64,000 bases of DNA from Lentimicrobiaceae bacterium (GTDB taxonomy: Bacteria; Bacteroidota; Bacteroidia; Bacteroidales; JAGNHN01), in the NCBI GenBank assembly GCA_018001695.1, contig JAGNHN010000011.1:1-64000 (forward strand), given 5' to 3'. Below the pieces are notes generated by a model. The model was given only the letters and a program-made list of their open reading frames with translations, was not told the origin of the DNA and did not search any database. The stretch's first letter is position 1, and the number at the start of each line of letters is the position of its first letter. Positions 1 through 64,000 of the stretch are shown in pieces. The position numbers and the translations under genes were made by a program.

Positions 1-1
1 G

Positions 2-127
2 GCTGAAGGGAAACAACCCTTTGGTTCAAACATCAACTTTGGATTAAGAATTGAAATGAAGTTAAACCTTGTCCAAAACCGGTCAACGTCTTTTAGGCAT
101 CTACCATTCGTAATTCGTAATTCGTAA
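2..127 (+). CDS. C-terminal fragment of an unidentified protein (possible outer membrane barrel end)
   Basis: An open frame runs in from the left edge and stops at the TAA at 125-127, giving about 41 residues. The first two thirds (GSNINFGLRIEMKLNLVQN) alternate in polarity like the last strands of an outer membrane beta-barrel. The final residues and the stop come from the GTAATTCGTAA-type intergenic repeat that starts near 105, so the original C-terminus may have been altered by repeat insertion. The reading is short and has no family motif, so the frame itself is uncertain. Confidence 0.35.
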   Translation, partial: AEGKQPFGSNINFGLRIEMKLNLVQNRSTSFRHLPFVIRNS

Positions 128-616
128 ATCGTAATTGCCTGATTACTAATCCCTAATTCCTGATTCCTAATTATTTCCCCTACCCCCTGCCCCCCTCCCA
201 ATCACCATTTCCCAGCTATAAACGCGGGACATGGGAGGGGGAACGATTCTGTGGTTATTCCGCCGGGCTACCAATATACCACCCCTACGGGGTTGAGTGC
301 ACCAGCGATCAGTTGGCAGCGATCGGTTGGCAGCCATCAGTTTACAGCCATCAGCGATCACTGGAAACTGAATACTGTCATCTGCTAACCGAATCATTCG
401 TAATTTGTAATTCGTAAATCGTAATTGCCTGATTACCAATCCCTAATTCCTGATTCCTAATTATTTCCCCTCCCCCCTGCCCCCCTCCCAATCACCATTT
501 CCCTGCTATCAACGCGGGACATGGGAGGGGGAATGATTCTGTGGTTATTCCGCCGGGCTACCAATATACCACCCCTACGGGGTTGAGTGCACCAGCGATC
601 AGTTGGCAGCGATCAG
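105..616. repeat. Two ~97% identical ~220-bp direct repeats, 290 bp apart
   Basis: Positions 105-326 and 395-616 are nearly identical, with only a few substitutions. Each copy begins with repeated TAATTCGTAA units, passes through a C-rich stretch, contains a small ACCCC-TAC-GGGGT hairpin (281-293 and 571-583), and ends in GATCAGTTGGCAGC units. No convincing ORF lies in either copy. The layout resembles REP-like intergenic repeats. A recent local duplication is the simplest explanation. Confidence 0.85.
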
Positions 617-935
617 TTGTCAGTGGTCAGCGATCAGCGAACAGTTGACAGCGGTCAGACACCCAATCATCGAGTAGCCGTTCAAGATGCTGGGGTTGGA
701 AATATTGAGCCAGCGTATCAAGATCTCAGCCATCAGCGGGCAGGGAACAACTTTTTTTGTAGCTTTGATTCTGTCTTCAAGGTAAAAGGATTTGTGGTTG
801 ATTCCTTTATTCGTTGAAAACACGAAAAAGCTAACCCGGATCAGCTTCACACCTGGACGGCTGTGGAGCGGGCTTTTTTTATAGGATTGTATATGACAAA
901 TTTTGGAAGGCTTATTACTAAAAAAAAAGGCAGAA
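617..935. other. Non-coding, repeat-derived spacer
   Basis: No supported gene. It begins with degenerate GATCAG/CAGTTGACAG units (617-660). Bases 661-735 resemble 1591-1665 on the far side of the toxin-antitoxin pair. Near 826-876 an imperfect stem ends in a run of seven T, like a degenerate terminator. Two overlapping short frames at 587-850 on opposite strands have no family features and are probably spurious. The last 30 bases are AT-rich leader for the antitoxin gene. Confidence 0.6.
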
Positions 936-1148
936 ATGAAAACCGCTGAAATTATTGAAGAATTACTTAGACTTCCATTGAATGAGCAAATTTATGTAAT
1001 TGAAAAGACAATTCAATCCATTAGACAGCAGGAAGATTCAAGTCAGATGGCACTAGCTGCTGACCGACTGGACAATGACTACAGAACAGATAAGGGTTTG
1101 ACTGCTTTTACCAATATTGACTTTGAAGATTTCTATGAAACAAGGTGA
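936..1148 (+). CDS. Putative antitoxin of a MazF/PemK-type toxin-antitoxin pair
   Basis: A 70-residue, mostly helical, acidic protein (MKTAEIIEELLRLP...). The start at 936 is preferred over the in-frame start at 903 because the extra residues are lysine-rich translated leader and an AGG lies just upstream. Its last 14 bases overlap the toxin gene, as is typical of co-translated type II modules. No DNA-binding domain is obvious, so assignment as antitoxin rests mainly on position, size and overlap. It resembles small 'addiction module' antitoxins. The gene is visibly AT-richer than the housekeeping genes around it. Confidence 0.7.
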   Translation: MKTAEIIEELLRLPLNEQIYVIEKTIQSIRQQEDSSQMALAADRLDNDYRTDKGLTAFTNIDFEDFYETR

Positions 1149-1482
1149 GATTTGGTTAATAAACCTTGATCCTACTATTGGCGCAGAGATCAAAAAAACC
1201 CGACCAGCCATCGTTGTGAATGATAATGCTTTAGGAAAACTACCACTCAAGATTATTGTTCCATTGACAGACTGGAAAGAGAAATACGATGTAGCTCCAT
1301 GGATGGTAAAAATAACCCCTGACACAAAGAATGGTTTGGATAAAGAATCCGCAGCAGATTGTTTTCAAGTACGCTCCCTCTCCCAGACAAGATTTATAAC
1401 ACGAATAGGAATTGTTTCAATTCATATACTGGAGGATATAAAACGTGGATTATCAAAAGTCTTGTCGCTTACTAATCAATGA
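1135..1482 (+). CDS. MazF/PemK-family endoribonuclease toxin
   Basis: 115 residues from the ATG at 1135, inside the end of the antitoxin gene. The N-terminus has the family signature GEIWLINLDPTIGAEIKKTRP followed by AIVVN, the conserved first strands and loop of the MazF/Kid/PemK fold. IVPLTDW and a QVRSLSQTRF stretch match the later strands. Family members cut single-stranded mRNA and are neutralised by the antitoxin bound as a hetero-oligomer. A longer in-frame start at 1117 adds six residues and is less likely. The pair sits between related repeats (661-735 and 1591-1665), suggesting acquisition or movement as a unit. Confidence 0.88.
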   Translation: MKQGEIWLINLDPTIGAEIKKTRPAIVVNDNALGKLPLKIIVPLTDWKEKYDVAPWMVKITPDTKNGLDKESAADCFQVRSLSQTRFITRIGIVSIHILEDIKRGLSKVLSLTNQ

Positions 1483-1509
1483 ACCTTATACATAATGTGC
1501 AAGAATTCG

Positions 1510-1670
1510 ACGCTTCCAGCGATCAGTTGACAGCGATCAGCGATCAGTTAACAGCGATCAGCGATCAGTTAGCTGATGACCGGTCATCACGAAGCCGTTC
1601 ATGATGCTGGCGGGTTGAAAAACATTGTGCTTGCGTATCGAAATGGCCGCCATCAGTTTACAGCGCTCAT
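1510..1670. repeat. Degenerate GATCAGTTGACAGC repeats and diverged copy of 661-735
   Basis: Bases 1518-1572 are short units of CAGCGATCAG and GATCAGTTAACAGC type, the same family as in 595-660 and 16440-16490. Bases 1591-1665 share an interrupted match with 661-735 (GCCGTTCA, GATGCTGG, GGTTG, GCGTATC, GCCATCAG). No gene is supported between 1483 and 1685. Confidence 0.7.
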
Positions 1671-1685
1671 TAAACATTCTTCATC

Positions 1686-2621
1686 ATGGTTTGTTCCTTA
1701 TCCACAATGACCATGACAGCATCGGCAGCATATAGCATCAACGACCTTGAAACCCTGACAGGGATCAAGGCCCACACCATCAGGATGTGGGAAAAACGTT
1801 ATGGCATTCCGGAACCGGAACGTACGGATACCAATATCCGCCTCTACTCCGACCGGGATCTCCGCTATCTGCTCAACGTGGCCATCCTGCGTAAAAAGGG
1901 CCATAAGATCTCCGAGATCGCCGGTCTGCATCCGGAAGAAATGAAGCGGCTGGTCATCAACGGCAGCGCCAGAAACCAAAGCGATGAGCGCATCGAACAG
2001 ATGATCCTGGCCATGCTCAACCTCGACGAAGACCATTTCAGGCAGCTGCTCACGCGGTCGATCATGGACATCGGGCTGGAGGAAACCTTTGAAAAGACGA
2101 TCTATCCTTTCTTCAACCGCATCGGACTGATGTGGCAAACGGGCACGATAGACCCTGCCCAGGAGCACTTTGTATCCAATATCGTCAGGCAGAAGCTCAT
2201 CGTATCCATCAACAGCCTGGACGGCACCCTGGAATCCACGCGCAAGCCCTTTCTGGTCTTTCTGCCGCAGGATGAAATCCATGAGCTGGGTATCCTGTTC
2301 TATACTTACCTGATCCGCAAACAAGGATACCGTGTGATCTACCTGGGTCAATCTACACCGCTGTCCTGTGTGCATCATGTGGCGGAATCCCAGCAGCCGG
2401 GAGCGGTACTCACATCCCTGATCACCGCCCGACCGGAGGGATGGATACCGGAATTCCTTCAGTCTTTTTGTGATACATTGCCGGCAGAACATATCCTCAT
2501 CACCGGTCCGCAAGTCTTTCTGCATGAAACAGAAGCCTCGCGGTATCCAAAACTGAAGCTTCTCCGGGGGGCAGATGAACTTAAGTCCTGGCTGCAACAT
2601 TTCCAGGCTGAAGTCGTATAG
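1686..2621 (+). CDS. MerR-family regulator with cobalamin-binding photoreceptor domain (CarH/LitR-like), copy 1
   Basis: 311 residues. The N-terminal MerR helix-turn-helix (about 16-85: YSINDLETLTG, IRMWEKRYG) is followed by a helical B12-cap domain and a Rossmann-type B12-binding domain. Both hallmarks of adenosylcobalamin photoreceptors of the CarH type are present: Wx9EH (W150, E160, H161) and ExHxxG (E197, H199, G202, the cobalt-ligand histidine). In that family the dark tetramer binds DNA as a repressor and light breaks the Co-C bond. The residue after the motif tryptophan is Gln, where Thermus CarH has His132. Starts at 1707 or 1713 would also fit. A paralogue follows directly, then an ECF sigma factor, the partner seen in actinobacterial LitR/LitS systems. 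Confidence 0.88.
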   Translation: MVCSLSTMTMTASAAYSINDLETLTGIKAHTIRMWEKRYGIPEPERTDTNIRLYSDRDLRYLLNVAILRKKGHKISEIAGLHPEEMKRLVINGSARNQSDERIEQMILAMLNLDEDHFRQLLTRSIMDIGLEETFEKTIYPFFNRIGLMWQTGTIDPAQEHFVSNIVRQKLIVSINSLDGTLESTRKPFLVFLPQDEIHELGILFYTYLIRKQGYRVIYLGQSTPLSCVHHVAESQQPGAVLTSLITARPEGWIPEFLQSFCDTLPAEHILITGPQVFLHETEASRYPKLKLLRGADELKSWLQHFQAEVV

Positions 2622-2783
2622 CGGGATTTCCGGCAAACGGGTCAACATTATCGTGATTGCATTGTTATAAAGGTGCAAGTCATCCCACATGAGCGTTTGC
2701 GACAACACATAATGTAGGCAAAGAAAAACCCCTGGCTGGTTTCTGCGCCTATGAGACCCCGGTCTCTCTACCACAGGCACACT

Positions 2784-3662
2784 ATGATTAAATACGCTAT
2801 CAACGATCTGGAGCAGCTCACAGGCATCAAAGCCCATACCATCCGTATCTGGGAGAAGCGCTACAACATCGTCAGTCCGCAGCGGACCTGCACCAATATT
2901 CGCTTCTACACCAACGACGACCTCCGCAAACTGCTGAGCATCTCCATGCTGAACAAGCATGGCTTCAAGATCTCCGATATCGCCAGGATGAGTGATCAGG
3001 AGATCCAGGACAGGATCGTCAACCTCAGCATGAATTCTGGAGATCACGCGACGCTGATCGAAAGCCTGGTGGTGGCGATGATTGAAATGGATGAATACCG
3101 TTTCGAGAAAATCCTCACCACGGCCAGCATTAACCTGGGATTCGAGGACACCATCACGCAGGTGATCTACCCTTTCTTTCACAAGGTGGGCATGCTATGG
3201 CAGGTGGGGGCCATCGTTCCGGCACAGGAGCACTTCATTTCCAACCTGATACGGCAGAAGCTGCTCGTGGGCATCGACGGGCTGACGCCGCTGCGCCGGG
3301 AAGATCCGAAGACCTTTATACTATACCTGCATGAAGGAGAATTGCATGAGATCGGATTGCTCATGTACCATTATATCCTGAAGAAAAGGGGGCACCGTGT
3401 GATCTACCTGGGTCAGAGCGTGCCTTTCGATGACCTTCAAAAGGTCGCACGCATCCACCCGCCCTATGGTTTGCTGACCACCTTTACCACAGGTATGTCA
3501 GACACAGCGCTGCAGGGATATCTTGAAAAGCTCAGCGCTGCGTTCGCGCATGTCCGGATCTTCGTCTGCGGGCCTCAGCTCAGAAACATACAGCCCTTTC
3601 CCTACGGCATTGAACGGCTCCAGGATATCCTGACGTTCAGGGAAACCATCGATCAGATCTGA
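2784..3662 (+). CDS. MerR-family regulator with cobalamin-binding photoreceptor domain (CarH/LitR-like), copy 2
   Basis: 292 residues from the ATG at 2784; the in-frame start at 2751 would add a basic leader absent from the paralogue. The domain order matches copy 1: MerR DNA-binding domain (about 3-75), helical cap, B12-binding domain. The photoreceptor motifs are intact: Wx9EH (W139, E149, H150) and ExHxxG (E186, H188, G191), again with Gln after the tryptophan. The two copies are clearly homologous but diverged, so the duplication is old and both seem to be kept by selection. They may form heteromers or split light and B12 sensing; this is inference. The 162-base gap to copy 1 has no strong promoter match. 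Confidence 0.88.
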   Translation: MIKYAINDLEQLTGIKAHTIRIWEKRYNIVSPQRTCTNIRFYTNDDLRKLLSISMLNKHGFKISDIARMSDQEIQDRIVNLSMNSGDHATLIESLVVAMIEMDEYRFEKILTTASINLGFEDTITQVIYPFFHKVGMLWQVGAIVPAQEHFISNLIRQKLLVGIDGLTPLRREDPKTFILYLHEGELHEIGLLMYHYILKKRGHRVIYLGQSVPFDDLQKVARIHPPYGLLTTFTTGMSDTALQGYLEKLSAAFAHVRIFVCGPQLRNIQPFPYGIERLQDILTFRETIDQI

Positions 3663-3991
3663 TTCACTGTCTTTTTCCAGCGATTTTTCGTGGCATGAAG
3701 GTGCTTACTGCATGACCGTGGCATGTCCTCTGGTAATGGCCAACACATAGATAATGACGTCTTTGTAGCTCTTCAGCAGGGTTAAAACCAGGATAACATC
3801 ACCTCCTTGTTCAACCTTTCCATAATTCAGATAAACATTGCAAAAAAAATCTACTTGTCTATATATTTGTTTTTCAATTACTTAATACTTTTTTGTTAAT
3901 TTTATTTAAAATTCTTCTAAATTATTTTGTTTAAGAGCAATTGTTGTTTAACTTTGCTTCGTCTTATGTTAAACATTAAATCTGTTCGACC
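3663..3991 (+). promoter_or_regulatory. Regulatory region of the ECF sigma gene with two promoter matches
   Basis: AT-rich, non-coding. The nearer promoter is TTTG at 3926-3929, 19 bases, then TAACTTTG at 3949-3956, an excellent match to the Bacteroidota sigma-ABfr consensus. A second match is TTG 3838-3840, 21 bases, TATATTTG 3862-3869. An exact direct repeat TTGTTTAA occurs at 3927-3934 and 3944-3951, overlapping both elements of the nearer promoter, and is a candidate operator for the upstream MerR proteins. The first 150 bases contain nothing convincing. Confidence 0.65.
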
Positions 3992-4498
3992 ATGACCGCC
4001 TTAGAATTCAGCCACCAGCTCACAGGATTATACGATAACCTTCATTACTTCGCCCAGACCCTCACCCGTAACAAAGAGGAGGCTGAAGACCTTGTTCACG
4101 ATACCGTGCTGAAAGCACTCACCCACAGGGATAAATTCCAGGATGACACCAACCTCAAGGCCTGGACATTCACGATCCTAAAGAATACCTTTATCAACAA
4201 ATACCGTCGTGCCGTCAAGGCCAACACCATCATCGACACCACCGATGATCTGTTTTACCTGAATATCCCGCGTCCAACGAACTTCAGCCTGCCTGATTCA
4301 GAGTTTTCTGTGAAGGAAATCCGCAAAAACATCGGCAGGCTCACCGACGAGCACCGTCTGCCTTTCGAAATGCATACCCAGGGATACAAATACAAGGAAA
4401 TTGCAGACAAACTGGACCTGTCGATCGGTACGGTGAAGAGTCGCATCTTCTTTGCCCGCAAGAAACTCATGGAGATGCTGACCGATTATTCGAACTAA
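3992..4498 (+). CDS. ECF-type RNA polymerase sigma factor
   Basis: 168 residues. Region 2 (about 15-80) contains the sigma-70 core-binding helices, with AEDLVHDTVLKAL followed by LKAWTFTILKNTFINKYRR. Region 4 (about 110-162) ends in a helix-turn-helix (YKEIADKLDLSIGTVKSRIFFARKKL). There is no anti-sigma gene next to it, so control is likely transcriptional, by the CarH-like repressors upstream; light-induced ECF factors of this kind are known as LitS in Streptomyces. Its targets are not visible directly, but the SRPBCC and pterin genes that follow are obvious candidates. A strong hairpin terminator lies just downstream. Confidence 0.92.
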   Translation: MTALEFSHQLTGLYDNLHYFAQTLTRNKEEAEDLVHDTVLKALTHRDKFQDDTNLKAWTFTILKNTFINKYRRAVKANTIIDTTDDLFYLNIPRPTNFSLPDSEFSVKEIRKNIGRLTDEHRLPFEMHTQGYKYKEIADKLDLSIGTVKSRIFFARKKLMEMLTDYSN

Positions 4499-4520
4499 AC
4501 CATCCAACGCATAACAACTG

Positions 4521-4553
4521 ACAGCCGGATCCTGCCTGGATCCGGCTGTTTTC
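4521..4553 (+). terminator. Rho-independent terminator after the sigma factor gene
   Basis: A 12-bp perfect stem (ACAGCCGGATCC / GGATCCGGCTGT) with a 5-base loop, followed by TTTTCTTT. It separates the plus-strand sigma gene from the convergent SRPBCC gene. Confidence 0.9.
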
Positions 4554-4568
4554 TTTATCAGACAACCC

Positions 4569-5039
4569 TTACTTCATCTGCGCAGGAAATAATTCCTTCA
4601 GCCTTCGGGCACGGTAGGTGAATATCTGCCGCACACGATGGTCCACCAGCCATTTCCCGGCGAGGTTACCCAGGAATCCCAGCGGCAGACTGTAATGGAC
4701 AATATCCGTCATCTCTGTTCCCGTTCCCTTTGCGCTGAAGTGATGCTGATGATGCCATAAACGGTAGGGCCCACTGCGCTGATCATCCACAAAAAACTTT
4801 CCCTCCTCCACATGGGTGATCTCTGTCAGCCATTCCATGCGCATTCCGGGGAGCGGGCTCACCTTATATTGGATGATCATACCGGGATATATCCGTTCGG
4901 GCAGATCCGGTGTAAGGATGACAAACTGCATCTCAGGAGGTGTGATCAGGTTGAGGTTACGGGGATCTGAAAAGAATTCCCAGGCCTGTTCAGGCGGTAT
5001 GGGAAGGTATTGTGTATCGGTTAATCGACGGATGGCCAT
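4569..5039 (-). CDS. SRPBCC-family (polyketide cyclase/START-like) protein
   Basis: 156 residues from the ATG at 5039. The START/Bet v1-like fold is suggested by the opening QYLPIPPEQAWEFFSDPRNLNLITPP, a strand-rich middle (MEWLTEITHVEEGKFFVDDQ, GPYRLWHHQHHF) and a long C-terminal helix (VRQIFTYRARRLKELF). Such proteins bind small hydrophobic ligands in a cavity, and the subfamily with the DPRNLNxITPP opening is often found in photolyase/carotenoid gene clusters of bacteria. The open frame continues upstream to 5588, but that part is antisense to the pterin synthase gene. It is divergent from that gene, sharing 5040-5228. Ligand unknown. Confidence 0.82.
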   Translation of the reverse strand: MAIRRLTDTQYLPIPPEQAWEFFSDPRNLNLITPPEMQFVILTPDLPERIYPGMIIQYKVSPLPGMRMEWLTEITHVEEGKFFVDDQRSGPYRLWHHQHHFSAKGTGTEMTDIVHYSLPLGFLGNLAGKWLVDHRVRQIFTYRARRLKELFPAQMK

Positions 5040-5176
5040 GTGACAGGTTTTTCTATTTTCGTTATTAAAACAAACCCAGGGTCTTTTATAAGGCGCTCTG
5101 ACACCCTGCGATAATAACAGATGTACCGGAGATTTGTTAGCATGGCTTTCATCACTCAAATTGTGCATATAAGGTA

Positions 5177-5206
5177 TTGCCTGTGAAGCGAAGTTGGCTA
5201 CCTTTG
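5177..5206 (+). promoter_or_regulatory. Promoter of the pterin synthase-folE-fabD unit
   Basis: TTG at 5177-5179, exactly 19 bases, then TACCTTTG at 5199-5206, followed by the ATG at 5229. A full match to the Bacteroidota consensus. Transcription should start near 5213, giving a short leader. Confidence 0.8.
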
Positions 5207-5228
5207 ATCCCGGATGTAATCTTTCTGT

Positions 5229-5642
5229 ATGGTATATATCACACGCAAAGAGCACTTTAATGCGGCTCACCGGCTCTTCAGACCAGATTTCAGCGACGAA
5301 AAAAACCTGGAAGTATATGGCAAATGCAGCAATCCAAACTGGCATGGGCATAATTATGTGCTTTATGTAACCGTGAAAGGCCGGGTCAACCCTGAAACCG
5401 GTTTTGTTGTCAACCTGAAAGAACTTAGCAAGGTCATCAAAGAGAAGGTGATCGAGAAGGTAGATCATAAGAACATGAACCTGGAGGTAGACTTCATGAA
5501 GGGGCGCATGGCTTCGGCTGAAATCATGACCATGGTCATCTGGGAGCAGCTGGAACAGCCTGTGCTTCTGATGGGTGCAGAGCTTCATTGCGTTAAACTG
5601 ATGGAGACTGAAAATAACATTGCGGAATACTACGGAGGCTGA
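5229..5642 (+). CDS. 6-pyruvoyl tetrahydropterin synthase-family protein (PTPS-II-like)
   Basis: 137 residues, full length for COG0720. Zinc ligands are H14 (FNAAH), H39 and H41 (HGH). The cysteine C33 is five residues before HGH (C-x5-HGH), the spacing of mammalian-type PTPS-II, whereas QueD usually has C-x3-HGH and the folate-bypass PTPS-III has Glu. The C-terminal [10 protein letters not shown] also resembles tetrahydrobiopterin-type enzymes. PTPS converts dihydroneopterin triphosphate, the FolE product, to 6-pyruvoyl tetrahydropterin; folE follows 20 bases later. A reduced pterin cofactor or light-harvesting pterin is therefore more likely than queuosine, though QueD-like activity cannot be excluded. 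Confidence 0.85.
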
Positions 5643-5662
5643 ACGCTGTTTCAGTTGTAATA

Positions 5663-6313
5663 ATGGAAGAAAAGAACATTGAAGCTTTGAAGGCCCTGGC
5701 CGAAGAGAATACCCTGGATGGGTATGAAAAGATCGACAACTATAACTGTGAGAAAGTTAAAGAACTAGCCTTTCACTACGAAAAGATCCTGCGCATCCTG
5801 GGCGAAGATCCCAGCCGGGAAGGGCTGTTGAAAACCCCTGAGCGTGTGGGCAAGGCTATGCAATTCCTGTTGCACGGCTATTTGCTTGATCCTGTGGAGA
5901 TCCTTGAATCGGCCAAATTCCGGGAGGAATACAAACAGATGGTCATCGTAAAGGACATCGAGATATACAGCATGTGTGAGCATCATCTGATCCCATTCTT
6001 TGGCAAAGCCCATGTCGCGTACATTCCCAATGAGTATATCGTAGGGTTGAGCAAGATACCCAGGGTTGTGGATGCCTATGCGCGGAGGTTGCAGGTGCAG
6101 GAAAGGCTCACAACGCAGATCAAACAAGCCATACAGGATACGCTTAAACCACTGGGGGTGGCCGTTGTTATAGAAGCCCAGCACATGTGCATGTCGATGC
6201 GGGGCATACAGAAGCAAAACTCTGTCACGACCACCTCAGACTTCACCGGTGCTTTCCGGCATGAGAAGACCCGGGAAGAGTTCATTCATCTGATCGGATC
6301 CAAATTGCATTGA
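5663..6313 (+). CDS. folE: GTP cyclohydrolase I (type IA)
   Basis: 216 residues. Converts GTP to 7,8-dihydroneopterin triphosphate, the first step of folate and tetrahydropterin synthesis, as a cytoplasmic homodecamer. The zinc-binding residues are present: C105 and H108 in CEHHLIPF and C176 in QHMCMSMRG. Other conserved stretches are [23 protein letters not shown] and [12 protein letters not shown]. The first 40 residues are a variable N-terminal extension. It lies in one unit with the PTPS gene (20-base gap) and probably fabD (27-base gap), which suggests that its product is channelled to PTPS. FolK is encoded far away at 26062-26592. Confidence 0.96.
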
Positions 6314-6340
6314 TTTCTGTCTGACTAACACAAAAATACC

Positions 6341-7231
6341 ATGAGAGCATATGTATTTCCGGGCCAGGGAGCCCAATTTACCGGTATGGGTCAGCCGATG
6401 TACGAGCGCTATAATGTGGCCCGCGAGCTTTTCGAGCAAGCCAATGAGATCCTGGGGTTCCGGATCACCGACATCATGTTCGGGGGAACAGAAGAGGATC
6501 TCAGGCAAACACGCGTGACCCAGCCCGCCATCTTTCTGCACTCGGTTATCCTTGCCCGAATGTTAGGTGATGATTTCCAGCCCGATATGGTAGCAGGTCA
6601 TTCACTGGGTGAATTCAGTGCCCTTGTAGCCAACGGCACCCTGACCTTTGAAGACGGACTCGTCCTGGTATCCAAACGCGCCATGGCCATGCAGAAAGCT
6701 TGCGAAGCGGAACCGTCAACCATGGCGGCCATCCTGGGCCTGGAAGATGAGAAAGTAGAGGATGTGCTGCGGGGCATAGCCGGCATCGTGGTACCGGCCA
6801 ACTACAACAGTCCCGGGCAGCTCGTCATCTCCGGCAGCATTCCGGCCATCGAAGCGGCCTGTGAAGCCTTGAAAGCAGCCGGCGCAAAGCGTGCGTTACC
6901 ACTCAAAGTGGGCGGTGCCTTCCACAGCCCGCTGATGGAACCTGCCCGCCAGGAACTGGCCGAAGCCATTGGGCAAACCAGCTTCCACCAGGGCCGTTGC
7001 CCGGTGTACCAGAATATGGATGCCAAAGCCTATACTGATCCCGGGCGCATCCGCGAGAACCTCATCGCACAGCTCACCTCACCTGTGCGCTGGACACAGA
7101 CGATGCAAAACATGATCGCCGGTGGTGCCACCCAATTCATCGAAGTGGGCCCCGGTACCGTATTGCAGGGACTGGTCAAAAAGGTTTCTGCTGATATACA
7201 GGCCGGTTCAGCAGAGATTGCAGGCCTGTAA
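6341..7231 (+). CDS. fabD: Malonyl-CoA:ACP transacylase
   Basis: 296 residues, normal length. Transfers malonyl from CoA to acyl carrier protein to supply fatty acid synthesis. The N-terminal FPGQGAQFTGMG, nucleophile elbow GHSLGEFSAL with the catalytic serine, GAFHSPLM with the catalytic histidine, and the C-terminal EVGPGTVLQGLVKK are all present. It follows folE closely and may be co-transcribed from the promoter at 5177, but its function is housekeeping and its place there may be incidental. It converges on rfbB, and no terminator hairpin is visible in the 33 bases between them. Confidence 0.96.
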   Translation: MRAYVFPGQGAQFTGMGQPMYERYNVARELFEQANEILGFRITDIMFGGTEEDLRQTRVTQPAIFLHSVILARMLGDDFQPDMVAGHSLGEFSALVANGTLTFEDGLVLVSKRAMAMQKACEAEPSTMAAILGLEDEKVEDVLRGIAGIVVPANYNSPGQLVISGSIPAIEAACEALKAAGAKRALPLKVGGAFHSPLMEPARQELAEAIGQTSFHQGRCPVYQNMDAKAYTDPGRIRENLIAQLTSPVRWTQTMQNMIAGGATQFIEVGPGTVLQGLVKKVSADIQAGSAEIAGL

Positions 7232-7264
7232 ATTATCCCGGTCTTTCGCCACTTAACGTCAGGA

Positions 7265-8329
7265 TTACCTCTGCAAGTATTGTTGTTCGTAATACTGCTG
7301 GTAATCCCCACTTGTCACATGATCCAGCCAATCCTGGTTGGCCAGGTACCAATCGACCGTCAACGCTAACCCCTGGTCAAACGTGAGTGAAGGGGCCCAA
7401 CCCAGTTCAACCTTCAGTTTGGACGCATCGATGGCGTAGCGCAGGTCATGCCCGGCACGGTCTTTCACATAGGTAATCAGTTGCTCCGATGTGCCGGCGC
7501 TGCGGTTTAACTTACCGTCCATGATGCGGCACAGGGTCCGGATCAGGTCAATATTCTTCCATTCATTATCACCACCGATGTTGTACGTTTCCCCCAGCCT
7601 GCCCCGGTGGAAGATGATGTCGATGGCGGCGGCATGGTCGCCGACGTATAGCCAGTCGCGGACATTCTCGCCCTTTCCATAGACTGGTAAAGGCTTGGAA
7701 TGATTGATATTATGAATGAACAGGGGGATCAGCTTCTCAGGAAACTGATAGGGACCATAGTTGTTGGAACAATTGCTGATCACCACCGGCAGTTTGAAGG
7801 TGTGCCCATAAGCTCTGACAAGGTGATCTGAGCTGGCTTTGGAAGCGGAGTAAGGACTGCGTGGGTCGTAGGGCGTCTCCTCCACGAAATACCCTTCATC
7901 GCCAAGTGAACCGTACACTTCGTCGGTGCTGATGTGATAGAACTTCTTCCCTTCGAATGCGTCCTTCCACAATGCCCTGGCAGCATTGAGCAGGTTGACC
8001 GTGCCCACGATATTGGTATAGACGAATTCATTCGGATTGGAGATGGAGCGGTCGACATGTGATTCAGCAGCGAGGTGGATAACCCCATCCGGTTGAAGCT
8101 CTTGGAACAGGCCCTGGATGAACGCTCCATCCACAATATCGCCTTTAATAAAACGGTAATTGGGCGCCTTTTCGATATCCTTCAGGTTCTCAAGGTTACC
8201 GGCATAGGTTAGTTTATCGAGATTAATGATTTGATATTCAGGATATTTTGCTACAAAATATCTTACAACATGCGAGCCGATGAAACCGGCACCCCCGGTG
8301 ATCAGAATGGTCCTTTTGTAGGTTGACAT
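7265..8329 (-). CDS. rfbB: dTDP-glucose 4,6-dehydratase
   Basis: 354 residues, an extended short-chain dehydrogenase. GGAGFIGSHVV binds NAD, STDEVYGSLG holds the catalytic Asp-Glu pair, and YSASKAS is the YxxxK active site. It makes dTDP-4-keto-6-deoxyglucose, the precursor of rhamnose and other deoxysugars. RfbA, C and D are not in the window. It is the last gene of the minus-strand sugar operon and has the largest gap of that operon (76 bases after galE), so it may have its own promoter. RmlB-like relatives with other nucleotide sugars are a minor alternative. Confidence 0.93.
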   Translation of the reverse strand: MSTYKRTILITGGAGFIGSHVVRYFVAKYPEYQIINLDKLTYAGNLENLKDIEKAPNYRFIKGDIVDGAFIQGLFQELQPDGVIHLAAESHVDRSISNPNEFVYTNIVGTVNLLNAARALWKDAFEGKKFYHISTDEVYGSLGDEGYFVEETPYDPRSPYSASKASSDHLVRAYGHTFKLPVVISNCSNNYGPYQFPEKLIPLFIHNINHSKPLPVYGKGENVRDWLYVGDHAAAIDIIFHRGRLGETYNIGGDNEWKNIDLIRTLCRIMDGKLNRSAGTSEQLITYVKDRAGHDLRYAIDASKLKVELGWAPSLTFDQGLALTVDWYLANQDWLDHVTSGDYQQYYEQQYLQR

Positions 8330-8405
8330 GGTCTTTTCTCTTAATAATGAATCAATTTGACACTATAAAACTACGCAATACCATGGGTCAGAATCAAGCA
8401 TGGCC

Positions 8406-9443
8406 TTAATCCCCGGTGGTTTCGTACCAGCCGGTGGCCTGCAGGTGTTTTTCCCAGGCCCAGGCTGTAGACATCATATTTTCCAGGTCCCGCTCTGCCT
8501 TCCACCCCAGGATATTGTTGGCACGCGTGGTATCGGCCCATACCTGCACCACATCCCCGGCCCTTCTTGGCAGGAAGCGGTAAGGAAGCCCGATACCGGT
8601 GGCCTTTTCGAAAGCATGGATCATTTCCAGAACCGATGCACCCTGTCCTGTCCCGAGGTTGAACACCTCCCAGGATTGCGTTTGTTCGTTCCGGAGGTAC
8701 TCCACTGCCCGGACATGCGCTTTGGCAAGGTCAACCACATGGAGGTAGTCACGGATGGCGGTACCGTCGGCGGTAGGGTAATCCGATCCAAACACCCGCA
8801 GAAAAGGTCTGCGGCCACTGGCCGTCTGGGTGATATAAGGAACCAGGTGATGGGGCACACCCATGGGCAATTCCCCGATCAGGGCCGAATCATGGGCTCC
8901 GATGGGGTTGAAATAGCGCAATGAAGTAGCCATTAACCTGCCCGCCCTCGCGGTATCTTCCAGGATCTTTTCCGACATCTGTTTGGTACTCCCATATGGC
9001 GAACCGGCAGGCAGGACAGGTGCATCCTCGCTAACCGGGAAGTGCTCAGGCTGTCCGTACACCGTACAGGATGAAGAGAAGACCAGCGACCTGATATTCC
9101 TTTCATGCATGCCTCTGAGGACATTGACAAGGGAACCCAGGTTGTTATGATAGTATTTCACTGGATCTTCAACAGACTCACTTACAGATAGATAAGCAGC
9201 AAAATGAACAACAGCATCACTCTCAGGGCAGGCTTCAAAAAAGGCATTGGCTGCCTGCGGGTCCGCGAGGTCGGTCTTGTAGAAGGCAGGGCTGAAGCCC
9301 AGCAACTGTGCAAGGGCCGGTAAAACACGCGGATGCGAATTGGACAGGTCATCAACAATGACCACATCATGACCTGCGTTCACCAGCTCAACGACGGTGT
9401 GTGATCCGATATACCCTGCTCCGCCTGTGACGATGATCCTCAT
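8406..9443 (-). CDS. galE: UDP-glucose 4-epimerase
   Basis: 345 residues. GGAGYIGSHTVVELVNAGHD binds NAD, the catalytic Tyr and Lys are in YGSTKQMSE, and the serine is in FSSSCTVYG. RYFNPIGAHDSALIGE and LPYRFLPRRAGDVVQVWAD are family-typical. It interconverts UDP-glucose and UDP-galactose, possibly also the N-acetyl forms. It starts 8 bases after wbpA, so it is part of the same transcript and likely supplies galactose-type sugars for surface polysaccharide. Confidence 0.95.
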   Translation of the reverse strand: MRIIVTGGAGYIGSHTVVELVNAGHDVVIVDDLSNSHPRVLPALAQLLGFSPAFYKTDLADPQAANAFFEACPESDAVVHFAAYLSVSESVEDPVKYYHNNLGSLVNVLRGMHERNIRSLVFSSSCTVYGQPEHFPVSEDAPVLPAGSPYGSTKQMSEKILEDTARAGRLMATSLRYFNPIGAHDSALIGELPMGVPHHLVPYITQTASGRRPFLRVFGSDYPTADGTAIRDYLHVVDLAKAHVRAVEYLRNEQTQSWEVFNLGTGQGASVLEMIHAFEKATGIGLPYRFLPRRAGDVVQVWADTTRANNILGWKAERDLENMMSTAWAWEKHLQATGWYETTGD

Positions 9444-9451
9444 TTCGTTGG

Positions 9452-10747
9452 CTATAAACTCCAGTATGTCATTTCCCTGATTTGTCCGCGGAAGATGCCT
9501 TTAACATCCACCAGGACCGGGTTTTCACCGCAAAAGGCCATCAGGTCTTGTTCTGTCAGTGCCATGTATTCCTTATGACTCACGGCCACCACGACGGCGT
9601 CGTAGCCCTGGCCGGGATGTTGTGTGAGTGGAATGCCATATTCTTCCATGACCTCATGGGCATCCGCAAAGGGATCACTGACATCCACTTTAACGCCATA
9701 TGATCGTAATTCTGTATAAATATCGGGCACCCTTGAGTTGCGGATATCGCTGACATCTTCTTTGAAAGTGATCCCCAGGATCAGGACACGTGTGTTCAGC
9801 ACATTCTTACCGGCAGCGATCATTTTCTTAACCAACTGCTTGGCCACATAGTAGCCCATGGAATCATTGACAAAACGCCCACTGGTGATGACCTGGGCAT
9901 GGTACCTCAGCTTTTTAGCCTTGTAGGTAAGGTAATAAGGATCCACGCCGATGCAATGCCCACCTACCAGGCCGGGGAAGAACTTGAGGAAGTTCCATTT
10001 GGTGCCGGCAGCCTCGAGAACCTCATAGGTATTGATTCCCATGCGGTTGAAGATGATTGACAACTCATTCATCAGGGCGATGTTGACATCCCGCTGTGTG
10101 TTTTCGATGATCTTGGCAGCTTCAGCCACTTTGATAGATGAAGCCCGGTGCACACCGGCTTTTACGATCCTGGCATACAGATCGGCTACCACCTCAGAAG
10201 ATTCTGCATCGCAACCGGAGACCACCTTTACGATGGTTGTCAGGGTATGCACTTTATCTCCGGGATTGATACGTTCCGGTGAATAGCCCACCTTGAAATC
10301 AGTAATATACTTCAAACCAGATCCTTGCTCCAGCAGGGGAACACAATCTTCTTCCGTTGCGCCTGGATAGACGGTAGATTCATACACAATATAATCCCCT
10401 TTCTTGAGATGGGGGGCCAGGGTGCGGGTTGCACCCAGCAGAGGGCTCAGATCCGGCATATTGCTGTCGTCGATGGGCGTTGGCACAGCGACGATATGAA
10501 AACTGGCCTGTTTCAGGTCTTCCGGATTTGCGGTAAAGAGGATATCCGTTCCCTCGAAGCCTTCCGGTCCGATTTCACGGCTGGGATCTTCCCCCCTGTT
10601 CAGCATGGCCACCCTGTCGGGCCGGATATCGAATCCGATGACACGGAACATGCGTGCAAACTCCAGGGCAATGGGCAAACCCACATAACCCAGTCCGATC
10701 ACCGATATCGCACTCTTTTTTTCCTCAAGGTCTTTGACAAAATTCAT
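9452..10747 (-). CDS. wbpA: UDP-N-acetyl-D-glucosamine 6-dehydrogenase (WbpA-type nucleotide sugar dehydrogenase)
   Basis: 431 residues, with the three UDP-sugar dehydrogenase domains: the N-terminal NAD-binding domain (VIGLGYVGLPIALEFA), the central helical domain, and the C-terminal UDP-binding domain. The catalytic cysteine is in GGHCIGVDPYYLTYKA, and FKEDVSDIRNSRV opens the last domain. Two successive oxidations turn UDP-GlcNAc into UDP-GlcNAcA. Sequence alone cannot exclude the ManNAc-oxidising WecC type, but the adjacent wbpB, wbpE and wbpD homologues make the WbpA role much more likely. It starts 10 bases after wbpB. Confidence 0.9.
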   Translation of the reverse strand: MNFVKDLEEKKSAISVIGLGYVGLPIALEFARMFRVIGFDIRPDRVAMLNRGEDPSREIGPEGFEGTDILFTANPEDLKQASFHIVAVPTPIDDSNMPDLSPLLGATRTLAPHLKKGDYIVYESTVYPGATEEDCVPLLEQGSGLKYITDFKVGYSPERINPGDKVHTLTTIVKVVSGCDAESSEVVADLYARIVKAGVHRASSIKVAEAAKIIENTQRDVNIALMNELSIIFNRMGINTYEVLEAAGTKWNFLKFFPGLVGGHCIGVDPYYLTYKAKKLRYHAQVITSGRFVNDSMGYYVAKQLVKKMIAAGKNVLNTRVLILGITFKEDVSDIRNSRVPDIYTELRSYGVKVDVSDPFADAHEVMEEYGIPLTQHPGQGYDAVVVAVSHKEYMALTEQDLMAFCGENPVLVDVKGIFRGQIREMTYWSL

Positions 10748-10757
10748 ATATCGCCGA

Positions 10758-11705
10758 TTATTTAATATTATTTAAAAATGGATGAGACAATGCACCGGCC
10801 TGTCGGGGCTGTGTATTGCGGATACGGTAGGCCAGGTCGATGCTGCTGCGGGCATCCTGGGCAGAGAAGCCTTCGCCTCCAAGAATTTTCTGATAGCTGA
10901 CCGTATGGAGGTCAGTAAACCCTCCGCTGAACTCTATTTCTTCTCCCTGGATGGTGATGCTGCGGTAGGTTCTTTGGCCTTTCACCCTGACCGCCTCAGG
11001 CAGGTGATCTTCATCAATGCTAAGGAACCAACGCACCCTGGCCCTGTCGAGGGTCACAATACCGGCACAGCTGTAATCGTCATGGCGGTGGACTTCCAGG
11101 TCGCGGACTTCTCCGAACAGCCACAGCAGCATATCAAAGAAATGAATGCCAATGTTGGTGGCCACGCCTCCGGATTTCTTCATATCTCCTTTCCAGCTAC
11201 GGAGGTACCAGTTGCCGCGGCTGGTGATATAGGTGAGGTCGACTTCCTGACTGGGGAGATCGCGCATGGCGTCGAACTTCTCTTTCAGGGCCTGTATGGC
11301 CGGATGCAGGCGGAGCTGCAGGATGACACTGATATTATGCCCTGTTTCATGCTCAATATCCTGGAGCGCATCGACATTCCATGGATTCAGTACCAATGGT
11401 TTCTCGCAAATAGCATGTGCTCCGTTGCGCAGGGCGAGGCGGATATGTGCATCATGCAGGTAGTTGGGGCTGCAGATTGAAACAAAATCAACCTGCTGCC
11501 CGGGTTGACGTCTTAGCTTGTCCAGGTGCCGGTCAAAACGTTCCGGTTCAGAAAAATAATCCGCTCGCGGGAAATAGCTATCGATGATCCCGACGCTGTC
11601 AGAAGGATCGAGGATGGCGACGAGGTCATTGCCGGTATCCCGTATGGCCTGCATATGGCGGGGTGCGATATAACCTGCTGCACCGATGAGGGCAAACCGT
11701 TTCAT
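10758..11705 (-). CDS. wbpB: UDP-N-acetyl-2-amino-2-deoxyglucuronate 3-dehydrogenase (WbpB-type)
   Basis: 315 residues, Gfo/Idh/MocA family. The start at 11705 (MKRFALIGAAGYIAPRHMQ) gives an N-terminal Rossmann fold with a G-x-A-G-x-I-A nucleotide loop; the open frame extends to 11801 but only into the wbpD coding region. CEKPLVLNPWN contains the EKP motif, and GGVATNIGIHFFDMLLWLFG matches the substrate-side family motif. It oxidises C3 of UDP-GlcNAcA to the 3-keto sugar, in the known Pseudomonas pathway coupled to WbpE, with NAD recycled through 2-oxoglutarate. It starts 4 bases after wbpD. Confidence 0.9.
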   Translation of the reverse strand: MKRFALIGAAGYIAPRHMQAIRDTGNDLVAILDPSDSVGIIDSYFPRADYFSEPERFDRHLDKLRRQPGQQVDFVSICSPNYLHDAHIRLALRNGAHAICEKPLVLNPWNVDALQDIEHETGHNISVILQLRLHPAIQALKEKFDAMRDLPSQEVDLTYITSRGNWYLRSWKGDMKKSGGVATNIGIHFFDMLLWLFGEVRDLEVHRHDDYSCAGIVTLDRARVRWFLSIDEDHLPEAVRVKGQRTYRSITIQGEEIEFSGGFTDLHTVSYQKILGGEGFSAQDARSSIDLAYRIRNTQPRQAGALSHPFLNNIK

Positions 11706-11709
11706 GCTT

Positions 11710-12300
11710 TTATTTTTTATCATCCAATTTAATAACAATCTGATCCTGAAGCCTATATCGCTCTCCACTTTCCGGACAGGCAGCTTCTCCATGCTCATCA
11801 AAGCTGAGGCGATGACCGTATTCGCTCATCCATCCCACACGACGGGCCGGGTTACCAACGACAAGGGCGTAGGCAGGCACCGATTTGGTTACCACGGCAC
11901 CGGCACCCACAAAAGCAAAAGCACCGATTTCATGACCACAAACGATCGTCGCATTGGCACCGATGCTGGCTCCTTTTCGCACGACCGTGACGGTGTACTG
12001 TCCTTTGCGCACCACAGCGCTGCGGGGATTGGTGATATTTGTAAACACCATGGAAGGACCCAGAAAAACATCATCCTCGCATATCACACCTTCATAAATA
12101 CTGACGTTGTTCTGCACCTTGACATTTGCTCCTAGTGTTACACCGTTGGCGATGAAGACATTCTGGCCGATATTGCATTGCGGGCCGAGAACAGCACCTG
12201 CCATGAGATGAGAGAAATGCCAAATTTTACTCCCTGCCCCTATCTGGCAGCCGGCATCGATCACTGCCGAAGGATGTGCATAATAATCAGGATTTTGCAT
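11710..12300 (-). CDS. wbpD: UDP-2-acetamido-3-amino-glucuronate N-acetyltransferase (WbpD-type)
   Basis: 196 residues from the ATG at 12300. A left-handed beta-helix acetyltransferase: hexapeptide turns run through residues 10-150 (IGAGSKIW, LGPQCNIGQNVFI, LGANVKVQNNV, GASIGANATIV, GAFAFVGAGAVV), ending in VVGNPARRVGW. It acetylates the 3-amino group made by WbpE, using acetyl-CoA, to give UDP-2,3-diacetamido-2,3-dideoxyglucuronate. The order wbpE-wbpD-wbpB-wbpA on the minus strand, with gaps of 10 bases or less, supports a shared pathway. Confidence 0.92.
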   Translation of the reverse strand: MQNPDYYAHPSAVIDAGCQIGAGSKIWHFSHLMAGAVLGPQCNIGQNVFIANGVTLGANVKVQNNVSIYEGVICEDDVFLGPSMVFTNITNPRSAVVRKGQYTVTVVRKGASIGANATIVCGHEIGAFAFVGAGAVVTKSVPAYALVVGNPARRVGWMSEYGHRLSFDEHGEAACPESGERYRLQDQIVIKLDDKK

Positions 12301-12310
12301 AGGATATACT

Positions 12311-13441
12311 TTAAGAAAGATACTGACGGACCAGGTCCGTAATGAACGTCTGCTGGGCCTCTTCCAATTCGGTATGCATGGGCAGGGAGATGCAGCGCCG
12401 GCTGACATCTTCTGCGACAGGAAAATCACCGGCCTTGTAACGTGGATCCAGGTAGGCTTTCTGCATATGCAGCGGAACCGGATAATATATAGCGCAGGGC
12501 ACTTCATGCTGCTGCAACCAGGCGAGCAATCCATCCCTCTTATCTGCGGGGACCAGTAAGGTGTATTGGTGGAAGATATGGTTGGTTCGCGGACTGCGGG
12601 CAGGCAGGACCAGACCCGGGACGCCCCGCAGCGCGTCATCGTAGCGGTCGGCTGCAGCCTGACGTGCTGTATTGTATTGGTCGAGGTATTGGAGTTTCAC
12701 TTTCAGTACAGCAGCCTGGATGCTGTCGAGACGGGAATTGACACCCACGAGGTCGTGGTAATACCTGACTTTCATGCCATGGTTAACGATGACGCGCAGC
12801 ATGTCGGCCAACTGATCATCGTCGGTAAAGATGGCCCCGCCATCGCCATAACATCCCAGGTTTTTGGAAGGGAAGAAAGAGGTACAGCCGATATGCCCCA
12901 TGGCACCTCCCATGCGCGCCCCTGAGCCATCCATGTAATGGTATTTTGAGCCGATGGCCTGTGCCACATCTTCGATAATATAGAGATCATGTTCACGGGC
13001 AATCTGCAATATTTCGTCCATATCGGCACACTGTCCGAAGAGGTGCACCGGAACGATGGCCTTTGTTTTGGGGGTTATGGCCTTGCGGATGGCCTCAGGA
13101 TCAATGTTAAATGTATCAGGCTGAATATCCACCAGCACAGGCGTGAGGCCGAGCAGGGCAATCACCTCTGCTGTGGCGATAAAGGTAAAAGTGGTAGTAA
13201 TCACCTCATCTCCAGGCTTAAGGCCCAGTGCCATCATGGCCACCTGCAGGGCGTCCGTCCCGTTGGCACAGGGTATCACGTGCCTGGAGCCCAGGTAGGC
13301 CTCCAGATCCTGTTGAAATGCCTTGACCTCAGGGCCATTGATAAAGGCCGTGGAAGCAACCACGGAAGCAATGGCAGCATCGATCTCCGTCTTAATCTTC
13401 AGGTACTGGCCTTTGAGGTCAACCATCTGGATCTTGTTCAT
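12311..13441 (-). CDS. wbpE: UDP-2-acetamido-3-keto-glucuronate aminotransferase (WbpE-type, DegT/DnrJ/EryC1/StrS family)
   Basis: 376 residues. A PLP-dependent sugar aminotransferase: the lysine that binds PLP is in TSFFPSKNLGCYGDGG, and CANGTDALQVAMMALGLKPGDEVITT, AQAIGSKY and NHGMKVRYYHDLVGVNSRLDSIQAA are conserved family blocks. It transfers the amino group of glutamate to the 3-keto sugar made by WbpB. It is the first gene of the six-gene minus-strand operon; a TATCTTTG box lies upstream at 13480-13487. No WbpI-type 2-epimerase gene is in the window, so the end product could stay in the gluco form. Confidence 0.92.
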   Translation of the reverse strand: MNKIQMVDLKGQYLKIKTEIDAAIASVVASTAFINGPEVKAFQQDLEAYLGSRHVIPCANGTDALQVAMMALGLKPGDEVITTTFTFIATAEVIALLGLTPVLVDIQPDTFNIDPEAIRKAITPKTKAIVPVHLFGQCADMDEILQIAREHDLYIIEDVAQAIGSKYHYMDGSGARMGGAMGHIGCTSFFPSKNLGCYGDGGAIFTDDDQLADMLRVIVNHGMKVRYYHDLVGVNSRLDSIQAAVLKVKLQYLDQYNTARQAAADRYDDALRGVPGLVLPARSPRTNHIFHQYTLLVPADKRDGLLAWLQQHEVPCAIYYPVPLHMQKAYLDPRYKAGDFPVAEDVSRRCISLPMHTELEEAQQTFITDLVRQYLS

Positions 13442-13479
13442 AGCTGCATTAGGTTAAGTGACAGGTGTTCTAAAGGCAG

Positions 13480-13487
13480 CAAAGATA
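13480..13487 (-). promoter_or_regulatory. -7 box of the wbpE-rfbB operon
   Basis: TATCTTTG on the minus strand, about 39 bases before the wbpE ATG. The upstream element 19 bases away reads TCG rather than TTG, so the match is partial. The rest of 13442-13706 shows no gene. Confidence 0.5.
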
Positions 13488-13706
13488 GATAATATGCCGG
13501 GATTGCCGAAGCCCGGTATCAGGCTATTCCTAAGCTCAGGTTGTATGCCCGGATCCCTTCAATCCACATCCAGACAGCGATATTCATGGGCAATTTTGTT
13601 ACTTTGCAAACCAAAGGATAATGAACGCAATAAAGGCTTCTTTCTGATGCAGGCCCTGAAATAAGTACCGCAGGGTAGCGTTAGGTACGACAAGAATCCC
13701 ACACCT

Positions 13707-14459
13707 ATGCAAAAACATCTCCTATTCTGGTTTATTCTCCTGAGCCTACTGCCCTGGAACGGGCGCGGGCAGTCCAGGAATGAAGCCATGTCGGTGCCCT
13801 GGATACAGGGCAGCATGGGGGCTTTTCTGCCAGCGGGCGACCTTTCTGGACGTTTCGGACCATTGGCCTCTGCCGGCCCGGCCTTCATGTATAAGACCCG
13901 TTCCAACTGGGTGTTCGGACTGGAAGGCGACTTCCTTTTTGGCAATGATGTCAGGGAAGTTCATCTTTTCGACGCCATCAGTACTGAGCAGGGTTACATC
14001 ATCGATGCTGGTGGGCTGTATGCTGATGTCTTCACCAGCATGCGTGGGTTTCGGATCGGCGCCAGGGGGGGATACATTCTGTCGTTGAGCGAAAAGAATA
14101 AGAACAGCGGGCTGATGATGACGCTGGGTGCAGGGTTGTTGCAGCACAAGATCAGGATTGATAACAAAGGTAACAGGGCACCTCAGCTCGATGAGGATTA
14201 TGTGAAAGGATATGACCGTCTTAGCAACGGGCTCTCTCTCACTGCCAGTGCAGGTTACCTGCATCTAAGCTCCCGTCGTATTGCCAATTTTTACACCGGG
14301 CTGGAGTTCACCACGGCTTTCGCGAAATCGCGGCGGGATTGGGATTTCGACCGTATGGCGAAGGATGAGGCCAAGCGCACCGACATCCTGATCGGACTTA
14401 AGGCCGCCTGGATGATCCCGTTGTACGGGGCCTCCAAACAAAAAACCTATTACTACTGA
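13707..14459 (+). CDS. Putative outer membrane beta-barrel protein
   Basis: 250 residues with a signal peptide (MQKHLLFWFILLSLLPWNGRG, cleavage probably after GRG or GQS). The mature part alternates short amphipathic strands with polar turns (GSMGAFLPAGDLSGRFGPL, WVFGLEGDFLFG, GFRIGARGGYILSL, GLMMTLGAGLLQHKI, FYTGLEFTTAFA), consistent with an eight- to ten-strand barrel. The C-terminus is basic and tyrosine-rich. It lies 11 bases before the KDO transferase gene, so the two are probably co-transcribed, which fits a role at the outer membrane. No specific function can be assigned. Confidence 0.8.
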   Translation: MQKHLLFWFILLSLLPWNGRGQSRNEAMSVPWIQGSMGAFLPAGDLSGRFGPLASAGPAFMYKTRSNWVFGLEGDFLFGNDVREVHLFDAISTEQGYIIDAGGLYADVFTSMRGFRIGARGGYILSLSEKNKNSGLMMTLGAGLLQHKIRIDNKGNRAPQLDEDYVKGYDRLSNGLSLTASAGYLHLSSRRIANFYTGLEFTTAFAKSRRDWDFDRMAKDEAKRTDILIGLKAAWMIPLYGASKQKTYYY

Positions 14460-14470
14460 TTTTATCAAGG

Positions 14471-15715
14471 ATGATGTGGGCCGGCCTTTACACACTGGGT
14501 ATCCGATTCTACCTCCTTGGGATTCACCTGGCTGCCCTCTTTTATCCCAAAGCCAGGAAGTGGCTGAGAGGCAGAAAGAACCAGTTTATCCAGCCCTTAC
14601 AGAAAGCCGATGGAAGGATGCGTATCTGGTTCCATTGCGCCAGTCTTGGAGAATTTGAGCAGGGCAGACCGCTGATTGAAGCCATCAAAGCGGTAAGCCC
14701 GCAGTCCACGATCCTGCTCAGCTTCTTCTCTCCCTCGGGTTATGACATCAGGAAGAACTATACCCTTGCTGACCAGGTCGTTTACCTCCCGCCCGATCTT
14801 CCTGGACAAGTGAGGCGATTTCTTGACAATCTGCAGCCGGATGTGGCCATTTTCGTCAAATATGAGTTCTGGCATAACTACCTGCAGGCCCTGCAAAACC
14901 GGCACATCCCTTATTATTTTATTTCCGCCGTCTTCAGGCCGTCCCAGCTTTTCTTCAGGCCATGGGGAAATTGGTTCAGGAAACAGCTGGTGCAGGCCTC
15001 CCATATCTTTGTTCAGGATGCCTCTTCGTTGCGTTTATTGCATGAGCACGGACTGAACAATGCCAGCCAGAGCGGAGACACTCGTTACGATCGTGTGAGC
15101 GCCCATGCGCTCCATCCACCTGCTGTGCCTTTGCTGTCAGATTTTGGCAGCAATGCCCTGCTCATCGTAGCCGGCAGCACATGGCCGCAGGACGAGAAGC
15201 TGCTCCTGCATCTCAAGGCTCAGACCGGGTTGCCTATTCGTTTTATCATCGCACCCCATGAAGTGGATGACAAGCGGGTGAACGGGATCACCTCTGACTT
15301 TGGCCCGGATGCCATGCGATACAGCCAGATACAGGATGTGATCCCAACTAATATCAGGGTTATTATCATCGACAACATCGGGATGCTGGCCGGTCTTTAT
15401 GCCCTGGCGGATATCGCCTATGTGGGAGGTGCGTTCGGAAGCGGGTTGCACAACATTCTGGAGCCGGCGGCCCATGGAAAACCTGTGGTTTTTGGTCCAC
15501 ACCACCACCGTTTCCCGGAGGCAGCGGCCATGATCCAGGAGGGAGGCGGTTTCAGTGTCAAAGACGAGAAGCAATGGACCTCCTTGGTCAGGGAATGGAA
15601 TGAAGACCCGGTGAAGCGACAGCAGGCGGGGCAGGCAGCCCGCCTATTTGTCGAGATACGACGTGGGGCTACGGACAGAATCATGAAGCATATGACGCGA
15701 ATGGTGCTGAAATAG
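14471..15715 (+). CDS. kdtA: 3-deoxy-D-manno-octulosonic acid (KDO) transferase
   Basis: 414 residues. An inner-membrane glycosyltransferase that adds KDO from CMP-KDO to lipid IVA in lipid A-core synthesis. There is an N-terminal membrane anchor (about 3-25), HCASLGEFEQGRPLIEAIK with the catalytic glutamate, the donor-binding C-terminal domain with VAGSTWPQDEKLLL, and VGGAFGSGLHNILEPAAHGKPVVFGP followed by HHHRFPEA, a family hallmark. Normal length. It follows the barrel protein and precedes an unrelated promoter at 15729. Confidence 0.95.
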   Translation: MMWAGLYTLGIRFYLLGIHLAALFYPKARKWLRGRKNQFIQPLQKADGRMRIWFHCASLGEFEQGRPLIEAIKAVSPQSTILLSFFSPSGYDIRKNYTLADQVVYLPPDLPGQVRRFLDNLQPDVAIFVKYEFWHNYLQALQNRHIPYYFISAVFRPSQLFFRPWGNWFRKQLVQASHIFVQDASSLRLLHEHGLNNASQSGDTRYDRVSAHALHPPAVPLLSDFGSNALLIVAGSTWPQDEKLLLHLKAQTGLPIRFIIAPHEVDDKRVNGITSDFGPDAMRYSQIQDVIPTNIRVIIIDNIGMLAGLYALADIAYVGGAFGSGLHNILEPAAHGKPVVFGPHHHRFPEAAAMIQEGGGFSVKDEKQWTSLVREWNEDPVKRQQAGQAARLFVEIRRGATDRIMKHMTRMVLK

Positions 15716-15728
15716 ATCCACATTTTTC

Positions 15729-15776
15729 TTGACATGATGTTATTTATTTCTAACTTTGTGTTAGATTTAACTAACA
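15729..15776 (+). promoter_or_regulatory. Promoter and putative operator of the membrane protein/XRE operon
   Basis: TTG at 15729-15731, exactly 19 bases, TAACTTTG at 15751-15758. An inverted repeat TGTTAG-N6-CTAACA (15759-15776) sits at the expected start site, between the -7 box and the ATG at 15783. The likely ligand is the XRE regulator encoded second in the operon, giving autorepression; that link is inference. Confidence 0.75.
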
Positions 15777-15782
15777 TCAACC

Positions 15783-16181
15783 ATGAAAAGATCAACCATT
15801 ATTTTCGTTGTGGTGTCGATGGTCATCATGACGGCGCTTTTGTGGCTATTGAGTGCCCAGGGGCAAGTGAACACGTTGGACCTTGTACATGCAGGGGTTA
15901 TTCTCCTTTTGGTGGTCTTTGCTGTATTTCTGGGGATCAGCAGGGTACGCAATACGCGTAGGGGAGAACCACAAGAGGATGAGTTATCCCGCAAGCTTTT
16001 GCAGCGTGCTGCATCCATATCCTATTATATCTCGTTGTACATATGGGTCGCATTATTAATTGTGAAGGACAGGGTGGTTATTGATACAGAGCAGTTGATC
16101 GGAAGCGGGATACTGGGCATGGGGTTGGCGTTTGCCATTACCTGGGCAATACTGAACAGCAGGGGATTACAGCATGAATAA
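15783..16181 (+). CDS. Small membrane protein co-encoded with an XRE regulator (DUF2178-like)
   Basis: 132 residues with four predicted membrane segments in two hairpins: about 5-24, 32-51, 79-96 and 104-126. The loop between the pairs is charged ([21 protein letters not shown]). This layout, and an immediately following small XRE regulator, recur in many bacteria and archaea and fit DUF2178-type proteins, whose function is unknown. The gene overlaps its partner by 8 bases. It could be a membrane sensor that controls the regulator, but nothing in the sequence proves this. Confidence 0.75.
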
Positions 16182-16392
16182 CAGGATAAGGGAGTATCGC
16201 GCCAGGCACAACTTCACGCAGGAGGAGCTGGCCCGTTTGGTGAATGTGCGCCGGGAAACCATTGTTTTTCTGGAGAAGAACAAATACAATCCGAGTCTGA
16301 AGCTAGCCTTCGACCTGGCCAGGGTATTTTCAGTCAGTATTGAAACCCTTTTCTTTATGGAGGAGGATGAGAAATTAGGAATTAGGAATTAG
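16174..16392 (+). CDS. XRE-family helix-turn-helix regulator
   Basis: 72 residues, almost entirely a Cro/CI-type [22 protein letters not shown], then [27 protein letters not shown]. It matches the YozG/YgzD-like group of single-domain regulators that accompany small membrane proteins. Its start overlaps the preceding gene, so translation is coupled. The last residues (EKLGIRN) and the stop are supplied by an ATTAGGAATTAGG repeat, suggesting that repeat invasion reset the C-terminus. The inverted repeat at 15759-15776 is the likely operator. Confidence 0.88.
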
Positions 16393-16697
16393 GGCTTAGG
16401 AGCTAATTATCAGATAATTACGAATTACCTATGAAATCAATTTACAGTTATCAGTTTTCGGTGACTATTGATCGCTGATCGCTGGAAACTGATCGACTGT
16501 TTGAGGTTGGGCTCCAAAAACGAACAGGTTAAGCACTTCAACGTAACTAAAGAGAACACAACTATCTACATTAATTGTACTCCTGCTATTCAAGACTCAT
16601 TCTAAATATAGAAAAGAAATGCGTATGATTATTATGTTTCGTAAATTTACGAACAACAATTCATGGATTTTTTCATCCTGATACAAGCACTCCAACG
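16376..16697. repeat. Intergenic repeats and cytochrome leader
   Basis: Bases 16376-16393 are tandem TTAGGAATTAGG units; 16418-16430 has the ACGAATTACC type; 16444-16490 has CAGTTATCAG and GATCGCTGATCGCTGG units of the family seen at 595-660 and 1518-1572, here in the opposite orientation. From 16500 to 16697 there is no repeat and no gene. A perfect 16-bp palindrome TTCGTAAATTTACGAA lies at 16638-16653, 45 bases before the cytochrome gene, and is a candidate operator. Confidence 0.7.
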
Positions 16698-19181
16698 ATG
16701 AAAAAAACGATCCTTCTCTGGCTCATTGCAATCGCAGTAGCATTTGTGATCATTACGGGATTGGCAGGTACCGGAGAAAGAACCGCCCCTGCCACATTCG
16801 GGCGAAATCTCATCACACAAGCAGGCGTCTGCCCTCCTTTCTTTTTATATGATGAAGCGGGTGCCCTTATAGATCCTGTGCATGATATCAACAGTAACAA
16901 ACCATACTCACCAAGGCAAACATGCGGTAAATGCCACGATTACGAAAAAATCACGCAGGGATTCCATTTTCAGCAGGGTAAAGATGAAGCAGCAGCTCAA
17001 AGCTACACAGATCGGTATCAATGGGTTACACACCCAGGCAACTATGGTGGAAACTGGTGTTCTCCGGCACCCCTGTACAACTACCTTTCACAAAAACAAA
17101 ACACAGGTCCACGGGAAATGGACATGACGTCCTTCACATTCATAACCAGCGGGTGTGGGTCTTGTCATCCCGGTGGTGGTCCGCTTGAGTATGACCGAAA
17201 CGGTTATCGTTATGACCGCTACATGGATAGTGTTGGTTACACGGCCGGAGGGATCAACGACTATGATGGTGACTATTACAAGTCCCATTGGAACCGCAGC
17301 GGTGTCGCTGAAGGCGACTGCAATATGTGTCATTATCCGGAATATGATTTCAAGGAAAGAAATGCGCATTTGGCAAAATGGAACTTTCGATGGATGGCTA
17401 CGGCAGGGTCCGGATTGGCCAGGGTGGATGGCTCTGTTAAGGACAATACGCAGATAAGCCTGGTTTACGACCTGCGTAAGTTTGACAATGAAGGCAAACT
17501 GTCGATGCACCTTGTTCGCGAACCACGAAATCAGGCCTGCCTGAATTGTCATTCCAAACCTCAATGGAAAAAGCGGGGTGCTTCCTTTACCCCATTCACG
17601 GATGTCCATATTGCAAAAGGCCTTAAATGTGTGGACTGTCACCCTGCCGGTTCCATGGCCGTGGACCCAAGGATCAATGGCAAGGAAACACATCAATTTG
17701 GCAAAGGGGATGACCCTGGTGGCCAGGTCAGAAACGACTTAGATAATACCATGCGCACATGCGAAGACTGCCATATTAGTGGGTATCTGAATGCCCCTAT
17801 TGCCAGTCATAACTGGTTACCTGCCTTGCATCTGGAAAAGCTGAGTTGCCAAGCATGCCATATCCCACAGCGCAAGGTCAAGTCGGCACTGGTTCAAACC
17901 AGCGATGTCTTCAATCCAGGAACGAAGATCAATCCTCCTTCCAAATACATCTGGACTTTCTATGACCAGTATATGGCATACTGGAATCATTACGGTGAGC
18001 TTAGCATGTTTACCGCCGCCGATCAGCCAACGGATCCGTTTGTTCCGGTATATGCCAGGTATAAAGGCAAGATATTTCCCATAAATGCGGTGCACAGCGC
18101 ATGGCCCGGCATAGAGACCGAAGGGAAGCCTGGGCTCCATCAGCCGAGGATGAAAGATATTTATGAAATGTGGATGTCACATCGCACTGACAGCACGCAA
18201 TATGCCCTTCTGAGCGTGATACGTGACGACAACCTTGATGGAATTCCGGAAGTGAACCGTGCGGAGGAAATTGATGCCTTTATTGAATCGGTCAGTTCAC
18301 ATCTCCAACAATCAGGGTATGACCTGGATTCCGGACGCAGGGTGGTCTGGGTTAACAATGACAGAATATATTACAATGGAAACCAATTCAAACTTATTGA
18401 GAAAGAACTACATGAATCAAGTCCCTATGCTTCCGTTCACAAGTACAGTCATGATGTCTTTCCTGCCCGGGCAGCCCTGGGTTCCAGGTCTTGCACAGAA
18501 TGTCATTCCTCCCGGTCTGATTTCTTCTTTGCCCAGGTAGTCAGGTATCCGTTTGGGGATGATGCTAAACCTGTCTACGAGATCCAGTATGAAAAGCTAG
18601 GATTGGCAAAATACCAGGTGTGGAGTTCTGTTGTCCGGGAACAGTATATTAAGCCGGTCAGCTTTGTTGCCATGACATTGCTACTGCTATGGCTTTTATT
18701 AAGCTTGATCCTCCATGTCAATCTCCGTTTGGGATTGATTGGTATGAGCCGTTCGCTACTCTATTTTTTTTGGACTATCATGCTTGCTTTTCTGGTCCTG
18801 GTTTTTCTGCGTCCGGATTTGCATTCCTATATACTACCGGAACCGATCTGGATCGACAGTAATCATTTCTATATCTGCATTGTTGCATTCCTGGCAGGGG
18901 TTTATTTCTGGATGGATTTCAGAAACAAGCATCAAAGGAGGCATTGGGTGACCTGGTCAATGGGATTTTTTGTTGGCCTGGCGTTTTTCAGCGGCGTGCT
19001 GATGCTGCTCAAATGGCAAGCCATTGATACAATGGTGCGGGTCGCTTATACGCTTTTTGACACATCCATTCTGTTGCTATTACTAGCTTCCATCGTATTG
19101 CTCATGCAATGTCAAAACAAGACTGTAGCAAATCAAGAACTTTCATATCATGCATCAACCGGAGGAGAATTGCCATCATAA
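16698..19181 (+). CDS. Octaheme c-type cytochrome with C-terminal five-helix membrane domain
   Basis: 827 residues. An N-terminal signal or anchor helix (about 4-22) exports the protein. Eight CxxCH heme sites begin at C76, C153, C208, C281, C311, C355, C384 and C599; none has the CxxCK or long-spaced form. From about 653 to 820 five hydrophobic helices anchor the C-terminus, with several histidines at helix ends. The design suggests electron transfer between a membrane quinone pool and periplasmic or surface partners. It resembles uncharacterised multiheme cytochromes of anaerobes rather than NrfA, Otr or MccA by motif content, so substrate and direction are unknown. A rhodanese-like gene follows directly. 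Confidence 0.88.
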   Translation: MKKTILLWLIAIAVAFVIITGLAGTGERTAPATFGRNLITQAGVCPPFFLYDEAGALIDPVHDINSNKPYSPRQTCGKCHDYEKITQGFHFQQGKDEAAAQSYTDRYQWVTHPGNYGGNWCSPAPLYNYLSQKQNTGPREMDMTSFTFITSGCGSCHPGGGPLEYDRNGYRYDRYMDSVGYTAGGINDYDGDYYKSHWNRSGVAEGDCNMCHYPEYDFKERNAHLAKWNFRWMATAGSGLARVDGSVKDNTQISLVYDLRKFDNEGKLSMHLVREPRNQACLNCHSKPQWKKRGASFTPFTDVHIAKGLKCVDCHPAGSMAVDPRINGKETHQFGKGDDPGGQVRNDLDNTMRTCEDCHISGYLNAPIASHNWLPALHLEKLSCQACHIPQRKVKSALVQTSDVFNPGTKINPPSKYIWTFYDQYMAYWNHYGELSMFTAADQPTDPFVPVYARYKGKIFPINAVHSAWPGIETEGKPGLHQPRMKDIYEMWMSHRTDSTQYALLSVIRDDNLDGIPEVNRAEEIDAFIESVSSHLQQSGYDLDSGRRVVWVNNDRIYYNGNQFKLIEKELHESSPYASVHKYSHDVFPARAALGSRSCTECHSSRSDFFFAQVVRYPFGDDAKPVYEIQYEKLGLAKYQVWSSVVREQYIKPVSFVAMTLLLLWLLLSLILHVNLRLGLIGMSRSLLYFFWTIMLAFLVLVFLRPDLHSYILPEPIWIDSNHFYICIVAFLAGVYFWMDFRNKHQRRHWVTWSMGFFVGLAFFSGVLMLLKWQAIDTMVRVAYTLFDTSILLLLLASIVLLMQCQNKTVANQELSYHASTGGELPS

Positions 19182-19182
19182 A

Positions 19183-19584
19183 ATGCTATCGTTTCATTCT
19201 GTAGATGGTAAGCTTGTTATAGGTCCGTCAGAGCTATACTCATTGCGGGATTCCGTGGACATCTGTGTCTTAGATGTCCGGGAAACCTACCTTTCATACC
19301 ACAAGCGAATGGGATTGAATAACATCATGTATATACCGCTGAGCGAATTACATGAGAAGCACTCCCTGATTCAGGCCGGTAAACTGTGCATTTTGGTTGA
19401 TGCCGCAGGGTTGCGGAGTAAGGAGGCCTACCTGCTTTTGCGAGAACTGGGCTATACACAATTAGCCATTTTAGGGGGCGGAATGATTGAGTGGGAAAGG
19501 GCAGGATTACCTGTCGTTACCGATCGGCTTGAACAACTTGATGGATCCTGCATGTGCCAGTTGAAAGGGCGGAGCAGAGATTGA
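19183..19584 (+). CDS. Rhodanese-like protein lacking the catalytic cysteine
   Basis: 133 residues from the ATG at 19183, one base after the cytochrome stop. The rhodanese fold is visible in VCLDVRE-like ICVLDVRET, the MYIPLSEL strand and the C-terminal AILGGGMIEWERAGLPV. The active-site loop reads VDAAGLRS where active enzymes have xCxxGxRS, so the catalytic cysteine is replaced by D73; C69 is four residues earlier. A C-terminal tail carries C123 and C125 as a CxC pair. Thiosulfate sulfurtransferase activity is therefore unlikely, and a binding or relay role is possible. GGAGGAG at 19161-19167 may serve as its ribosome binding site. An earlier in-frame start at 19150 overlaps the cytochrome. 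Confidence 0.8.
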   Translation: MLSFHSVDGKLVIGPSELYSLRDSVDICVLDVRETYLSYHKRMGLNNIMYIPLSELHEKHSLIQAGKLCILVDAAGLRSKEAYLLLRELGYTQLAILGGGMIEWERAGLPVVTDRLEQLDGSCMCQLKGRSRD

Positions 19585-19710
19585 TGTCTGTGAAGGGGAA
19601 TACCCGTAACAATGGGTCGATTATCACAAGACGAGTACTTATCCTTAATACCGTCTAAATGTGCACACACTCGGTCTAGCAAGTGATCAATGCGTTTGAG
19701 ATGTGAGAAT

Positions 19711-19740
19711 ACGGCGTGATCGCTTACGCGATCACGCCGT
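19711..19740. other. Perfect 13-bp inverted repeat downstream of the tRNA genes
   Basis: ACGGCGTGATCGC, a 4-base TTAC loop, and the exact complement. It lies 6 bases beyond the 3' end of tRNA-Leu and could end or process the tRNA transcript on the minus strand. No strong T-run follows on either strand, so it is not a classical terminator. Bases 19585-19710 hold nothing else that can be recognised. Confidence 0.7.
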
Positions 19741-19746
19741 TTCAGG

Positions 19747-19830
19747 TACCCGGAGCGGGAGTCGAACCCGCACAGCCGTGGGGCCAAGGGATTTTAAGTC
19801 CCTCGTGTCTACCAGTTCCACCATCCGGGC
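19747..19830 (-). tRNA. tRNA-Leu (anticodon TAA)
   Basis: 84 nt including the discriminator A at 19747. The acceptor arms GCCCGGA and TCCGGGT pair with one G-T wobble, the anticodon loop reads CTTAAAA, there is a long variable arm as expected for leucine, and the T-loop is GTTCGACTC. The 3' CCA is not encoded. Confidence 0.95.
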
Positions 19831-19877
19831 AGACAGTAAAAAACCTCCCGTATCTGAGAGGTTCTTGTTCGATGCTG

Positions 19878-19950
19878 AGCGGAAAACGGGACTCGAACCC
19901 GCGACCCTAACCTTGGCAAGGTTATGCTCTACCAACTGAGCTATTTCCGC
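19878..19950 (-). tRNA. tRNA-Gly (anticodon GCC)
   Basis: 73 nt. The acceptor arm starts GCGGAAA, the D-arm is GCTCAGTTGGTAGAGC, the anticodon stem ACCTT/AAGGT holds GCC, and the T-arm is GCGGGTTCGAGTCCCG-like. CCA is not encoded. It is transcribed before tRNA-Leu, 47 bases upstream of it on the minus strand. Confidence 0.95.
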
Positions 19951-20030
19951 TAATGGGAGTGCAAATATACATGCTTTCTCTGATTCGGTACAAGAAAATT
20001 TTTGAAAAAAATTCAAAGAACATAGCTGTT

Positions 20031-22688
20031 TCAGGATTTCTGCTTCTTCTCCTGGGATTTTCGAAGTAACTTCTTGATTTCGTTGAGTTTCATCAAAGCT
20101 TCTACGGGGGTGAGGGTATCCACATCAATATTGAGGATGTCGTCGCGTATCTGCTCCAGCAAGGGATCATCCAACTGGAAAAAGCTCAACTGGAAGGGGG
20201 AGCCGGATGAGTGGGACGCTTTTCTTCGTCCGGCCTCCGGGCCGGCAAGCTGGGCATGGCTGTGAGAGGATTCCAGTTTGCCCAGCAGGTCATGTGCACG
20301 CTGAATGACGCTGGCGGGCATTCCCGCCATCCGGGCCACATGGATGCCGAAGCTGTGTTCGCTGCCGCCTGGCATCAGCTTGCGGATGAAGATCACCTTA
20401 TTACCAACCTCCCTGACGGCCACATTATAATTACGTATCCGTGGCATAGAGGCGGCCATTTCGTTCAGCTCGTGGTAGTGAGTTGCAAACAGCACCTTGG
20501 GCCTGAAAACCGGATGTTCGTGCAGAAACTCCGATATGGCCCAGGCGATGCTGATCCCGTCATAGGTACTGGTCCCCCTGCCGATTTCATCGAGCAGTAT
20601 CAGGGAGCGACTGGATATGTTGTTCAGGATACTGGCGGTTTCGTTCATCTCCACCATAAAAGTGGATTCTCCGGAAGAGATATTATCCGAAGCGCCAACC
20701 CTGGTGAAGATCTTATCAACGAGACCCACGCTGGCCTGGGCGGCCGGTACGAAGCTGCCCATCTGAGCCATCAGCACGATGAGGGCAGTTTGCCGGAGCA
20801 GTGCGGATTTTCCGGACATATTGGGTCCGGTAATGATGATGATCTGTTGTTGCTGGTCATCGAGACGCACATCATTGGCCACATAGGATTCTCCGGGTGG
20901 GAGTTGCCGCTCAATCACCGGATGACGCCCCTGGTGGATATCCAGCAGCAGGCTGTCGTTGATCTCGGGCCGGACATAGTTATATTCCCTGGCGATGACT
21001 GAAAAAGCCCGAATGACGTCGAGGCGGGCGATGAGCAGGGCATTGCGCTGAATCGGATCGATGTACTCCGTGACGGAAGTCAGGAGCTCGCTGTAGATCC
21101 GGTTTTCCATTGCAGCGATCTTCTCTTCAGCGCCTAATATCTTCTCCTCGTATTCCTTCAGTTCATCGGTGATATAACGTTCAGCATTGACCAGGGTTTG
21201 CTTGCGATGCCATTCGGGTGGTACTTTGGATTTGTGCGCATTGGTCACTTCGAGGTAGTAACCAAACACATTGTTATACCCAATTTTCAGGGAGGTGATA
21301 CCGGTCCGTGCTGCTTCCTGATGCTGGATATTTGCCAGGAATTCCTTGCCTGAGGTAGCCAGGTTACGCAGTTCGTCCAGCTCCGAGTCCACGCCTTCGC
21401 GGATGATATTGCCCTTGGCGAGTGTAGCGGGAGGATCATCCTGTAGTACGGCAAAGATGCGATCGCGGATCACAGCACAGGCATTGAGCTGATCGCCGGT
21501 TTTCTGTAACGGCGCGATGCGGGCAGCGAGGCAGGCGTCCCTGACAGGCGCAATGGCCTGAAGTGCCCGGGCAAGCTGCAGCATCTCCCTGGGCCCTGCT
21601 TTCCCGACTGCTACGCGGGAGATCAGTCGCTCCAGGTCCCCTACCCTTTTGATCTGCTGCGTCAGAAGATCCAGAAAATCCTGATCAGCCAGCAGATAAT
21701 CCACCATGTCATGTCTTTCCACGATGGCCTGACGGTCCTTCAGCGGCAGGAGCATCCACCTACGCAGCAGTCGACTTCCCATTGGGGTCAGCGTCTGGTC
21801 CATCACATCAAACAGCGTGGTCGCGTCTTCATGGGTCGATTGCAGCAACTCCAGGTTCCGGATGGTGAAGCGATCGAGCCAAACATAATGGTCTTCCTCA
21901 AGGCGTCGTATCTGGGCGATGTGCGATAGTTTATCATGCTGGGTTTCAGAGAGGTAGTGGAGGGCTGCACCGGCAGCTATGATACCGTCGGGCAGATCTT
22001 CCACGCCAAACCCCTTGAGGCTGAGGGTCCCAAAGTGCCGAAGCAGCAGATCTCTGGCATATTCTTCCGTGAATACCCAATCCTCGAAGGTGGAGGTATA
22101 GAAGCGTCCACCGAAAGCCTCCTGAAAGGGCTTAAGTTTGCTTCGCTGGAGGATTACCTCACTGGGACGAAAAGTTTGCAGGAGCTTATCGATGGATTCA
22201 TAGGAACCCTGAGCGACATAGAATTCACCTGTACTCACATCCAGGAACGCGATACCACCCTGGTGGCCAATCATATGAAGACTGGCCAGGAAGTTGTTGG
22301 TCTTGTGATCCAGGACTTTATCAGAGAATACGATCCCGGGTGTGACCAGTTCCGTGACACCCCTTTTCACGATGGTTTTAGCCATCTTGGGATCTTCGAG
22401 CTGGTCGCAGATGGCAACCCTTTGTCCGGCCTTCACCAATTTGGGAAGATAGGTATCCAGGGCATGATGGGGGAAACCGGCCAGTTCAATATGCGAGGCC
22501 GCTCCGTTGGCACGGCGGGTCAGCACAATGCCCAGGATCTCGGCCGCCCGCACTGCATCGCTGCCAAATGTCTCATAGAAATCCCCTACCCTGAACAACA
22601 ACAGGGCGTCGGGGTACTTCGCCTTGATGGCATTGTATTGCTTCATCAGCGGGGTCTCCGCTGTTTCTTTGCCTTGTTTCCTGGCCAC
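20031..22688 (-). CDS. mutS: DNA mismatch repair protein MutS
   Basis: 885 residues from the GTG at 22688. The N-terminal mismatch-binding domain has [10 protein letters not shown] with the Phe-x-Glu wedge, and the C-terminal ATPase has [13 protein letters not shown] (Walker A), [16 protein letters not shown] (Walker B) and [11 protein letters not shown]. It recognises mismatches and recruits MutL, which is not in the window. The open frame reaches a TTG at 22712, but that codon lies inside the -7 box of the promoter at 22710-22739, upstream of the expected start site, so the GTG (or the ATG at 22646) is the real start. The C-terminal 40 residues hold the [11 protein letters not shown] tetramerisation helix. 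Confidence 0.96.
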
Positions 22689-22709
22689 CTTCTCACTGCT
22701 TGTCCAGCA

Positions 22710-22739
22710 CAAAGATACTTTTTATGCCCTGGTTTCCAA
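22710..22739 (-). promoter_or_regulatory. mutS promoter
   Basis: Minus strand: TTG at 22739-22737, exactly 19 bases, TATCTTTG at 22717-22710. The start site should fall near 22703, giving a leader of about 15 bases before the GTG. Confidence 0.8.
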
Positions 22740-22824
22740 GGATCGCTTCCACCCCGTTCGATGAGGATTTTATCAACAAACTGGTTCAATACAGGTTGGG
22801 CTCAGGGGCGAAAACAGTCTGTTT

Positions 22825-22853
22825 TTGAAACCAATCCTCATATTGTACCTTTG
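22825..22853 (+). promoter_or_regulatory. Promoter of the TrmH-family methyltransferase gene
   Basis: TTG at 22825-22827, 18 bases, TACCTTTG at 22846-22853, 17 bases before the ATG. Divergent from the mutS promoter. Confidence 0.7.
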
Positions 22854-22870
22854 CTGCACCAGGGAATGAT

Positions 22871-23440
22871 ATGATACAGAACAAGGTTGTGAAGAAATTA
22901 AGCATGGAAGAGCTGGGGCGACTTGATGCGGAGACGTATAAGTCGAGCTCCAAGATACCGCTGGTAGTGGTTCTGGACAATATCCGCAGTCAGCAGAACA
23001 CAGGATCGGTATTCAGAACCGGGGATGCTTACCGCATCGAGGCACTCTACCTTTGCGGTATAACTGCCACCCCGCCCCACCGAGAGATTCACAGAAGTGC
23101 CCTGGGTGCCACAGAAACGGTGGACTGGAGATATTTCCATACTACCAGAGAAGCCATTGCTGACTTAAGAAGTAAGGGATATACCATTGCCGGCATCGAA
23201 CAGATGGCAGGGAGTGTTTCATTAAATGATTTTAAAGTCCCTGGGAATCAGCCTCTGGCCGTCATCTTCGGGAACGAAGTTGAAGGCTTGTCTGAGGACA
23301 TCCTGCAAGAGCTGGATCTGGCGATCGAGTTACCCCAATACGGCACCAAACACTCACTCAATATCAGCGTGTGTGCCGGCATTGTTATCTGGAACATATT
23401 CAATCAATTCGTTGAACAAAGGCCTGAAGCTTGGCGTTAA
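22871..23440 (+). CDS. SpoU/TrmH-family RNA 2'-O-methyltransferase
   Basis: 189 residues, a single SPOUT domain without the N-terminal RNA-binding extension of RlmB. Motif 1 is NIRSQQNTGSVFRTGDA, with the conserved Asn and Arg; motif 2 is VIFGNEVEGLS; motif 3 is ELPQYGTKHSLNISVCAGIVIW, which forms the trefoil knot binding S-adenosylmethionine. Such enzymes methylate ribose in tRNA or rRNA; TrmH (tRNA G18) and TrmL are both possible, and sequence alone does not decide. It is divergent from mutS. Confidence 0.9.
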   Translation: MIQNKVVKKLSMEELGRLDAETYKSSSKIPLVVVLDNIRSQQNTGSVFRTGDAYRIEALYLCGITATPPHREIHRSALGATETVDWRYFHTTREAIADLRSKGYTIAGIEQMAGSVSLNDFKVPGNQPLAVIFGNEVEGLSEDILQELDLAIELPQYGTKHSLNISVCAGIVIWNIFNQFVEQRPEAWR

Positions 23441-23488
23441 TCTGATAACGCTGTTTGTTGAAAACTCAGCGAGGTGTGTTGTTAATCA

Positions 23489-23520
23489 TTGCACAACAAA
23501 TCAGGCTTTTACTATCTTTG
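23489..23520 (+). promoter_or_regulatory. Promoter of the OmpA/TPR lipoprotein gene
   Basis: TTG at 23489-23491, 21 bases, TATCTTTG at 23513-23520. The spacing is longer than ideal. It leaves a leader of about 45 bases before the ATG at 23570. Confidence 0.6.
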
Positions 23521-23569
23521 CACCGGATTTGAAAGGATAATTTTATACAAACCCATAAAACGCACGACA

Positions 23570-25366
23570 ATGATCAGAAAGATCAATTTCAGGTTGTTCG
23601 CAGGAATGGCGCTTACTGCACTGGTTTTAAGCAGCTGTGGATTAAGCCGCATGGTGAAGAATTACAACCAGGTGAAATATGAAGTAGAACCGCAGGTACT
23701 GGAAGCCCACGGAGGCAAAGCCGCTGTTCAGGTTAAAGGTCAGATCCCGCCAAAGTACTTCCATCGCCGGGCTACCATCACCTTCACACCAGTTCTTGAG
23801 TTTCAGGGCGGAGAATCCAAGTTGAAGTCGGCTACGCTGAAGGGTGAAAAGTCAACCGCCACAGGGACCACCATCAGCAGGAAGACAGGTGGCAATTTCA
23901 CCTGGAATGATGTGATCACCTATGATCCTTCGATGAATGCCTCCCAGCTGATGGCCAGGGCTACTGCCACGCTGCGTAAAAAGACGGTGGACCTCGGTAC
24001 TGTAAAACTGGCAGATGGCATCATCAACACCTCATCCCGTTACATGCATGACGAACCTGTGATGGAAGCCAACCGGGAGACAGCCAAGAAGCTGGGTATG
24101 GATCTTTCGGAATATTACGAAAAGGAGACCATCATAACAAAGAAAGCCAACATCTATTTTGTTGTGGATCGTTACGACCTCAACCTCCGTCACGAACTGA
24201 ACAAGGATGCCGCTGCTATGCAGGCACTGGCTGATCTGAAGGCTTTTATGGATCAGGAATGGGTTATCCGCGATATCAGCATCAATGCCTGGGCATCTCC
24301 CGAAGGGGAAGAAAGCCGTAACCAGGGGCTGAGTGAAAACCGTTCCAAGACTGCCAAAAAGTACATCGATGATTATTTCAAGAAATGGCAGGCTGAAAAA
24401 GCCAAGGCTTTGAAAAAGAAAATCAAAGAAATAGAAATTCCGGTCGTTACAACCAACATGAAAGCATTGGGTGAGGACTGGGATGGTTTTATGCGTGCTG
24501 TTGAGCAGTCCCAGATCAAGGATAAAAACATTATTCTCAATGTTGTACGTTCTCAGCCTGATGTAACACGCAGGGAGCAGGAGATTCGCAACATGACTGT
24601 GATTTACAAAGAAATTGAGGATGCCATCCTGCCTCCCCTCCGCCGTGCAGAGATTACCGTCAATAGCTTTGAGCCCAAGCGGACTGATGCGCAGATTGCA
24701 ACCCTTAGCACGAGTCACCCCGATTCACTCACACTGAAAGAGCTCATCTATGCCGGTGAACTGACCAGTGACCTGAACACCAAGCAGGCCATTTATGAAG
24801 CCGCTGTGCGTCTCCATCCTCAAGACTGGAAGGCTTATGCCAACCTGGGATACGTTTTCCTTTCCAACGGACAACTGGATAAGGCTGGGTCTTATCTCGA
24901 CCGTGCCAACACCCTTTCACCCAACAACCCCATAGTACTGAATAACCTGGGTGCGCTGGCTGCCAAAAACGGGGACGATGCCGCTGCAAGGTCTTTCTAC
25001 AAACAAGCACAGGGTAAGGGTGTCAGTGTGGACTACCAGCTGGGCATCCTCAGCATCAAGGATGGTGATTATGCAGCTGCCCTGAAGAGTTTTGGCAATA
25101 CAAAGTGCAATTACAATGTTGCCCTTGCACAGGTTTTGAGTAAAGACCTCACCAATGCGGCCACCAACCTGCGTTGTGCTCCGGAAAATGCCCAGGTATT
25201 CTATCTTCTGGCCATCGTCGGTGCACGCAGCAATGACAGCAATATGGTTTATGACAACCTGAAGAAAGCCATTGCCAGCGATGCAAGCTACAAGGCTCAG
25301 GCTGCCACCGACCGTGAATTCCTTCGCTTCTTTGACAAAGCAGAATTCCAGGCGATTGTAAAATAG
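23570..25366 (+). CDS. Lipoprotein with OmpA-like domain and TPR repeats
   Basis: 598 residues from the ATG at 23570. The signal peptide ends in a lipobox (LVLSSCG, Cys about 23), so it is an exported lipoprotein. Residues about 30-190 are strand-rich with no known family. About 200-300 resembles an OmpA-like peptidoglycan-binding domain (VDRYDLNLRHELN, INAWASPEGEESRNQGLSENRSKTAKKYI), interrupted by a lysine-rich insert. From about 415 TPR units follow (DWKAYANLGYVFLSNGQLDKA, NPIVLNNLGALAAKNGDDAAA). A scaffold between cell wall and outer membrane is likely. A terminator follows. Confidence 0.85.
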   Translation: MIRKINFRLFAGMALTALVLSSCGLSRMVKNYNQVKYEVEPQVLEAHGGKAAVQVKGQIPPKYFHRRATITFTPVLEFQGGESKLKSATLKGEKSTATGTTISRKTGGNFTWNDVITYDPSMNASQLMARATATLRKKTVDLGTVKLADGIINTSSRYMHDEPVMEANRETAKKLGMDLSEYYEKETIITKKANIYFVVDRYDLNLRHELNKDAAAMQALADLKAFMDQEWVIRDISINAWASPEGEESRNQGLSENRSKTAKKYIDDYFKKWQAEKAKALKKKIKEIEIPVVTTNMKALGEDWDGFMRAVEQSQIKDKNIILNVVRSQPDVTRREQEIRNMTVIYKEIEDAILPPLRRAEITVNSFEPKRTDAQIATLSTSHPDSLTLKELIYAGELTSDLNTKQAIYEAAVRLHPQDWKAYANLGYVFLSNGQLDKAGSYLDRANTLSPNNPIVLNNLGALAAKNGDDAAARSFYKQAQGKGVSVDYQLGILSIKDGDYAAALKSFGNTKCNYNVALAQVLSKDLTNAATNLRCAPENAQVFYLLAIVGARSNDSNMVYDNLKKAIASDASYKAQAATDREFLRFFDKAEFQAIVK

Positions 25367-25389
25367 TAATATAGACTAAGAAATTAGAG

Positions 25390-25425
25390 AAGCTGCCTTG
25401 TGAGAAACGGGGCAGCTTTTTTTTT
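25390..25425 (+). terminator. Rho-independent terminator
   Basis: Stem AAGCTGCC / GGCAGCTT with a 13-base loop, followed by seven further T. It ends the lipoprotein transcript before the convergent kinase gene. Confidence 0.88.
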
Positions 25426-25432
25426 GACCTGT

Positions 25433-26065
25433 TCAGAGTCTGATACGCTGCAATCCGGGGGCATAGTCCTGGTCGATGGTCTCACGGATTAATTGGTAAT
25501 CCGGTTCATTGGCAACAAAATCGAGCCGGTTTATGTCCAGCAGCAGGATCCGCATGGATGATTGCTGACGAAGATATTCCAGGTAACCCTGTTGAAGGCC
25601 ATCCAGGTATTCCGGGGTGATATAGCGTTCATAATCTCTGCCTCTCTTTGCAATGTTCTGCATCAGCTTATCCACATCTACATAGAGGTAGACGAGCAAC
25701 TCCGGTCTGGGCAGCGAGGCCGCGATGATATGAAACAGGCGGCTGTAGAGGTTCAGCTCGTCCCCTTTCAATGTCTGCCGAGCGAAGATGAGCGATTTCT
25801 GTATGAAATAATCAGCGATTGTGAGGGGTTGAAAGAGGTCCCCGGGAACAAGTTGGTCCTTCAACTGCTGAAAGCGTGAGGCCAGAAAACTGAGCTCAAG
25901 TGGAAAGGCATACTTGTCTGGCTCGCGGTAAAACTTTGGAAGGAAGTCATTGTCTTCGAACTGTTCCAGGATGAGTCGAGCATTGTTTTCCCTGGCCAAC
26001 CTGGTCGACAGGCTGGTCTTACCTGCCCCAATAACCCCTTCGATACAGATATACGGGTATTTCAT
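25433..26065 (-). CDS. Deoxynucleoside kinase
   Basis: 210 residues. The P-loop is EGVIGAGKTSLS at the N-terminus, EQFEDNDFLPKFY is the conserved substrate-side motif with the general-base glutamate, and KRGRDYERYI is the lid with the ERS-like arginine pair. The family (dAK/dGK/dNK) phosphorylates deoxynucleosides in salvage. The fold and motifs do not tell deoxyadenosine from deoxyguanosine kinase. Its ATG overlaps the folK stop by 4 bases, so it is translationally coupled to folK, an arrangement common in Bacteroidota. Confidence 0.92.
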   Translation of the reverse strand: MKYPYICIEGVIGAGKTSLSTRLARENNARLILEQFEDNDFLPKFYREPDKYAFPLELSFLASRFQQLKDQLVPGDLFQPLTIADYFIQKSLIFARQTLKGDELNLYSRLFHIIAASLPRPELLVYLYVDVDKLMQNIAKRGRDYERYITPEYLDGLQQGYLEYLRQQSSMRILLLDINRLDFVANEPDYQLIRETIDQDYAPGLQRIRL

Positions 26066-26592
26066 CTGTCTTTGGGCAGTTTCGGGCTCAATCCATACTC
26101 AGCCTCAATTTCTGCCATCGTGACCTTATTCTGATCCGGACAATCGGCCAGGAGAGATTCGATGGTCGCATCCAGCACCGGATGTACCAGCCTGGGAGCG
26201 ATTTCAGCCATGGGCACCAGCACAAAACGACGGGCATGGAGGAATGGATGCGGAATGGTCAGTTGCTGCAATCCCAGAATAAGATCGTCGTAAAAAAGGA
26301 TGTCAATATCTATGACCCTGGAAGCATACTTGTCGCCCTGGCGGATGCGCCCCATAACAAGTTCGATCTGCAGGACTGCCGACAACAGGGATTTTGGACT
26401 CAGCTCAGTCTGCACCATAATGGCCTGATTCAGAAACTGTCGTGCATCTTCGAATCCCCAGGGTTCTGTTTCGTAAACGGAAGACCGAAGCACTATTTTT
26501 CCGACCCGGTCACGAATCAGTTTCAATGCCTGACTGAGCATCAGCGGCCTGTTTCCCAAATTACTTCCCAATAACAGATAACATGTATGCAT
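26062..26592 (-). CDS. folK: 2-amino-4-hydroxy-6-hydroxymethyldihydropteridine pyrophosphokinase
   Basis: 176 residues from the ATG at 26592 (MHTCYLLLGSNLGNR). Conserved blocks are LLGSNLGNRPLML, VYETEPWGF, FLNQAIMVQTELSP, RVIDIDILFYDDLIL (metal-binding Asp pair) and TIPHPFLHARRFVLVPMAEIAP. It transfers pyrophosphate from ATP to the pterin in folate synthesis. A start nine codons earlier at 26619 is possible but less typical. It leads a two-gene unit with the deoxynucleoside kinase; a TATCTTTG box lies upstream at 26670-26663 on the minus strand without a good partner element. Confidence 0.95.
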   Translation of the reverse strand: MHTCYLLLGSNLGNRPLMLSQALKLIRDRVGKIVLRSSVYETEPWGFEDARQFLNQAIMVQTELSPKSLLSAVLQIELVMGRIRQGDKYASRVIDIDILFYDDLILGLQQLTIPHPFLHARRFVLVPMAEIAPRLVHPVLDATIESLLADCPDQNKVTMAEIEAEYGLSPKLPKDR

Positions 26593-26662
26593 CCCTGAAT
26601 TGCATTTAGACCCTGCCAAAGGCGAGTCATTACCAGCATGTTTAATCTACAACATGAAAGAA

Positions 26663-26670
26663 CAAAGATA
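26663..26670 (-). promoter_or_regulatory. Possible -7 box for folK
   Basis: TATCTTTG on the minus strand, about 70 bases before the folK ATG. No TTG element lies at the usual distance, so this is only a partial match. Confidence 0.4.
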
Positions 26671-26749
26671 ATGATAAGCTAAAGCACGTATGTTGCATTG
26701 TCACGATAAAGTCTGTAATATTGTATCATTCTAAACAACTCACACCGCT

Positions 26750-28516
26750 ATGAAACAGTTCTTTAAATTCATGTTCGCCTCTATGCTGGGGACGATACTT
26801 ACATTATTGTTGTTGTTTTTCATCCTCGTTGGCATCATTGCAGCGGCCATGTCCTTCACCAAATCCACGGTTGAAGTCAGTGATAAATCTGTACTCCATG
26901 TCACCTTCGCCCAGGCCATCCCGGACAGATCAACAGATGATCCGTTCAGCAACTTCAACCCTGCTTCGTTTGAAAGCATGGAAGTGACCGGTCTTAAAGA
27001 TATTATGGACAACCTTGAAAAGGCCGCGAGGGACAGCAAGATCAAAGGAATTTATTTCGAAGTCAGCAGTGTTCCGGCCTACGCTGCTACGGTTGAAGAA
27101 TTGCGTAATGCCCTTCTGAAGTTCAAGGAAAGCGGGAAGTGGATCATTGCATATGGAGAAATGATAGACCAGCAGGCTTATTATCTGGCATCAGTTGCCG
27201 ACAGGATCTATATGCATCCCGAAGGGTTCTTCCTGTTCAAGGGGATCAACGGAGAAGTGGCCTTTCTGAAAGGCACTCTGGACAAGCTGGGGATTGAAGC
27301 CCAGGTAATCCGTCACGGAAAATTCAAGGCAGCTGTGGAGCCCCTGATCCAGGACAAAATGAGCGAAGCCAATAAGGAGCAGGTCAAAACCTATATCTCT
27401 GCCCTCTGGAATCAGATGGTTGATGGCATCGCCGACCGTCGCAACATCACCCAGGATGAGCTGAACAGCCTGGCCAACCAACTCAGTCTGACCGATCCGG
27501 GAGATGCCGTGGAAGCCGGCCTTGTAGATGGGCTTCGTTACATGGATGAGTTGCTGGATGAACTGGCTGACAGTGCGGGGATCGAAGCCAGCAAGGATCT
27601 CAAGCTCATTAAGTTATCCAAATACCTGAAAGCCGCTGATCCACAAGAAAAGAAGATCGCGAAAGACAAGATTGCTGTGATCTATGCGGAGGGTGATATC
27701 GTCTCAGGCAAGGGAACCGATGGCAATGTGGGTTCAGAGCGTTTTGCCAAAGCCATTCGCAAGGCCAGGGAAGATGAAAAAGTGAAAGCCATTGTACTGA
27801 GGGTCAATTCTCCGGGTGGTGATGGTTTGGCTTCAGAGGTGATTCACCGTGAGATCATCCTGGCCAAAAAAGCCAAGCCCGTGGTGGCCTCCTTTGGGGG
27901 TGTAGCCGCTTCAGGCGGATATTACATCGCTTGTGGCGCTGACAGCATTATCGCCAGTCCGAACACCATCACAGGTTCTATCGGGGTTTTTGGTGTCATC
28001 CCGAATATGGAGAAATTCTTCAATCAGAAGTTAGGGCTCACCTTCGACCGGGTCATGACCAACGATCACGCAGATTTTGTGGGTGTCAACAGACCCATGA
28101 ACGAGACAGAGAAAGCAGTCCTGCTAAAGCAGGTGGAAGACATGTATGATGATTTCATCGGTCATGTCTCAGAAGGCAGGGGCATCGAGAAAGCCATGGT
28201 AGATTCCATTGGGCAGGGACGTGTCTGGGCCGGTACGGATGCCTTGCGCATCGGCCTGATTGATAAGTTTGGCGGTCTGGATGAAGCTATCCGAATGGCA
28301 GCTGGTATGGCGGGAATCACAGAATACCGTATCTCCGAGCTTCCGGAAGTTAAGGATCCCTTCGAGAAGTTTATGGAAATGTTTGGCAGCCAGGCCAGGG
28401 TAAAAGCCCTTCAGCAGGAGCTGGGATATTTTTATCCCTATTACACTTCCATCAAGACCCTTACGACCATGCAGGGCGTTCAGGCGAGAATGTTGATGGA
28501 TATCCAGATCAAGTAA
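26750..28516 (+). CDS. sppA: Signal peptide peptidase SppA, 67-kDa type
   Basis: 588 residues. One N-terminal membrane helix (about 10-36) anchors a tandem ClpP/crotonase-like serine protease. The catalytic dyad is expected at K191 (VIRHGKFKAAVEP) in the first repeat and S388 (GVAASGGYYIACG) in the second, as in E. coli SppA. SPGGDGLASEVI and TGSIGVFGVIPNMEKF are family-typical. It degrades signal peptides left in the membrane after secretion. It stands alone between folK (divergent) and the HAD phosphatase (convergent). Confidence 0.95.
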   Translation: MKQFFKFMFASMLGTILTLLLLFFILVGIIAAAMSFTKSTVEVSDKSVLHVTFAQAIPDRSTDDPFSNFNPASFESMEVTGLKDIMDNLEKAARDSKIKGIYFEVSSVPAYAATVEELRNALLKFKESGKWIIAYGEMIDQQAYYLASVADRIYMHPEGFFLFKGINGEVAFLKGTLDKLGIEAQVIRHGKFKAAVEPLIQDKMSEANKEQVKTYISALWNQMVDGIADRRNITQDELNSLANQLSLTDPGDAVEAGLVDGLRYMDELLDELADSAGIEASKDLKLIKLSKYLKAADPQEKKIAKDKIAVIYAEGDIVSGKGTDGNVGSERFAKAIRKAREDEKVKAIVLRVNSPGGDGLASEVIHREIILAKKAKPVVASFGGVAASGGYYIACGADSIIASPNTITGSIGVFGVIPNMEKFFNQKLGLTFDRVMTNDHADFVGVNRPMNETEKAVLLKQVEDMYDDFIGHVSEGRGIEKAMVDSIGQGRVWAGTDALRIGLIDKFGGLDEAIRMAAGMAGITEYRISELPEVKDPFEKFMEMFGSQARVKALQQELGYFYPYYTSIKTLTTMQGVQARMLMDIQIK

Positions 28517-28537
28517 AAGGAAATCGTATTATAAATA

Positions 28538-29458
28538 CTACTGCAAGGCAGAAGATGGTGCAGCAAGCTGTCTGAAGCCTTGCAGTTTTGTATTCCGCAA
28601 GGCCATTTTTGCATCCTGATCCAGGGTATCCTGTTCTCCATATAAAGCTGATTCCCAGTCCCCGTACATGGGGTTGGGGAATACGATATATCTTTTACCA
28701 AACAAGCGGGACAAGCTGTCGGTTAATTCTGCACGCCTTCGGGGATCGGCATGGTAATAGGAACCATAAAAATCATTCAGGTTGTCTCCAAGAAGAAGAG
28801 AGACATGGTACTTTGCTGCAATTTCCTGTCGACGGGCTTCTTTATCCGAGGAAGCTGTTCGCATGATGAGATGCTCGTCGTCCTTTAAAGGAAATCCCAA
28901 TTCAAGAAGATTTTGTCTGGTTGCATCTCTAAGATGTTCCTTGCGATTGGTAACATAAAAGACATCCACACCGTACTTAATGGCGGTCTGACAGAAAGCA
29001 AGGGCACCGGGAAGGGCGGCAGCGCTGGCTTCCAGACACCACTCATCCCATCCTTCAGGATAAGAAATGCCTGATAAGACACACTCCGCCTGATAGGGGC
29101 TGTTGTCCAGAATTGTTTCATCAATATCTGTGATGATGGCCCTGCGCCTGGTAACGCTTTTATCCATGAGATCTTCTTTCAGGGCTTCCAGTGCCACGCT
29201 GAATCCCTGAATACTTAAAGCCCGGAACTCCGCGGATTGTTGTTGAAACAGCACCGCCATCTGCATATATTGATTACCACAAACGGTATCAATAATGTGT
29301 AAGGTATCTTGCTGACTCAAATCCGGCGGTGTGATATCCCCGTCCCATCCCCTTCTTATGTCTCTGTAAAGCAACACAATAACAGCCAGAAGACTGACAA
29401 GGAAAAGTATTCTCCAAATAATTGAGGCTTTATAAGCCTCGTTGGCACGGCTTTCCAT
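28538..29458 (-). CDS. Membrane-anchored HAD class IIIB acid phosphatase (lipoprotein e(P4)-like)
   Basis: 306 residues. A single N-terminal helix (about 13-31, IIWRILFLVSLLAVIVLL) anchors the protein; there is no lipobox, unlike the classical e(P4) lipoproteins. The HAD motifs are TDIDETILDN (nucleophile D111, acid D113), VFYVTNRKE (motif II) and LLLGDNLNDFYG (motif IV). QMAVLFQQQSAEFRAL near residues 66-81 is the family's pre-HAD helix. Relatives dephosphorylate nucleotides or NAD breakdown products outside the cytoplasm. A terminator of nrfA type does not precede it on its strand; it is transcribed alone. Confidence 0.88.
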   Translation of the reverse strand: MESRANEAYKASIIWRILFLVSLLAVIVLLYRDIRRGWDGDITPPDLSQQDTLHIIDTVCGNQYMQMAVLFQQQSAEFRALSIQGFSVALEALKEDLMDKSVTRRRAIITDIDETILDNSPYQAECVLSGISYPEGWDEWCLEASAAALPGALAFCQTAIKYGVDVFYVTNRKEHLRDATRQNLLELGFPLKDDEHLIMRTASSDKEARRQEIAAKYHVSLLLGDNLNDFYGSYYHADPRRRAELTDSLSRLFGKRYIVFPNPMYGDWESALYGEQDTLDQDAKMALRNTKLQGFRQLAAPSSALQ

Positions 29459-29538
29459 ATTGATCGGTTTAACCGCAAAAATACGTGCTTCCGGCTTAGG
29501 GTGTAGGTGGAGTATTACGGAATTTCGTCCATTAACAA

Positions 29539-29575
29539 GAAAGGCCCGGTCGGTTTCCCGGCCAGGCCTTTCTAT
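29539..29575 (-). terminator. Terminator after nrfA
   Basis: Stem GAAAGGCC / GGCCTTTC with additional G-C pairs inside. On the minus strand it is followed by TTGTTAAT, so it probably ends the nrfHA transcript before the phosphatase gene. Confidence 0.7.
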
Positions 29576-29591
29576 GCAAGAGGCAGGTTGC

Positions 29592-31118
29592 TTATTTACC
29601 TGTGAAGAGATCCTTCACTTCATAGGTCTTTTCTCTTTCAGCCGCCACCTTCAACCATTCAGGTACGATGGTTTGCAGGAAGACCGCTTTATCTTTCTCA
29701 TAGGTCTCCATATCCAGTCCAATGAAGGCTTGCGCTTTGGCTTTGGTAGATATATCAGGATAAGGAACCATCTCGTTGTGACCGAGTGAAGCGAGTAAGC
29801 GGGCCAGTTTGAGTCTTCCTTCCTGGATGATGACCATCCCAGAGGAGATGATGCGGGCTGTTTCGACAGGAGCATGGAAAGAAGCGCCATGGCTGGCGGC
29901 GGCAAAATCCCAGCGCCATTGTGCATGACGGATGGATTTAAGGATATCTTTCATCTGGTCTTCGGTAGCACCCAGATCCCAGGCTTTCTTGGCCTCAACA
30001 TGGGCAAACACCAACATTTCCTCCAGTTTATCTCTGTTTTCCAATATCTTATCCTGACGGGAATACACATCTGCAAGGAGTTGTTCTTTGCTTTCGCGAT
30101 GGCAAACCTGGCAGGAGCTGGCGATATTATTCAGAGGACTTTGGATATGGTGATCCGTAAACTTTTGTCCACCCTCGCTGCGATACGGCATATGGCAGTC
30201 GGCGCAGGACACCCCGCGGCTGGCGTGCGTCCCCAAGAGATAGATCTCATAATCAGGATGTTGTGCCTTAAGCATGGGTGCACGGCTCAGTGAATGGGTC
30301 CAGTCAGCGAACTCAATATTATCATAGTAGGCTTCCATTTCTTCGACCGAGAAGCCTTTATCCCAGGGGAAGGTGAGATAACTGACACCTTCCACCACTT
30401 TTTTATTGAAATAATATTCAACATGGCATTGGGCGCAAACCAGGCTACGCATTTCCTGGTGCGTGGCCGTGGTAATGTCCCTGCCCTGGCGCTCAAAGGC
30501 TTCGATGAGGCCTGGCCTGGAAATCCTGAGGTTCATGGTATTGGCATCATGGCAATCAGCACAGCCAATGTGATTGACCACTTCAGTGCCTTTTGTTTCC
30601 CAGGTACCGCGGTAGAATTCAGCGATACCAAGTTCATTCATCAGTCGCGGCACATCCGGGCTTTTGCAGGTCCAGCATGTATTGGGTTGCGGACTAGGTT
30701 TGCCATCCATGGGGGCACCGACCCTTAATGAATTGTAAACATCCGTCACGGCATAATAATGCCCTCTGCCCTGATTATAATCACGGGAAAAGAGGTATCC
30801 AGCCCAAAGCACCACCATGCGTGGATTAACTTCCAGCATATCTATCAGTGCACCGCCATTATGTTTGCTGATGAAGGAGGTGTCGGCAGTCCTCATATAA
30901 GACTCATATTCTTTGGGGAAGTTCTTACCCCAGATCTCATTGCGGGGTTCAAACTGGCTGTATTTCACCTGCGGGTTGAATACCACAGCGGCTTCAGCCC
31001 TTCTTTCCACGATGCTGGAGGCGAGGAGTCCAAGGAGGAAAACTACAACCACCGTGACCAGGAACAGCAGCCATCCAAGCCAGGGTTTTGACCGGATTTG
31101 TTCAGCAATAGGTTTCAT
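29592..31118 (-). CDS. nrfA: Ammonia-forming cytochrome c nitrite reductase, pentaheme
   Basis: 508 residues. The N-terminal hydrophobic helix (about 13-35) is a signal or anchor. The active-site heme has the diagnostic CWTCK (C138-K142), with lysine as ligand. Four further CxxCH sites follow: CADCH, CAQCH, CADCH and CQVCH. The YLLGTHASRGVSCADCHMPY stretch is typical. It reduces nitrite to ammonium with six electrons in the periplasm, taking electrons from NrfH. It lies 25 bases after nrfH. No maturation genes (nrfE/F/G or nrfI) are nearby. Confidence 0.97.
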   Translation of the reverse strand: MKPIAEQIRSKPWLGWLLFLVTVVVVFLLGLLASSIVERRAEAAVVFNPQVKYSQFEPRNEIWGKNFPKEYESYMRTADTSFISKHNGGALIDMLEVNPRMVVLWAGYLFSRDYNQGRGHYYAVTDVYNSLRVGAPMDGKPSPQPNTCWTCKSPDVPRLMNELGIAEFYRGTWETKGTEVVNHIGCADCHDANTMNLRISRPGLIEAFERQGRDITTATHQEMRSLVCAQCHVEYYFNKKVVEGVSYLTFPWDKGFSVEEMEAYYDNIEFADWTHSLSRAPMLKAQHPDYEIYLLGTHASRGVSCADCHMPYRSEGGQKFTDHHIQSPLNNIASSCQVCHRESKEQLLADVYSRQDKILENRDKLEEMLVFAHVEAKKAWDLGATEDQMKDILKSIRHAQWRWDFAAASHGASFHAPVETARIISSGMVIIQEGRLKLARLLASLGHNEMVPYPDISTKAKAQAFIGLDMETYEKDKAVFLQTIVPEWLKVAAEREKTYEVKDLFTGK

Positions 31119-31143
31119 TTGTGTCGGTTTTGGTATGGTTACA

Positions 31144-31731
31144 TTATTTGGTTTTCATTACACGTTGCAGCCATTGTGGCACGACAGTTTCCGGGAGCGG
31201 GACGCGGGCATTGGGAACGCTGGAGAGGCTGTTCACCCTGCCATGGGGTGTTTCACGGTGGCATTCCCAGCATACACGGTCGGTTCTGCCTGCATGCACC
31301 TGATCGGTATAATTCAGCACCTTACCGTCAGTGATCAGGTGTTCATGGCAGCGGATGCAGTTCTTCTGAACAGCCCTTTTACCTGCGCTTTTGATAAAGA
31401 TCACCTGAGGTTCGGCCCGGAGCGTGAAGATCGTGGCGTGGCGCAAGCCATCCATGGCCTTAAAATAATAGTGACTAAGGACATTGTTATGGGGTACATG
31501 ACAATCGTTGCATGTAGCCCATTCACGATGTGAGCTATGACTCCATGTAGCATACTGCGGTGCCATAAGATGGCAATTCACGCATGTGGCAGGATCTTCC
31601 GAAAGATAGGAATGCGCTTTGGCGGCATAAAATGTAAAGGCAGCCAAACCGGTGAAGATGGCGAGTACCATCAGAACAGGGAAGCGCCAGGCTGGTGGCG
31701 GCATCAGTCGACGAAAAAAGTTTCCGGCCAT
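31144..31731 (-). CDS. nrfH: NrfH-type tetraheme quinol dehydrogenase (NapC/NirT family)
   Basis: 195 residues. One N-terminal membrane helix (about 16-38) and four CxxCH sites: CVNCH, CNDCH, CIRCH and CWECH. The spacing and the CHLMAPQYATWSHSSHREWATC stretch match NrfH. It takes electrons from menaquinol and passes them to NrfA, forming the membrane-bound complex. It is the first gene of the two-gene minus-strand unit. No good promoter box is visible in the 77 bases up to the nifJ terminator. Confidence 0.95.
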   Translation of the reverse strand: MAGNFFRRLMPPPAWRFPVLMVLAIFTGLAAFTFYAAKAHSYLSEDPATCVNCHLMAPQYATWSHSSHREWATCNDCHVPHNNVLSHYYFKAMDGLRHATIFTLRAEPQVIFIKSAGKRAVQKNCIRCHEHLITDGKVLNYTDQVHAGRTDRVCWECHRETPHGRVNSLSSVPNARVPLPETVVPQWLQRVMKTK

Positions 31732-31809
31732 AAGGATCTGGGCTTAACAAAAGAAATCAAGTACTTCTATGCGAAAATATACATTTTTCAATACAAAAAC
31801 AATGGGTAC

Positions 31810-31849
31810 AAAAAAATCAGGCCCGGAAATCGCGTGGACTTCCGGGCCT
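31810..31849 (-). terminator. Rho-independent terminator of nifJ
   Basis: 10-bp perfect stem AGGCCCGGAA / TTCCGGGCCT with an 11-base loop; on the minus strand a run of seven T follows shortly after the stem. Confidence 0.92.
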
Positions 31850-31873
31850 AAGGCATATCAAACAATTATTGGT

Positions 31874-34800
31874 CTATTCAGTATAATCCAGGCTGGCAAG
31901 GCGTTTGTAACTGTTGTGCCGCCAACGGGCATTCTCTTCTGCAGCCTTGAACAATTCGCCGGCTACTTCAGGGAAAGCCTTCTTAAGGGAGGTGTACCTC
32001 ACTTCGCCATTGAGGAATTCCTGGAACTTGGACCAGTCCGGCTCCTTGGAATCCAGCACGAAGGGGTTTTTACCTTCTTTTTCCAGCATGGGATTGAAGC
32101 GGTAGAGTGACCAGTAGCCTGCTTCCACTGCCCGTTTGGTTTCATCCTGTGTCTGGGCCATGCTGGCGCGCAGACCATGGTTGATACACGGGGCGTAGGC
32201 GATGATCATGGAAGGACCGGGGTAGGCTTCTGCCTCTTTAACCGCCTTGAGGAACTGTGACTGGCTTGCACCCATGCCCACCTGAGCCACATACACATAA
32301 CCATAGGTCATGGCCATGGCACCGAGGTCTTTTTTCCTGATCCGTTTCCCGCCGGCTGCGAATTTTGCCACCGCCCCGACCGGGGTTGCCTTACTGGCCT
32401 GGCCGCCCGTATTGGAGTACACTTCCGTATCCATAACCAGGATATTGACATCCTCACCGGAGGCCAGCACATGATCCAGTCCACCGTATCCGATATCATA
32501 GGCCCAGCCGTCACCACCGAAGATCCAGACAGATTTCTTGATGAGGTAGTTCTTCAGATCAAGGATGTGGGCAGCCACCTCATGTTTTTCCTTTTCGAGG
32601 ATGGGGAGGAGTCTTGCCGTGACCTCTTCTGAGCCCTGGGCATCTTCTTTGGCAGCAATCCATTCCTGGAAGATGGCTTTGGTTTCAGGTGCCACAGCTT
32701 TCATGTTTTCGGTCATCAGGCGGGCTATCCGTGTCCGGATCTTATTGACGCCGGTGGCAATACCATATCCAAACTCGGCATTGTCTTCGAAGAGTGAGTT
32801 GGCCCAGGCAACCCCTTTACCATTCTTTTTGCTGGCACAATAGGGTGTTGCCGGTGCAGAACCACCCCAGATGGAGGAGCAGCCTGTGGCATTGGCAACG
32901 ATCATGCGTTCTCCGAATAACTGGGTGATCAGCTTAACATAAGGTGTCTCTCCACAGCCTGCACATGCGCCGCTGAATTCCATCAGTGGCTGGGCGAACT
33001 GACTATTCTTAACGCTCTGATCCCTGGGAACAACATCATCCTTATAGGTCACATGGTCCACAAAATGATTCCAGCGGTCTGCTTCTTCGAGCTGTGAGCC
33101 CAGCGGCTTCATGACCAGGGCTTTGTCTTTGGTTGGACAAACTTCGGCACAGTTCTCACATCCTGTACAATCCAGCGGGCTCACCTGGATGCGGTACTGC
33201 AATGTACCAAATGACTTGGCGGGTATCGCCTGGAGCGTGGCTGTTCCTTCGGGGAGGCCCTTCATCTCCGTTTCATTGATCAGGAAGGGACGGATACAGG
33301 CATGCGGGCAAACATAGGCACACTGGTTACACTGAATACAGTTTTCAGGTATCCATTCGGGTACATTCACTGCAATACCTCGCTTTTCGTAGGCAGTGGT
33401 TCCGGCGGGAAGCGTTCCGTCTTCCCTTCCCAGGAAGGCGCTGACCGGCAGGTCATCCCCTTTCAGGTGGTTGATGGGTTCAAAAACATTCTTGATGAAG
33501 TCAGGGGTATCCCGGTCGTCATCTTTTGCTACGAGCTCCAGATTGGCCCATTCAGCAGGTACTTCAACGCGTATGACTGCACTACCCCTATCAATGGCGG
33601 CATTGTTCATCTTCACGATCATCTCCCCCTTACGCCCATAGGTCTTGTAGATGGCGTCCTTCATTTCTTTCTCGGCCAGTTCATAAGGAATGACCTCTGA
33701 GACTTTGAAGAAGGCCGCCTGCATGATGGTATTGGTCCGGGTGCCCAGTCCAATCTCTTCTGCGATCTGGGTGGCATTAATAATGTAGAAGGCGATATTG
33801 TTTTTTGCCAGGTACTTCTTCATATGGTCCGGAAGTCGGTGCTTGGTCTCTTCCTCGTCCCAGATGGAGTTAAGCAGAAAAGATCCTCCCGGCTTCAGGC
33901 CTTTGAGCATGTCATATTTCTCCAGGTATGCCGGCACATGGCATGCGACAAAGTCGGGTGAATTGACCAGGTAGGGCGAGCGGATGGGTTGATCTCCAAA
34001 GCGCAGGTGAGAGGTGGTGATACCGCCTGACTTCTTGGAGTCGTATGCAAAGTATGCCTGGCAGTATTTGTCCATGGCATCCGCGATGATCTTGATAGAA
34101 TTCTTATTGGCCCCCACTGTACCGTCTGCACCGATACCATAAAACTTAGCTTCGAAGGTTCCTTTGGGGACAACGCTGATATCCGGCAGCAGTGGCAGCG
34201 AGGTGAATTTCACATCATCCACAATACTGATGGTGAACTGGTTCTTAGGTTCCGGAAGCTTCATATTCTCAAAAACAGAAAGAATATGAGCCGGGGTAGT
34301 ATCCTTCGAGCTCAGACCATAGCGACCGCCCACGATAAGGGGGGCATTGGCAGCACCATAGAACAGGTCTTTGACATCGAGGTAAAGCGGCTCGCCGTTG
34401 GCGCCCAACTCCTTGGTGCGGTCGAGGACAGTGATCCGCTTGACCGATGACGGCATGGCACGGAAGAAATACTTGGCTGAGAAAGGCCTGTAGAGGTGGA
34501 CCGCGATCAGGCCGACTTTTTCACCTTTGGCCATGAGGTAATCGATGACCTCACGGATCGTATCCGTGATAGAGCCCATGGCGATGATGATGTTATCAGC
34601 TTCGGTATCTCCGTAATAATCAAAGGGATGATATTCCCTGCCGGTGATGGCCGCCATTCTTTGCATCTGGGCTTCCACTTCATCGGCAATTTTATCATAG
34701 AAATGGCTGTTGGCCTCTCTGGCCTGGAAGAAGATATCCGGATTCTGGGCTGTTCCGCGTGTAAAAGGATGCTCAGGGTTAAGGGCATTATCCCTGAATC

Positions 34801-35407
34801 GCTGGATTGCCTGCCAGTCCACCAGCTCTCTCATCTGCTCCACCGTTGGTGCCTCAACTTTCTGGACCTCGTGAGAGGTGCGGAAGCCGTCGAAGAAATG
34901 GAGGAAGGGGATACGCGTTTTGATAGCAGTGAGATGGGCAACTGCTGCCAGGTCCATGATTTCCTGGACGCTACCTGTCGCCAGCATGGCGAATCCGGTC
35001 TGTCGGGTTGCCATGACATCGCTATGGTCGCCGAAAATGGACAGGGCATGTGTGGCCACAGTACGGGCGCTGACATGAAAGACAGCCGGCAGCAGTTCTC
35101 CTGCAATCTTGTACATATTGGGAATCATAAGCAGCAGCCCCTGTGAAGCAGTGTAGGTGCTTGTGAGGGCCCCCGCCTGCAATGCACCGTGGACAGCACC
35201 GGCTGCGCCACCTTCTGATTGCATCTCGCGAACCTCCACCGTTTCCCCAAAAATGTTTTTCAGGCCATTGGCCGACCATTCATCCACGAATTCGGCCATA
35301 TTGGACGAAGGTGTAATGGGATAAATGCAGGCAACTTCGCTGAACATATAAGCGATATGCGCGGCAGCATAATTGCCTTCACACGTGACGAAATTCTTCT
35401 TTTTCAT
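31874..35407 (-). CDS. nifJ: Pyruvate:ferredoxin (flavodoxin) oxidoreductase
   Basis: 1177 residues, the single-chain homodimeric form with all domains: N-terminal pyruvate-binding domains I-II (YPITPSSNMAEFVDEW), the gamma domain (about 420-620), a two-cluster ferredoxin domain with CIQCNQCAYVCPHAC and CTGCENCAEVCPTKD (about 690-765), and the C-terminal TPP domain with GCAGCGETPYVKL, GCSSIWGGSAPATPY and GDGWAYDIGYGGLDHV. It converts pyruvate, CoA and oxidised ferredoxin to acetyl-CoA, CO2 and reduced ferredoxin, and is oxygen-sensitive, pointing to anaerobic metabolism. It is divergent from the dihydroorotate-dehydrogenase-like gene. Confidence 0.97.
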   Translation of the reverse strand: MKKKNFVTCEGNYAAAHIAYMFSEVACIYPITPSSNMAEFVDEWSANGLKNIFGETVEVREMQSEGGAAGAVHGALQAGALTSTYTASQGLLLMIPNMYKIAGELLPAVFHVSARTVATHALSIFGDHSDVMATRQTGFAMLATGSVQEIMDLAAVAHLTAIKTRIPFLHFFDGFRTSHEVQKVEAPTVEQMRELVDWQAIQRFRDNALNPEHPFTRGTAQNPDIFFQAREANSHFYDKIADEVEAQMQRMAAITGREYHPFDYYGDTEADNIIIAMGSITDTIREVIDYLMAKGEKVGLIAVHLYRPFSAKYFFRAMPSSVKRITVLDRTKELGANGEPLYLDVKDLFYGAANAPLIVGGRYGLSSKDTTPAHILSVFENMKLPEPKNQFTISIVDDVKFTSLPLLPDISVVPKGTFEAKFYGIGADGTVGANKNSIKIIADAMDKYCQAYFAYDSKKSGGITTSHLRFGDQPIRSPYLVNSPDFVACHVPAYLEKYDMLKGLKPGGSFLLNSIWDEEETKHRLPDHMKKYLAKNNIAFYIINATQIAEEIGLGTRTNTIMQAAFFKVSEVIPYELAEKEMKDAIYKTYGRKGEMIVKMNNAAIDRGSAVIRVEVPAEWANLELVAKDDDRDTPDFIKNVFEPINHLKGDDLPVSAFLGREDGTLPAGTTAYEKRGIAVNVPEWIPENCIQCNQCAYVCPHACIRPFLINETEMKGLPEGTATLQAIPAKSFGTLQYRIQVSPLDCTGCENCAEVCPTKDKALVMKPLGSQLEEADRWNHFVDHVTYKDDVVPRDQSVKNSQFAQPLMEFSGACAGCGETPYVKLITQLFGERMIVANATGCSSIWGGSAPATPYCASKKNGKGVAWANSLFEDNAEFGYGIATGVNKIRTRIARLMTENMKAVAPETKAIFQEWIAAKEDAQGSEEVTARLLPILEKEKHEVAAHILDLKNYLIKKSVWIFGGDGWAYDIGYGGLDHVLASGEDVNILVMDTEVYSNTGGQASKATPVGAVAKFAAGGKRIRKKDLGAMAMTYGYVYVAQVGMGASQSQFLKAVKEAEAYPGPSMIIAYAPCINHGLRASMAQTQDETKRAVEAGYWSLYRFNPMLEKEGKNPFVLDSKEPDWSKFQEFLNGEVRYTSLKKAFPEVAGELFKAAEENARWRHNSYKRLASLDYTE

Positions 35408-35606
35408 GGTATTGTATGTAAGTTAAAACCTGTTGGTGATCGTGCTCAAATTTCCTGCGAAATTAAGGGAATTGAAGCAATTTATGAAGGAAGAGCGGGT
35501 GCGGAGGACTAGTTATCAGTTATTTAAATTGATTATAAATTAAAAACGATCCCATGATCAAAGCCCGCTTAAGGACCTTATGTATCGTATCATTCTGTTG
35601 TTTGGT

Positions 35607-35614
35607 TATCTTTG
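35607..35614 (+). promoter_or_regulatory. -7 box upstream of the dihydroorotate-dehydrogenase-like gene
   Basis: TATCTTTG, 63 bases before the ATG. The upstream element at the right distance reads TCG, so the match is partial. The 270-base gap from nifJ (35408-35677) holds no gene. Confidence 0.5.
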
Positions 35615-35677
35615 TAATGTCATGGATCATATCTGCGACATAAATCAACCGTCTCTTAACTTAAACGATATAAGGCT

Positions 35678-36691
35678 ATGGTAGACCTTCAGACCCATTA
35701 TCTGGGCATTAAGCTCAAGAATCCCATCATTGTTGGGGCATGTAATTTATCCACCGACACCGGTAACCTGCAAAAAATGGAGGCTGCCGGCGCCGCCGCT
35801 GTGGTCTATAAATCCCTTTTCGAAGAGCAGATACAGCTGGAAGACCTGCAGATGGAAATGGACATGCAGGACTACAACGACCGCAATGCGGAAATGATCA
35901 GCCTCTTTCCTGATATTTCTCATGCGGGGCCAAGGGAGTACCTGCACAACCTGAAACAGGCCGTCGCTGCTGTCGATATCCCTGTCTTTGCCTCCATCAA
36001 TGCCGTGGATAGCGGTTCCTGGGTGGAGTATGCCAAAGAAGTCGCAGAAACCGGCGTTGCCGGACTGGAATTGAACCTGTTTCAGGGCGCAGCCGGCCCG
36101 GACAAAGACGAAGCCGCTATCATTGATGAGCAAATCCGCATCATCAGGGATATCAAGGCGACCATCCAGATCCCGGTGAGCGTCAAGATCAGTCCGTATT
36201 ATACCAATACCGAAAAAGTCATTCATGAAATGGACAGGGCCGGCGCTGATGGCTTTGTGTTGTTCAACCGCATGTTTGAACCTGATATTGATGTAGACAG
36301 TGAAAAACATCATTTCCCCTACAACCTCAGCAACCCTGAAGACAAGCGCCTGGCGCTGCGTTATGCCGGTCTGCTGCACACAGAAATTGGCTCGTCGATC
36401 TGCACCAGTGGCGGTATCTTCAGCGGTAAAGACATCGTAGCGCTCATCCTCGCCGGCGCCGACGCCGTACAGGTGGTCAGCGCACTCTACAAGTTCAAGA
36501 TATCACACATCCGTAATATGCTGCTTGAAATGGAAGACTGGATGGAGTCCAAAGGCTATACCAGCATCGATGACTTCAGGGGGAAACTGTCCCGCTTCAA
36601 CAGCAATGATCCCTATGCCTATAAACGCGCTCAGTACATTGATATCCTGATGAAATCATCTGAAATCTTCAGGAAATACCCAATGATCTGA
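35678..36691 (+). CDS. Dihydroorotate dehydrogenase-like flavoprotein
   Basis: 337 residues. A TIM-barrel flavoprotein of the DHOD class 1 family: the opening MVDLQTHYLGIKLKNPIIVGACNLSTD, SVKISPYYTN, and the phosphate-binding SGGIFSGKDIVALILAGADAVQVVSALYK. The loop that carries the catalytic base in true DHODs (NCSxPN-type) is not recognisable, so pyrimidine synthesis is doubtful. Proteins of this subgroup are often encoded beside pyruvate:ferredoxin oxidoreductase in anaerobes; here the two are divergent. A redox role linked to ferredoxin metabolism is possible but unproven. No pyrimidine genes are nearby. Confidence 0.8.
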   Translation: MVDLQTHYLGIKLKNPIIVGACNLSTDTGNLQKMEAAGAAAVVYKSLFEEQIQLEDLQMEMDMQDYNDRNAEMISLFPDISHAGPREYLHNLKQAVAAVDIPVFASINAVDSGSWVEYAKEVAETGVAGLELNLFQGAAGPDKDEAAIIDEQIRIIRDIKATIQIPVSVKISPYYTNTEKVIHEMDRAGADGFVLFNRMFEPDIDVDSEKHHFPYNLSNPEDKRLALRYAGLLHTEIGSSICTSGGIFSGKDIVALILAGADAVQVVSALYKFKISHIRNMLLEMEDWMESKGYTSIDDFRGKLSRFNSNDPYAYKRAQYIDILMKSSEIFRKYPMI

Positions 36692-36733
36692 TATTAAGAA
36701 TACTGAGACGAACAGTTCTGCCATCTGCCCTAA

Positions 36734-39226
36734 ATGGAAGGATGGTATGATGATACTGCAAACAGCTACGTATTGATTTACCCTTACAATTTCGAACAGA
36801 AGACCGGCTTTGACCAGATCCGACGGCTGCTCAGCATGCATTGCATGAGCGACCCGGCCAGAGACCTTGTTGCGGAAATCCATTTCACCGATGACATGGA
36901 TGATATCCGTGTTGCGCTCGACCAGGCCATGGAGATGCGGCGCATCCTGCTGTTCAGCGAACCATTCCCTGCCCAGGACTATTTCGATATGCGGGATGGC
37001 CTGCGTTTGCTGGCAGTGAAAGGGGCCTTCCTCGAACCTGCCGTTCTTGTAGAACTCAGGGCATCCCTTCACAGTATCGCCGGAATTTGCCATTTCCTGC
37101 TGGGGGAAAGGCAAGGGGAATACCCCGAACTGGCCACCCTTGCCGCTGAGGTTTCCATAGATCCTGAAATCATCGCATCCCTGGACCGCCTGCTCGATGA
37201 GCGGGGCATAGTAAGGGATGATGCCAGTCCGGAACTGGCCAGACTCAGGCGTGAACGTTTTCGCTTACAGGCAAGGGTGGAGCAAGAGATCAGTGCCATC
37301 ATGACCCAGGCCAGGCGCTCGGGTTGGGTGGCCGATGATGCGGAGATGACCATCCGCAATGGCCGGCTTGTCCTGCCTGTATTGGCCGCATCCAAAAGGC
37401 AACTGAAAGGTCTCATCCATGACCGCTCAGCCACAGGACACACCCTCTATATTGAGCCGCAGGAAATATTCGAAGCCAACAACGAGATACGTGAACTTGA
37501 ACTGGCGGAAGAAGAGGAGATCAGAAGAATCCTTACCGCGCTGGCAGATACCTTGCGGCCCATGCTGCCTGAGATACGCGCTGCCTATGACTTTCTGGCC
37601 CGCATGGACCTGATCAGGGCCAAAGCCAGACTCGCCCTGCAGCTGAAGGCAGACAAGCCACTGCTGAACGACAAACCCATTATCGAATGGTTCGATGCCG
37701 TGCACCCTCTCCTCTACCTTTCCCATCAGGCCCAGAAGAAATCAGTGGTTCCGCTGCGCATCAAGCTCGATGACGGGGAGCGCATCCTGGTCATTTCAGG
37801 TCCCAATGCCGGTGGTAAAAGCGTCGCGCTGAAAACCGTTGTTCTGCTGCAATATATGCTGCAATGTGGTTTACTGGTTCCCATGCGGGCCACTTCAGAG
37901 ACCGGGATCTTCAACAAGCTGCTACTCGACATAGGAGATGAACAAAGCCTTGAAAATGACCTGAGTACATACAGCTCACATCTGCTTAATATGCAGGTAT
38001 TTCTCAGAGAGAGTGATGCCGGTACATTGTTTCTTATCGATGAGTTTGGCGCCGGAACCGAGCCACGCTTCGGAGGGGCACTTGCCGAGGCAATACTGGA
38101 AAAACTGCATACCAAAGGCGCCTTCGGAGTGGTCACGACACATTACGCCAACCTGAAGATGATGGGTGGGCAAAGAGATGGAATCATCAACGGCGCCATG
38201 CAATTTGATGTGACAAATATGTCGCCCCTGTTTGCCCTTGAAACCGGTAAACCTGGGAGCTCCTTTGCCTTTGAGATCGCGTCACGGATCGGATTGGGGC
38301 AGGACGTGCTGGATGCTGCCGTTCAGAAAGCAGGGCAGGATCTTATTGATCTGGACCGTCAGCTGCAGCAACTGGAGAATGACAGGCGTGCCATGGATAA
38401 AAAACAGACCGAGCTTCGTGTTGCCGATGCCTTTCTTTCAGAAATGATAGATAAATATGAAAACCAGACCCGGGACCTGGAAAAACGCAGGCAGGAAATC
38501 CTGGCAGAAGCAAGAAAACAGGCCCGTACGCTGATTGAAGATTCCAACCGGTTGATCGAAACCACGATACGCGAAATTAAAGAAGCCAGCGCCTCCAGGG
38601 AGGCGACAAGAGCACTCAGGCAAAAGCTGGAAGAACAGGCCGCTGCTCTTGTCTCTGAGCCTCAGCCACCTGAGGTCATCATAAAAAAAGAGAAAGAAGA
38701 CATCATTGAAAAACCACCGCCTGCTGCCAGAAAAACATCAAAAGTCAGTCTTCCAAAAGAACTCACCACCGGCGATAAAGTCCAGGTAGTCGGACAACAA
38801 ACGATCGGAGAGATTATCTCTATACAGGGAAAAATGGCAGAAGTGGCTTTTGCCAGTATGAAGATGCGCCTACCTGTCAGTCAGTTGCAGCGCCCGGATG
38901 CGAAGGAAATGAAAGAACAGGCCAGGTCCAAACCCAGGAGCGAAAGACGGATCATTGATGAGATCAATGAAAAGATGGCCAACTTCAATGCCCAGATCGA
39001 CCTCAGGGGCATGCGGGCAGAAGAGTGCCTTTACACCCTACGTCATTACATCGATGATGCCATCTTACTTAACATCAATACGATACGCATTCTTCATGGG
39101 AAAGGAGACGGTATCCTTCGCCAGGTCGTGCGGGAGTTTGTTTCCCATATTCCTGAAGTGCGGCAATACCATGACGAGCATATTGAAATGGGAGGGCACG
39201 GCATAACCGTTGTGCATTTCAGGTAG
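36734..39226 (+). CDS. mutS2: MutS2 family protein
   Basis: 830 residues. It lacks the MutS mismatch domain and starts with the clamp/lever region (EQKTGFDQIRRLLSMHCMS). The ATPase has GPNAGGKSVALKT (Walker A), LFLIDEFGAGTEPRFGG (Walker B) and VVTTHYANLK. A long coiled coil (about 530-640) leads to a KOW-like segment and a C-terminal Smr domain (about 757-830) with the nuclease motif DLRG and LHGKGDGILRQVV. Homologues suppress recombination or rescue collided ribosomes; which applies here is unknown. Start 36734 is used; a shorter start would lose the first 15 residues, which are not conserved. Confidence 0.94.
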   Translation: MEGWYDDTANSYVLIYPYNFEQKTGFDQIRRLLSMHCMSDPARDLVAEIHFTDDMDDIRVALDQAMEMRRILLFSEPFPAQDYFDMRDGLRLLAVKGAFLEPAVLVELRASLHSIAGICHFLLGERQGEYPELATLAAEVSIDPEIIASLDRLLDERGIVRDDASPELARLRRERFRLQARVEQEISAIMTQARRSGWVADDAEMTIRNGRLVLPVLAASKRQLKGLIHDRSATGHTLYIEPQEIFEANNEIRELELAEEEEIRRILTALADTLRPMLPEIRAAYDFLARMDLIRAKARLALQLKADKPLLNDKPIIEWFDAVHPLLYLSHQAQKKSVVPLRIKLDDGERILVISGPNAGGKSVALKTVVLLQYMLQCGLLVPMRATSETGIFNKLLLDIGDEQSLENDLSTYSSHLLNMQVFLRESDAGTLFLIDEFGAGTEPRFGGALAEAILEKLHTKGAFGVVTTHYANLKMMGGQRDGIINGAMQFDVTNMSPLFALETGKPGSSFAFEIASRIGLGQDVLDAAVQKAGQDLIDLDRQLQQLENDRRAMDKKQTELRVADAFLSEMIDKYENQTRDLEKRRQEILAEARKQARTLIEDSNRLIETTIREIKEASASREATRALRQKLEEQAAALVSEPQPPEVIIKKEKEDIIEKPPPAARKTSKVSLPKELTTGDKVQVVGQQTIGEIISIQGKMAEVAFASMKMRLPVSQLQRPDAKEMKEQARSKPRSERRIIDEINEKMANFNAQIDLRGMRAEECLYTLRHYIDDAILLNINTIRILHGKGDGILRQVVREFVSHIPEVRQYHDEHIEMGGHGITVVHFR

Positions 39227-39273
39227 TTCCGATTCCATTGTGAACACTTTCATTAACCAAGCGTTTCCTTCAC

Positions 39274-39735
39274 ATGACAGAGCAAAAACAAGAGGAAGTA
39301 AAAAAATCCCGGTGGTTCGGGTGGTTTCTGATTGCCGTCATCATCGCCATGGCAGGTGTGATCATTGTCCAGCGAACCTCCAGCTATGGCAGCAAGGACA
39401 AGTACACCTTGCACCTCGATGACCAGAATTTCCAGTCCACCATTGCTTCAGGGGTGGTCCTGGTGGATTACTGGGCCGAATGGTGCAAGCCCTGTAAAGC
39501 CATGGAACCTGCGCTGCATGCCGTGGCCAAAGAAATGTATGGGAAAGCGGTTGTAGCTAAGCTCGACATCGACCAGCACAGATCCATTGCAGAAGCGCAG
39601 GGAATAGAGGTTATTCCAACCATGATCATCTATAAGGATGGAAAAGAAGTGAACCGGCTCATGGGGATGCAATCGCAGGAAAGCCTGTCAGAAGCCCTTC
39701 AGCAGACCATGATTGCAACACCTAACACAGATTAA
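39274..39735 (+). CDS. Membrane-anchored thioredoxin-family protein
   Basis: 153 residues. One N-terminal helix (about 14-33) places the thioredoxin domain (about 45-145) outside the cytoplasm, most likely. The active site is AEWCKPCKAME, the thioredoxin type with lysine replacing glycine, and the cis-proline is in IEVIPTMIIY. It could reduce or isomerise disulfides or help cytochrome c maturation, which the window's multiheme proteins require; that is inference. It is followed after 2 bases by a small cysteine-containing membrane protein. Confidence 0.88.
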   Translation: MTEQKQEEVKKSRWFGWFLIAVIIAMAGVIIVQRTSSYGSKDKYTLHLDDQNFQSTIASGVVLVDYWAEWCKPCKAMEPALHAVAKEMYGKAVVAKLDIDQHRSIAEAQGIEVIPTMIIYKDGKEVNRLMGMQSQESLSEALQQTMIATPNTD

Positions 39736-39737
39736 CC

Positions 39738-39998
39738 ATGACTGAAGAGAACACCGGAATTAAACGGCTTAAGACCATATTGCTGAATCCCAGGATCCTG
39801 GGTTCGATAGCGGGGCTGCTGGGAGGTTATCTGTATTACACCGAAATCGGATGCAAACAGGGAACCTGTCCCATCACTTCCAATCCATGGCTCACCATGC
39901 TTTGGGGAGGCACGATGGGTTATCTCATCGGAGACATGTTCCGTCCCAAGCCATCCAAAAGGACTGCGGAAGGCGGAGAAAACCCAACAACATCCTGA
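39738..39998 (+). CDS. Small two-helix membrane protein (DUF6132-like)
   Basis: 86 residues with two membrane segments (about 17-37 and 49-68). The loop between them holds two cysteines, CKQGTCPITSNP, the recognisable signature of this small Bacteroidota family of unknown function. Coupling to the thioredoxin gene (2-base gap) suggests that the cysteine pair may be a redox partner. The C-terminus is charged and disordered. Confidence 0.75.
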   Translation: MTEENTGIKRLKTILLNPRILGSIAGLLGGYLYYTEIGCKQGTCPITSNPWLTMLWGGTMGYLIGDMFRPKPSKRTAEGGENPTTS

Positions 39999-40056
39999 GC
40001 GACCCCTGACACCAATGCGTCGCATTGAAACTGCTTTAGCCAACAAGTTAAGGTTG

Positions 40057-40087
40057 TTGCTTTTAGCCATTTGATTCATTATATTTA
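40057..40087 (+). promoter_or_regulatory. Possible promoter of the T9SS-secreted protein gene
   Basis: TTG at 40057-40059, 20 bases, TATATTTA at 40080-40087 (one mismatch to TAnnTTTG), 24 bases before the ATG. Confidence 0.45.
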
Positions 40088-40111
40088 GCAGGCATTTTAA
40101 AGCTTCCTGCC

Positions 40112-42865
40112 ATGACTGCTCTTTCTGCTTTGACTGCCATTCCCGGCAGCTTCCGGTTTCGCATCCTGTTCTTTATTGCCCTTCTCCTTATTAGTCTGGC
40201 TGTCGCCGGACAGTCCAGGGCCCGCATTCCCCAGGAATGGCAAAACCAGGGGGTCAGGGTTCCTCTTAGTTGCGACAATCCAGCAAGGCAATTAGACCAT
40301 GCTGGTGATGCCTTCGAATCCATTCATCAACCTGACATCATCAGTGAATACATTACCGGTACGACCTTTTATGATCTACAGACAAACAAAAGCAATCAGA
40401 ACCGGTTCTACCGCTACCCTGACGGCACCATGGCGGCAACATGGATGTATAGCACCGACTATCCCAATTTCGTGAACAGGGGAACCGGTTACAATTATTT
40501 CAATGGCACCTCATGGGGGGCAGCACCGACAGTCCGGATTGAGAATATCAAGGTCGGATGGCCTTCTTATGCTCCGCTGGGAACGGGTGGGGAGATCGTT
40601 GTCAGCCATATCGGATCCACGGGATTGAACATCAGCACGAGGGCTGTCAGGGGCACAGGAACATGGGCACACACAAGCCTCGCGGGTCCAACTTCCAACC
40701 CCAATCTGCTCTGGCCACGGATGATCACGTCGGGGATCACTCATAGCAATATCCACATCATGGCCCTCACCGCACCCATCGCCAATGCCGGTACTTTATA
40801 CAACGGCAGCGACGGAGCGCTCCTCTATTACAGATCCACCAACGGGGGATTGAGCTGGGATATCAGCGGCGTCCAGCCTCCTGGCACCGACACCTCCGCT
40901 TATCTGGGTCTGTCGGGTGATTGCTATGCATGGGCCGAACCCAGGGGCAATACCCTCGCCTTTGTGGTGGGCGACAGCTGGTTCGATCTTTTTCTATTGA
41001 AATCCACCAACAATGGAACGAGCTGGACAAAGACCATGATCTGGCAGCATCCTTATCCTTTCTTTAACCGTACCACGCCGACTGTCACGGACACCTTCTA
41101 CTGTCCGGATGGCAGCGTCGCGGCTGCCATCGACAACAACGGCAAGGTTCATGTGTTTTTCGGCATCAACCGGGCTTATGCCAACACAGCCGGTTCTTAC
41201 TGGTTTCCGCTGGTGGATGGCCTGGGCTACTGGAATGAGGACATGCCGCAAATCACATCTTCGTTCGTCAAAAACACCCTGCATCCGGACACCCTTGAAA
41301 ACCACGGCCAGCTGGCCGGGTATGCCCTGGATGTGAACAACAACGGCAGCCTGGATATCAGCACCGTGGGATATTATTATGTGTCGCTCAGCGGAATGCC
41401 CACCGCCACAATCGACAGCAACAATATCATATACCTGGTTTATTCCTCGGTGATGGAAAACCTGACCAACGGCGTTCAGCATTACCGTCATTTACTTGGT
41501 CGAAAATCCATTGACATGGGATACAGCTGGGGCAATATTCTGGATTTGACTGCCGCTCCGATACACAGTGCGCATGAATGCGTATTCCCCTCCATGGCCG
41601 CATTCAGCGACAACAAACTCCATCTGCTTTACCAGCAGGACATGGAGCCCGGGCTGGCAGTCAGGGGCGACCTGGACCCTTACGCCAACAACAACATCGT
41701 GTATCTCAATGTGGACAAGACCGACCTTGTTCATGTCCCTCCCGGGCCTTTATGGACATATACCATTACGCCGCATATGCACAAAATCGTTCTGCCTCCC
41801 CTATCGGGAATGCTGGTAAACAATGTGGCCATTAACAATGGTGATTATGTGGGTGCGTTCTATCAGTCTTCCACCGGACTGGCTTGCGCCGGGTATAAGA
41901 AGATTTTCTCAGCAAGCGACACCCTGACTGCTTATGGCGCCATGCCCGGCCAGGGTAATGGTTTCGCTGCAGGTGAAGTGATAAAGTGGAGAATATGGAA
42001 AGAGAGCACATCCACAGCCTACCAGGCCTTTGCCGTTTATGATCCACAGGCCCCGCAGCAAGGCAATTTTGCCGCAGGTGGGTTAAGCAAAGTAATGCAG
42101 CTCAAAGGCGGGCTGGTAGAGGTACTGGCCAGTCCCGGACCCAGCGTATGCTCCGGGACGCCTGTCAATATGCAGATCATCGTTAGTGGAGGATATCCGC
42201 CCTACACCTACGCCTGGTCTCCATCAACCTGGCTGAGCAATCCTGCCATTGCCAATCCTGTTGCTACACCTCTGTCCACCACCACTTATACTATTACGGT
42301 AACTGACATCATTGGGATTACGGGAACAGCATCGTCAACCATCCAGATCATCCCTCCGCCGGCCGTGAGCCTGGGCCCCCTTGCCAATGCCTGTGACGAC
42401 TGGCCGCCCTTCATGCTGAGTGGAGGCATCCCGGGCGGTGGAACTTACGCTGGAAATTATGTCACAGGAGGGATGTTTAACCCAACGGCTGCCGGCCAGG
42501 GGAACCATATGATCATCTATAGTATCACTGATCCCCAGACGGGATGCATTGGAAAAGACACATCATATATATTGGTTGAGCACTGTGTGGGGATGGATCC
42601 GGCTAACACCCGGCCACAATGGCAGCTTTATCCGAATCCCTTCAGCGATTATATCCATTTCAGAGGCTTTATACCCGGTGATGCGGAGGTGGCTGTATCG
42701 ATTCACCATAGTGACGGACGGATGGTAGGCGCTGAAAAGCTGACAACGGCCCGCCTGACATGCGAAGGAATACAGGTTTCCGGACTTGCCAAAGGCCTGT
42801 ACATTGTAAGAATTGTGATTCAAGATACTGAGGCCGTTTTCAGGGTAGTGAAAACAGGCTATTGA
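40112..42865 (+). CDS. Secreted BNR/sialidase-like protein with T9SS C-terminal sorting domain
   Basis: 917 residues. A long signal peptide (about 1-33, hydrophobic ILFFIALLLISLAVAG) is followed by a propeller-like region (about 70-560) with Asp-box motifs STNGGLSW, STNNGTSW and SIDMGYSW, typical of BNR repeats in sialidases and glycan-binding proteins. About 670-745 is a PKD/SprB-like Ig domain (SGGYPPYTYAWSPS). The last 80 residues, from WQLYPNPFSDYIHF to GLYIVRI and RVVKTGY, are a type A T9SS sorting domain, so it is exported across the outer membrane and probably anchored or released. No sialidase catalytic arginine triad could be identified, so enzyme activity is uncertain. Confidence 0.85.
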   Translation: MTALSALTAIPGSFRFRILFFIALLLISLAVAGQSRARIPQEWQNQGVRVPLSCDNPARQLDHAGDAFESIHQPDIISEYITGTTFYDLQTNKSNQNRFYRYPDGTMAATWMYSTDYPNFVNRGTGYNYFNGTSWGAAPTVRIENIKVGWPSYAPLGTGGEIVVSHIGSTGLNISTRAVRGTGTWAHTSLAGPTSNPNLLWPRMITSGITHSNIHIMALTAPIANAGTLYNGSDGALLYYRSTNGGLSWDISGVQPPGTDTSAYLGLSGDCYAWAEPRGNTLAFVVGDSWFDLFLLKSTNNGTSWTKTMIWQHPYPFFNRTTPTVTDTFYCPDGSVAAAIDNNGKVHVFFGINRAYANTAGSYWFPLVDGLGYWNEDMPQITSSFVKNTLHPDTLENHGQLAGYALDVNNNGSLDISTVGYYYVSLSGMPTATIDSNNIIYLVYSSVMENLTNGVQHYRHLLGRKSIDMGYSWGNILDLTAAPIHSAHECVFPSMAAFSDNKLHLLYQQDMEPGLAVRGDLDPYANNNIVYLNVDKTDLVHVPPGPLWTYTITPHMHKIVLPPLSGMLVNNVAINNGDYVGAFYQSSTGLACAGYKKIFSASDTLTAYGAMPGQGNGFAAGEVIKWRIWKESTSTAYQAFAVYDPQAPQQGNFAAGGLSKVMQLKGGLVEVLASPGPSVCSGTPVNMQIIVSGGYPPYTYAWSPSTWLSNPAIANPVATPLSTTTYTITVTDIIGITGTASSTIQIIPPPAVSLGPLANACDDWPPFMLSGGIPGGGTYAGNYVTGGMFNPTAAGQGNHMIIYSITDPQTGCIGKDTSYILVEHCVGMDPANTRPQWQLYPNPFSDYIHFRGFIPGDAEVAVSIHHSDGRMVGAEKLTTARLTCEGIQVSGLAKGLYIVRIVIQDTEAVFRVVKTGY

Positions 42866-42901
42866 TCTGATCGGACTTCGCTGATTCGAGGCTGCGGACA
42901 C

Positions 42902-43258
42902 CTACTTTTTCACGGTATTCCGTTTACTTTTTCCCTTTATCGAAGCGGATACCAGGTCATAGGAATGGTCAATCAGCCCGAGAATGAATGGTACCGGGAG
43001 GCTGCCATCCAGAATGATTGTATTCCAATGGACCTTGTTCATATGGTAACCCGGGGTGATGGCGGGATGGTGTTCCCGTAGCCCGGCTGACCGCTCCGGG
43101 TCGCATTTCAGGTTGATCCATAAGGGATGGGCATCCAGGGCGCATAAGGCAAAGATCTTTCCTTTGACCTTAAAGACCAGGGTCACATCATCGAAAGGAA
43201 AATGCTCGCTGACTTCAGGTTTTTGAAGGCAGTATGTCCGGATATCCTCAGCTTCCAT
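42902..43258 (-). CDS. MmcQ/YjbR-family protein
   Basis: 118 residues from the ATG at 43258 (MEAEDIRTYCLQKPEVSEHFPF). A CyaY-like fold protein: FPFDDVTLVFKVKGKIFALCAL, WINLKCDPERSAGLREHHPAITPGYHMNKVHWNTI and the C-terminal LIDHSYDLV are typical. The family is often called DNA-binding, but its role is not established. The open frame extends upstream to 43330 without family similarity. It is convergent with the T9SS gene and divergent from the acyl-CoA carboxylase promoter. Confidence 0.85.
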   Translation of the reverse strand: MEAEDIRTYCLQKPEVSEHFPFDDVTLVFKVKGKIFALCALDAHPLWINLKCDPERSAGLREHHPAITPGYHMNKVHWNTIILDGSLPVPFILGLIDHSYDLVSASIKGKSKRNTVKK

Positions 43259-43342
43259 GGGTTTTAGATGAACTGCGAATTTACGCAATATCGTGTTTCT
43301 GATTTCTACCACACTGATGGACAGCAGCAATAAAGAAAAGTC

Positions 43343-43372
43343 TTGCCTACGTCCAATATTTCCCTATTTTTG
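43343..43372 (+). promoter_or_regulatory. Promoter of the acyl-CoA carboxylase operon
   Basis: TTG at 43343-43345, exactly 19 bases, TATTTTTG at 43365-43372. The start site should be near 43379, right at the foot of the hairpin at 43380. Confidence 0.8.
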
Positions 43373-43379
43373 TACTCTT

Positions 43380-43406
43380 GCCGGAAGATGTGGCCGGCTT
43401 TTTTTT
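43380..43406 (+). terminator. Terminator-like hairpin in the leader of the acyl-CoA carboxylase operon
   Basis: GCCGG, 9-base loop, CCGGC, then eight T, all between the promoter and the ATG at 43428. No plus-strand gene upstream needs it, because the minus-strand MmcQ gene lies there. A short stem makes it a weak terminator, so attenuation is possible. Confidence 0.55.
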
Positions 43407-43427
43407 GCCTAACCAATCCCGATTCTT

Positions 43428-44975
43428 ATGTCCTTGAAACAAAAGACCAGTGATCTTAAGAAACGGATGCGCGGAGCCCTGATGGGCGGCGGTCAGGAAG
43501 CGATCGAAAAGCAAAAATCCGTTGGTAAGATGACGGCCAGGGAACGCATCATTGCGTTGCTTGACCCCAAGTCCTTCCACGAATATGACCTGTTCGTGGA
43601 GCATGCTGCTAAGGACTTTGACATGGATAAGAAGTATCTTCCCGGGGATGGTGTCATCACCGGCACCGGGACGATCAATGGTTATCCAGTATGTATCTAT
43701 GCGCAGGACTTCACCGTTGCTGGTGGTTCTCTGGGCTGGATGCATTCCAAGAAGATCTGCAAGATCATGGATCATGCCATGAAACTGAAGGTACCACTGA
43801 TTGGGATCAACGATTCCGGCGGTGCCCGTATTCAGGAGGGGGTTAACTCCCTGGCAGGTTATGGTGAGATATTCTACCGCAACACCCTTGCTTCCGGGGT
43901 TATTCCACAGATTTCTGTGATCCTGGGACCCTGTGCCGGAGGGGCTGTTTACAGTCCGGCCCTCACCGATTTTGTTTTTGTTGTGGACAAGATTTCCAAG
44001 ATGTTCATCACCGGTCCTGAGGTCATCAAGACGGTGCTGGGCGAGGAGATCAGCATGGAAGAGCTGGGCGGAGCCCGTGTGCATTCTGAAATCACCGGCA
44101 ATGCACATTTCTTTGCCCTGAGTGAGCAGGAATGCTTTGATCAGATCAAGCAGCTGGTCAGTTTCATTCCCTGGAACAATGAAAAGAAGGCAGAGCCATT
44201 CCCAAAGAAACCGCCAAAGGTCCGTCAGTATAAGATCGACCAGATCATCCCTACTGATCCGCGACAGCCCTATGATGTGCGCGACATTATCCGCGGCATC
44301 TGCGATGATTCCGAGTTTATGGAAGTCCATGAGCATTTTGCGGAAAACATCGTTGTTGGCTTTGCCCGGGTGGCCGGCCAGACCGTCGGTTTTGTCGCTA
44401 ATCAGCCCCTGGTCCTGGCCGGGGTGTTGGATGTCGACAGCTCCGATAAAGCAGGTCGTTTCATCCGGTTCTGCAATGCCTTCAACATTCCGCTGGTAAC
44501 GCTGGTTGACCTGCCCGGTTACCTGCCAGGCATCGATCAGGAGCATGCAGGTGTAATCCGTCATGGTGCTAAGATTTTGTATGCTTATTCGGAAGCTACC
44601 GTGCCGAAAATCACTGTCATCCTCCGCAAAGCTTATGGTGGTGGCTATATTGCCATGTGTTCCAATCACCTGCGCGCCGACTTCGTCTTCGCCTGGCCCA
44701 CAGCAGAAATTGCCGTCATGGGCCCTGAAGGTGCCGCCAATATCATCTTCCGCAACGAAATCAAGTCGGCCGAGAACCCTGAGGCTGTCCGCAAGCAGAA
44801 GATCAAGGAATACAAGAAGAAATTCGCCAATCCTTATGTTGCTGCAGCCTATGGCTATGTCGATGCCGTCATCGAGCCGGCCGACACGCGGAGCTTTATC
44901 CTGCATGCACTGGAGATATCTGCCAATAAGATCGAGACCAGGCCCAAGAAGAAGCACGGAATACCGCCCTTTTAA
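43428..44975 (+). CDS. Acyl-CoA carboxylase beta / methylmalonyl-CoA decarboxylase alpha subunit
   Basis: 515 residues, two crotonase-like halves. The N-terminal half has MTARERIIALLD, DSGGARIQEGVNSLAGYGEIF and GPCAGGAVYSPALTDF, which bind the acyl-CoA; the C-terminal half has FIRFCNAFNIPLVTLVDLPGYLPG and RKAYGGGYIAMCS, which bind biotin. It moves carboxyl between biotin and propionyl-, methylmalonyl- or acetyl-CoA. Neither a biotin carboxylase nor a sodium-pump subunit (MmdB/OadB, OadG) is adjacent, so carboxylase (PccB) and decarboxylase (MmdA) roles both remain open. Its stop overlaps the biotin carrier start (TAATG). Confidence 0.93.
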   Translation: MSLKQKTSDLKKRMRGALMGGGQEAIEKQKSVGKMTARERIIALLDPKSFHEYDLFVEHAAKDFDMDKKYLPGDGVITGTGTINGYPVCIYAQDFTVAGGSLGWMHSKKICKIMDHAMKLKVPLIGINDSGGARIQEGVNSLAGYGEIFYRNTLASGVIPQISVILGPCAGGAVYSPALTDFVFVVDKISKMFITGPEVIKTVLGEEISMEELGGARVHSEITGNAHFFALSEQECFDQIKQLVSFIPWNNEKKAEPFPKKPPKVRQYKIDQIIPTDPRQPYDVRDIIRGICDDSEFMEVHEHFAENIVVGFARVAGQTVGFVANQPLVLAGVLDVDSSDKAGRFIRFCNAFNIPLVTLVDLPGYLPGIDQEHAGVIRHGAKILYAYSEATVPKITVILRKAYGGGYIAMCSNHLRADFVFAWPTAEIAVMGPEGAANIIFRNEIKSAENPEAVRKQKIKEYKKKFANPYVAAAYGYVDAVIEPADTRSFILHALEISANKIETRPKKKHGIPPF

Positions 44976-45319
44976 TGCACAATATCTGGCTTATGGAGCA
45001 CGAAGCAAATGAATCCCGGTACGAGACCCTTATCGTGGATGACATCAAATACCGGACGCTTTTCAACACGAAATACAACAAGCGGAAAAGCTACAAGCCC
45101 ACAGACCCTAAGAAAGTCACTGCTTTCCTTCCGGGCACCATACAGAAGATCATGGTCAAAAAGGGAAGTCGTGTTAAGGAAGGGGACAGGCTGCTGATAC
45201 TGGAGGCGATGAAGATGCGCAATGACATCATTGCTCCCTTGAACGGGGTCATCAAAGGCATCTTTGTCAGTGAAGGTGAGAAGGTCACCAAGGACCACCT
45301 GATGGTAGAATTTGAGTAG
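44975..45319 (+). CDS. Biotin carboxyl carrier protein
   Basis: 114 residues from the ATG at 44975, overlapping the preceding stop by one base; an ATG at 44993 is an alternative. The C-terminal half (about 45-114) is a biotinyl domain with the acceptor lysine K80 in ILEAMKMRNDI and the flanking PGTIQKIMVKKGSRVKEGD and GVIKGIFVSEGEKV. The first 40 residues (ETLIVDDIKYRT...) are a linker found in carriers of propionyl/methylmalonyl-CoA systems. It delivers carboxybiotin to the preceding subunit. Confidence 0.92.
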   Translation: MHNIWLMEHEANESRYETLIVDDIKYRTLFNTKYNKRKSYKPTDPKKVTAFLPGTIQKIMVKKGSRVKEGDRLLILEAMKMRNDIIAPLNGVIKGIFVSEGEKVTKDHLMVEFE

Positions 45320-45327
45320 ATAGGTTA

Positions 45328-45927
45328 CTAAGATTCTCCCGATAGATTTGCGATGAGCTGGAGGATTTCCTCCCGGCCGCTTGCATTGATGGCCGAGCTG
45401 ACGATGGCCAGTGGCAGCGTATCCCATTCTGCTTCCAATATTTTGTGGTAAGCATCGAGCTGACGTTGCAGGACATTGCGGGCGAGTTTGTCTGTTTTGG
45501 TAAAGACCAGGATGAACGGCAGGCCTTCATCGGCCAGCCACGACATAAACGCCAGGTCAGATACCTGTGCATCTATCCTGCTATCAATTAAAAGAAAGAT
45601 AACCTTCAGATTACTTCTCCCCTTCAGATATTCACGCACCATCTTATCCCAGGCCTCGCGGTCCAGTTTGGATCGCCGTGCATACCCATATCCTGGCAGG
45701 TCGACAAGATACCAGGATTCATTAATAAGAAAGAAATTGATTTTCTGCGTTTTGCCGGGAGTGACACTGATACGGGCCAGCATTTTGCGGCCCGTTAGCA
45801 TATTGATCAGGCTCGATTTACCCACATTGGACCGTCCAATAAAAGCAAACTCAGGGTATGCAGGCTCAGGGCAGGACTGCAGTGATCCTGCGCTGATAAC
45901 ATACCGGGAAGATTTGATTTGCATCAT
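45328..45927 (-). CDS. engB: Ribosome biogenesis GTP-binding protein YsxC/EngB
   Basis: 199 residues, a TRAFAC-class GTPase. G1 is GRSNVGKSSLIN, G2 lies in SVTPGKTQKINFF, G3 is LVDLPGYGYA and G4 is FTKTDKL. It is needed for assembly of the large ribosomal subunit. It follows the glsB-like gene by 51 bases on the minus strand and is probably the last gene of that transcript. It is convergent with the biotin carrier gene, with only 8 bases between the stops. Confidence 0.95.
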   Translation of the reverse strand: MMQIKSSRYVISAGSLQSCPEPAYPEFAFIGRSNVGKSSLINMLTGRKMLARISVTPGKTQKINFFLINESWYLVDLPGYGYARRSKLDREAWDKMVREYLKGRSNLKVIFLLIDSRIDAQVSDLAFMSWLADEGLPFILVFTKTDKLARNVLQRQLDAYHKILEAEWDTLPLAIVSSAINASGREEILQLIANLSGES

Positions 45928-45978
45928 TTACACAATAGTTAATGGAGATATCTTCCCATCGTAACAGCCTGATGCCTT

Positions 45979-46905
45979 TCAGCGCTGGTAAGTACTGACA
46001 TGCCTTGTAACCTTGCCATCATAGATATCTCCAATGGTAACCATAATGCCTGTCTCCTCAACCTTCCCGAAATGGTCGTTGATGGCTGTCCCGAAACTGC
46101 GCATCGTGGGAGACAGGTTCATGTAAGCATTTACGAGCGGCGGAATATTCATTTGCTGGCTTCGGACGTGCTGAACAAGGAGGCGGTAATCAGCAGCATA
46201 CTCCTTTTCGCTTAGCATCTCATCCAGCCTGGATAACGGTGTCTGGAACGGTACTGGTTTGTGAGGTCTTACCAGTTCGTCCGGATCCGGGAAATGTTTC
46301 TGGAGGAAATACAGAATCAGTTCTCTTCCTAAAACGGGGGTATGCGGATACATGGTGATCTTGCCAAAAAAATACCGGATATGGGGATGGTCAACCATCA
46401 GGGCACCCAGCCCATCCCATAGGTTATCCAGCGAGTAAATCCCCTTTCTGGAATTCAGAGATGGCTGATAAGCCGGCTGAACGAAGGACCTGCCAAGTTC
46501 GATGGTGTATGGCAGAAATTCATCGATGAATTTCCGGCTGAAAGAAAAGAGGCCGGAGGTAGGGCTGTCAAAATCACCAGAGCCAGGCTGAATAAGGTCC
46601 TGACAAAGGATATAGCGGTATCCACCAACAATTTCCTCCTCCTGGGGCTGCCATACGATCAGTTGTTGGAAAGGAACAGGGGACGTATCGTGGTCATCGA
46701 TATCAGTAGGTTTACCCGTTCCTCCGCCAGCTTCGCGGAATGTCAGCTCTCGCAGCCGCCCAACTTCCTGCATGACATGAGGCGCATTATGATGATCCAC
46801 GATGTAGATCTCATTGTTCCCGTTATTGGTCATTCTGATGAAGCGGTCCCTGGTGAGTTCCTGCTTCAGCAATTCACGGCTTACAGGGGGTATGATGGGG
46901 TCCAT
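45979..46905 (-). CDS. glsB: GNAT-type N-acyltransferase, glycine lipid synthase (GlsB-like)
   Basis: 308 residues from the ATG at 46905; a TTG at 46923 is possible but weaker. The N-terminal GNAT-like domain has EVGRLRELTFREAGGGTGKPTDIDDHD, IVWQPQEEEIVGGYRYI and FIDEFLPYTIELGRSFVQPAYQ, as in OlsB-type amino-acid N-acyltransferases. In Bacteroides thetaiotaomicron the homologous GlsB acylates glycine with a 3-hydroxy fatty acid, and GlsA adds the second chain. The neighbouring O-acyltransferase-like gene upstream completes the pair. The amino acid used here cannot be read from sequence. Confidence 0.8.
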   Translation of the reverse strand: MDPIIPPVSRELLKQELTRDRFIRMTNNGNNEIYIVDHHNAPHVMQEVGRLRELTFREAGGGTGKPTDIDDHDTSPVPFQQLIVWQPQEEEIVGGYRYILCQDLIQPGSGDFDSPTSGLFSFSRKFIDEFLPYTIELGRSFVQPAYQPSLNSRKGIYSLDNLWDGLGALMVDHPHIRYFFGKITMYPHTPVLGRELILYFLQKHFPDPDELVRPHKPVPFQTPLSRLDEMLSEKEYAADYRLLVQHVRSQQMNIPPLVNAYMNLSPTMRSFGTAINDHFGKVEETGIMVTIGDIYDGKVTRHVSTYQR

Positions 46906-46936
46906 GAACGGAGGATTAAGCAAGGGGTAAGTTCAA

Positions 46937-47776
46937 TTATTTAACAAAGATAGCATCCTGATTGGATTCCAGGTGATATACATGTTCTTTCAGGAGCTCA
47001 GCCCAGGTTTTGTCCTTTCTTTCCTGGGTAAAGGTTTGCCAGGATATCGGATTACCAAATGTGATGATAATATCCTGGTTCCGTTGCTTATACATCTCAT
47101 CCACCAGGTAAAGCATTTCAATATTCGCTTTCAGCCGGAGGGATTTCCGGATGTTGGCCAGTCGGTAGAAGAAATTCGAATTCCTTCCGCTGATATGGAC
47201 AGGAATGATATCCCTTTGATACTTACGGGCTTTGGTAATGATGCTCTTTTTCCATTCAGTGTCGCAGATCACACCTTTTTGCTTCCTGGAGCATAAGCCG
47301 GCCGGAAAATACAGCACCATTTTATCACCAGAGAAGGTCTCGTCGAACACCCTGACATTGGCTGCATTGCTGCCGTGTTTATTCACCGGGATGAACAATC
47401 CCCTTAGATTGGGAATATTCAGGAGAAGATCATTGACCGGAAAGACGATATCTTCTCGGACACGTCCCACCACATGCATCAATGCCAGTCCATCGAGTCC
47501 TCCCAGCGGGTGGTTGGCCACGACGATGGCTTTCCCGTCCCTGGGGATACGCGCCTCCCCTTCCACAATAATATTGGCATTGAATTCCTTCAGAATGGCT
47601 TCGATGAACGGTAAACCCTGAAGGTGGCCCATACGGTCCAGGGCGCCATTAATCTCATCCTCATGCACGATGCGCTTGACATAGCGCAGGATAAAACCGG
47701 GTATCCATTTGAGTAGCCGGGGGTCTTTGCTCGCAATGACCTTATTGATATCGATGAACTTATCCTTCTTCTCCAT
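46937..47776 (-). CDS. glsA: Lysophospholipid acyltransferase-family O-acyltransferase (GlsA-like)
   Basis: 279 residues from the ATG at 47776; 47788 is an alternative. The PlsC-type motifs are present: VVANHPLGGLDGLAL (the HxxxxD box, HPLGGLD), GLFIPVNKHGSNA and VLYFPAGLCSRKQKG. The open frame continues to 47896, but that includes the promoter at 47829-47859, so the hydrophobic extension is not translated. Together with the next gene it matches the GlsA/GlsB pair that makes diacylated glycine lipids, membrane lipids of Bacteroidota. OlsA and PlsC roles are alternatives. Confidence 0.8.
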   Translation of the reverse strand: MEKKDKFIDINKVIASKDPRLLKWIPGFILRYVKRIVHEDEINGALDRMGHLQGLPFIEAILKEFNANIIVEGEARIPRDGKAIVVANHPLGGLDGLALMHVVGRVREDIVFPVNDLLLNIPNLRGLFIPVNKHGSNAANVRVFDETFSGDKMVLYFPAGLCSRKQKGVICDTEWKKSIITKARKYQRDIIPVHISGRNSNFFYRLANIRKSLRLKANIEMLYLVDEMYKQRNQDIIITFGNPISWQTFTQERKDKTWAELLKEHVYHLESNQDAIFVK

Positions 47777-47828
47777 GCGCAATTCCATCAGTGTTGAGGT
47801 GGGACTGACCCTTGTGTCAGGGAATAAA

Positions 47829-47859
47829 CAAATATAGAAGAAAAGTGAGCCAAACACAA
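47829..47859 (-). promoter_or_regulatory. Promoter of the glsA-glsB-engB unit
   Basis: Minus strand: TTG at 47859-47857, 20 bases, TATATTTG at 47836-47829. The start site near 47822 fixes translation at 47788 or 47776. Confidence 0.72.
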
Positions 47860-47918
47860 AAAAGCATAAAAGCCTGGCCTTAAGCCACTTATTCAAATGT
47901 TAATAATTGAACAAATTT

Positions 47919-47933
47919 CCCACCTTCTCCCAC
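47919..47933 (-). promoter_or_regulatory. Inverted MraZ-box-like pair upstream of glsA
   Basis: On the minus strand GTGGG occurs twice with a 10-base period. The segment 47921-47934 is the exact reverse complement of 48035-48048 in the mraZ operator, 100 bases away. It lies about 60 bases upstream of the glsA promoter. Confidence 0.6.
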
Positions 47934-48015
47934 TAACATAAATACTACTTTATCAATAATTTACTGAAACATTAATCGTTTCATTTCGTAGAATTCTCTG
48001 AACTTATCAACAATA

Positions 48016-48050
48016 GTGGTATTAAGTGGGTGAAAGTGGGAGAAGGTGTA
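48016..48050 (+). promoter_or_regulatory. MraZ operator of the dcw cluster
   Basis: GTGGT at 48016, GTGGG at 48026, GTGGG at 48036 and GTGTA at 48046 follow a strict 10-base period, the arrangement of known MraZ boxes. A TATATTTA box at 48052-48059 lies just downstream, so MraZ bound here would cover the promoter and repress its own operon. Confidence 0.82.
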
Positions 48051-48078
48051 CTATATTTACGCCTTGAAGCGAAAACGG

Positions 48079-48555
48079 ATGATCAACCTGATCGGAGAAT
48101 ATGAGTGCAGACTGGACGCCAAGGGGCGCCTGGTATTGCCTTCCGCGCTGAAGAAGCAGATTCCGCAGGAAGCGGATGAGCGCTTTGTGATCAACCGTGG
48201 CTTTGAGAAGTGCCTGACCCTGTTCCCGCTGAATGTCTGGCGGGTGGTCAGTGAGGAGGTAAATCGCTTGAATATGTATGTTAAGATGAACAGAGAATTC
48301 ATGCGGTTCTTCTTCCGTGGTGCCAGCGAGCTGCAGCTCGACGGCGCCAGTCGCCTCTTGCTCCCCAAAACACTGCTTGAGTATGCCGGCATCGACAAGG
48401 ACGTGATCCTTTTCGCACACGGCGACCGCATTGAAGTATGGGATAAAAAGCTCTACGAGCCGCAATTACAGGTTGATTCGGAAGTGTACTCCGCGCTGGC
48501 TGAACAGGTGATGGGACAAGTCACCAAACAAGCCGGTCAAGGAAATGTACCATAA
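48079..48555 (+). CDS. mraZ: Transcriptional regulator MraZ
   Basis: 158 residues from the ATG at 48079; the open frame from 48046 would include promoter sequence. Two SpoVT/AbrB-like MraZ halves are present: IGEYECRLDAKGRLVLPSALK and ELQLDGASRLLLPKTLLEYAG. In other bacteria it forms a ring that binds repeated TGGGN motifs and represses the dcw operon; four such units precede the gene. It overlaps rsmH by 11 bases. Confidence 0.96.
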   Translation: MINLIGEYECRLDAKGRLVLPSALKKQIPQEADERFVINRGFEKCLTLFPLNVWRVVSEEVNRLNMYVKMNREFMRFFFRGASELQLDGASRLLLPKTLLEYAGIDKDVILFAHGDRIEVWDKKLYEPQLQVDSEVYSALAEQVMGQVTKQAGQGNVP

Positions 48556-49447
48556 GCCTGTCCTCCTTACGGAATCCATTGAAGGCCTGGCCATCCGGCC
48601 CGACGGGATCTATGTGGACCTCACCTTTGGAGGAGGCGGACACAGCCGTGCTATCCTGGATCGTCTGAAAAACGGGCATCTCTATGCCTTCGACCAGGAT
48701 GAAGACGCCCTGGTCAACCTCTCCTCTGACCCACGCTTCACTTTTATAGCCGCCAACTTCAGGTTTTTTACCCACTTCCTGCAATACCACGCTGCCTGGC
48801 CTGTCGATGGCATACTGGCCGACCTGGGTGTAAGCTCCCATCAGTTTGACACAGCCGACAGAGGATTTAGCAGTCGCTTTGATGCCCCCCTGGACATGCG
48901 CATGAACCGGACACAGAACCTCACAGCCGCCGATATCCTCGCCGGAAGCGACCGGCCTGAGCTCATCCGGATCTTTCGCGATTATGGTGAGATACAACAT
49001 GCTGGTGCTCTGGCCGCTGCCATCCTGAAGCGACGTCAAGAAAAACCGATTGCCACTACCCTGGACCTCAGGGAGACAGCCCTGCCACTGGCTCCCCCAC
49101 GAAAAGAAAACCAGTACCTCGCCAAGGTGTTCCAGGCCCTGCGTATTGAGGTAAACCAGGAACTGAGCGCCCTGAAAGAGATGCTGATGGCCCTGCCAGC
49201 CTCACTGAAACCCGGTGGAAGGGTCGCCATCATCACCTACCATTCCCTGGAAGACAGAATGGTAAAGCAATTCCTTAAGACCGGCAACCTGGATGGCCTG
49301 CTGGAAAAGGACTTTTTTGGTAAGCCGCTCAGCCCATTTTCCCTCGTGACCAGAAAAGCGATCACACCGGAAGAAGCCGAGATACAAGAAAATCCCAGGG
49401 CCCGCAGTGCCCGTTTGCGCATTGCCGCCCGTAATGATATCCAGTGA
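48545..49447 (+). CDS. rsmH: 16S rRNA (cytosine-1402-N4)-methyltransferase
   Basis: 300 residues. VDLTFGGGGHSRAIL is the SAM-binding motif, ILADLGVSSHQFD follows, and RGFSSRFDAPLDMRMN, LAKVFQALRIEVNQEL and IITYHSLEDRMVKQF are conserved RsmH blocks. It methylates C1402 in the decoding site. It starts inside the mraZ end and its stop overlaps the ftsL ATG (TGATG), so it is part of the continuous dcw transcript. Confidence 0.97.
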   Translation: MYHKPVLLTESIEGLAIRPDGIYVDLTFGGGGHSRAILDRLKNGHLYAFDQDEDALVNLSSDPRFTFIAANFRFFTHFLQYHAAWPVDGILADLGVSSHQFDTADRGFSSRFDAPLDMRMNRTQNLTAADILAGSDRPELIRIFRDYGEIQHAGALAAAILKRRQEKPIATTLDLRETALPLAPPRKENQYLAKVFQALRIEVNQELSALKEMLMALPASLKPGGRVAIITYHSLEDRMVKQFLKTGNLDGLLEKDFFGKPLSPFSLVTRKAITPEEAEIQENPRARSARLRIAARNDIQ

Positions 49448-49836
49448 TGCAGAACGAAGAAACACACCAGTCAAACCCGCTCAAGGAACAACCCAGGGCG
49501 TCAAAGCCAAATCGCTTTGTCCGAGCCATGGCCGTGATCCTGGGTGGAAGCGTGCTGACACGTGAGAGCGTGCTGCAATCACTGCCCTACCTGCTGTTTT
49601 TAATGGTACTCGGCCTGTTCTACATCGCCAATACCTACTATGCTGAGAAGACGATCATCGAGAGCGACAGGCTGCGGACAGAGATCAAGGAATTGAGGTA
49701 TGAATTCGTCACCACACGGTCCGCGCTGATGCAGCTGAGTAAGCAGTCGGAGGTGGCCAAAAGACTGGAGGAGACCGGCATCAAGGAATCCAGAATACCT
49801 CCTGTGAAACTGAGTAAAACCGCATCGCAACCCTGA
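49447..49836 (+). CDS. ftsL: FtsL-like cell division protein
   Basis: 129 residues from the ATG at 49447. A basic cytoplasmic N-terminus (about 1-45), one membrane helix (about 46-64, LPYLLFLMVLGLFYIANTYY) and a periplasmic coiled coil (IESDRLRTEIKELRYEFVTTRSALMQL) define the FtsL type. It would form the FtsQLB complex that activates septal wall synthesis. Identification rests on topology, size and position between rsmH and the PBP, because FtsL sequences diverge widely. Confidence 0.85.
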   Translation: MQNEETHQSNPLKEQPRASKPNRFVRAMAVILGGSVLTRESVLQSLPYLLFLMVLGLFYIANTYYAEKTIIESDRLRTEIKELRYEFVTTRSALMQLSKQSEVAKRLEETGIKESRIPPVKLSKTASQP

Positions 49837-49837
49837 T

Positions 49838-51946
49838 ATGGCGAGCATTGGTAAAGACATATTAAAGCGTATCTACCTTGTCTACTTCCTGATGATGGGT
49901 GTTGCCCTGGCTATCCCTGCCCGCATCATCTATATACAATCGGTGCTGGGAGAAGAACTCAAGGCTACCAGCGAGGCACGGATTCTGCAGTATCAGGATA
50001 TCGAAGAAAACCGGGGCAGTATTTATGCCGCCGATGGCAGCCTGCTTTCCACCTCTGTTCCCGTTTTTGAGATCCGCCTGGATATGAGTCCGATCGTGGT
50101 TCCGGATGAGGTGTTTTTTGGCAGCGTGGACAGCCTGTCCAGGAATCTGGCCCGGCTGTTTCGGGACAAACCGGCATCCCATTACCGCCAGGTGCTCACC
50201 CAGGCCCGTAAGGAAGGCGACCGCTATTTCCTGCTGAAGAAAAACGTGACCTATCCGCAATACAAACAGTTGCGGACCTTCCCCATCCTGCGAAAAGGCC
50301 GCTTTGGCGGAGGCATGATCACCATCCCGGGCCAGGTGAGGCAAAAACCCTTTGAGCTGCTTGCTTCGAGAACCATTGGCTTTCAGCGCGACAGCATCCG
50401 CGTTGGACTGGAAGGCGCCTATCACGATGAACTGGAAGGCATCTGCGGACGCAGGTTGATGCGACGGATCGCCAACAATGTCTGGGTTCCTGTCAACGAA
50501 GAAAATGAAATCGAACCCCAGGACGGGAATGACATTATTACCAGCATTGATATCCATATCCAGGATGTGGCTGAGCATTCCCTTATGCAACACCTCCAGG
50601 CCCATGATGCCGATCATGGATGTGCCGTCCTGATGGAAGTGGAAACCGGCTATGTGGTAGCCATCGCCAACCTGGAGCGTGTCGATACCGGCCGCTATGA
50701 AGAGCGCTACAACTACGCCATTGGGGAAAGCTCCGACCCCGGATCCACCTTCAAACTGCCTGTCCTCATGGTCGCAATAGAGGATGGTGTGGTAAGGCTG
50801 AGTGATAGTGTGGACACGGAAGGAGGACAAAAGCGCTTCTACAGTCAGGTCATGCGCGACTCAAGGATAGGAGGCTATGGAACGATCACCCTGCAGCGCG
50901 CTTTCGAGGTATCATCGAATGTGGCCATCTCCAAAGTAATACATCAGCACTACCAAAAGCAACCGGAGAAATTTATCGCTGGCCTGGAGCGGATGTCGCT
51001 GAGCAATAAGCTCGGACTTGAGCTTCCGGGAGAAGGGACGCCACGCATTAATCAACCCGGCATGTCCACCTGGACAGATTTCTACAGCATCCCATGGATG
51101 TCGGTGGGGTATGAAGTCAACCTCACCCCGCTGCAGGTGCTGACCTTTTACAATGCTGTGGCCAATCAGGGCCGCATGGTCAAGCCATTGTTTGTGCGCG
51201 AAGTGAGGCGTGGAAATCAAACCATCAGAAAGATTGAGCCCCATGTCATCAATCCTGCCATCGCCTCAAAGACGACGATTCAACAGGCACGGACGCTGCT
51301 CGAAGGTGTCGTACTGCAAGGCACCGCAACCGAGCTGGCCAAAGCTCCTTACCGCATTGCCGGCAAAACCGGCACTGCTCAAAAGCGGCAGGTAGAAGGC
51401 CGCTACACCAAAGATGCCCATATCGCTTCCTTCGTCGGGTATTTCCCGGCCGATGATCCCAAATATTCCTGTATCGTAGTAATCAATTCTCCGCGCAAAG
51501 GTGCTTTTTACGGCTCGGCCGTGGCAGCACCTGTCTTCCGCGAAATTGCTGATAAAGTATTTGCGACACACCTCGATCTGCAGCAGCGCAAAGACTCCCT
51601 CCCTCCCTCCTCAGGCTCCTTTCCCATTGCGCACGGGGGGCACGCAGCCAGCTATGCCGCTATATGCGGGCATCTGGGCGTTGCCCCCCGGCTGACCGAG
51701 GCCTCAGCTACCTGGGTCGTTCCTGTGCAGCAGGAAGATGGATGGGTGTATGGGCCACGCGTTGTGCGGGAAGATGAGGTGCCCGATGTCGTAGGAATGA
51801 ATGTTCGTGATGCAGTCTATCTGCTTGAAAAAATGGGACTTAAAGTAGACCTACGAGGATTTGGCAGGGTATCCACACAGTCTCTGCAAGCCGGTAGTCC
51901 CCTGGTTAGAGGAAATAAGATAACCCTTGAATTATCCGCCTCCTGA
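49838..51946 (+). CDS. ftsI: Division-specific penicillin-binding protein (FtsI type) with PASTA domain
   Basis: 702 residues. One N-terminal helix (about 8-28), a dimerisation domain (about 55-240), and a class B transpeptidase domain with S303-x-x-K306 (GSTFKLP), SSN (EVSSNVAIS) and K510-T-G (AGKTGTAQ). A C-terminal PASTA domain (about 645-702: VPDVVGMNVRDAVYLLEKMGLKV) probably binds peptidoglycan. It cross-links septal peptidoglycan together with FtsW, encoded five genes downstream. The stop is directly followed by the murE ATG. Confidence 0.95.
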   Translation: MASIGKDILKRIYLVYFLMMGVALAIPARIIYIQSVLGEELKATSEARILQYQDIEENRGSIYAADGSLLSTSVPVFEIRLDMSPIVVPDEVFFGSVDSLSRNLARLFRDKPASHYRQVLTQARKEGDRYFLLKKNVTYPQYKQLRTFPILRKGRFGGGMITIPGQVRQKPFELLASRTIGFQRDSIRVGLEGAYHDELEGICGRRLMRRIANNVWVPVNEENEIEPQDGNDIITSIDIHIQDVAEHSLMQHLQAHDADHGCAVLMEVETGYVVAIANLERVDTGRYEERYNYAIGESSDPGSTFKLPVLMVAIEDGVVRLSDSVDTEGGQKRFYSQVMRDSRIGGYGTITLQRAFEVSSNVAISKVIHQHYQKQPEKFIAGLERMSLSNKLGLELPGEGTPRINQPGMSTWTDFYSIPWMSVGYEVNLTPLQVLTFYNAVANQGRMVKPLFVREVRRGNQTIRKIEPHVINPAIASKTTIQQARTLLEGVVLQGTATELAKAPYRIAGKTGTAQKRQVEGRYTKDAHIASFVGYFPADDPKYSCIVVINSPRKGAFYGSAVAAPVFREIADKVFATHLDLQQRKDSLPPSSGSFPIAHGGHAASYAAICGHLGVAPRLTEASATWVVPVQQEDGWVYGPRVVREDEVPDVVGMNVRDAVYLLEKMGLKVDLRGFGRVSTQSLQAGSPLVRGNKITLELSAS

Positions 51947-53407
51947 ATGAAGAGACTGCAGGACATATTGTACCGGGCCGGGCTGCAGGCTGTTGAAGGG
52001 AATACAGATATTCCGGCCAGTGCACTCTATCTGGATTCCCGTGAAGTAAGCCCGCAGAGTGTGTTCATCGCACTTCGTGGCAGCAAGCTCGACGGCCATA
52101 ACTTCATTACCCGGGCCATTGAGAATGGCGCTACCTCCATTGTATGCGAGGAGATGCCTTCGGTGAAGACGGATGGCGTGACGTACATCAAAGTCAGGGA
52201 TGCCGCAGGGGCACTGGGCCAGATCGCCTCCAATTATTTTGATAACCCATCTTCCAGACTGTCTCTTGTCGGTGTAACAGGAACAAATGGAAAAACAACC
52301 TCGGTCAGCCTGCTGTACCAGCTCTTCACAGCACTGGGCCATCCATGTGGACTGCTATCCACGATTTCCAACCGCATCCTGAATCAGGTGATCCCTAGCA
52401 CCCATACCACACCGGATGTCATCAGCCTGAACAGCCTCCTGCACGATATGGTCGAAAGCGGATGCACCTATTGCTTTATGGAAGTCAGCAGCCATGCCGT
52501 CGACCAGCAACGCATAGCCGGATTAAGCTTTCAGGGCGGGGTGTTTACCAACCTGACCCATGACCACCTCGACTATCATCACACTTTCGACGCATACCTG
52601 AAGGCCAAACAAAGGTTTTTCGATGGCTTATCCCAACAGGCCTTCGCTTTGACCAATGCGGATGAGAAACATGGCCAGGTGATGGTACAGAACACCCGTG
52701 CATCGCGGCATACCTATGGGCTTCTAAAGGCATCGGACTTCAAGGCACGCATCATGGAGAGTGGCTTTGAAGGTATGCTGATCCAGATGGATGGAGAAGA
52801 ACTCTGGACGCGCCTGTTAGGTCGTTTCAACGCATATAACCTCCTTGCCATATACGGAACTGCCCGCCTGCTTGGAGCAGGAAAAGCAGAAGTACTTAAG
52901 GCACTCAGCAATGTCAGACCGGCCGAAGGAAGGTTTGAGTATGTGAATGATGAAGGCGGCCGTGTGGCCATCGTAGATTATGCCCATACCCCGGATGCAC
53001 TGAAAAATGTACTGGAAACAATCAATGAGGTGCGGGGAGGCATGGGTCAACTCATTACAGTAGTAGGTGCCGGTGGAGACCGCGACGCCTCCAAGCGGCC
53101 GGTAATGGCAGCCATCAGTGCCAGGCTGAGCAGCAAGGTGATCCTCACCTCCGACAATCCCCGCTCTGAAGATCCCCAGACGATCATCAATGAGATGATG
53201 CAAGGGCCCGATATCACAGACCGCAGAAAAGTGCTGCAGATCGCCGACCGCCGTGAAGCTATCCGCATGGCCTGCCACCTCGCAAAACGGGGCGACGTGA
53301 TTCTTGTGGCGGGTAAAGGACATGAGAAATACCAGGAAATCCAAGGTGTAAAACATCCCTTTGATGATAAAGAGGTAGTTCAGCAAGCATTGAAGGAAAC
53401 CCTATAA
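51947..53407 (+). CDS. murE: UDP-MurNAc-L-Ala-D-Glu:meso-diaminopimelate ligase
   Basis: 486 residues. [18 protein letters not shown] is the ATP-binding loop, THTTPD and [10 protein letters not shown] line the substrate site, and [10 protein letters not shown] follows. The DNPR motif in [11 protein letters not shown] is the signature of enzymes that add meso-DAP rather than lysine, so the wall should be of the DAP type. It adds the third residue of the stem peptide in the cytoplasm. MurF is not in this cluster. Confidence 0.97.
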
Positions 53408-53418
53408 GCCAGGACATT

Positions 53419-54657
53419 ATGTTATATTATCTGTTTGATTATCTCGACCGCGCATATGACTTCCCTGGAGCAGGTATGTTTCAATACATCTCGTTCAGGG
53501 CTGCTATGGCGGTCATCACCTCCCTGTTAATCAGCCTGGTATTCGGGAAAAGCCTGATTAATGTCCTACGCCGCAAACAGGTTGGAGAGACGGTCAGAGA
53601 CCTGGGTCTGGAAGGACAAAAGGCCAAAGAAGGTACGCCCACCATGGGCGGACTGATCATCCTGGCTGCGATCCTGATCCCCACCCTGTTGTTTGCGAAG
53701 CTCAACAACATCTATATCATCCTTATCCTTTTCACCACCGTCTGGCTGGGTTTCATTGGCTTCCTGGATGACTATATCAAGGTTTTCAAAAAACACAAGA
53801 AAGGCCTTGCAGGCAGGTTCAAAATAATCGGACAAGTGACGCTGGGACTGATTGTCGGATTGACCCTATATTTCAACGAAGGGGTCGTAATTCGGGAAAA
53901 AGTCAGCACGGCCACCATTGAGCTGAATGCTGAAGGGGAGCTGAACCCATCTGCTGTCTTTGCGCAGGAAAGCACCAAATCAACAAAAACCACCATCCCG
54001 TTTTTTAAGAACAACCAGTTGGATTATGCTGTCCTCCTGGCCTGGGCCGGGCCCGGCTACCAGCGGTATGCCTGGCTGATCTTCATTCCCATCGTCATCT
54101 TCATCATCACCGCAGTTTCAAACGGCGCCAACCTGACAGATGGCATTGACGGTCTGGCAACAGGAACAAGCGCTATCATTGGGGCAACCCTAGGTGTGCT
54201 GGCCTACGTTTCCGGCAACACCATCTTCGCCAATTACCTCAATATCATGTATATCCCCAACACAGGTGAGCTGACCATATACATCAGCGCCCTGGTCGGA
54301 GCCTGCATCGGATTCCTGTGGTACAACAGTTACCCAGCCCAGGTATTCATGGGCGATACAGGAAGTCTCGCACTGGGTGGTGTCATCGCTGTGATTGCTA
54401 TTATGATCCGCAAGGAACTGCTGATCCCCATCCTGTGTGGCATTTTTCTCGCCGAAAGTGTCAGCGTCATCCTTCAGGTCACCTATTTCAAATACACCCG
54501 AAAACGCTTCGGCGAGGGACGCAGAATATTCAGAATGTCTCCCCTTCATCACCATTATCAGGTTCTAGGGTATCCCGAACCAAAAATCGTCCAGCGCTTC
54601 CTGATCGTCGGGATTATGCTGGCAGTATTCACCATCGTCACACTTAAAATCCGCTAA
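53419..54657 (+). CDS. mraY: Phospho-N-acetylmuramoyl-pentapeptide transferase
   Basis: 412 residues, about ten membrane helices. Conserved cytoplasmic loops: [23 protein letters not shown] with the DD motif, [24 protein letters not shown], and [14 protein letters not shown] with the HHH motif. It transfers phospho-MurNAc-pentapeptide to undecaprenyl phosphate, making lipid I. It is about 50 residues longer than E. coli MraY because of a periplasmic insertion around residues 155-205 that includes [12 protein letters not shown], usual in Bacteroidota. Confidence 0.97.
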
Positions 54658-54662
54658 CAGGG

Positions 54663-56024
54663 ATGTCAGGAGGGCTTGTCATACTCGGAGCAGGAGAAAG
54701 CGGATGCGGTGCAGCCAGGCTGGCGCGCAAACTGGGCCAGGAGGTCTTTGTATCCGACAACCGTCCTGTGGCCAGTCCATTCAGAGAGGACCTGCTCGCA
54801 CATGACGTCCGCTTTGAAGAAGGTGGGCACAGTCTCGCACGGATATGCCAGGCCACCGAAGTCATAAAAAGCCCTGGCATTCCCGAAGATGCAGAGGTGG
54901 TGCTGACAGTGAGAAATGCTGGCATTCCTGTCATCTCGGAGCTTGAATATGCAGGCAGGTATGCCCAGGGTAAACGGATCTGCATTACCGGCAGCAATGG
55001 TAAAACAACGACGAGTCACCTGATTGCCCATATCCTCAGAAAAGCCGGCAAAGACGTGGCCCTCTGCGGCAATGTCGGACAAAGTTTTGCCGGAATGCTT
55101 GCCGATGGACAGCATGATTACTGGGTGATTGAGGTGAGCAGTTTTCAATTGGACGGGATGTTCGAATTCAAATCTGACATTGCCATCTTACTCAATATCA
55201 CCCCAGACCACCTCGACCGCTATCACAATTCCTTTGACGCTTATGCCAGCAGCAAAATGCGGATCATGCGTATCCTGGGCAAAGGCGGCGCTTTCATATA
55301 CAACCACGATGATCCTGTTATCCAGGACAAACTGCAGGCTGTCTCCACATCAGCAGACTTATATCCCTTTAGCCTTGAAGACATTACACTAACTGAAGGC
55401 GCCTGGATCCGTGGTCAACACACTCCCTGGACTAATAATGAATTCGTCATCCAAACTAAAACTGGACAGCTCACTATGACACTGGAAAATTTGGCCCTGC
55501 AAGGACGGCATAACGTCTACAATTCCATGGCAGCCGGTATTGCCACCCGGATACTCGATATCCGCAAGGAAGTAATTAAGGAGAGCCTGTCCGATTTTGA
55601 AAACATCTCGCACCGGCTGGAATTCGTTGCCAATGTTCACGGCATTGAGTTCATCAATGACTCCAAAGCCACCAATGTCAACTCCACCTGGTTTGCGCTG
55701 GAAAGCATGAATAAACCGGTAATCTGGATTGCCGGGGGTATAGACAAAGGTAACGATTACAATATGCTGCGCGACATTGTCAAGCAAAAAGTCAAGGCCA
55801 TCGTCTGCCTCGGAAAAGACAACCGTGCCATACGCACTGCCTTCTCTGACCTCGTGGCCACCATCCTGGAAACAGGAAATGCCATGGATGCCGTCAACGA
55901 AGCCTATTACCTGGGTGAGAAAGGGGATGTCGTCCTGCTTTCTCCCGCCTGTGCCAGTTTCGATCTCTTTACCAACTATGAAGACCGCGGTGAACAGTTC
56001 AAGCTGGCGGTAAAGAAACTCTGA
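54663..56024 (+). CDS. murD: UDP-MurNAc-L-alanine:D-glutamate ligase
   Basis: 453 residues. The N-terminal UDP-binding domain (VILGAGESGCGAARLARKLG), ATP loop CITGSNGKTTTSHLIAHIL, VIEVSSFQLDGM, LLNITPDHLDRYHN and the C-terminal FINDSKATNVNSTWFAL, AGGIDKGNDYN are typical. It adds D-glutamate to UDP-MurNAc-L-Ala. It is 5 bases after mraY and 6 before ftsW. Confidence 0.97.
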   Translation: MSGGLVILGAGESGCGAARLARKLGQEVFVSDNRPVASPFREDLLAHDVRFEEGGHSLARICQATEVIKSPGIPEDAEVVLTVRNAGIPVISELEYAGRYAQGKRICITGSNGKTTTSHLIAHILRKAGKDVALCGNVGQSFAGMLADGQHDYWVIEVSSFQLDGMFEFKSDIAILLNITPDHLDRYHNSFDAYASSKMRIMRILGKGGAFIYNHDDPVIQDKLQAVSTSADLYPFSLEDITLTEGAWIRGQHTPWTNNEFVIQTKTGQLTMTLENLALQGRHNVYNSMAAGIATRILDIRKEVIKESLSDFENISHRLEFVANVHGIEFINDSKATNVNSTWFALESMNKPVIWIAGGIDKGNDYNMLRDIVKQKVKAIVCLGKDNRAIRTAFSDLVATILETGNAMDAVNEAYYLGEKGDVVLLSPACASFDLFTNYEDRGEQFKLAVKKL

Positions 56025-56030
56025 CAGAGA

Positions 56031-57182
56031 ATGCGCAAACTTCAGGACATACAAGGAGACAAGGTTATCTGGGTGATCGTCATCCTGCTTTCCATCCTAT
56101 CCCTGTTGGCTGTCTATTCGTCCAGTGGCAGCCTGGGATATCGCAGGCAGGGTGGTAATACCGAATACTACCTTGCCAAGCATGCCCTGATCCTCATCGG
56201 TGGCCTTTTTCTGATGTTTTCTATTCAAAAAGTTCGTTATCAATATTTTGCACGACTTAGCGTCATCGGAATGCTCATTGTTATACCCCTGTTGATCCTG
56301 ACGCTCTTCATGGGGACCAATCTGAATGAAGCCAGTCGCTGGCTAACTGTACCCATTGTCAATGTGTCCTTCCAAACCTCTGACCTGGCTAAGCTGGTGC
56401 TTATCGTGTTTACGGCCCGTATGATTGCAAAGCGACAGGATACGATCAAGGATCTCAAGACGGGGTTTCTTCCCATCGCCATTCCCGCGGTCATGATCTG
56501 CCTGCTGATATTGCCAGCCAATTTCTCCACAGCAGCGCTGCTTTTCTTCTTCTGCTTGGTCCTGATGTTTATTGGTAAAGCCAGTATGCGTCATGTCTTC
56601 GGGCTGATCGGTATCGGGATTGTCGGACTGACACTAGTTATCGGTATCCTGATGTTCTCCGAAAAGAGCCGTATCGGAACCTGGCAGAGCCGCATCGAGT
56701 CTTTTGTTCAGGGTGATACCGAAGAACACGGACAAATTGAGCAGGCAAAAATCGCCATTGCTATGGGAGATATTGTGGGAAAAGGGCCCGGAAAGAGCAA
56801 CCAGCGCAATTTCCTTCCTCATCCCTATTCCGACTTCATCTTCGCCATCATTGTGGAGGAATATGGGTTGGTAGGCGCTTCTATCCTGGTCCTGTTGTAT
56901 ACCATCCTGCTTTACCGTGGCGTGAGGATCAGCTCTAAAAGCCCAAGCCTGTTTGGTTCCCTTCTTGCAATTGGCATCATCTTCAGTATTGTTTTTCAAG
57001 CATTTATAAATATGGCGGTAGCTGTCAACCTATTACCGGTGACAGGACAACCCTTACCCCTGATCAGTATGGGAGGCACTTCTGTGCTGTTCACCTGTCT
57101 GGCCCTGGGGCTGGTCCTGAGTGTATCCAGGGCTGCCGATCCGCCTGCACAGGAAACCGTGAAAGCCTATGAAACCGTCTGA
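56031..57182 (+). CDS. ftsW: Septal peptidoglycan glycosyltransferase FtsW (SEDS family)
   Basis: 383 residues, about ten membrane helices. NEASRWLTVPIVNVSFQTSDLAKLVLIVF contains the conserved SEDS loop, GKGPGKSNQRNFLPHPYSDFIFAIIVEEYG is the large periplasmic loop with the catalytic-type aspartate, and NLLPVTGQPLPLISMGGTSVL closes the signature. It polymerises lipid II together with the class B PBP encoded upstream. The gene overlaps murG by 14 bases. Confidence 0.96.
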   Translation: MRKLQDIQGDKVIWVIVILLSILSLLAVYSSSGSLGYRRQGGNTEYYLAKHALILIGGLFLMFSIQKVRYQYFARLSVIGMLIVIPLLILTLFMGTNLNEASRWLTVPIVNVSFQTSDLAKLVLIVFTARMIAKRQDTIKDLKTGFLPIAIPAVMICLLILPANFSTAALLFFFCLVLMFIGKASMRHVFGLIGIGIVGLTLVIGILMFSEKSRIGTWQSRIESFVQGDTEEHGQIEQAKIAIAMGDIVGKGPGKSNQRNFLPHPYSDFIFAIIVEEYGLVGASILVLLYTILLYRGVRISSKSPSLFGSLLAIGIIFSIVFQAFINMAVAVNLLPVTGQPLPLISMGGTSVLFTCLALGLVLSVSRAADPPAQETVKAYETV

Positions 57183-58290
57183 GCTGCGCATACTGATCAG
57201 TGGAGGGGGGACCGGAGGTCATGTGTTCCCCGCCATCGCGATAGCGAAGGCCATTGAGCGCCTGCATCCTGGTGCCATTATTCGCTTCGTGGGGGCCAAA
57301 GGAAGAATGGAAATGGAGAAGGTGCCACTGGCAGGATATCAGATTGAAGGACTGTGGATCAGCGGATTACAGAGAAGATTGACAATGCAGAACCTACTTT
57401 TCCCCATCAAGGTCCTGGCCAGTCTGTGGAAATCCTGGCGCATCGTCCGCCGCTTCAGGCCAGATGCAGCCATCGGCGTCGGTGGTTATGCCAGTGCACC
57501 TGCTGTATATGTGGCTTCCAGGATGGGCGTACCCAGCCTGATCCAGGAACAAAATGCCTTTCCGGGTATCGCGAATCGTATACTGAGCAAGCATGCAGAT
57601 CTGATCTGTGTGGCCTACGAAGGGATGGAAAAGTACTTTCCTGCCAGCCGCATCCGCATGACAGGCAATCCAGTGCGCAGGGACGTGCTGGATAAACTGG
57701 ACCATCGCACTGAGGCAAGCATGTATTTCGGACTGGATGCAGCCAAGCCTACAATACTCAGTGTCGGTGGCAGCTTAGGTGCAAAAACCCTGAATACCGG
57801 TATGCATGCCATGCTGCAAAGCCTGACAAATGCAGGCTACCAGGTTGTATGGCAGACTGGCCGTGCTTATGCTGCAGAAACAGAACACCTTAGGAATGAA
57901 TGGAAGGGCAAAGGAGTGTGCATCCTACCCTTTATCGATCGAATGGATCTGGCTTATGCCATGGCCGATCTGGTGGTCTCCCGTGCTGGTGCCATTGCCA
58001 TTGCTGAACTGGCGGCAGCAGGCAAAGCTGCCATCCTCGTGCCCTCACCACATGTCGCCGAAGACCATCAGAGAAAGAACGCTGAGGCCCTCGTGGCCAG
58101 AGATGCCGCCATCATGATAGCCGATCAGGATGCCAAAGGGCAACTGGAAGCAGCCATCCTGGACCTGGCTGCTAATCCGGCCCGCATCAAAACATTACAA
58201 GATAACATTCAAAAGCTTGGCAACCAGTATGCTGATGAAACCATCGCCAGGCTGGCCATAGAACTTGGAAAAAAGAAAGGGAGCGCATGA
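57169..58290 (+). CDS. murG: UDP-GlcNAc:lipid I GlcNAc transferase
   Basis: 373 residues, two Rossmann-type domains. SGGGTGGHVFPAIAIA is the N-terminal glycine loop for the acceptor side, GVGGYASAPAVY and QEQNAFPGIANRILSKHAD follow, and the donor site is in SVGGSLGAKTLN and VSRAGAIAIAELAAAGKAAILVPSP. It makes lipid II at the inner face of the membrane. It overlaps both neighbours (ftsW by 14 bases, murC by 4). Confidence 0.97.
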   Translation: MKPSELRILISGGGTGGHVFPAIAIAKAIERLHPGAIIRFVGAKGRMEMEKVPLAGYQIEGLWISGLQRRLTMQNLLFPIKVLASLWKSWRIVRRFRPDAAIGVGGYASAPAVYVASRMGVPSLIQEQNAFPGIANRILSKHADLICVAYEGMEKYFPASRIRMTGNPVRRDVLDKLDHRTEASMYFGLDAAKPTILSVGGSLGAKTLNTGMHAMLQSLTNAGYQVVWQTGRAYAAETEHLRNEWKGKGVCILPFIDRMDLAYAMADLVVSRAGAIAIAELAAAGKAAILVPSPHVAEDHQRKNAEALVARDAAIMIADQDAKGQLEAAILDLAANPARIKTLQDNIQKLGNQYADETIARLAIELGKKKGSA

Positions 58291-59657
58291 ACCTGCCGGT
58301 GAACATACGTCAACTATTCTTCCTGGGCATCGGAGGCATCGGAATGAGCGCCCTAGCCAGGTGGTTTAAGTCGATGGGTTACCAGGTTAGCGGCTACGAT
58401 CGCACACCCTCCCGGATCACCAGGGAACTGGAATCAGAAGGGATTCCTGTGTTGTTCGAAGACAGGCCCGAGATGCTTCGGGGTGCCGTGGATATGGTCG
58501 TCTATACACCGGCCATTCCAAAGCAACTGCAGCTGAGGCACCACCTTGAATCCCTCGGTGTTCCATTCATGAAGCGGGCCGAAGTCCTGGGGCGCCTGTC
58601 AGCCGACCATTTCACCATTGCCATTGGCGGAACGCACGGCAAGACAAGCATCACCTCGCTTTTAGCCTGGATCATGCACGAGGGTCAACTCCCCTTCCAT
58701 GCCTTTATTGGGGGCATCAGTAAGAATTTCAAAAGCAACCTGGTCATGCATCCCGCCGCCCGTTACCTCCTGGTAGAGGCCGATGAATATGACCGTTCGT
58801 TTCTGCAGTTGCATCCCGAAATCTGCCTGATCTCCGCCATGGATGCCGATCACCTGGATATTTATGGCAACCGCGAAGGGATGCTGGAGGCCTATCGCGA
58901 TTTTGCCAGGTTGACTGGTCCACGCGGCCTTTGCATCCAGCATTACAAAACAGATCCCCTTGGTGTTTCAGCCCGATCACTGACCTATGGCCTCCACCCG
59001 AATGCCAATTGTCATGCGGAAACCGTCCGCACTGATGGTTTTGGCACGGCCTTCACGCTCTGCTGGCAGGAATCACGCTGGGAAAATGTCCGCCTGTCCA
59101 TACCTGGAACCCATAACCTGGAGAACGCCCTGGGCGCTTGTGCCATTGCGCTGAGCATAGGGATAGAGCCGGCCAGGTTGTTTCATGCCCTGAACAGCTA
59201 CGAAGGCGTTGTCCGGCGCTTCGACCTGCGCTGTGATACGGGTGAGACCGTCTTTATCGATGATTATGCCCATCATCCCGAAGAGCTGAATGCCTGCATC
59301 AGGGCAACCCGTGAGATATATCCAGACAGAAAGATCACCGGTATCTTCCAGCCACATCTGTATAGCCGTACCCGTGACTTTGCCGACGGTTTTGCCCACA
59401 GTCTGGACGCCCTTGATGAGGTCATTCTGATGGAAATCTACCCGGCCCGCGAACTGCCACTGCCTGATGTCGACAGCAGCATGATCATGCGCCGCATGCA
59501 GAACAAGGCGGTGCGCCTCCTTACCCGCAGCGAAATCCTGGCATATCTCACGGAAAATAAGATGGATGTGCTGCTCACCCTGGGTGCCGGCGACATCGAT
59601 ACCCTGGTTCCGGAAATCGAAATCGTGCTTAAAACCTGGTCAACCACGCGGATATGA
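58287..59657 (+). CDS. murC: UDP-MurNAc:L-alanine ligase
   Basis: 456 residues. FFLGIGGIGMSALARWFKSMG opens the UDP-binding domain, AIGGTHGKTSITSLLAWI is the ATP loop, LLVEADEYDRSFLQLHPE and SAMDADHLDIYG are conserved, and DDYAHHPEELNACIRATRE with FQPHLYSRTRDF belongs to the C-terminal domain. It adds the first amino acid of the stem peptide. No murB homologue follows, unlike in many other phyla. Confidence 0.97.
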   Translation: MNLPVNIRQLFFLGIGGIGMSALARWFKSMGYQVSGYDRTPSRITRELESEGIPVLFEDRPEMLRGAVDMVVYTPAIPKQLQLRHHLESLGVPFMKRAEVLGRLSADHFTIAIGGTHGKTSITSLLAWIMHEGQLPFHAFIGGISKNFKSNLVMHPAARYLLVEADEYDRSFLQLHPEICLISAMDADHLDIYGNREGMLEAYRDFARLTGPRGLCIQHYKTDPLGVSARSLTYGLHPNANCHAETVRTDGFGTAFTLCWQESRWENVRLSIPGTHNLENALGACAIALSIGIEPARLFHALNSYEGVVRRFDLRCDTGETVFIDDYAHHPEELNACIRATREIYPDRKITGIFQPHLYSRTRDFADGFAHSLDALDEVILMEIYPARELPLPDVDSSMIMRRMQNKAVRLLTRSEILAYLTENKMDVLLTLGAGDIDTLVPEIEIVLKTWSTTRI

Positions 59658-60418
59658 GAAAGTACCTGAACATAGGGATCGCGTTGTTGCTGCTGGGAGC
59701 CATCCTGGTCCTGCCCGGATTTGTGTCGCGGGAAAGGGCAGCCTTTCTCTGCCAACAGGTCCATATCCGCATCGCTGCAGATGAGTTGGCCCTGCAGGAT
59801 ATCTCCGAAGTTGAACAATACCTTGTAAACCGCTTCCACAACATCGTCGGGTCTCCCATGGATGCCGTTCCTTCCGATACCATGGAGCGTCTTCTGCGCC
59901 ATAATCCTTACATCGCCAATGCAGAAGTATATACGGATCTCAACGGTCAGGTTTTCATCGACATCGTCGAGGAAAAACCCATTCTACGGATCTTCCGGCC
60001 AGGTGGCCACTCTTTTTACCTCAGTGAAACCGGGCGCCTGATGCCGCAGAAAGAAGGCTATGTCAACCGCTTGCCAATCTTCACCGGCGAGCTGGACAAC
60101 CTCCCACTAACAGGTCAATACAGTGATGCAGAACAGTATCCCCAATTGCAGATGCTGCTCGAACTGGGTAATTACCTGAACCAGGATGCTTTCTTCAGGG
60201 ATATGATAGACCAGGTATATATGGATTCAACACAGGATATCAACCTGATTCCCCGCATCGGGAGGCATTACATTGTGTTGGGCAATACGCTGGACCTGCA
60301 ACAAAAAATGGAAAACCTCCGGGTTTTTTATGAAAAAGGGCTTAAAGAAGGGGCATGGGACCGCTATGCTGCCATCTCGCTCAAATACAAGAATCAGGTA
60401 GTATGTACAAAACGCTAA
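59654..60418 (+). CDS. ftsQ: Cell division protein FtsQ
   Basis: 254 residues. A short cytoplasmic N-terminus, one membrane helix (about 5-23, IGIALLLLGAILVLPGFVS) and a periplasmic part with a POTRA-like region (about 35-110: VHIRIAADELALQDISEVEQYL, NPYIANAEVYTDLNGQVFIDIVE) and a beta domain (about 115-250). Position before ftsA supports the call, as the family is weakly conserved. It links FtsL/B to the divisome. It overlaps murC by 4 bases. Confidence 0.88.
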   Translation: MRKYLNIGIALLLLGAILVLPGFVSRERAAFLCQQVHIRIAADELALQDISEVEQYLVNRFHNIVGSPMDAVPSDTMERLLRHNPYIANAEVYTDLNGQVFIDIVEEKPILRIFRPGGHSFYLSETGRLMPQKEGYVNRLPIFTGELDNLPLTGQYSDAEQYPQLQMLLELGNYLNQDAFFRDMIDQVYMDSTQDINLIPRIGRHYIVLGNTLDLQQKMENLRVFYEKGLKEGAWDRYAAISLKYKNQVVCTKR

Positions 60419-60425
60419 TATCATC

Positions 60426-61694
60426 ATGAAGTCATCGGAAATCATCGTCGGACTGGACATTGGGACCACTAAGATCGCCGCCATTGTGGGAAGGCGCAAT
60501 GAATTCGGCAAGATCGAGATACTGGGTGCCGGAAAGAGCCTGTCGCTGGGCGTCCGCAGGGGCATGGTTTTCAACATCGACCATACGGTCAACTCGATCA
60601 TGATGGCTGCCGAAGAAGCCAGTGAGAGATCGGGTGTGGACATCAAATATGTCAATGTTGGCATCGCCGGACAGCATATCAAAAGCCTGCAGCACCGCGG
60701 GGGGCTGATTCGCAACGAACATGAGGATGAGATAAGCCGCCAGGATGTGGAACGCCTGCATTCATCCATGTTCAACCTCGGCATGAATCCCGGTGAGGAG
60801 ATCATCGATGTTATTCCTCAGGACTATATCATCGATGGAGAAGCCGGTGTCAAATCACCTGTAGGCATGCCGGGCCATAGCCTGGAAGCCAATTTCCATA
60901 TCATCACCGGCCAGACCACCGCTGCCAAGAACATCTATAAGTGCGTGAGGAAGTCAGGGCTGGAAGTGGTGGAGCTGATCCTGGAGCCACTGGCTTCGGC
61001 CGAAGCCTGCCTGAGCGAGGAAGAGAAAGAAGCAGGGGTTGCCTTGGTGGATATCGGTGGCGGTACCACGGATATTGCCATTTTCCATGACGGTATCATC
61101 CGGCATACCGCCGTGATTCCCTTTGGTGGTGACATCATTACAGAAGACATCAAGGAAGGATGCAGCATCATTAAAAAGCATGCCGAAGAGCTGAAAGTTA
61201 AATTCGGATCCTGCCTCTCCAGCGAAAACAAAGAGGAAGAAATCGTCGCCATCCCCGGATTGCGCGGCCGGCCCTCCAAAGAAATCTCCATGCGCAACCT
61301 GTCAAGCATCATCCAGGCCCGCATGGAAGAAATCCTCGAGTATGTGCATTTCGAAATACGCAATTCGGGATATGAAAAGAAACTCATCGCAGGGATTGTC
61401 CTCACAGGCGGTGGGGCCCTCATGAAACACCTCGTGCAGCTCACCCAATTTGTCACCGGGATGGACACCCGCATCGGTTATCCGAATGAGCACCTGGCCA
61501 AAGAGGTTCCTAAAGAGATTGCCAGTCCCATGTACGCCACTGGTATCGGCCTGGTCATCATTGGATTGGAGCGCTTTGAGAAAGACCTTAACAAGGAAAA
61601 AGAGAAGTCGGGAAAAAACGAAAAGGCCGCCCGCAAAGCCAGATCCGGATTCTTTGAGAAAATCAAAGGCTGGTTTGATGAAGAACAGATTTAA
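60426..61694 (+). CDS. ftsA: Cell division protein FtsA
   Basis: 422 residues, actin fold. VGLDIGTTKIAAIVG is the phosphate-1 motif, VALVDIGGGTTDIAIF phosphate-2, and VLTGGGALMKHLVQL the adenosine motif. The 1C domain (about 85-165) includes IDVIPQDYIIDGE. The C-terminal SGFFEKIKGWFDEEQI is an amphipathic helix expected to bind the membrane, joined by a lysine-rich linker. It tethers FtsZ to the membrane. Confidence 0.97.
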   Translation: MKSSEIIVGLDIGTTKIAAIVGRRNEFGKIEILGAGKSLSLGVRRGMVFNIDHTVNSIMMAAEEASERSGVDIKYVNVGIAGQHIKSLQHRGGLIRNEHEDEISRQDVERLHSSMFNLGMNPGEEIIDVIPQDYIIDGEAGVKSPVGMPGHSLEANFHIITGQTTAAKNIYKCVRKSGLEVVELILEPLASAEACLSEEEKEAGVALVDIGGGTTDIAIFHDGIIRHTAVIPFGGDIITEDIKEGCSIIKKHAEELKVKFGSCLSSENKEEEIVAIPGLRGRPSKEISMRNLSSIIQARMEEILEYVHFEIRNSGYEKKLIAGIVLTGGGALMKHLVQLTQFVTGMDTRIGYPNEHLAKEVPKEIASPMYATGIGLVIIGLERFEKDLNKEKEKSGKNEKAARKARSGFFEKIKGWFDEEQI

Positions 61695-61722
61695 ATCCAC
61701 ATAACCACAATACTAACCAAAC

Positions 61723-61730
61723 AAGGAGGA
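61723..61730 (+). promoter_or_regulatory. Strong Shine-Dalgarno site of ftsZ
   Basis: AAGGAGGA, 7 bases before the ATG at 61738. Most genes in the window lack such a clear site; with the 43-base gap it suggests separate, high translation of ftsZ. Confidence 0.7.
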
Positions 61731-61737
61731 AACAAAA

Positions 61738-63345
61738 ATGCCAGAAAAACTGAAATTCGATCTGCCGAAGTTCCAGAGCTCAATCATCAAGGTCATCGGC
61801 ATAGGCGGAGGCGGCACCAACGCCGTCAACCATATGTATAACCAGGGCATCAAAGGGGTGGACTTTATCGTCTGCAATACGGATGCGCAGTCGTTGGAAA
61901 CCAGCCCCGTTCCCACCAAGGTGCAGCTGGGCGCCAGCCTGACCGAAGGCCGTGGTGCTGGCTCTATCCCCAGGCAGGGCCGTGATGCCGCATTGGAGAA
62001 TGTAGAAGATGTAAGGGCTATCCTGGAGCATAACACCAAGATGCTATTCGTTACCGCCGGCATGGGTGGAGGGACAGGCACAGGTGCAGCACCGGTGATC
62101 GCCGCTGTCGCCAGGGAACTCGGAATTCTAACCGTAGGTATCGTGACCATCCCCTTCTCTTTCGAAGGTCGCAAGCGCCTGCAGCAAGCCGAAGAAGGTA
62201 TTCGGGAGCTGCGCAAAGAAGTGGATACGCTACTGGTGATCTGTAATGACAAACTGAGGGAACTCTATGGCGACCTCAGCCTCTCCAAGGCGTTTGGCAA
62301 GGCCGATGATATCCTCACCACGGCAGCCAAGGGCATCGCTGAAATCATCACAGTGACAGGCTACATCAACGTGGATTTTGAAGACATTAATACCGTCATG
62401 CGCAACAGCGGCGTGGCCATCATGGGTTCGGGCAGCGCCGAAGGAGAAAACCGCGCAGCCAAAGCCGTGGAAGAAGCCCTCGCATCACCCCTGCTTAACG
62501 ACAACGATATCTATGGCGCCGAAAATGTCCTTCTCTATATCACCAGCGGCAAGGAAGAGATTTCCATGGATGAGGTATCCGGTATTACCGAGTACATCCT
62601 GGAAAAATCAGGCATGAGCGCCAACATCATCTGGGGAAATGGCTACGACGAACATCTCGGAAACAAGATCAGCGTGACCCTGGTCGCCACAGGCTTCAAG
62701 AAGGACGAAAACGGCCAACCCCGCAAGGAAGAAAAGCCCAAGGTCCTGGTCGGCAGTCTGGATGATGTGAAAACAGAAGAAAAGCCTGAAACACCTATGC
62801 CTGTAGTGGAAACGGAGGAAGCCACCATACAGATCGAGGTTGTCAGCGCCCCAAAAAATGAGATACATCTGATTGTCAATGAAGATGTTGAGATTCCTGT
62901 CTTTCAGGATGTCAGCAAAGACCCGGCTTACCAGCCCCTGATCCCGGACCTTGAGGAAGAGGTCAGACCCAGGTCCACCCAGGAGATCACGGAACCGGTC
63001 ATGATGATCCGCCCCGCCAGGGAAGAGGAGAAAAAAGAGAAAACGGCGGCAACACCGGTATCCTCCGGAGCCAGTGAAAAGGAAATTGAACAGGCCGGAC
63101 AGGGGCTGAGAAGCCGCGACCGCATCAAGCGGCTGAAAGACCTGAGCTACCAGCTCAAAGGGATCCATGACATTGAGAGCCTTGAAAGAGAACCGGCATA
63201 TTTACGCCGTCAGGTTCAACTGAGCGATCCCCCCCATTCCTCCGAATCACAGATCTCCCGCCTCTCGCTCACCGACAAGGATGGCGAGCGCAACGGAAGT
63301 GAATTACGAGCCAACAATTCGTACCTTCATGACAATGTTGACTAA
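61738..63345 (+). CDS. ftsZ: Cell division GTPase FtsZ
   Basis: 535 residues. The tubulin-like core (about 15-320) has GGGGTNAVNHM, the signature GMGGGTGTGAAPVIA, TIPFSFEGRKRLQQAEEG and NVDFEDINTVM. A long acidic linker (about 330-470) makes it much longer than E. coli FtsZ. The classical C-terminal IPAFLRR-type peptide is absent; the end reads LRANNSYLHDNVD, the form found in Bacteroidota. It polymerises into the Z ring and recruits FtsA. Confidence 0.97.
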   Translation: MPEKLKFDLPKFQSSIIKVIGIGGGGTNAVNHMYNQGIKGVDFIVCNTDAQSLETSPVPTKVQLGASLTEGRGAGSIPRQGRDAALENVEDVRAILEHNTKMLFVTAGMGGGTGTGAAPVIAAVARELGILTVGIVTIPFSFEGRKRLQQAEEGIRELRKEVDTLLVICNDKLRELYGDLSLSKAFGKADDILTTAAKGIAEIITVTGYINVDFEDINTVMRNSGVAIMGSGSAEGENRAAKAVEEALASPLLNDNDIYGAENVLLYITSGKEEISMDEVSGITEYILEKSGMSANIIWGNGYDEHLGNKISVTLVATGFKKDENGQPRKEEKPKVLVGSLDDVKTEEKPETPMPVVETEEATIQIEVVSAPKNEIHLIVNEDVEIPVFQDVSKDPAYQPLIPDLEEEVRPRSTQEITEPVMMIRPAREEEKKEKTAATPVSSGASEKEIEQAGQGLRSRDRIKRLKDLSYQLKGIHDIESLEREPAYLRRQVQLSDPPHSSESQISRLSLTDKDGERNGSELRANNSYLHDNVD

Positions 63346-63357
63346 TACCCCTGAAAA

Positions 63358-63813
63358 ATGAGTCTCGCAGAACGCATCAATGAGGACATGAAGCAGGCCA
63401 TGCGTGCCAGGGATCAGCGCAAGCTGGAGGCATTACGGGCCATCAAGGCTGGCCTGCTGCTGATAAAAACCGGCAAGGACGTTGGCAGTGGAGAGATCCC
63501 TGAAGAGGTGGAAATTCAGCTGCTCCAGAAACTGGTTAAACAGCGGCGGGAATCGGCTGAAATCTATAAAACACAGGCAAGGACAGATCTCCTGGAAGAA
63601 GAGCTGTATCAGGCTGGTGTGATTGAGGCCTATCTGCCGGCACAGCTCAGCGATGAAGACCTGAAGGAAGGGCTTGCTGCCATCATTGCCCGCACCGGGG
63701 CTTCTACGGTGGCCGATATGGGCAAAGTCATGGCTGCCGCTACCGCCGAATTTGCCGGCAAAGCAGACAACAAACGCATCGCCGGTCTAGTCCGACAATT
63801 GCTTGGGGCATAA
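63358..63813 (+). CDS. GatB/YqeY domain-containing protein
   Basis: 151 residues, all helical. MSLAERINEDMKQAMRARDQRKLEALRAIKAGLL is the characteristic opening, followed by KQRRESAEIY and the C-terminal GKVMAAATAEFAGKADNKRIAGLVRQLL, the tRNA-binding tail domain shared with GatB. Stand-alone members have no firmly established function. It is 12 bases after ftsZ and is the last gene of the cluster, followed by a strong terminator. Confidence 0.93.
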   Translation: MSLAERINEDMKQAMRARDQRKLEALRAIKAGLLLIKTGKDVGSGEIPEEVEIQLLQKLVKQRRESAEIYKTQARTDLLEEELYQAGVIEAYLPAQLSDEDLKEGLAAIIARTGASTVADMGKVMAAATAEFAGKADNKRIAGLVRQLLGA

Positions 63814-63835
63814 GTTCCTCAGGCTCGTTTGATCC

Positions 63836-63870
63836 GCCCGGGAGTTTTGGCATTCTCCCGGGCTTTTTTT
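63836..63870 (+). terminator. Rho-independent terminator of the dcw cluster
   Basis: 9-bp perfect stem GCCCGGGAG / CTCCCGGGC with a 10-base loop, followed by seven T. The first clear terminator after mraZ. Confidence 0.93.
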
Positions 63871-63899
63871 ATTGAAAAGAGAGGTTCAGCGCCCCTTTG

Positions 63900-64000
63900 T
63901 CAGGCATTCGCACCGTGACATTGCTTGTATTTCTTGCCACTGCCGCAAGGACAGGGGTCGTTGCGGCCCACTGTCTTTTCAACCCGGACGGGCTGCGTCC
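63900..64000 (-). CDS. secA: Preprotein translocase subunit SecA, C-terminal end (partial)
   Basis: The minus-strand frame entering from the right edge ends at 63900. Its 32 visible codons encode the SecA zinc tail: [20 protein letters not shown], with the CxCx8CH zinc ligands that bind SecB or ribosomes. Other proteins with SEC-C tails exist, so SecA is very likely rather than certain. It is convergent with the YqeY-type gene. Confidence 0.82.

Follow-up and report, generated by a model that had tools for sequence, protein, structure and literature searches.

The 64,000-nucleotide stretch of DNA analysed here (the window) carries two adjacent and co-oriented genes that encode an octaheme cytochrome c with a C-terminal membrane domain and a rhodanese-like protein. 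They are preceded by a perfect 16-bp palindrome, TTCGTAAATTTACGAA (Table 1). Upstream of the pair, at 15783–16391, a 132-aa membrane protein is encoded and then a small XRE-type regulator, both apparently unrelated to it. Directly downstream, tRNA-Leu and tRNA-Gly (19745–19950, minus strand) form a possible insertion hot spot.

Table 1. Features of the locus, with positions in the window and residues of the encoded protein
Feature	Position	Strand	Remark
Perfect 16-bp palindrome	16638..16653		Probable operator of ArsR type; the cytochrome start codon follows 44 nt downstream
Octaheme cytochrome c with C-terminal five-helix membrane domain	16698..19181	+	827 aa
Heme motif 1, CGKCH	16923..16937	+	aa 76-80
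Heme motif 2, CGSCH	17154..17168	+	aa 153-157
Heme motif 3, CNMCH	17319..17333	+	aa 208-212
Heme motif 4, CLNCH	17538..17552	+	aa 281-285; candidate catalytic heme
KKRG, followed by a conserved DVH	17568..17579	+	aa 291-294; kept in 19/19 aligned orthologues
Heme motif 5, CVDCH	17628..17642	+	aa 311-315
Heme motif 6, CEDCH	17760..17774	+	aa 355-359
Heme motif 7, CQACH	17847..17861	+	aa 384-388
Heme motif 8, CTECH	18492..18506	+	aa 599-603
Five-helix membrane domain	18609..19160	+	aa 638-821
Rhodanese-like protein	19183..19584	+	133 aa from the likely start; the ORF opens at 19150

The cytochrome and the rhodanese-like protein

The eight CxxCH motifs of the cytochrome stand against a mean of 0.02 (maximum 1) in residue-shuffled versions of the protein. 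All 16 heme Cys and all eight heme His are unchanged in an alignment of its full-length relatives. His 90, 304, 332, 371, 378, 431 and 585 are also invariant there and could be distal heme ligands, and 47 columns between the heme motifs remain invariant down to 30% identity. The genome also encodes cytochrome c assembly proteins. A profile search found no characterised cytochrome family that names the whole protein above its own cut-off, and a direct sequence search of the PDB gave no useful match. The window thus encodes a genuine eight-heme membrane protein that appears to be undescribed, in keeping with an earlier note on this DNA; a search of the open-access literature likewise found no description of it, or of any octaheme cytochrome in ars operons.

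The hydrophobicity of the C-terminal domain has four or five peaks, and an AlphaFold model places membrane helices at residues 638–678, 685–704, 723–744, 749–771 and 774–821, a region mostly at pLDDT 70–87. The heme core is poorly modelled (mean pLDDT 60 for the full protein and 55 for the ectodomain), so that heme ligands are not readable from it, and a comparison of the heme-core models with PDB folds gave no structural match. The structure prediction called for by the earlier note thus yielded five membrane helices with fair confidence but an unreliable heme core.

A scan of genome contigs recovered 25 loci encoding such cytochromes, 21 of which (L002–L022) are orthologues with 47–67% identity from Bacteroidales, Kapabacteria, Latescibacterota, Pirellulales and Omnitrophota. 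The four more distant relatives (L023–L026, 25–30% identity) stop after the heme domain, which makes the membrane fusion a mark of the window's cytochrome family. This family is rare (9/393 sampled genomes of the taxonomic order and 2/395 of the phylum, the window's genome being counted in both), and nearly all of its members come from metagenome-assembled genomes. A search for plasmid-borne copies found none.

The second gene encodes a rhodanese domain (Pfam PF00581, 31.6 bits for a cut-off of 22.2). Its listed ATG, at 19150, would make it overlap the cytochrome gene by 32 nt; on the evidence of the sequence and of the family alignment, an in-frame ATG that begins one base past the cytochrome stop codon (19183) is the likely start. 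Whichever start codon is used, the two genes remain neighbours on the same strand. In the long ORF, Asp84 (codon 19399–19401) occupies the position of the catalytic Cys, CILVDAAGLRSKE, so that the protein lacks the active-site residue of catalytic rhodaneses, and its tail, GSCMCQ, contains a CxC motif (19549–19557). In an alignment that includes a few loci fetched twice, the Asp is found in all rhodanese homologues but one, a paralogue from L044, and the CxC tail ends nearly all the full-length ones. A literature search found no published description of such a family. The earlier note had described both proteins in these terms; the open reading frame, the invariant motifs and the AlphaFold model bear it out for the eight motifs and the five-helix domain in a single chain, as do PF00581 and the alignment for the adjoining protein with its Asp and CxC tail. 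The same genome encodes a second rhodanese (C63:32901–33293; L079:8710–9306), which has kept the Asp, has no CxC tail and is not near ars genes.

Heme 4 and the link to quinones

The closest comparison for the heme domain is the octaheme tetrathionate reductase (OTR) family (TIGR04315, PDB 1sp3). Both have eight CxxCH motifs, of which hemes 4–8 align in order, with a K-[RH]-G...DVH sequence after heme 4 and 'CQ[AT]CHIP' at heme 7. The window protein differs from OTR in having a membrane domain and in the greater length (about 210 aa) of the segment that precedes heme 8. In a profile comparison, its KKRG...DVH aligns with the VKHG...DVH of OTR, whose Lys we take, from the 1sp3 structure, to ligate the active-site heme. 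The profile–profile alignment (hhalign) reaches 97.8% with a score of 104.8; controls in which the columns between the motifs were shuffled (30 trials) gave a mean score of 68 and a maximum of 95.9 (97.4%), which indicates that the score depends mostly on how the hemes are spaced. For this reason, and with 30.7 bits for a TIGR04315 cut-off of 375, membership of the OTR family is not claimed. OTR-like catalysis at heme 4, possibly with a Lys ligand, may nevertheless be put forward, as a reasoned proposal rather than a demonstrated homology.

A profile search of the PDB retrieved OTR at an E-value of 0.045 only, and NrfA chains at 0.27–2. The latter weak matches, together with the ability of Shewanella OTR to reduce nitrite and hydroxylamine (according to a title listed in PMC7887784), would fit a divergent NrfA/HAO/OTR-type reductase of nitrogen oxides, acting on nitrite or hydroxylamine. 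Such an enzyme is very improbable here: the eight motifs are plain CxxCH without the CxxCK of NrfA, as the earlier note had recognized in setting the protein apart from NrfA, no NrfH or nitrate genes are found nearby, and the cytochrome belongs instead with an ars regulon (see below). The note also set the protein apart from MccA, which is recognized by an atypical CX15–17CH heme, and from hydroxylamine oxidoreductase (HAO), with its cross-linked heme; the motifs seen in the window protein are all CxxCH.

The membrane domain contains an invariant His723 (18864–18866) and conserved Pro714, Asp720, Gly766 and Asp788. Having a single conserved membrane His, the window protein is distinct from the diheme cytochromes b of the FdnI/HydC type. 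Two relatives only, L018 (7890–10610) and L030 (5033–7825), carry an FdnI-like cytochrome b domain in place of the five-helix domain; the one in L018 matches, and the one in L030 aligns with, the gamma subunit of formate dehydrogenase. This swap leads us to read the five-helix domain as a quinone module, and the cytochrome is thus probably linked to quinol. Its topology would place the Pro714/Asp720/His723 loop on the periplasmic side, beside the hemes. The self-contained connection to quinones suggested in the earlier note is therefore plausible as far as the membrane link is concerned, but a respiratory module made of these two genes finds no support.

The palindrome and the ars regulon

Fewer than one match to the palindrome is expected in the window with up to three mismatches (0.16). 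With up to two mismatches, 19 copies occur in 514 kb of fetched loci, where six control palindromes average 0.67; most of the 19 lie 20–70 nt before ArsR, ArsF/thioredoxin or ArsP genes in the relatives. In its own genome, the exact palindrome is found once, before the cytochrome gene. Nine further sites have up to three mismatches, and the single one with two mismatches and two others fall within C13:42–57 kb (binomial P of about 8e-6 for this clustering). As the genome-wide total of 10 does not exceed that of a backwards-pattern control (11), the informative part is the location of the sites and not their number. A degenerate operator pattern had been informed by an island site, and was replaced by the scan with the exact palindrome. 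The region concerned is an ars island (C13:42000–57191; L029 and L087) encoding ArsC, ACR3, two ArsR, ArsP_1, two ArsF and ArsG. The three copies stand there at operon heads: before the c39/c40 genes beside ArsR, before a thioredoxin-like ORF near ArsR-ArsP, and before ArsF-ArsG.

No ars gene lies beside the pair in the window. At least one gene for ArsR, an ArsP_1 permease, ArsG, ArsF, ACR3, ArsC or ArsM is nevertheless found within 6 kb in 27 of the 28 related loci, from Bacteroidota, Omnitrophota, Latescibacterota and Planctomycetes, the exception being L016 (Planctomycetes). Some pairs of loci share an assembly (L005/L006 and L019/L022). Over the 29 loci, the most frequent neighbours are ArsR (19), the ArsP_1 permease (16), ArsG (15) and an ArsF/thioredoxin cluster (12); ACR3 (six), ArsC (three) and ArsM (three) are rarer. 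Representatives exceed the curated cut-offs for ArsG (311 bits for 200), ACR3 (442 for 283), ArsF (106 for 60) and ArsM (312 for 263), and the ArsR of the Omnitrophota and Latescibacterota loci carry a CVC motif of the As(III) type. A frequent arrangement in Bacteroidales is ArsR-rhodanese-cytochrome-ProC-like, with 10–52 nt between the rhodanese and cytochrome genes. ArsG is encoded by all nine cytochrome-bearing genomes of the order; it is also widespread there (207/393 genomes above the cut-off), so that the evidence lies in its adjacency at 15 loci and not in its presence. With one or two ArsG copies per 3.6 Mb, such proximity (6 kb) would arise by chance in well under 2% of cases. Taken together, the ars neighbourhoods and the shared palindrome assign the pair, as a sequence-based prediction, to an ArsR-type metalloid regulon, of which it would very probably be a physically separate member.

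The co-occurrence of the two genes extends beyond this genome, so that the refuting outcome named in the earlier note, an absence of such co-occurrence, does not hold: at 12 of the 29 loci (window included) no more than 6 kb separates them, and in seven they are directly adjacent. The rhodanese is nevertheless not specific to the cytochrome, with which the earlier note had paired it. Homologues are encoded by 76/393 genomes of the order, compared with 9/393 for the cytochrome, and are absent from five of the nine cytochrome-bearing genomes (present in four), so that the association is not obligatory. At 24 of the best 28 rhodanese loci, which were re-read, the distance to an ars-type gene is at most 1.5 kb; in most of them no cytochrome is in view. 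The rhodanese is thus an ars-island protein in its own right, which sometimes shares an operon with the cytochrome.

These neighbourhoods also bear on the sulfur chemistry that the earlier note had emphasized. The pair could serve the respiration or detoxification of tetrathionate, thiosulfate or polysulfide under a persulfide-sensing regulator of the ArsR family: some repressors of this family (BigR) sense sulfur species, the cytochrome distantly resembles OTR, its neighbour has a rhodanese fold, and several source sites are sulfidic according to their record titles. The recurrent neighbours are, however, arsenic exporters, ArsC and ArsM and not Pdo, Sqr, Sox or Ttr; the catalytic Cys is missing from all aligned rhodaneses but the one paralogue; and the BigR model scores 26–40 bits for a cut-off of 155. 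This role is thus quite unlikely, and the ars neighbourhoods and the shared operator point instead to a metalloid regulon. The cytochrome is probably a heme enzyme that handles toxic arsenic-type compounds and not a general sulfur-respiration module; a 'respiratory' role is unproven, and detoxification fits better.

A proposed arsenical reductase and competing roles

The best explanation, to be held tentatively, is that the pair is an operon lying apart from the rest of a regulon for metalloid resistance, most likely to arsenic, under ArsR control, and that it provides a quinol-fed octaheme enzyme that reduces arsenicals. The process would run as follows. On binding its ligand, an ArsR-type repressor would leave the palindrome at 16638, allowing the expression of a membrane-anchored periplasmic octaheme oxidoreductase and of a cytoplasmic rhodanese-fold protein with a CxC tail. 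Menaquinol would donate electrons to the five-helix domain on its periplasmic side, at the conserved Asp720/His723 loop; these would run through the hemes to heme 4, perhaps Lys-ligated, where an oxidized arsenical (arsenate, a thio- or an organo-arsenical) would be reduced. ArsG, ArsF, ArsP and ACR3 would then move the product or process it further. The CxC tail of the rhodanese-fold protein may bind or pass on metalloid or sulfur, with no sulfurtransferase role. The putative reductase would work beside a thiol branch comprising cytoplasmic thioredoxin, ArsG (DsbD-like) and ArsF. That the cytochrome reduces an arsenical is possible, though this step is less secure than its being an enzyme.

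The same regulon could also operate in the reverse direction. The cytochrome would then act in the periplasm on As(III) or methyl-As(III) that has been exported, oxidize it to a less toxic pentavalent form and deliver the electrons to the quinone pool, taking the place of arsenite oxidase or ArsH under anaerobic conditions. The presence of exporters of trivalent arsenicals (ACR3 and the ArsP/ArsG families) among the commonest neighbours would agree with this, as would the FdnI-type domains of two relatives, since a domain of this type reduces quinone in formate dehydrogenase-N. From established potentials, however, menaquinol is able to reduce As(V) and menaquinone takes up electrons from inorganic As(III) poorly, and reduction is therefore favoured. 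The adjoining ArsG (DsbD-like) and thioredoxins also suggest a reductive periplasmic chemistry, and OTR and NrfA act as reductases. Oxidation is consequently unlikely.

Alternatively, the cytochrome might be a metalloid-induced electron relay without arsenical chemistry of its own, passing quinol electrons to periplasmic ArsF/thioredoxin-like proteins, to the outer membrane protein that resembles a porin or to some other acceptor, and thereby keeping periplasmic thiols reduced or depositing metal. ArsF, periplasmic thioredoxin-like lipoproteins and a beta-barrel protein (7/29 loci) are indeed conserved neighbours. Two systems of Geobacter offer parallels. CbcL, an inner-membrane quinol oxidase for extracellular electron transfer, is likewise a single chain that carries c-type hemes in its N-terminal part and ends in a membrane domain (PMC6295460), but its c-hemes number nine and it has b hemes in six HydC/FdnI-like helices, whereas the window protein has eight hemes, five helices, one conserved membrane His and an ars context. 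The Ext cluster (extHIJKLMNOPQS), which acts in selenite/tellurite reduction, encodes a rhodanese-like protein and a porin together with multiheme cytochromes (PMC5877670). Its cytochromes are different (the ExtN/ExtO models score 14.5–14.6 bits for a cut-off of 200), and Fur-linked control and the 49-kDa ExtH are features of its own. Against a relay, the very strong conservation between the motifs (the 47 invariant columns) suggests a catalytic site and not a wire. Such a relay is therefore not very likely, and the cytochrome seems somewhat better regarded as an enzyme.

The arsenical-reducing enzyme proposed here would belong to operons that resemble the bacterial ArsF/ArsG/ArsP ars operons of organoarsenical resistance, with the same regulator family, neighbours and operator. 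To our knowledge, the respiratory arsenic redox enzymes (Arr, Arx and Aio) are all molybdenum enzymes and the cytoplasmic reductases of arsenic resistance are thiol enzymes. It is conceivable, if somewhat doubtful, that the cytochrome represents a new class found in anaerobes of several phyla, namely an ArsR-controlled heme enzyme that directly reduces or oxidizes periplasmic arsenicals with the quinone pool. A paper on 'alternative arsenite oxidation' in Thioalkalivibrio (PMC6620896) contains no multiheme cytochrome. If the proposal is correct, heme chemistry would enter the anoxic arsenic cycle through an octaheme cytochrome that is linked to quinones and controlled by ArsR, and a testable function is offered for a conserved cytochrome family of unknown role and for the rhodanese family with Cys-to-Asp replacement and CxC tail.

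Other genes recur at the related loci. The islands also hold possible Zn/Cu/Cd exporters (an SO_0444-like permease, CDF and RND), a point against the arsenic reading. The permease resembles SaoE, but it falls below the model cut-off and no other gene of the SAO (organometallic) selenoprotein system was seen, so that this system was rejected. A ProC-like protein (pyrroline-5-carboxylate reductase family, below cut-off) often adjoins the cytochrome (L009:10421–11194 and 10 other loci), and directly 3' of it, in several loci (L010:10334–11665, L044:11501–12814 and L015:10405–11772), lies a gene for a porin-like beta-barrel of about 440 aa. Lastly, ars islands repeatedly contain a two-gene set (L081:10873–12177, L019:6207–7586 and L087:1704–3016) for a small lipoprotein and for a protein of about 320 aa with a QCC sequence; in one case it follows the palindrome directly.
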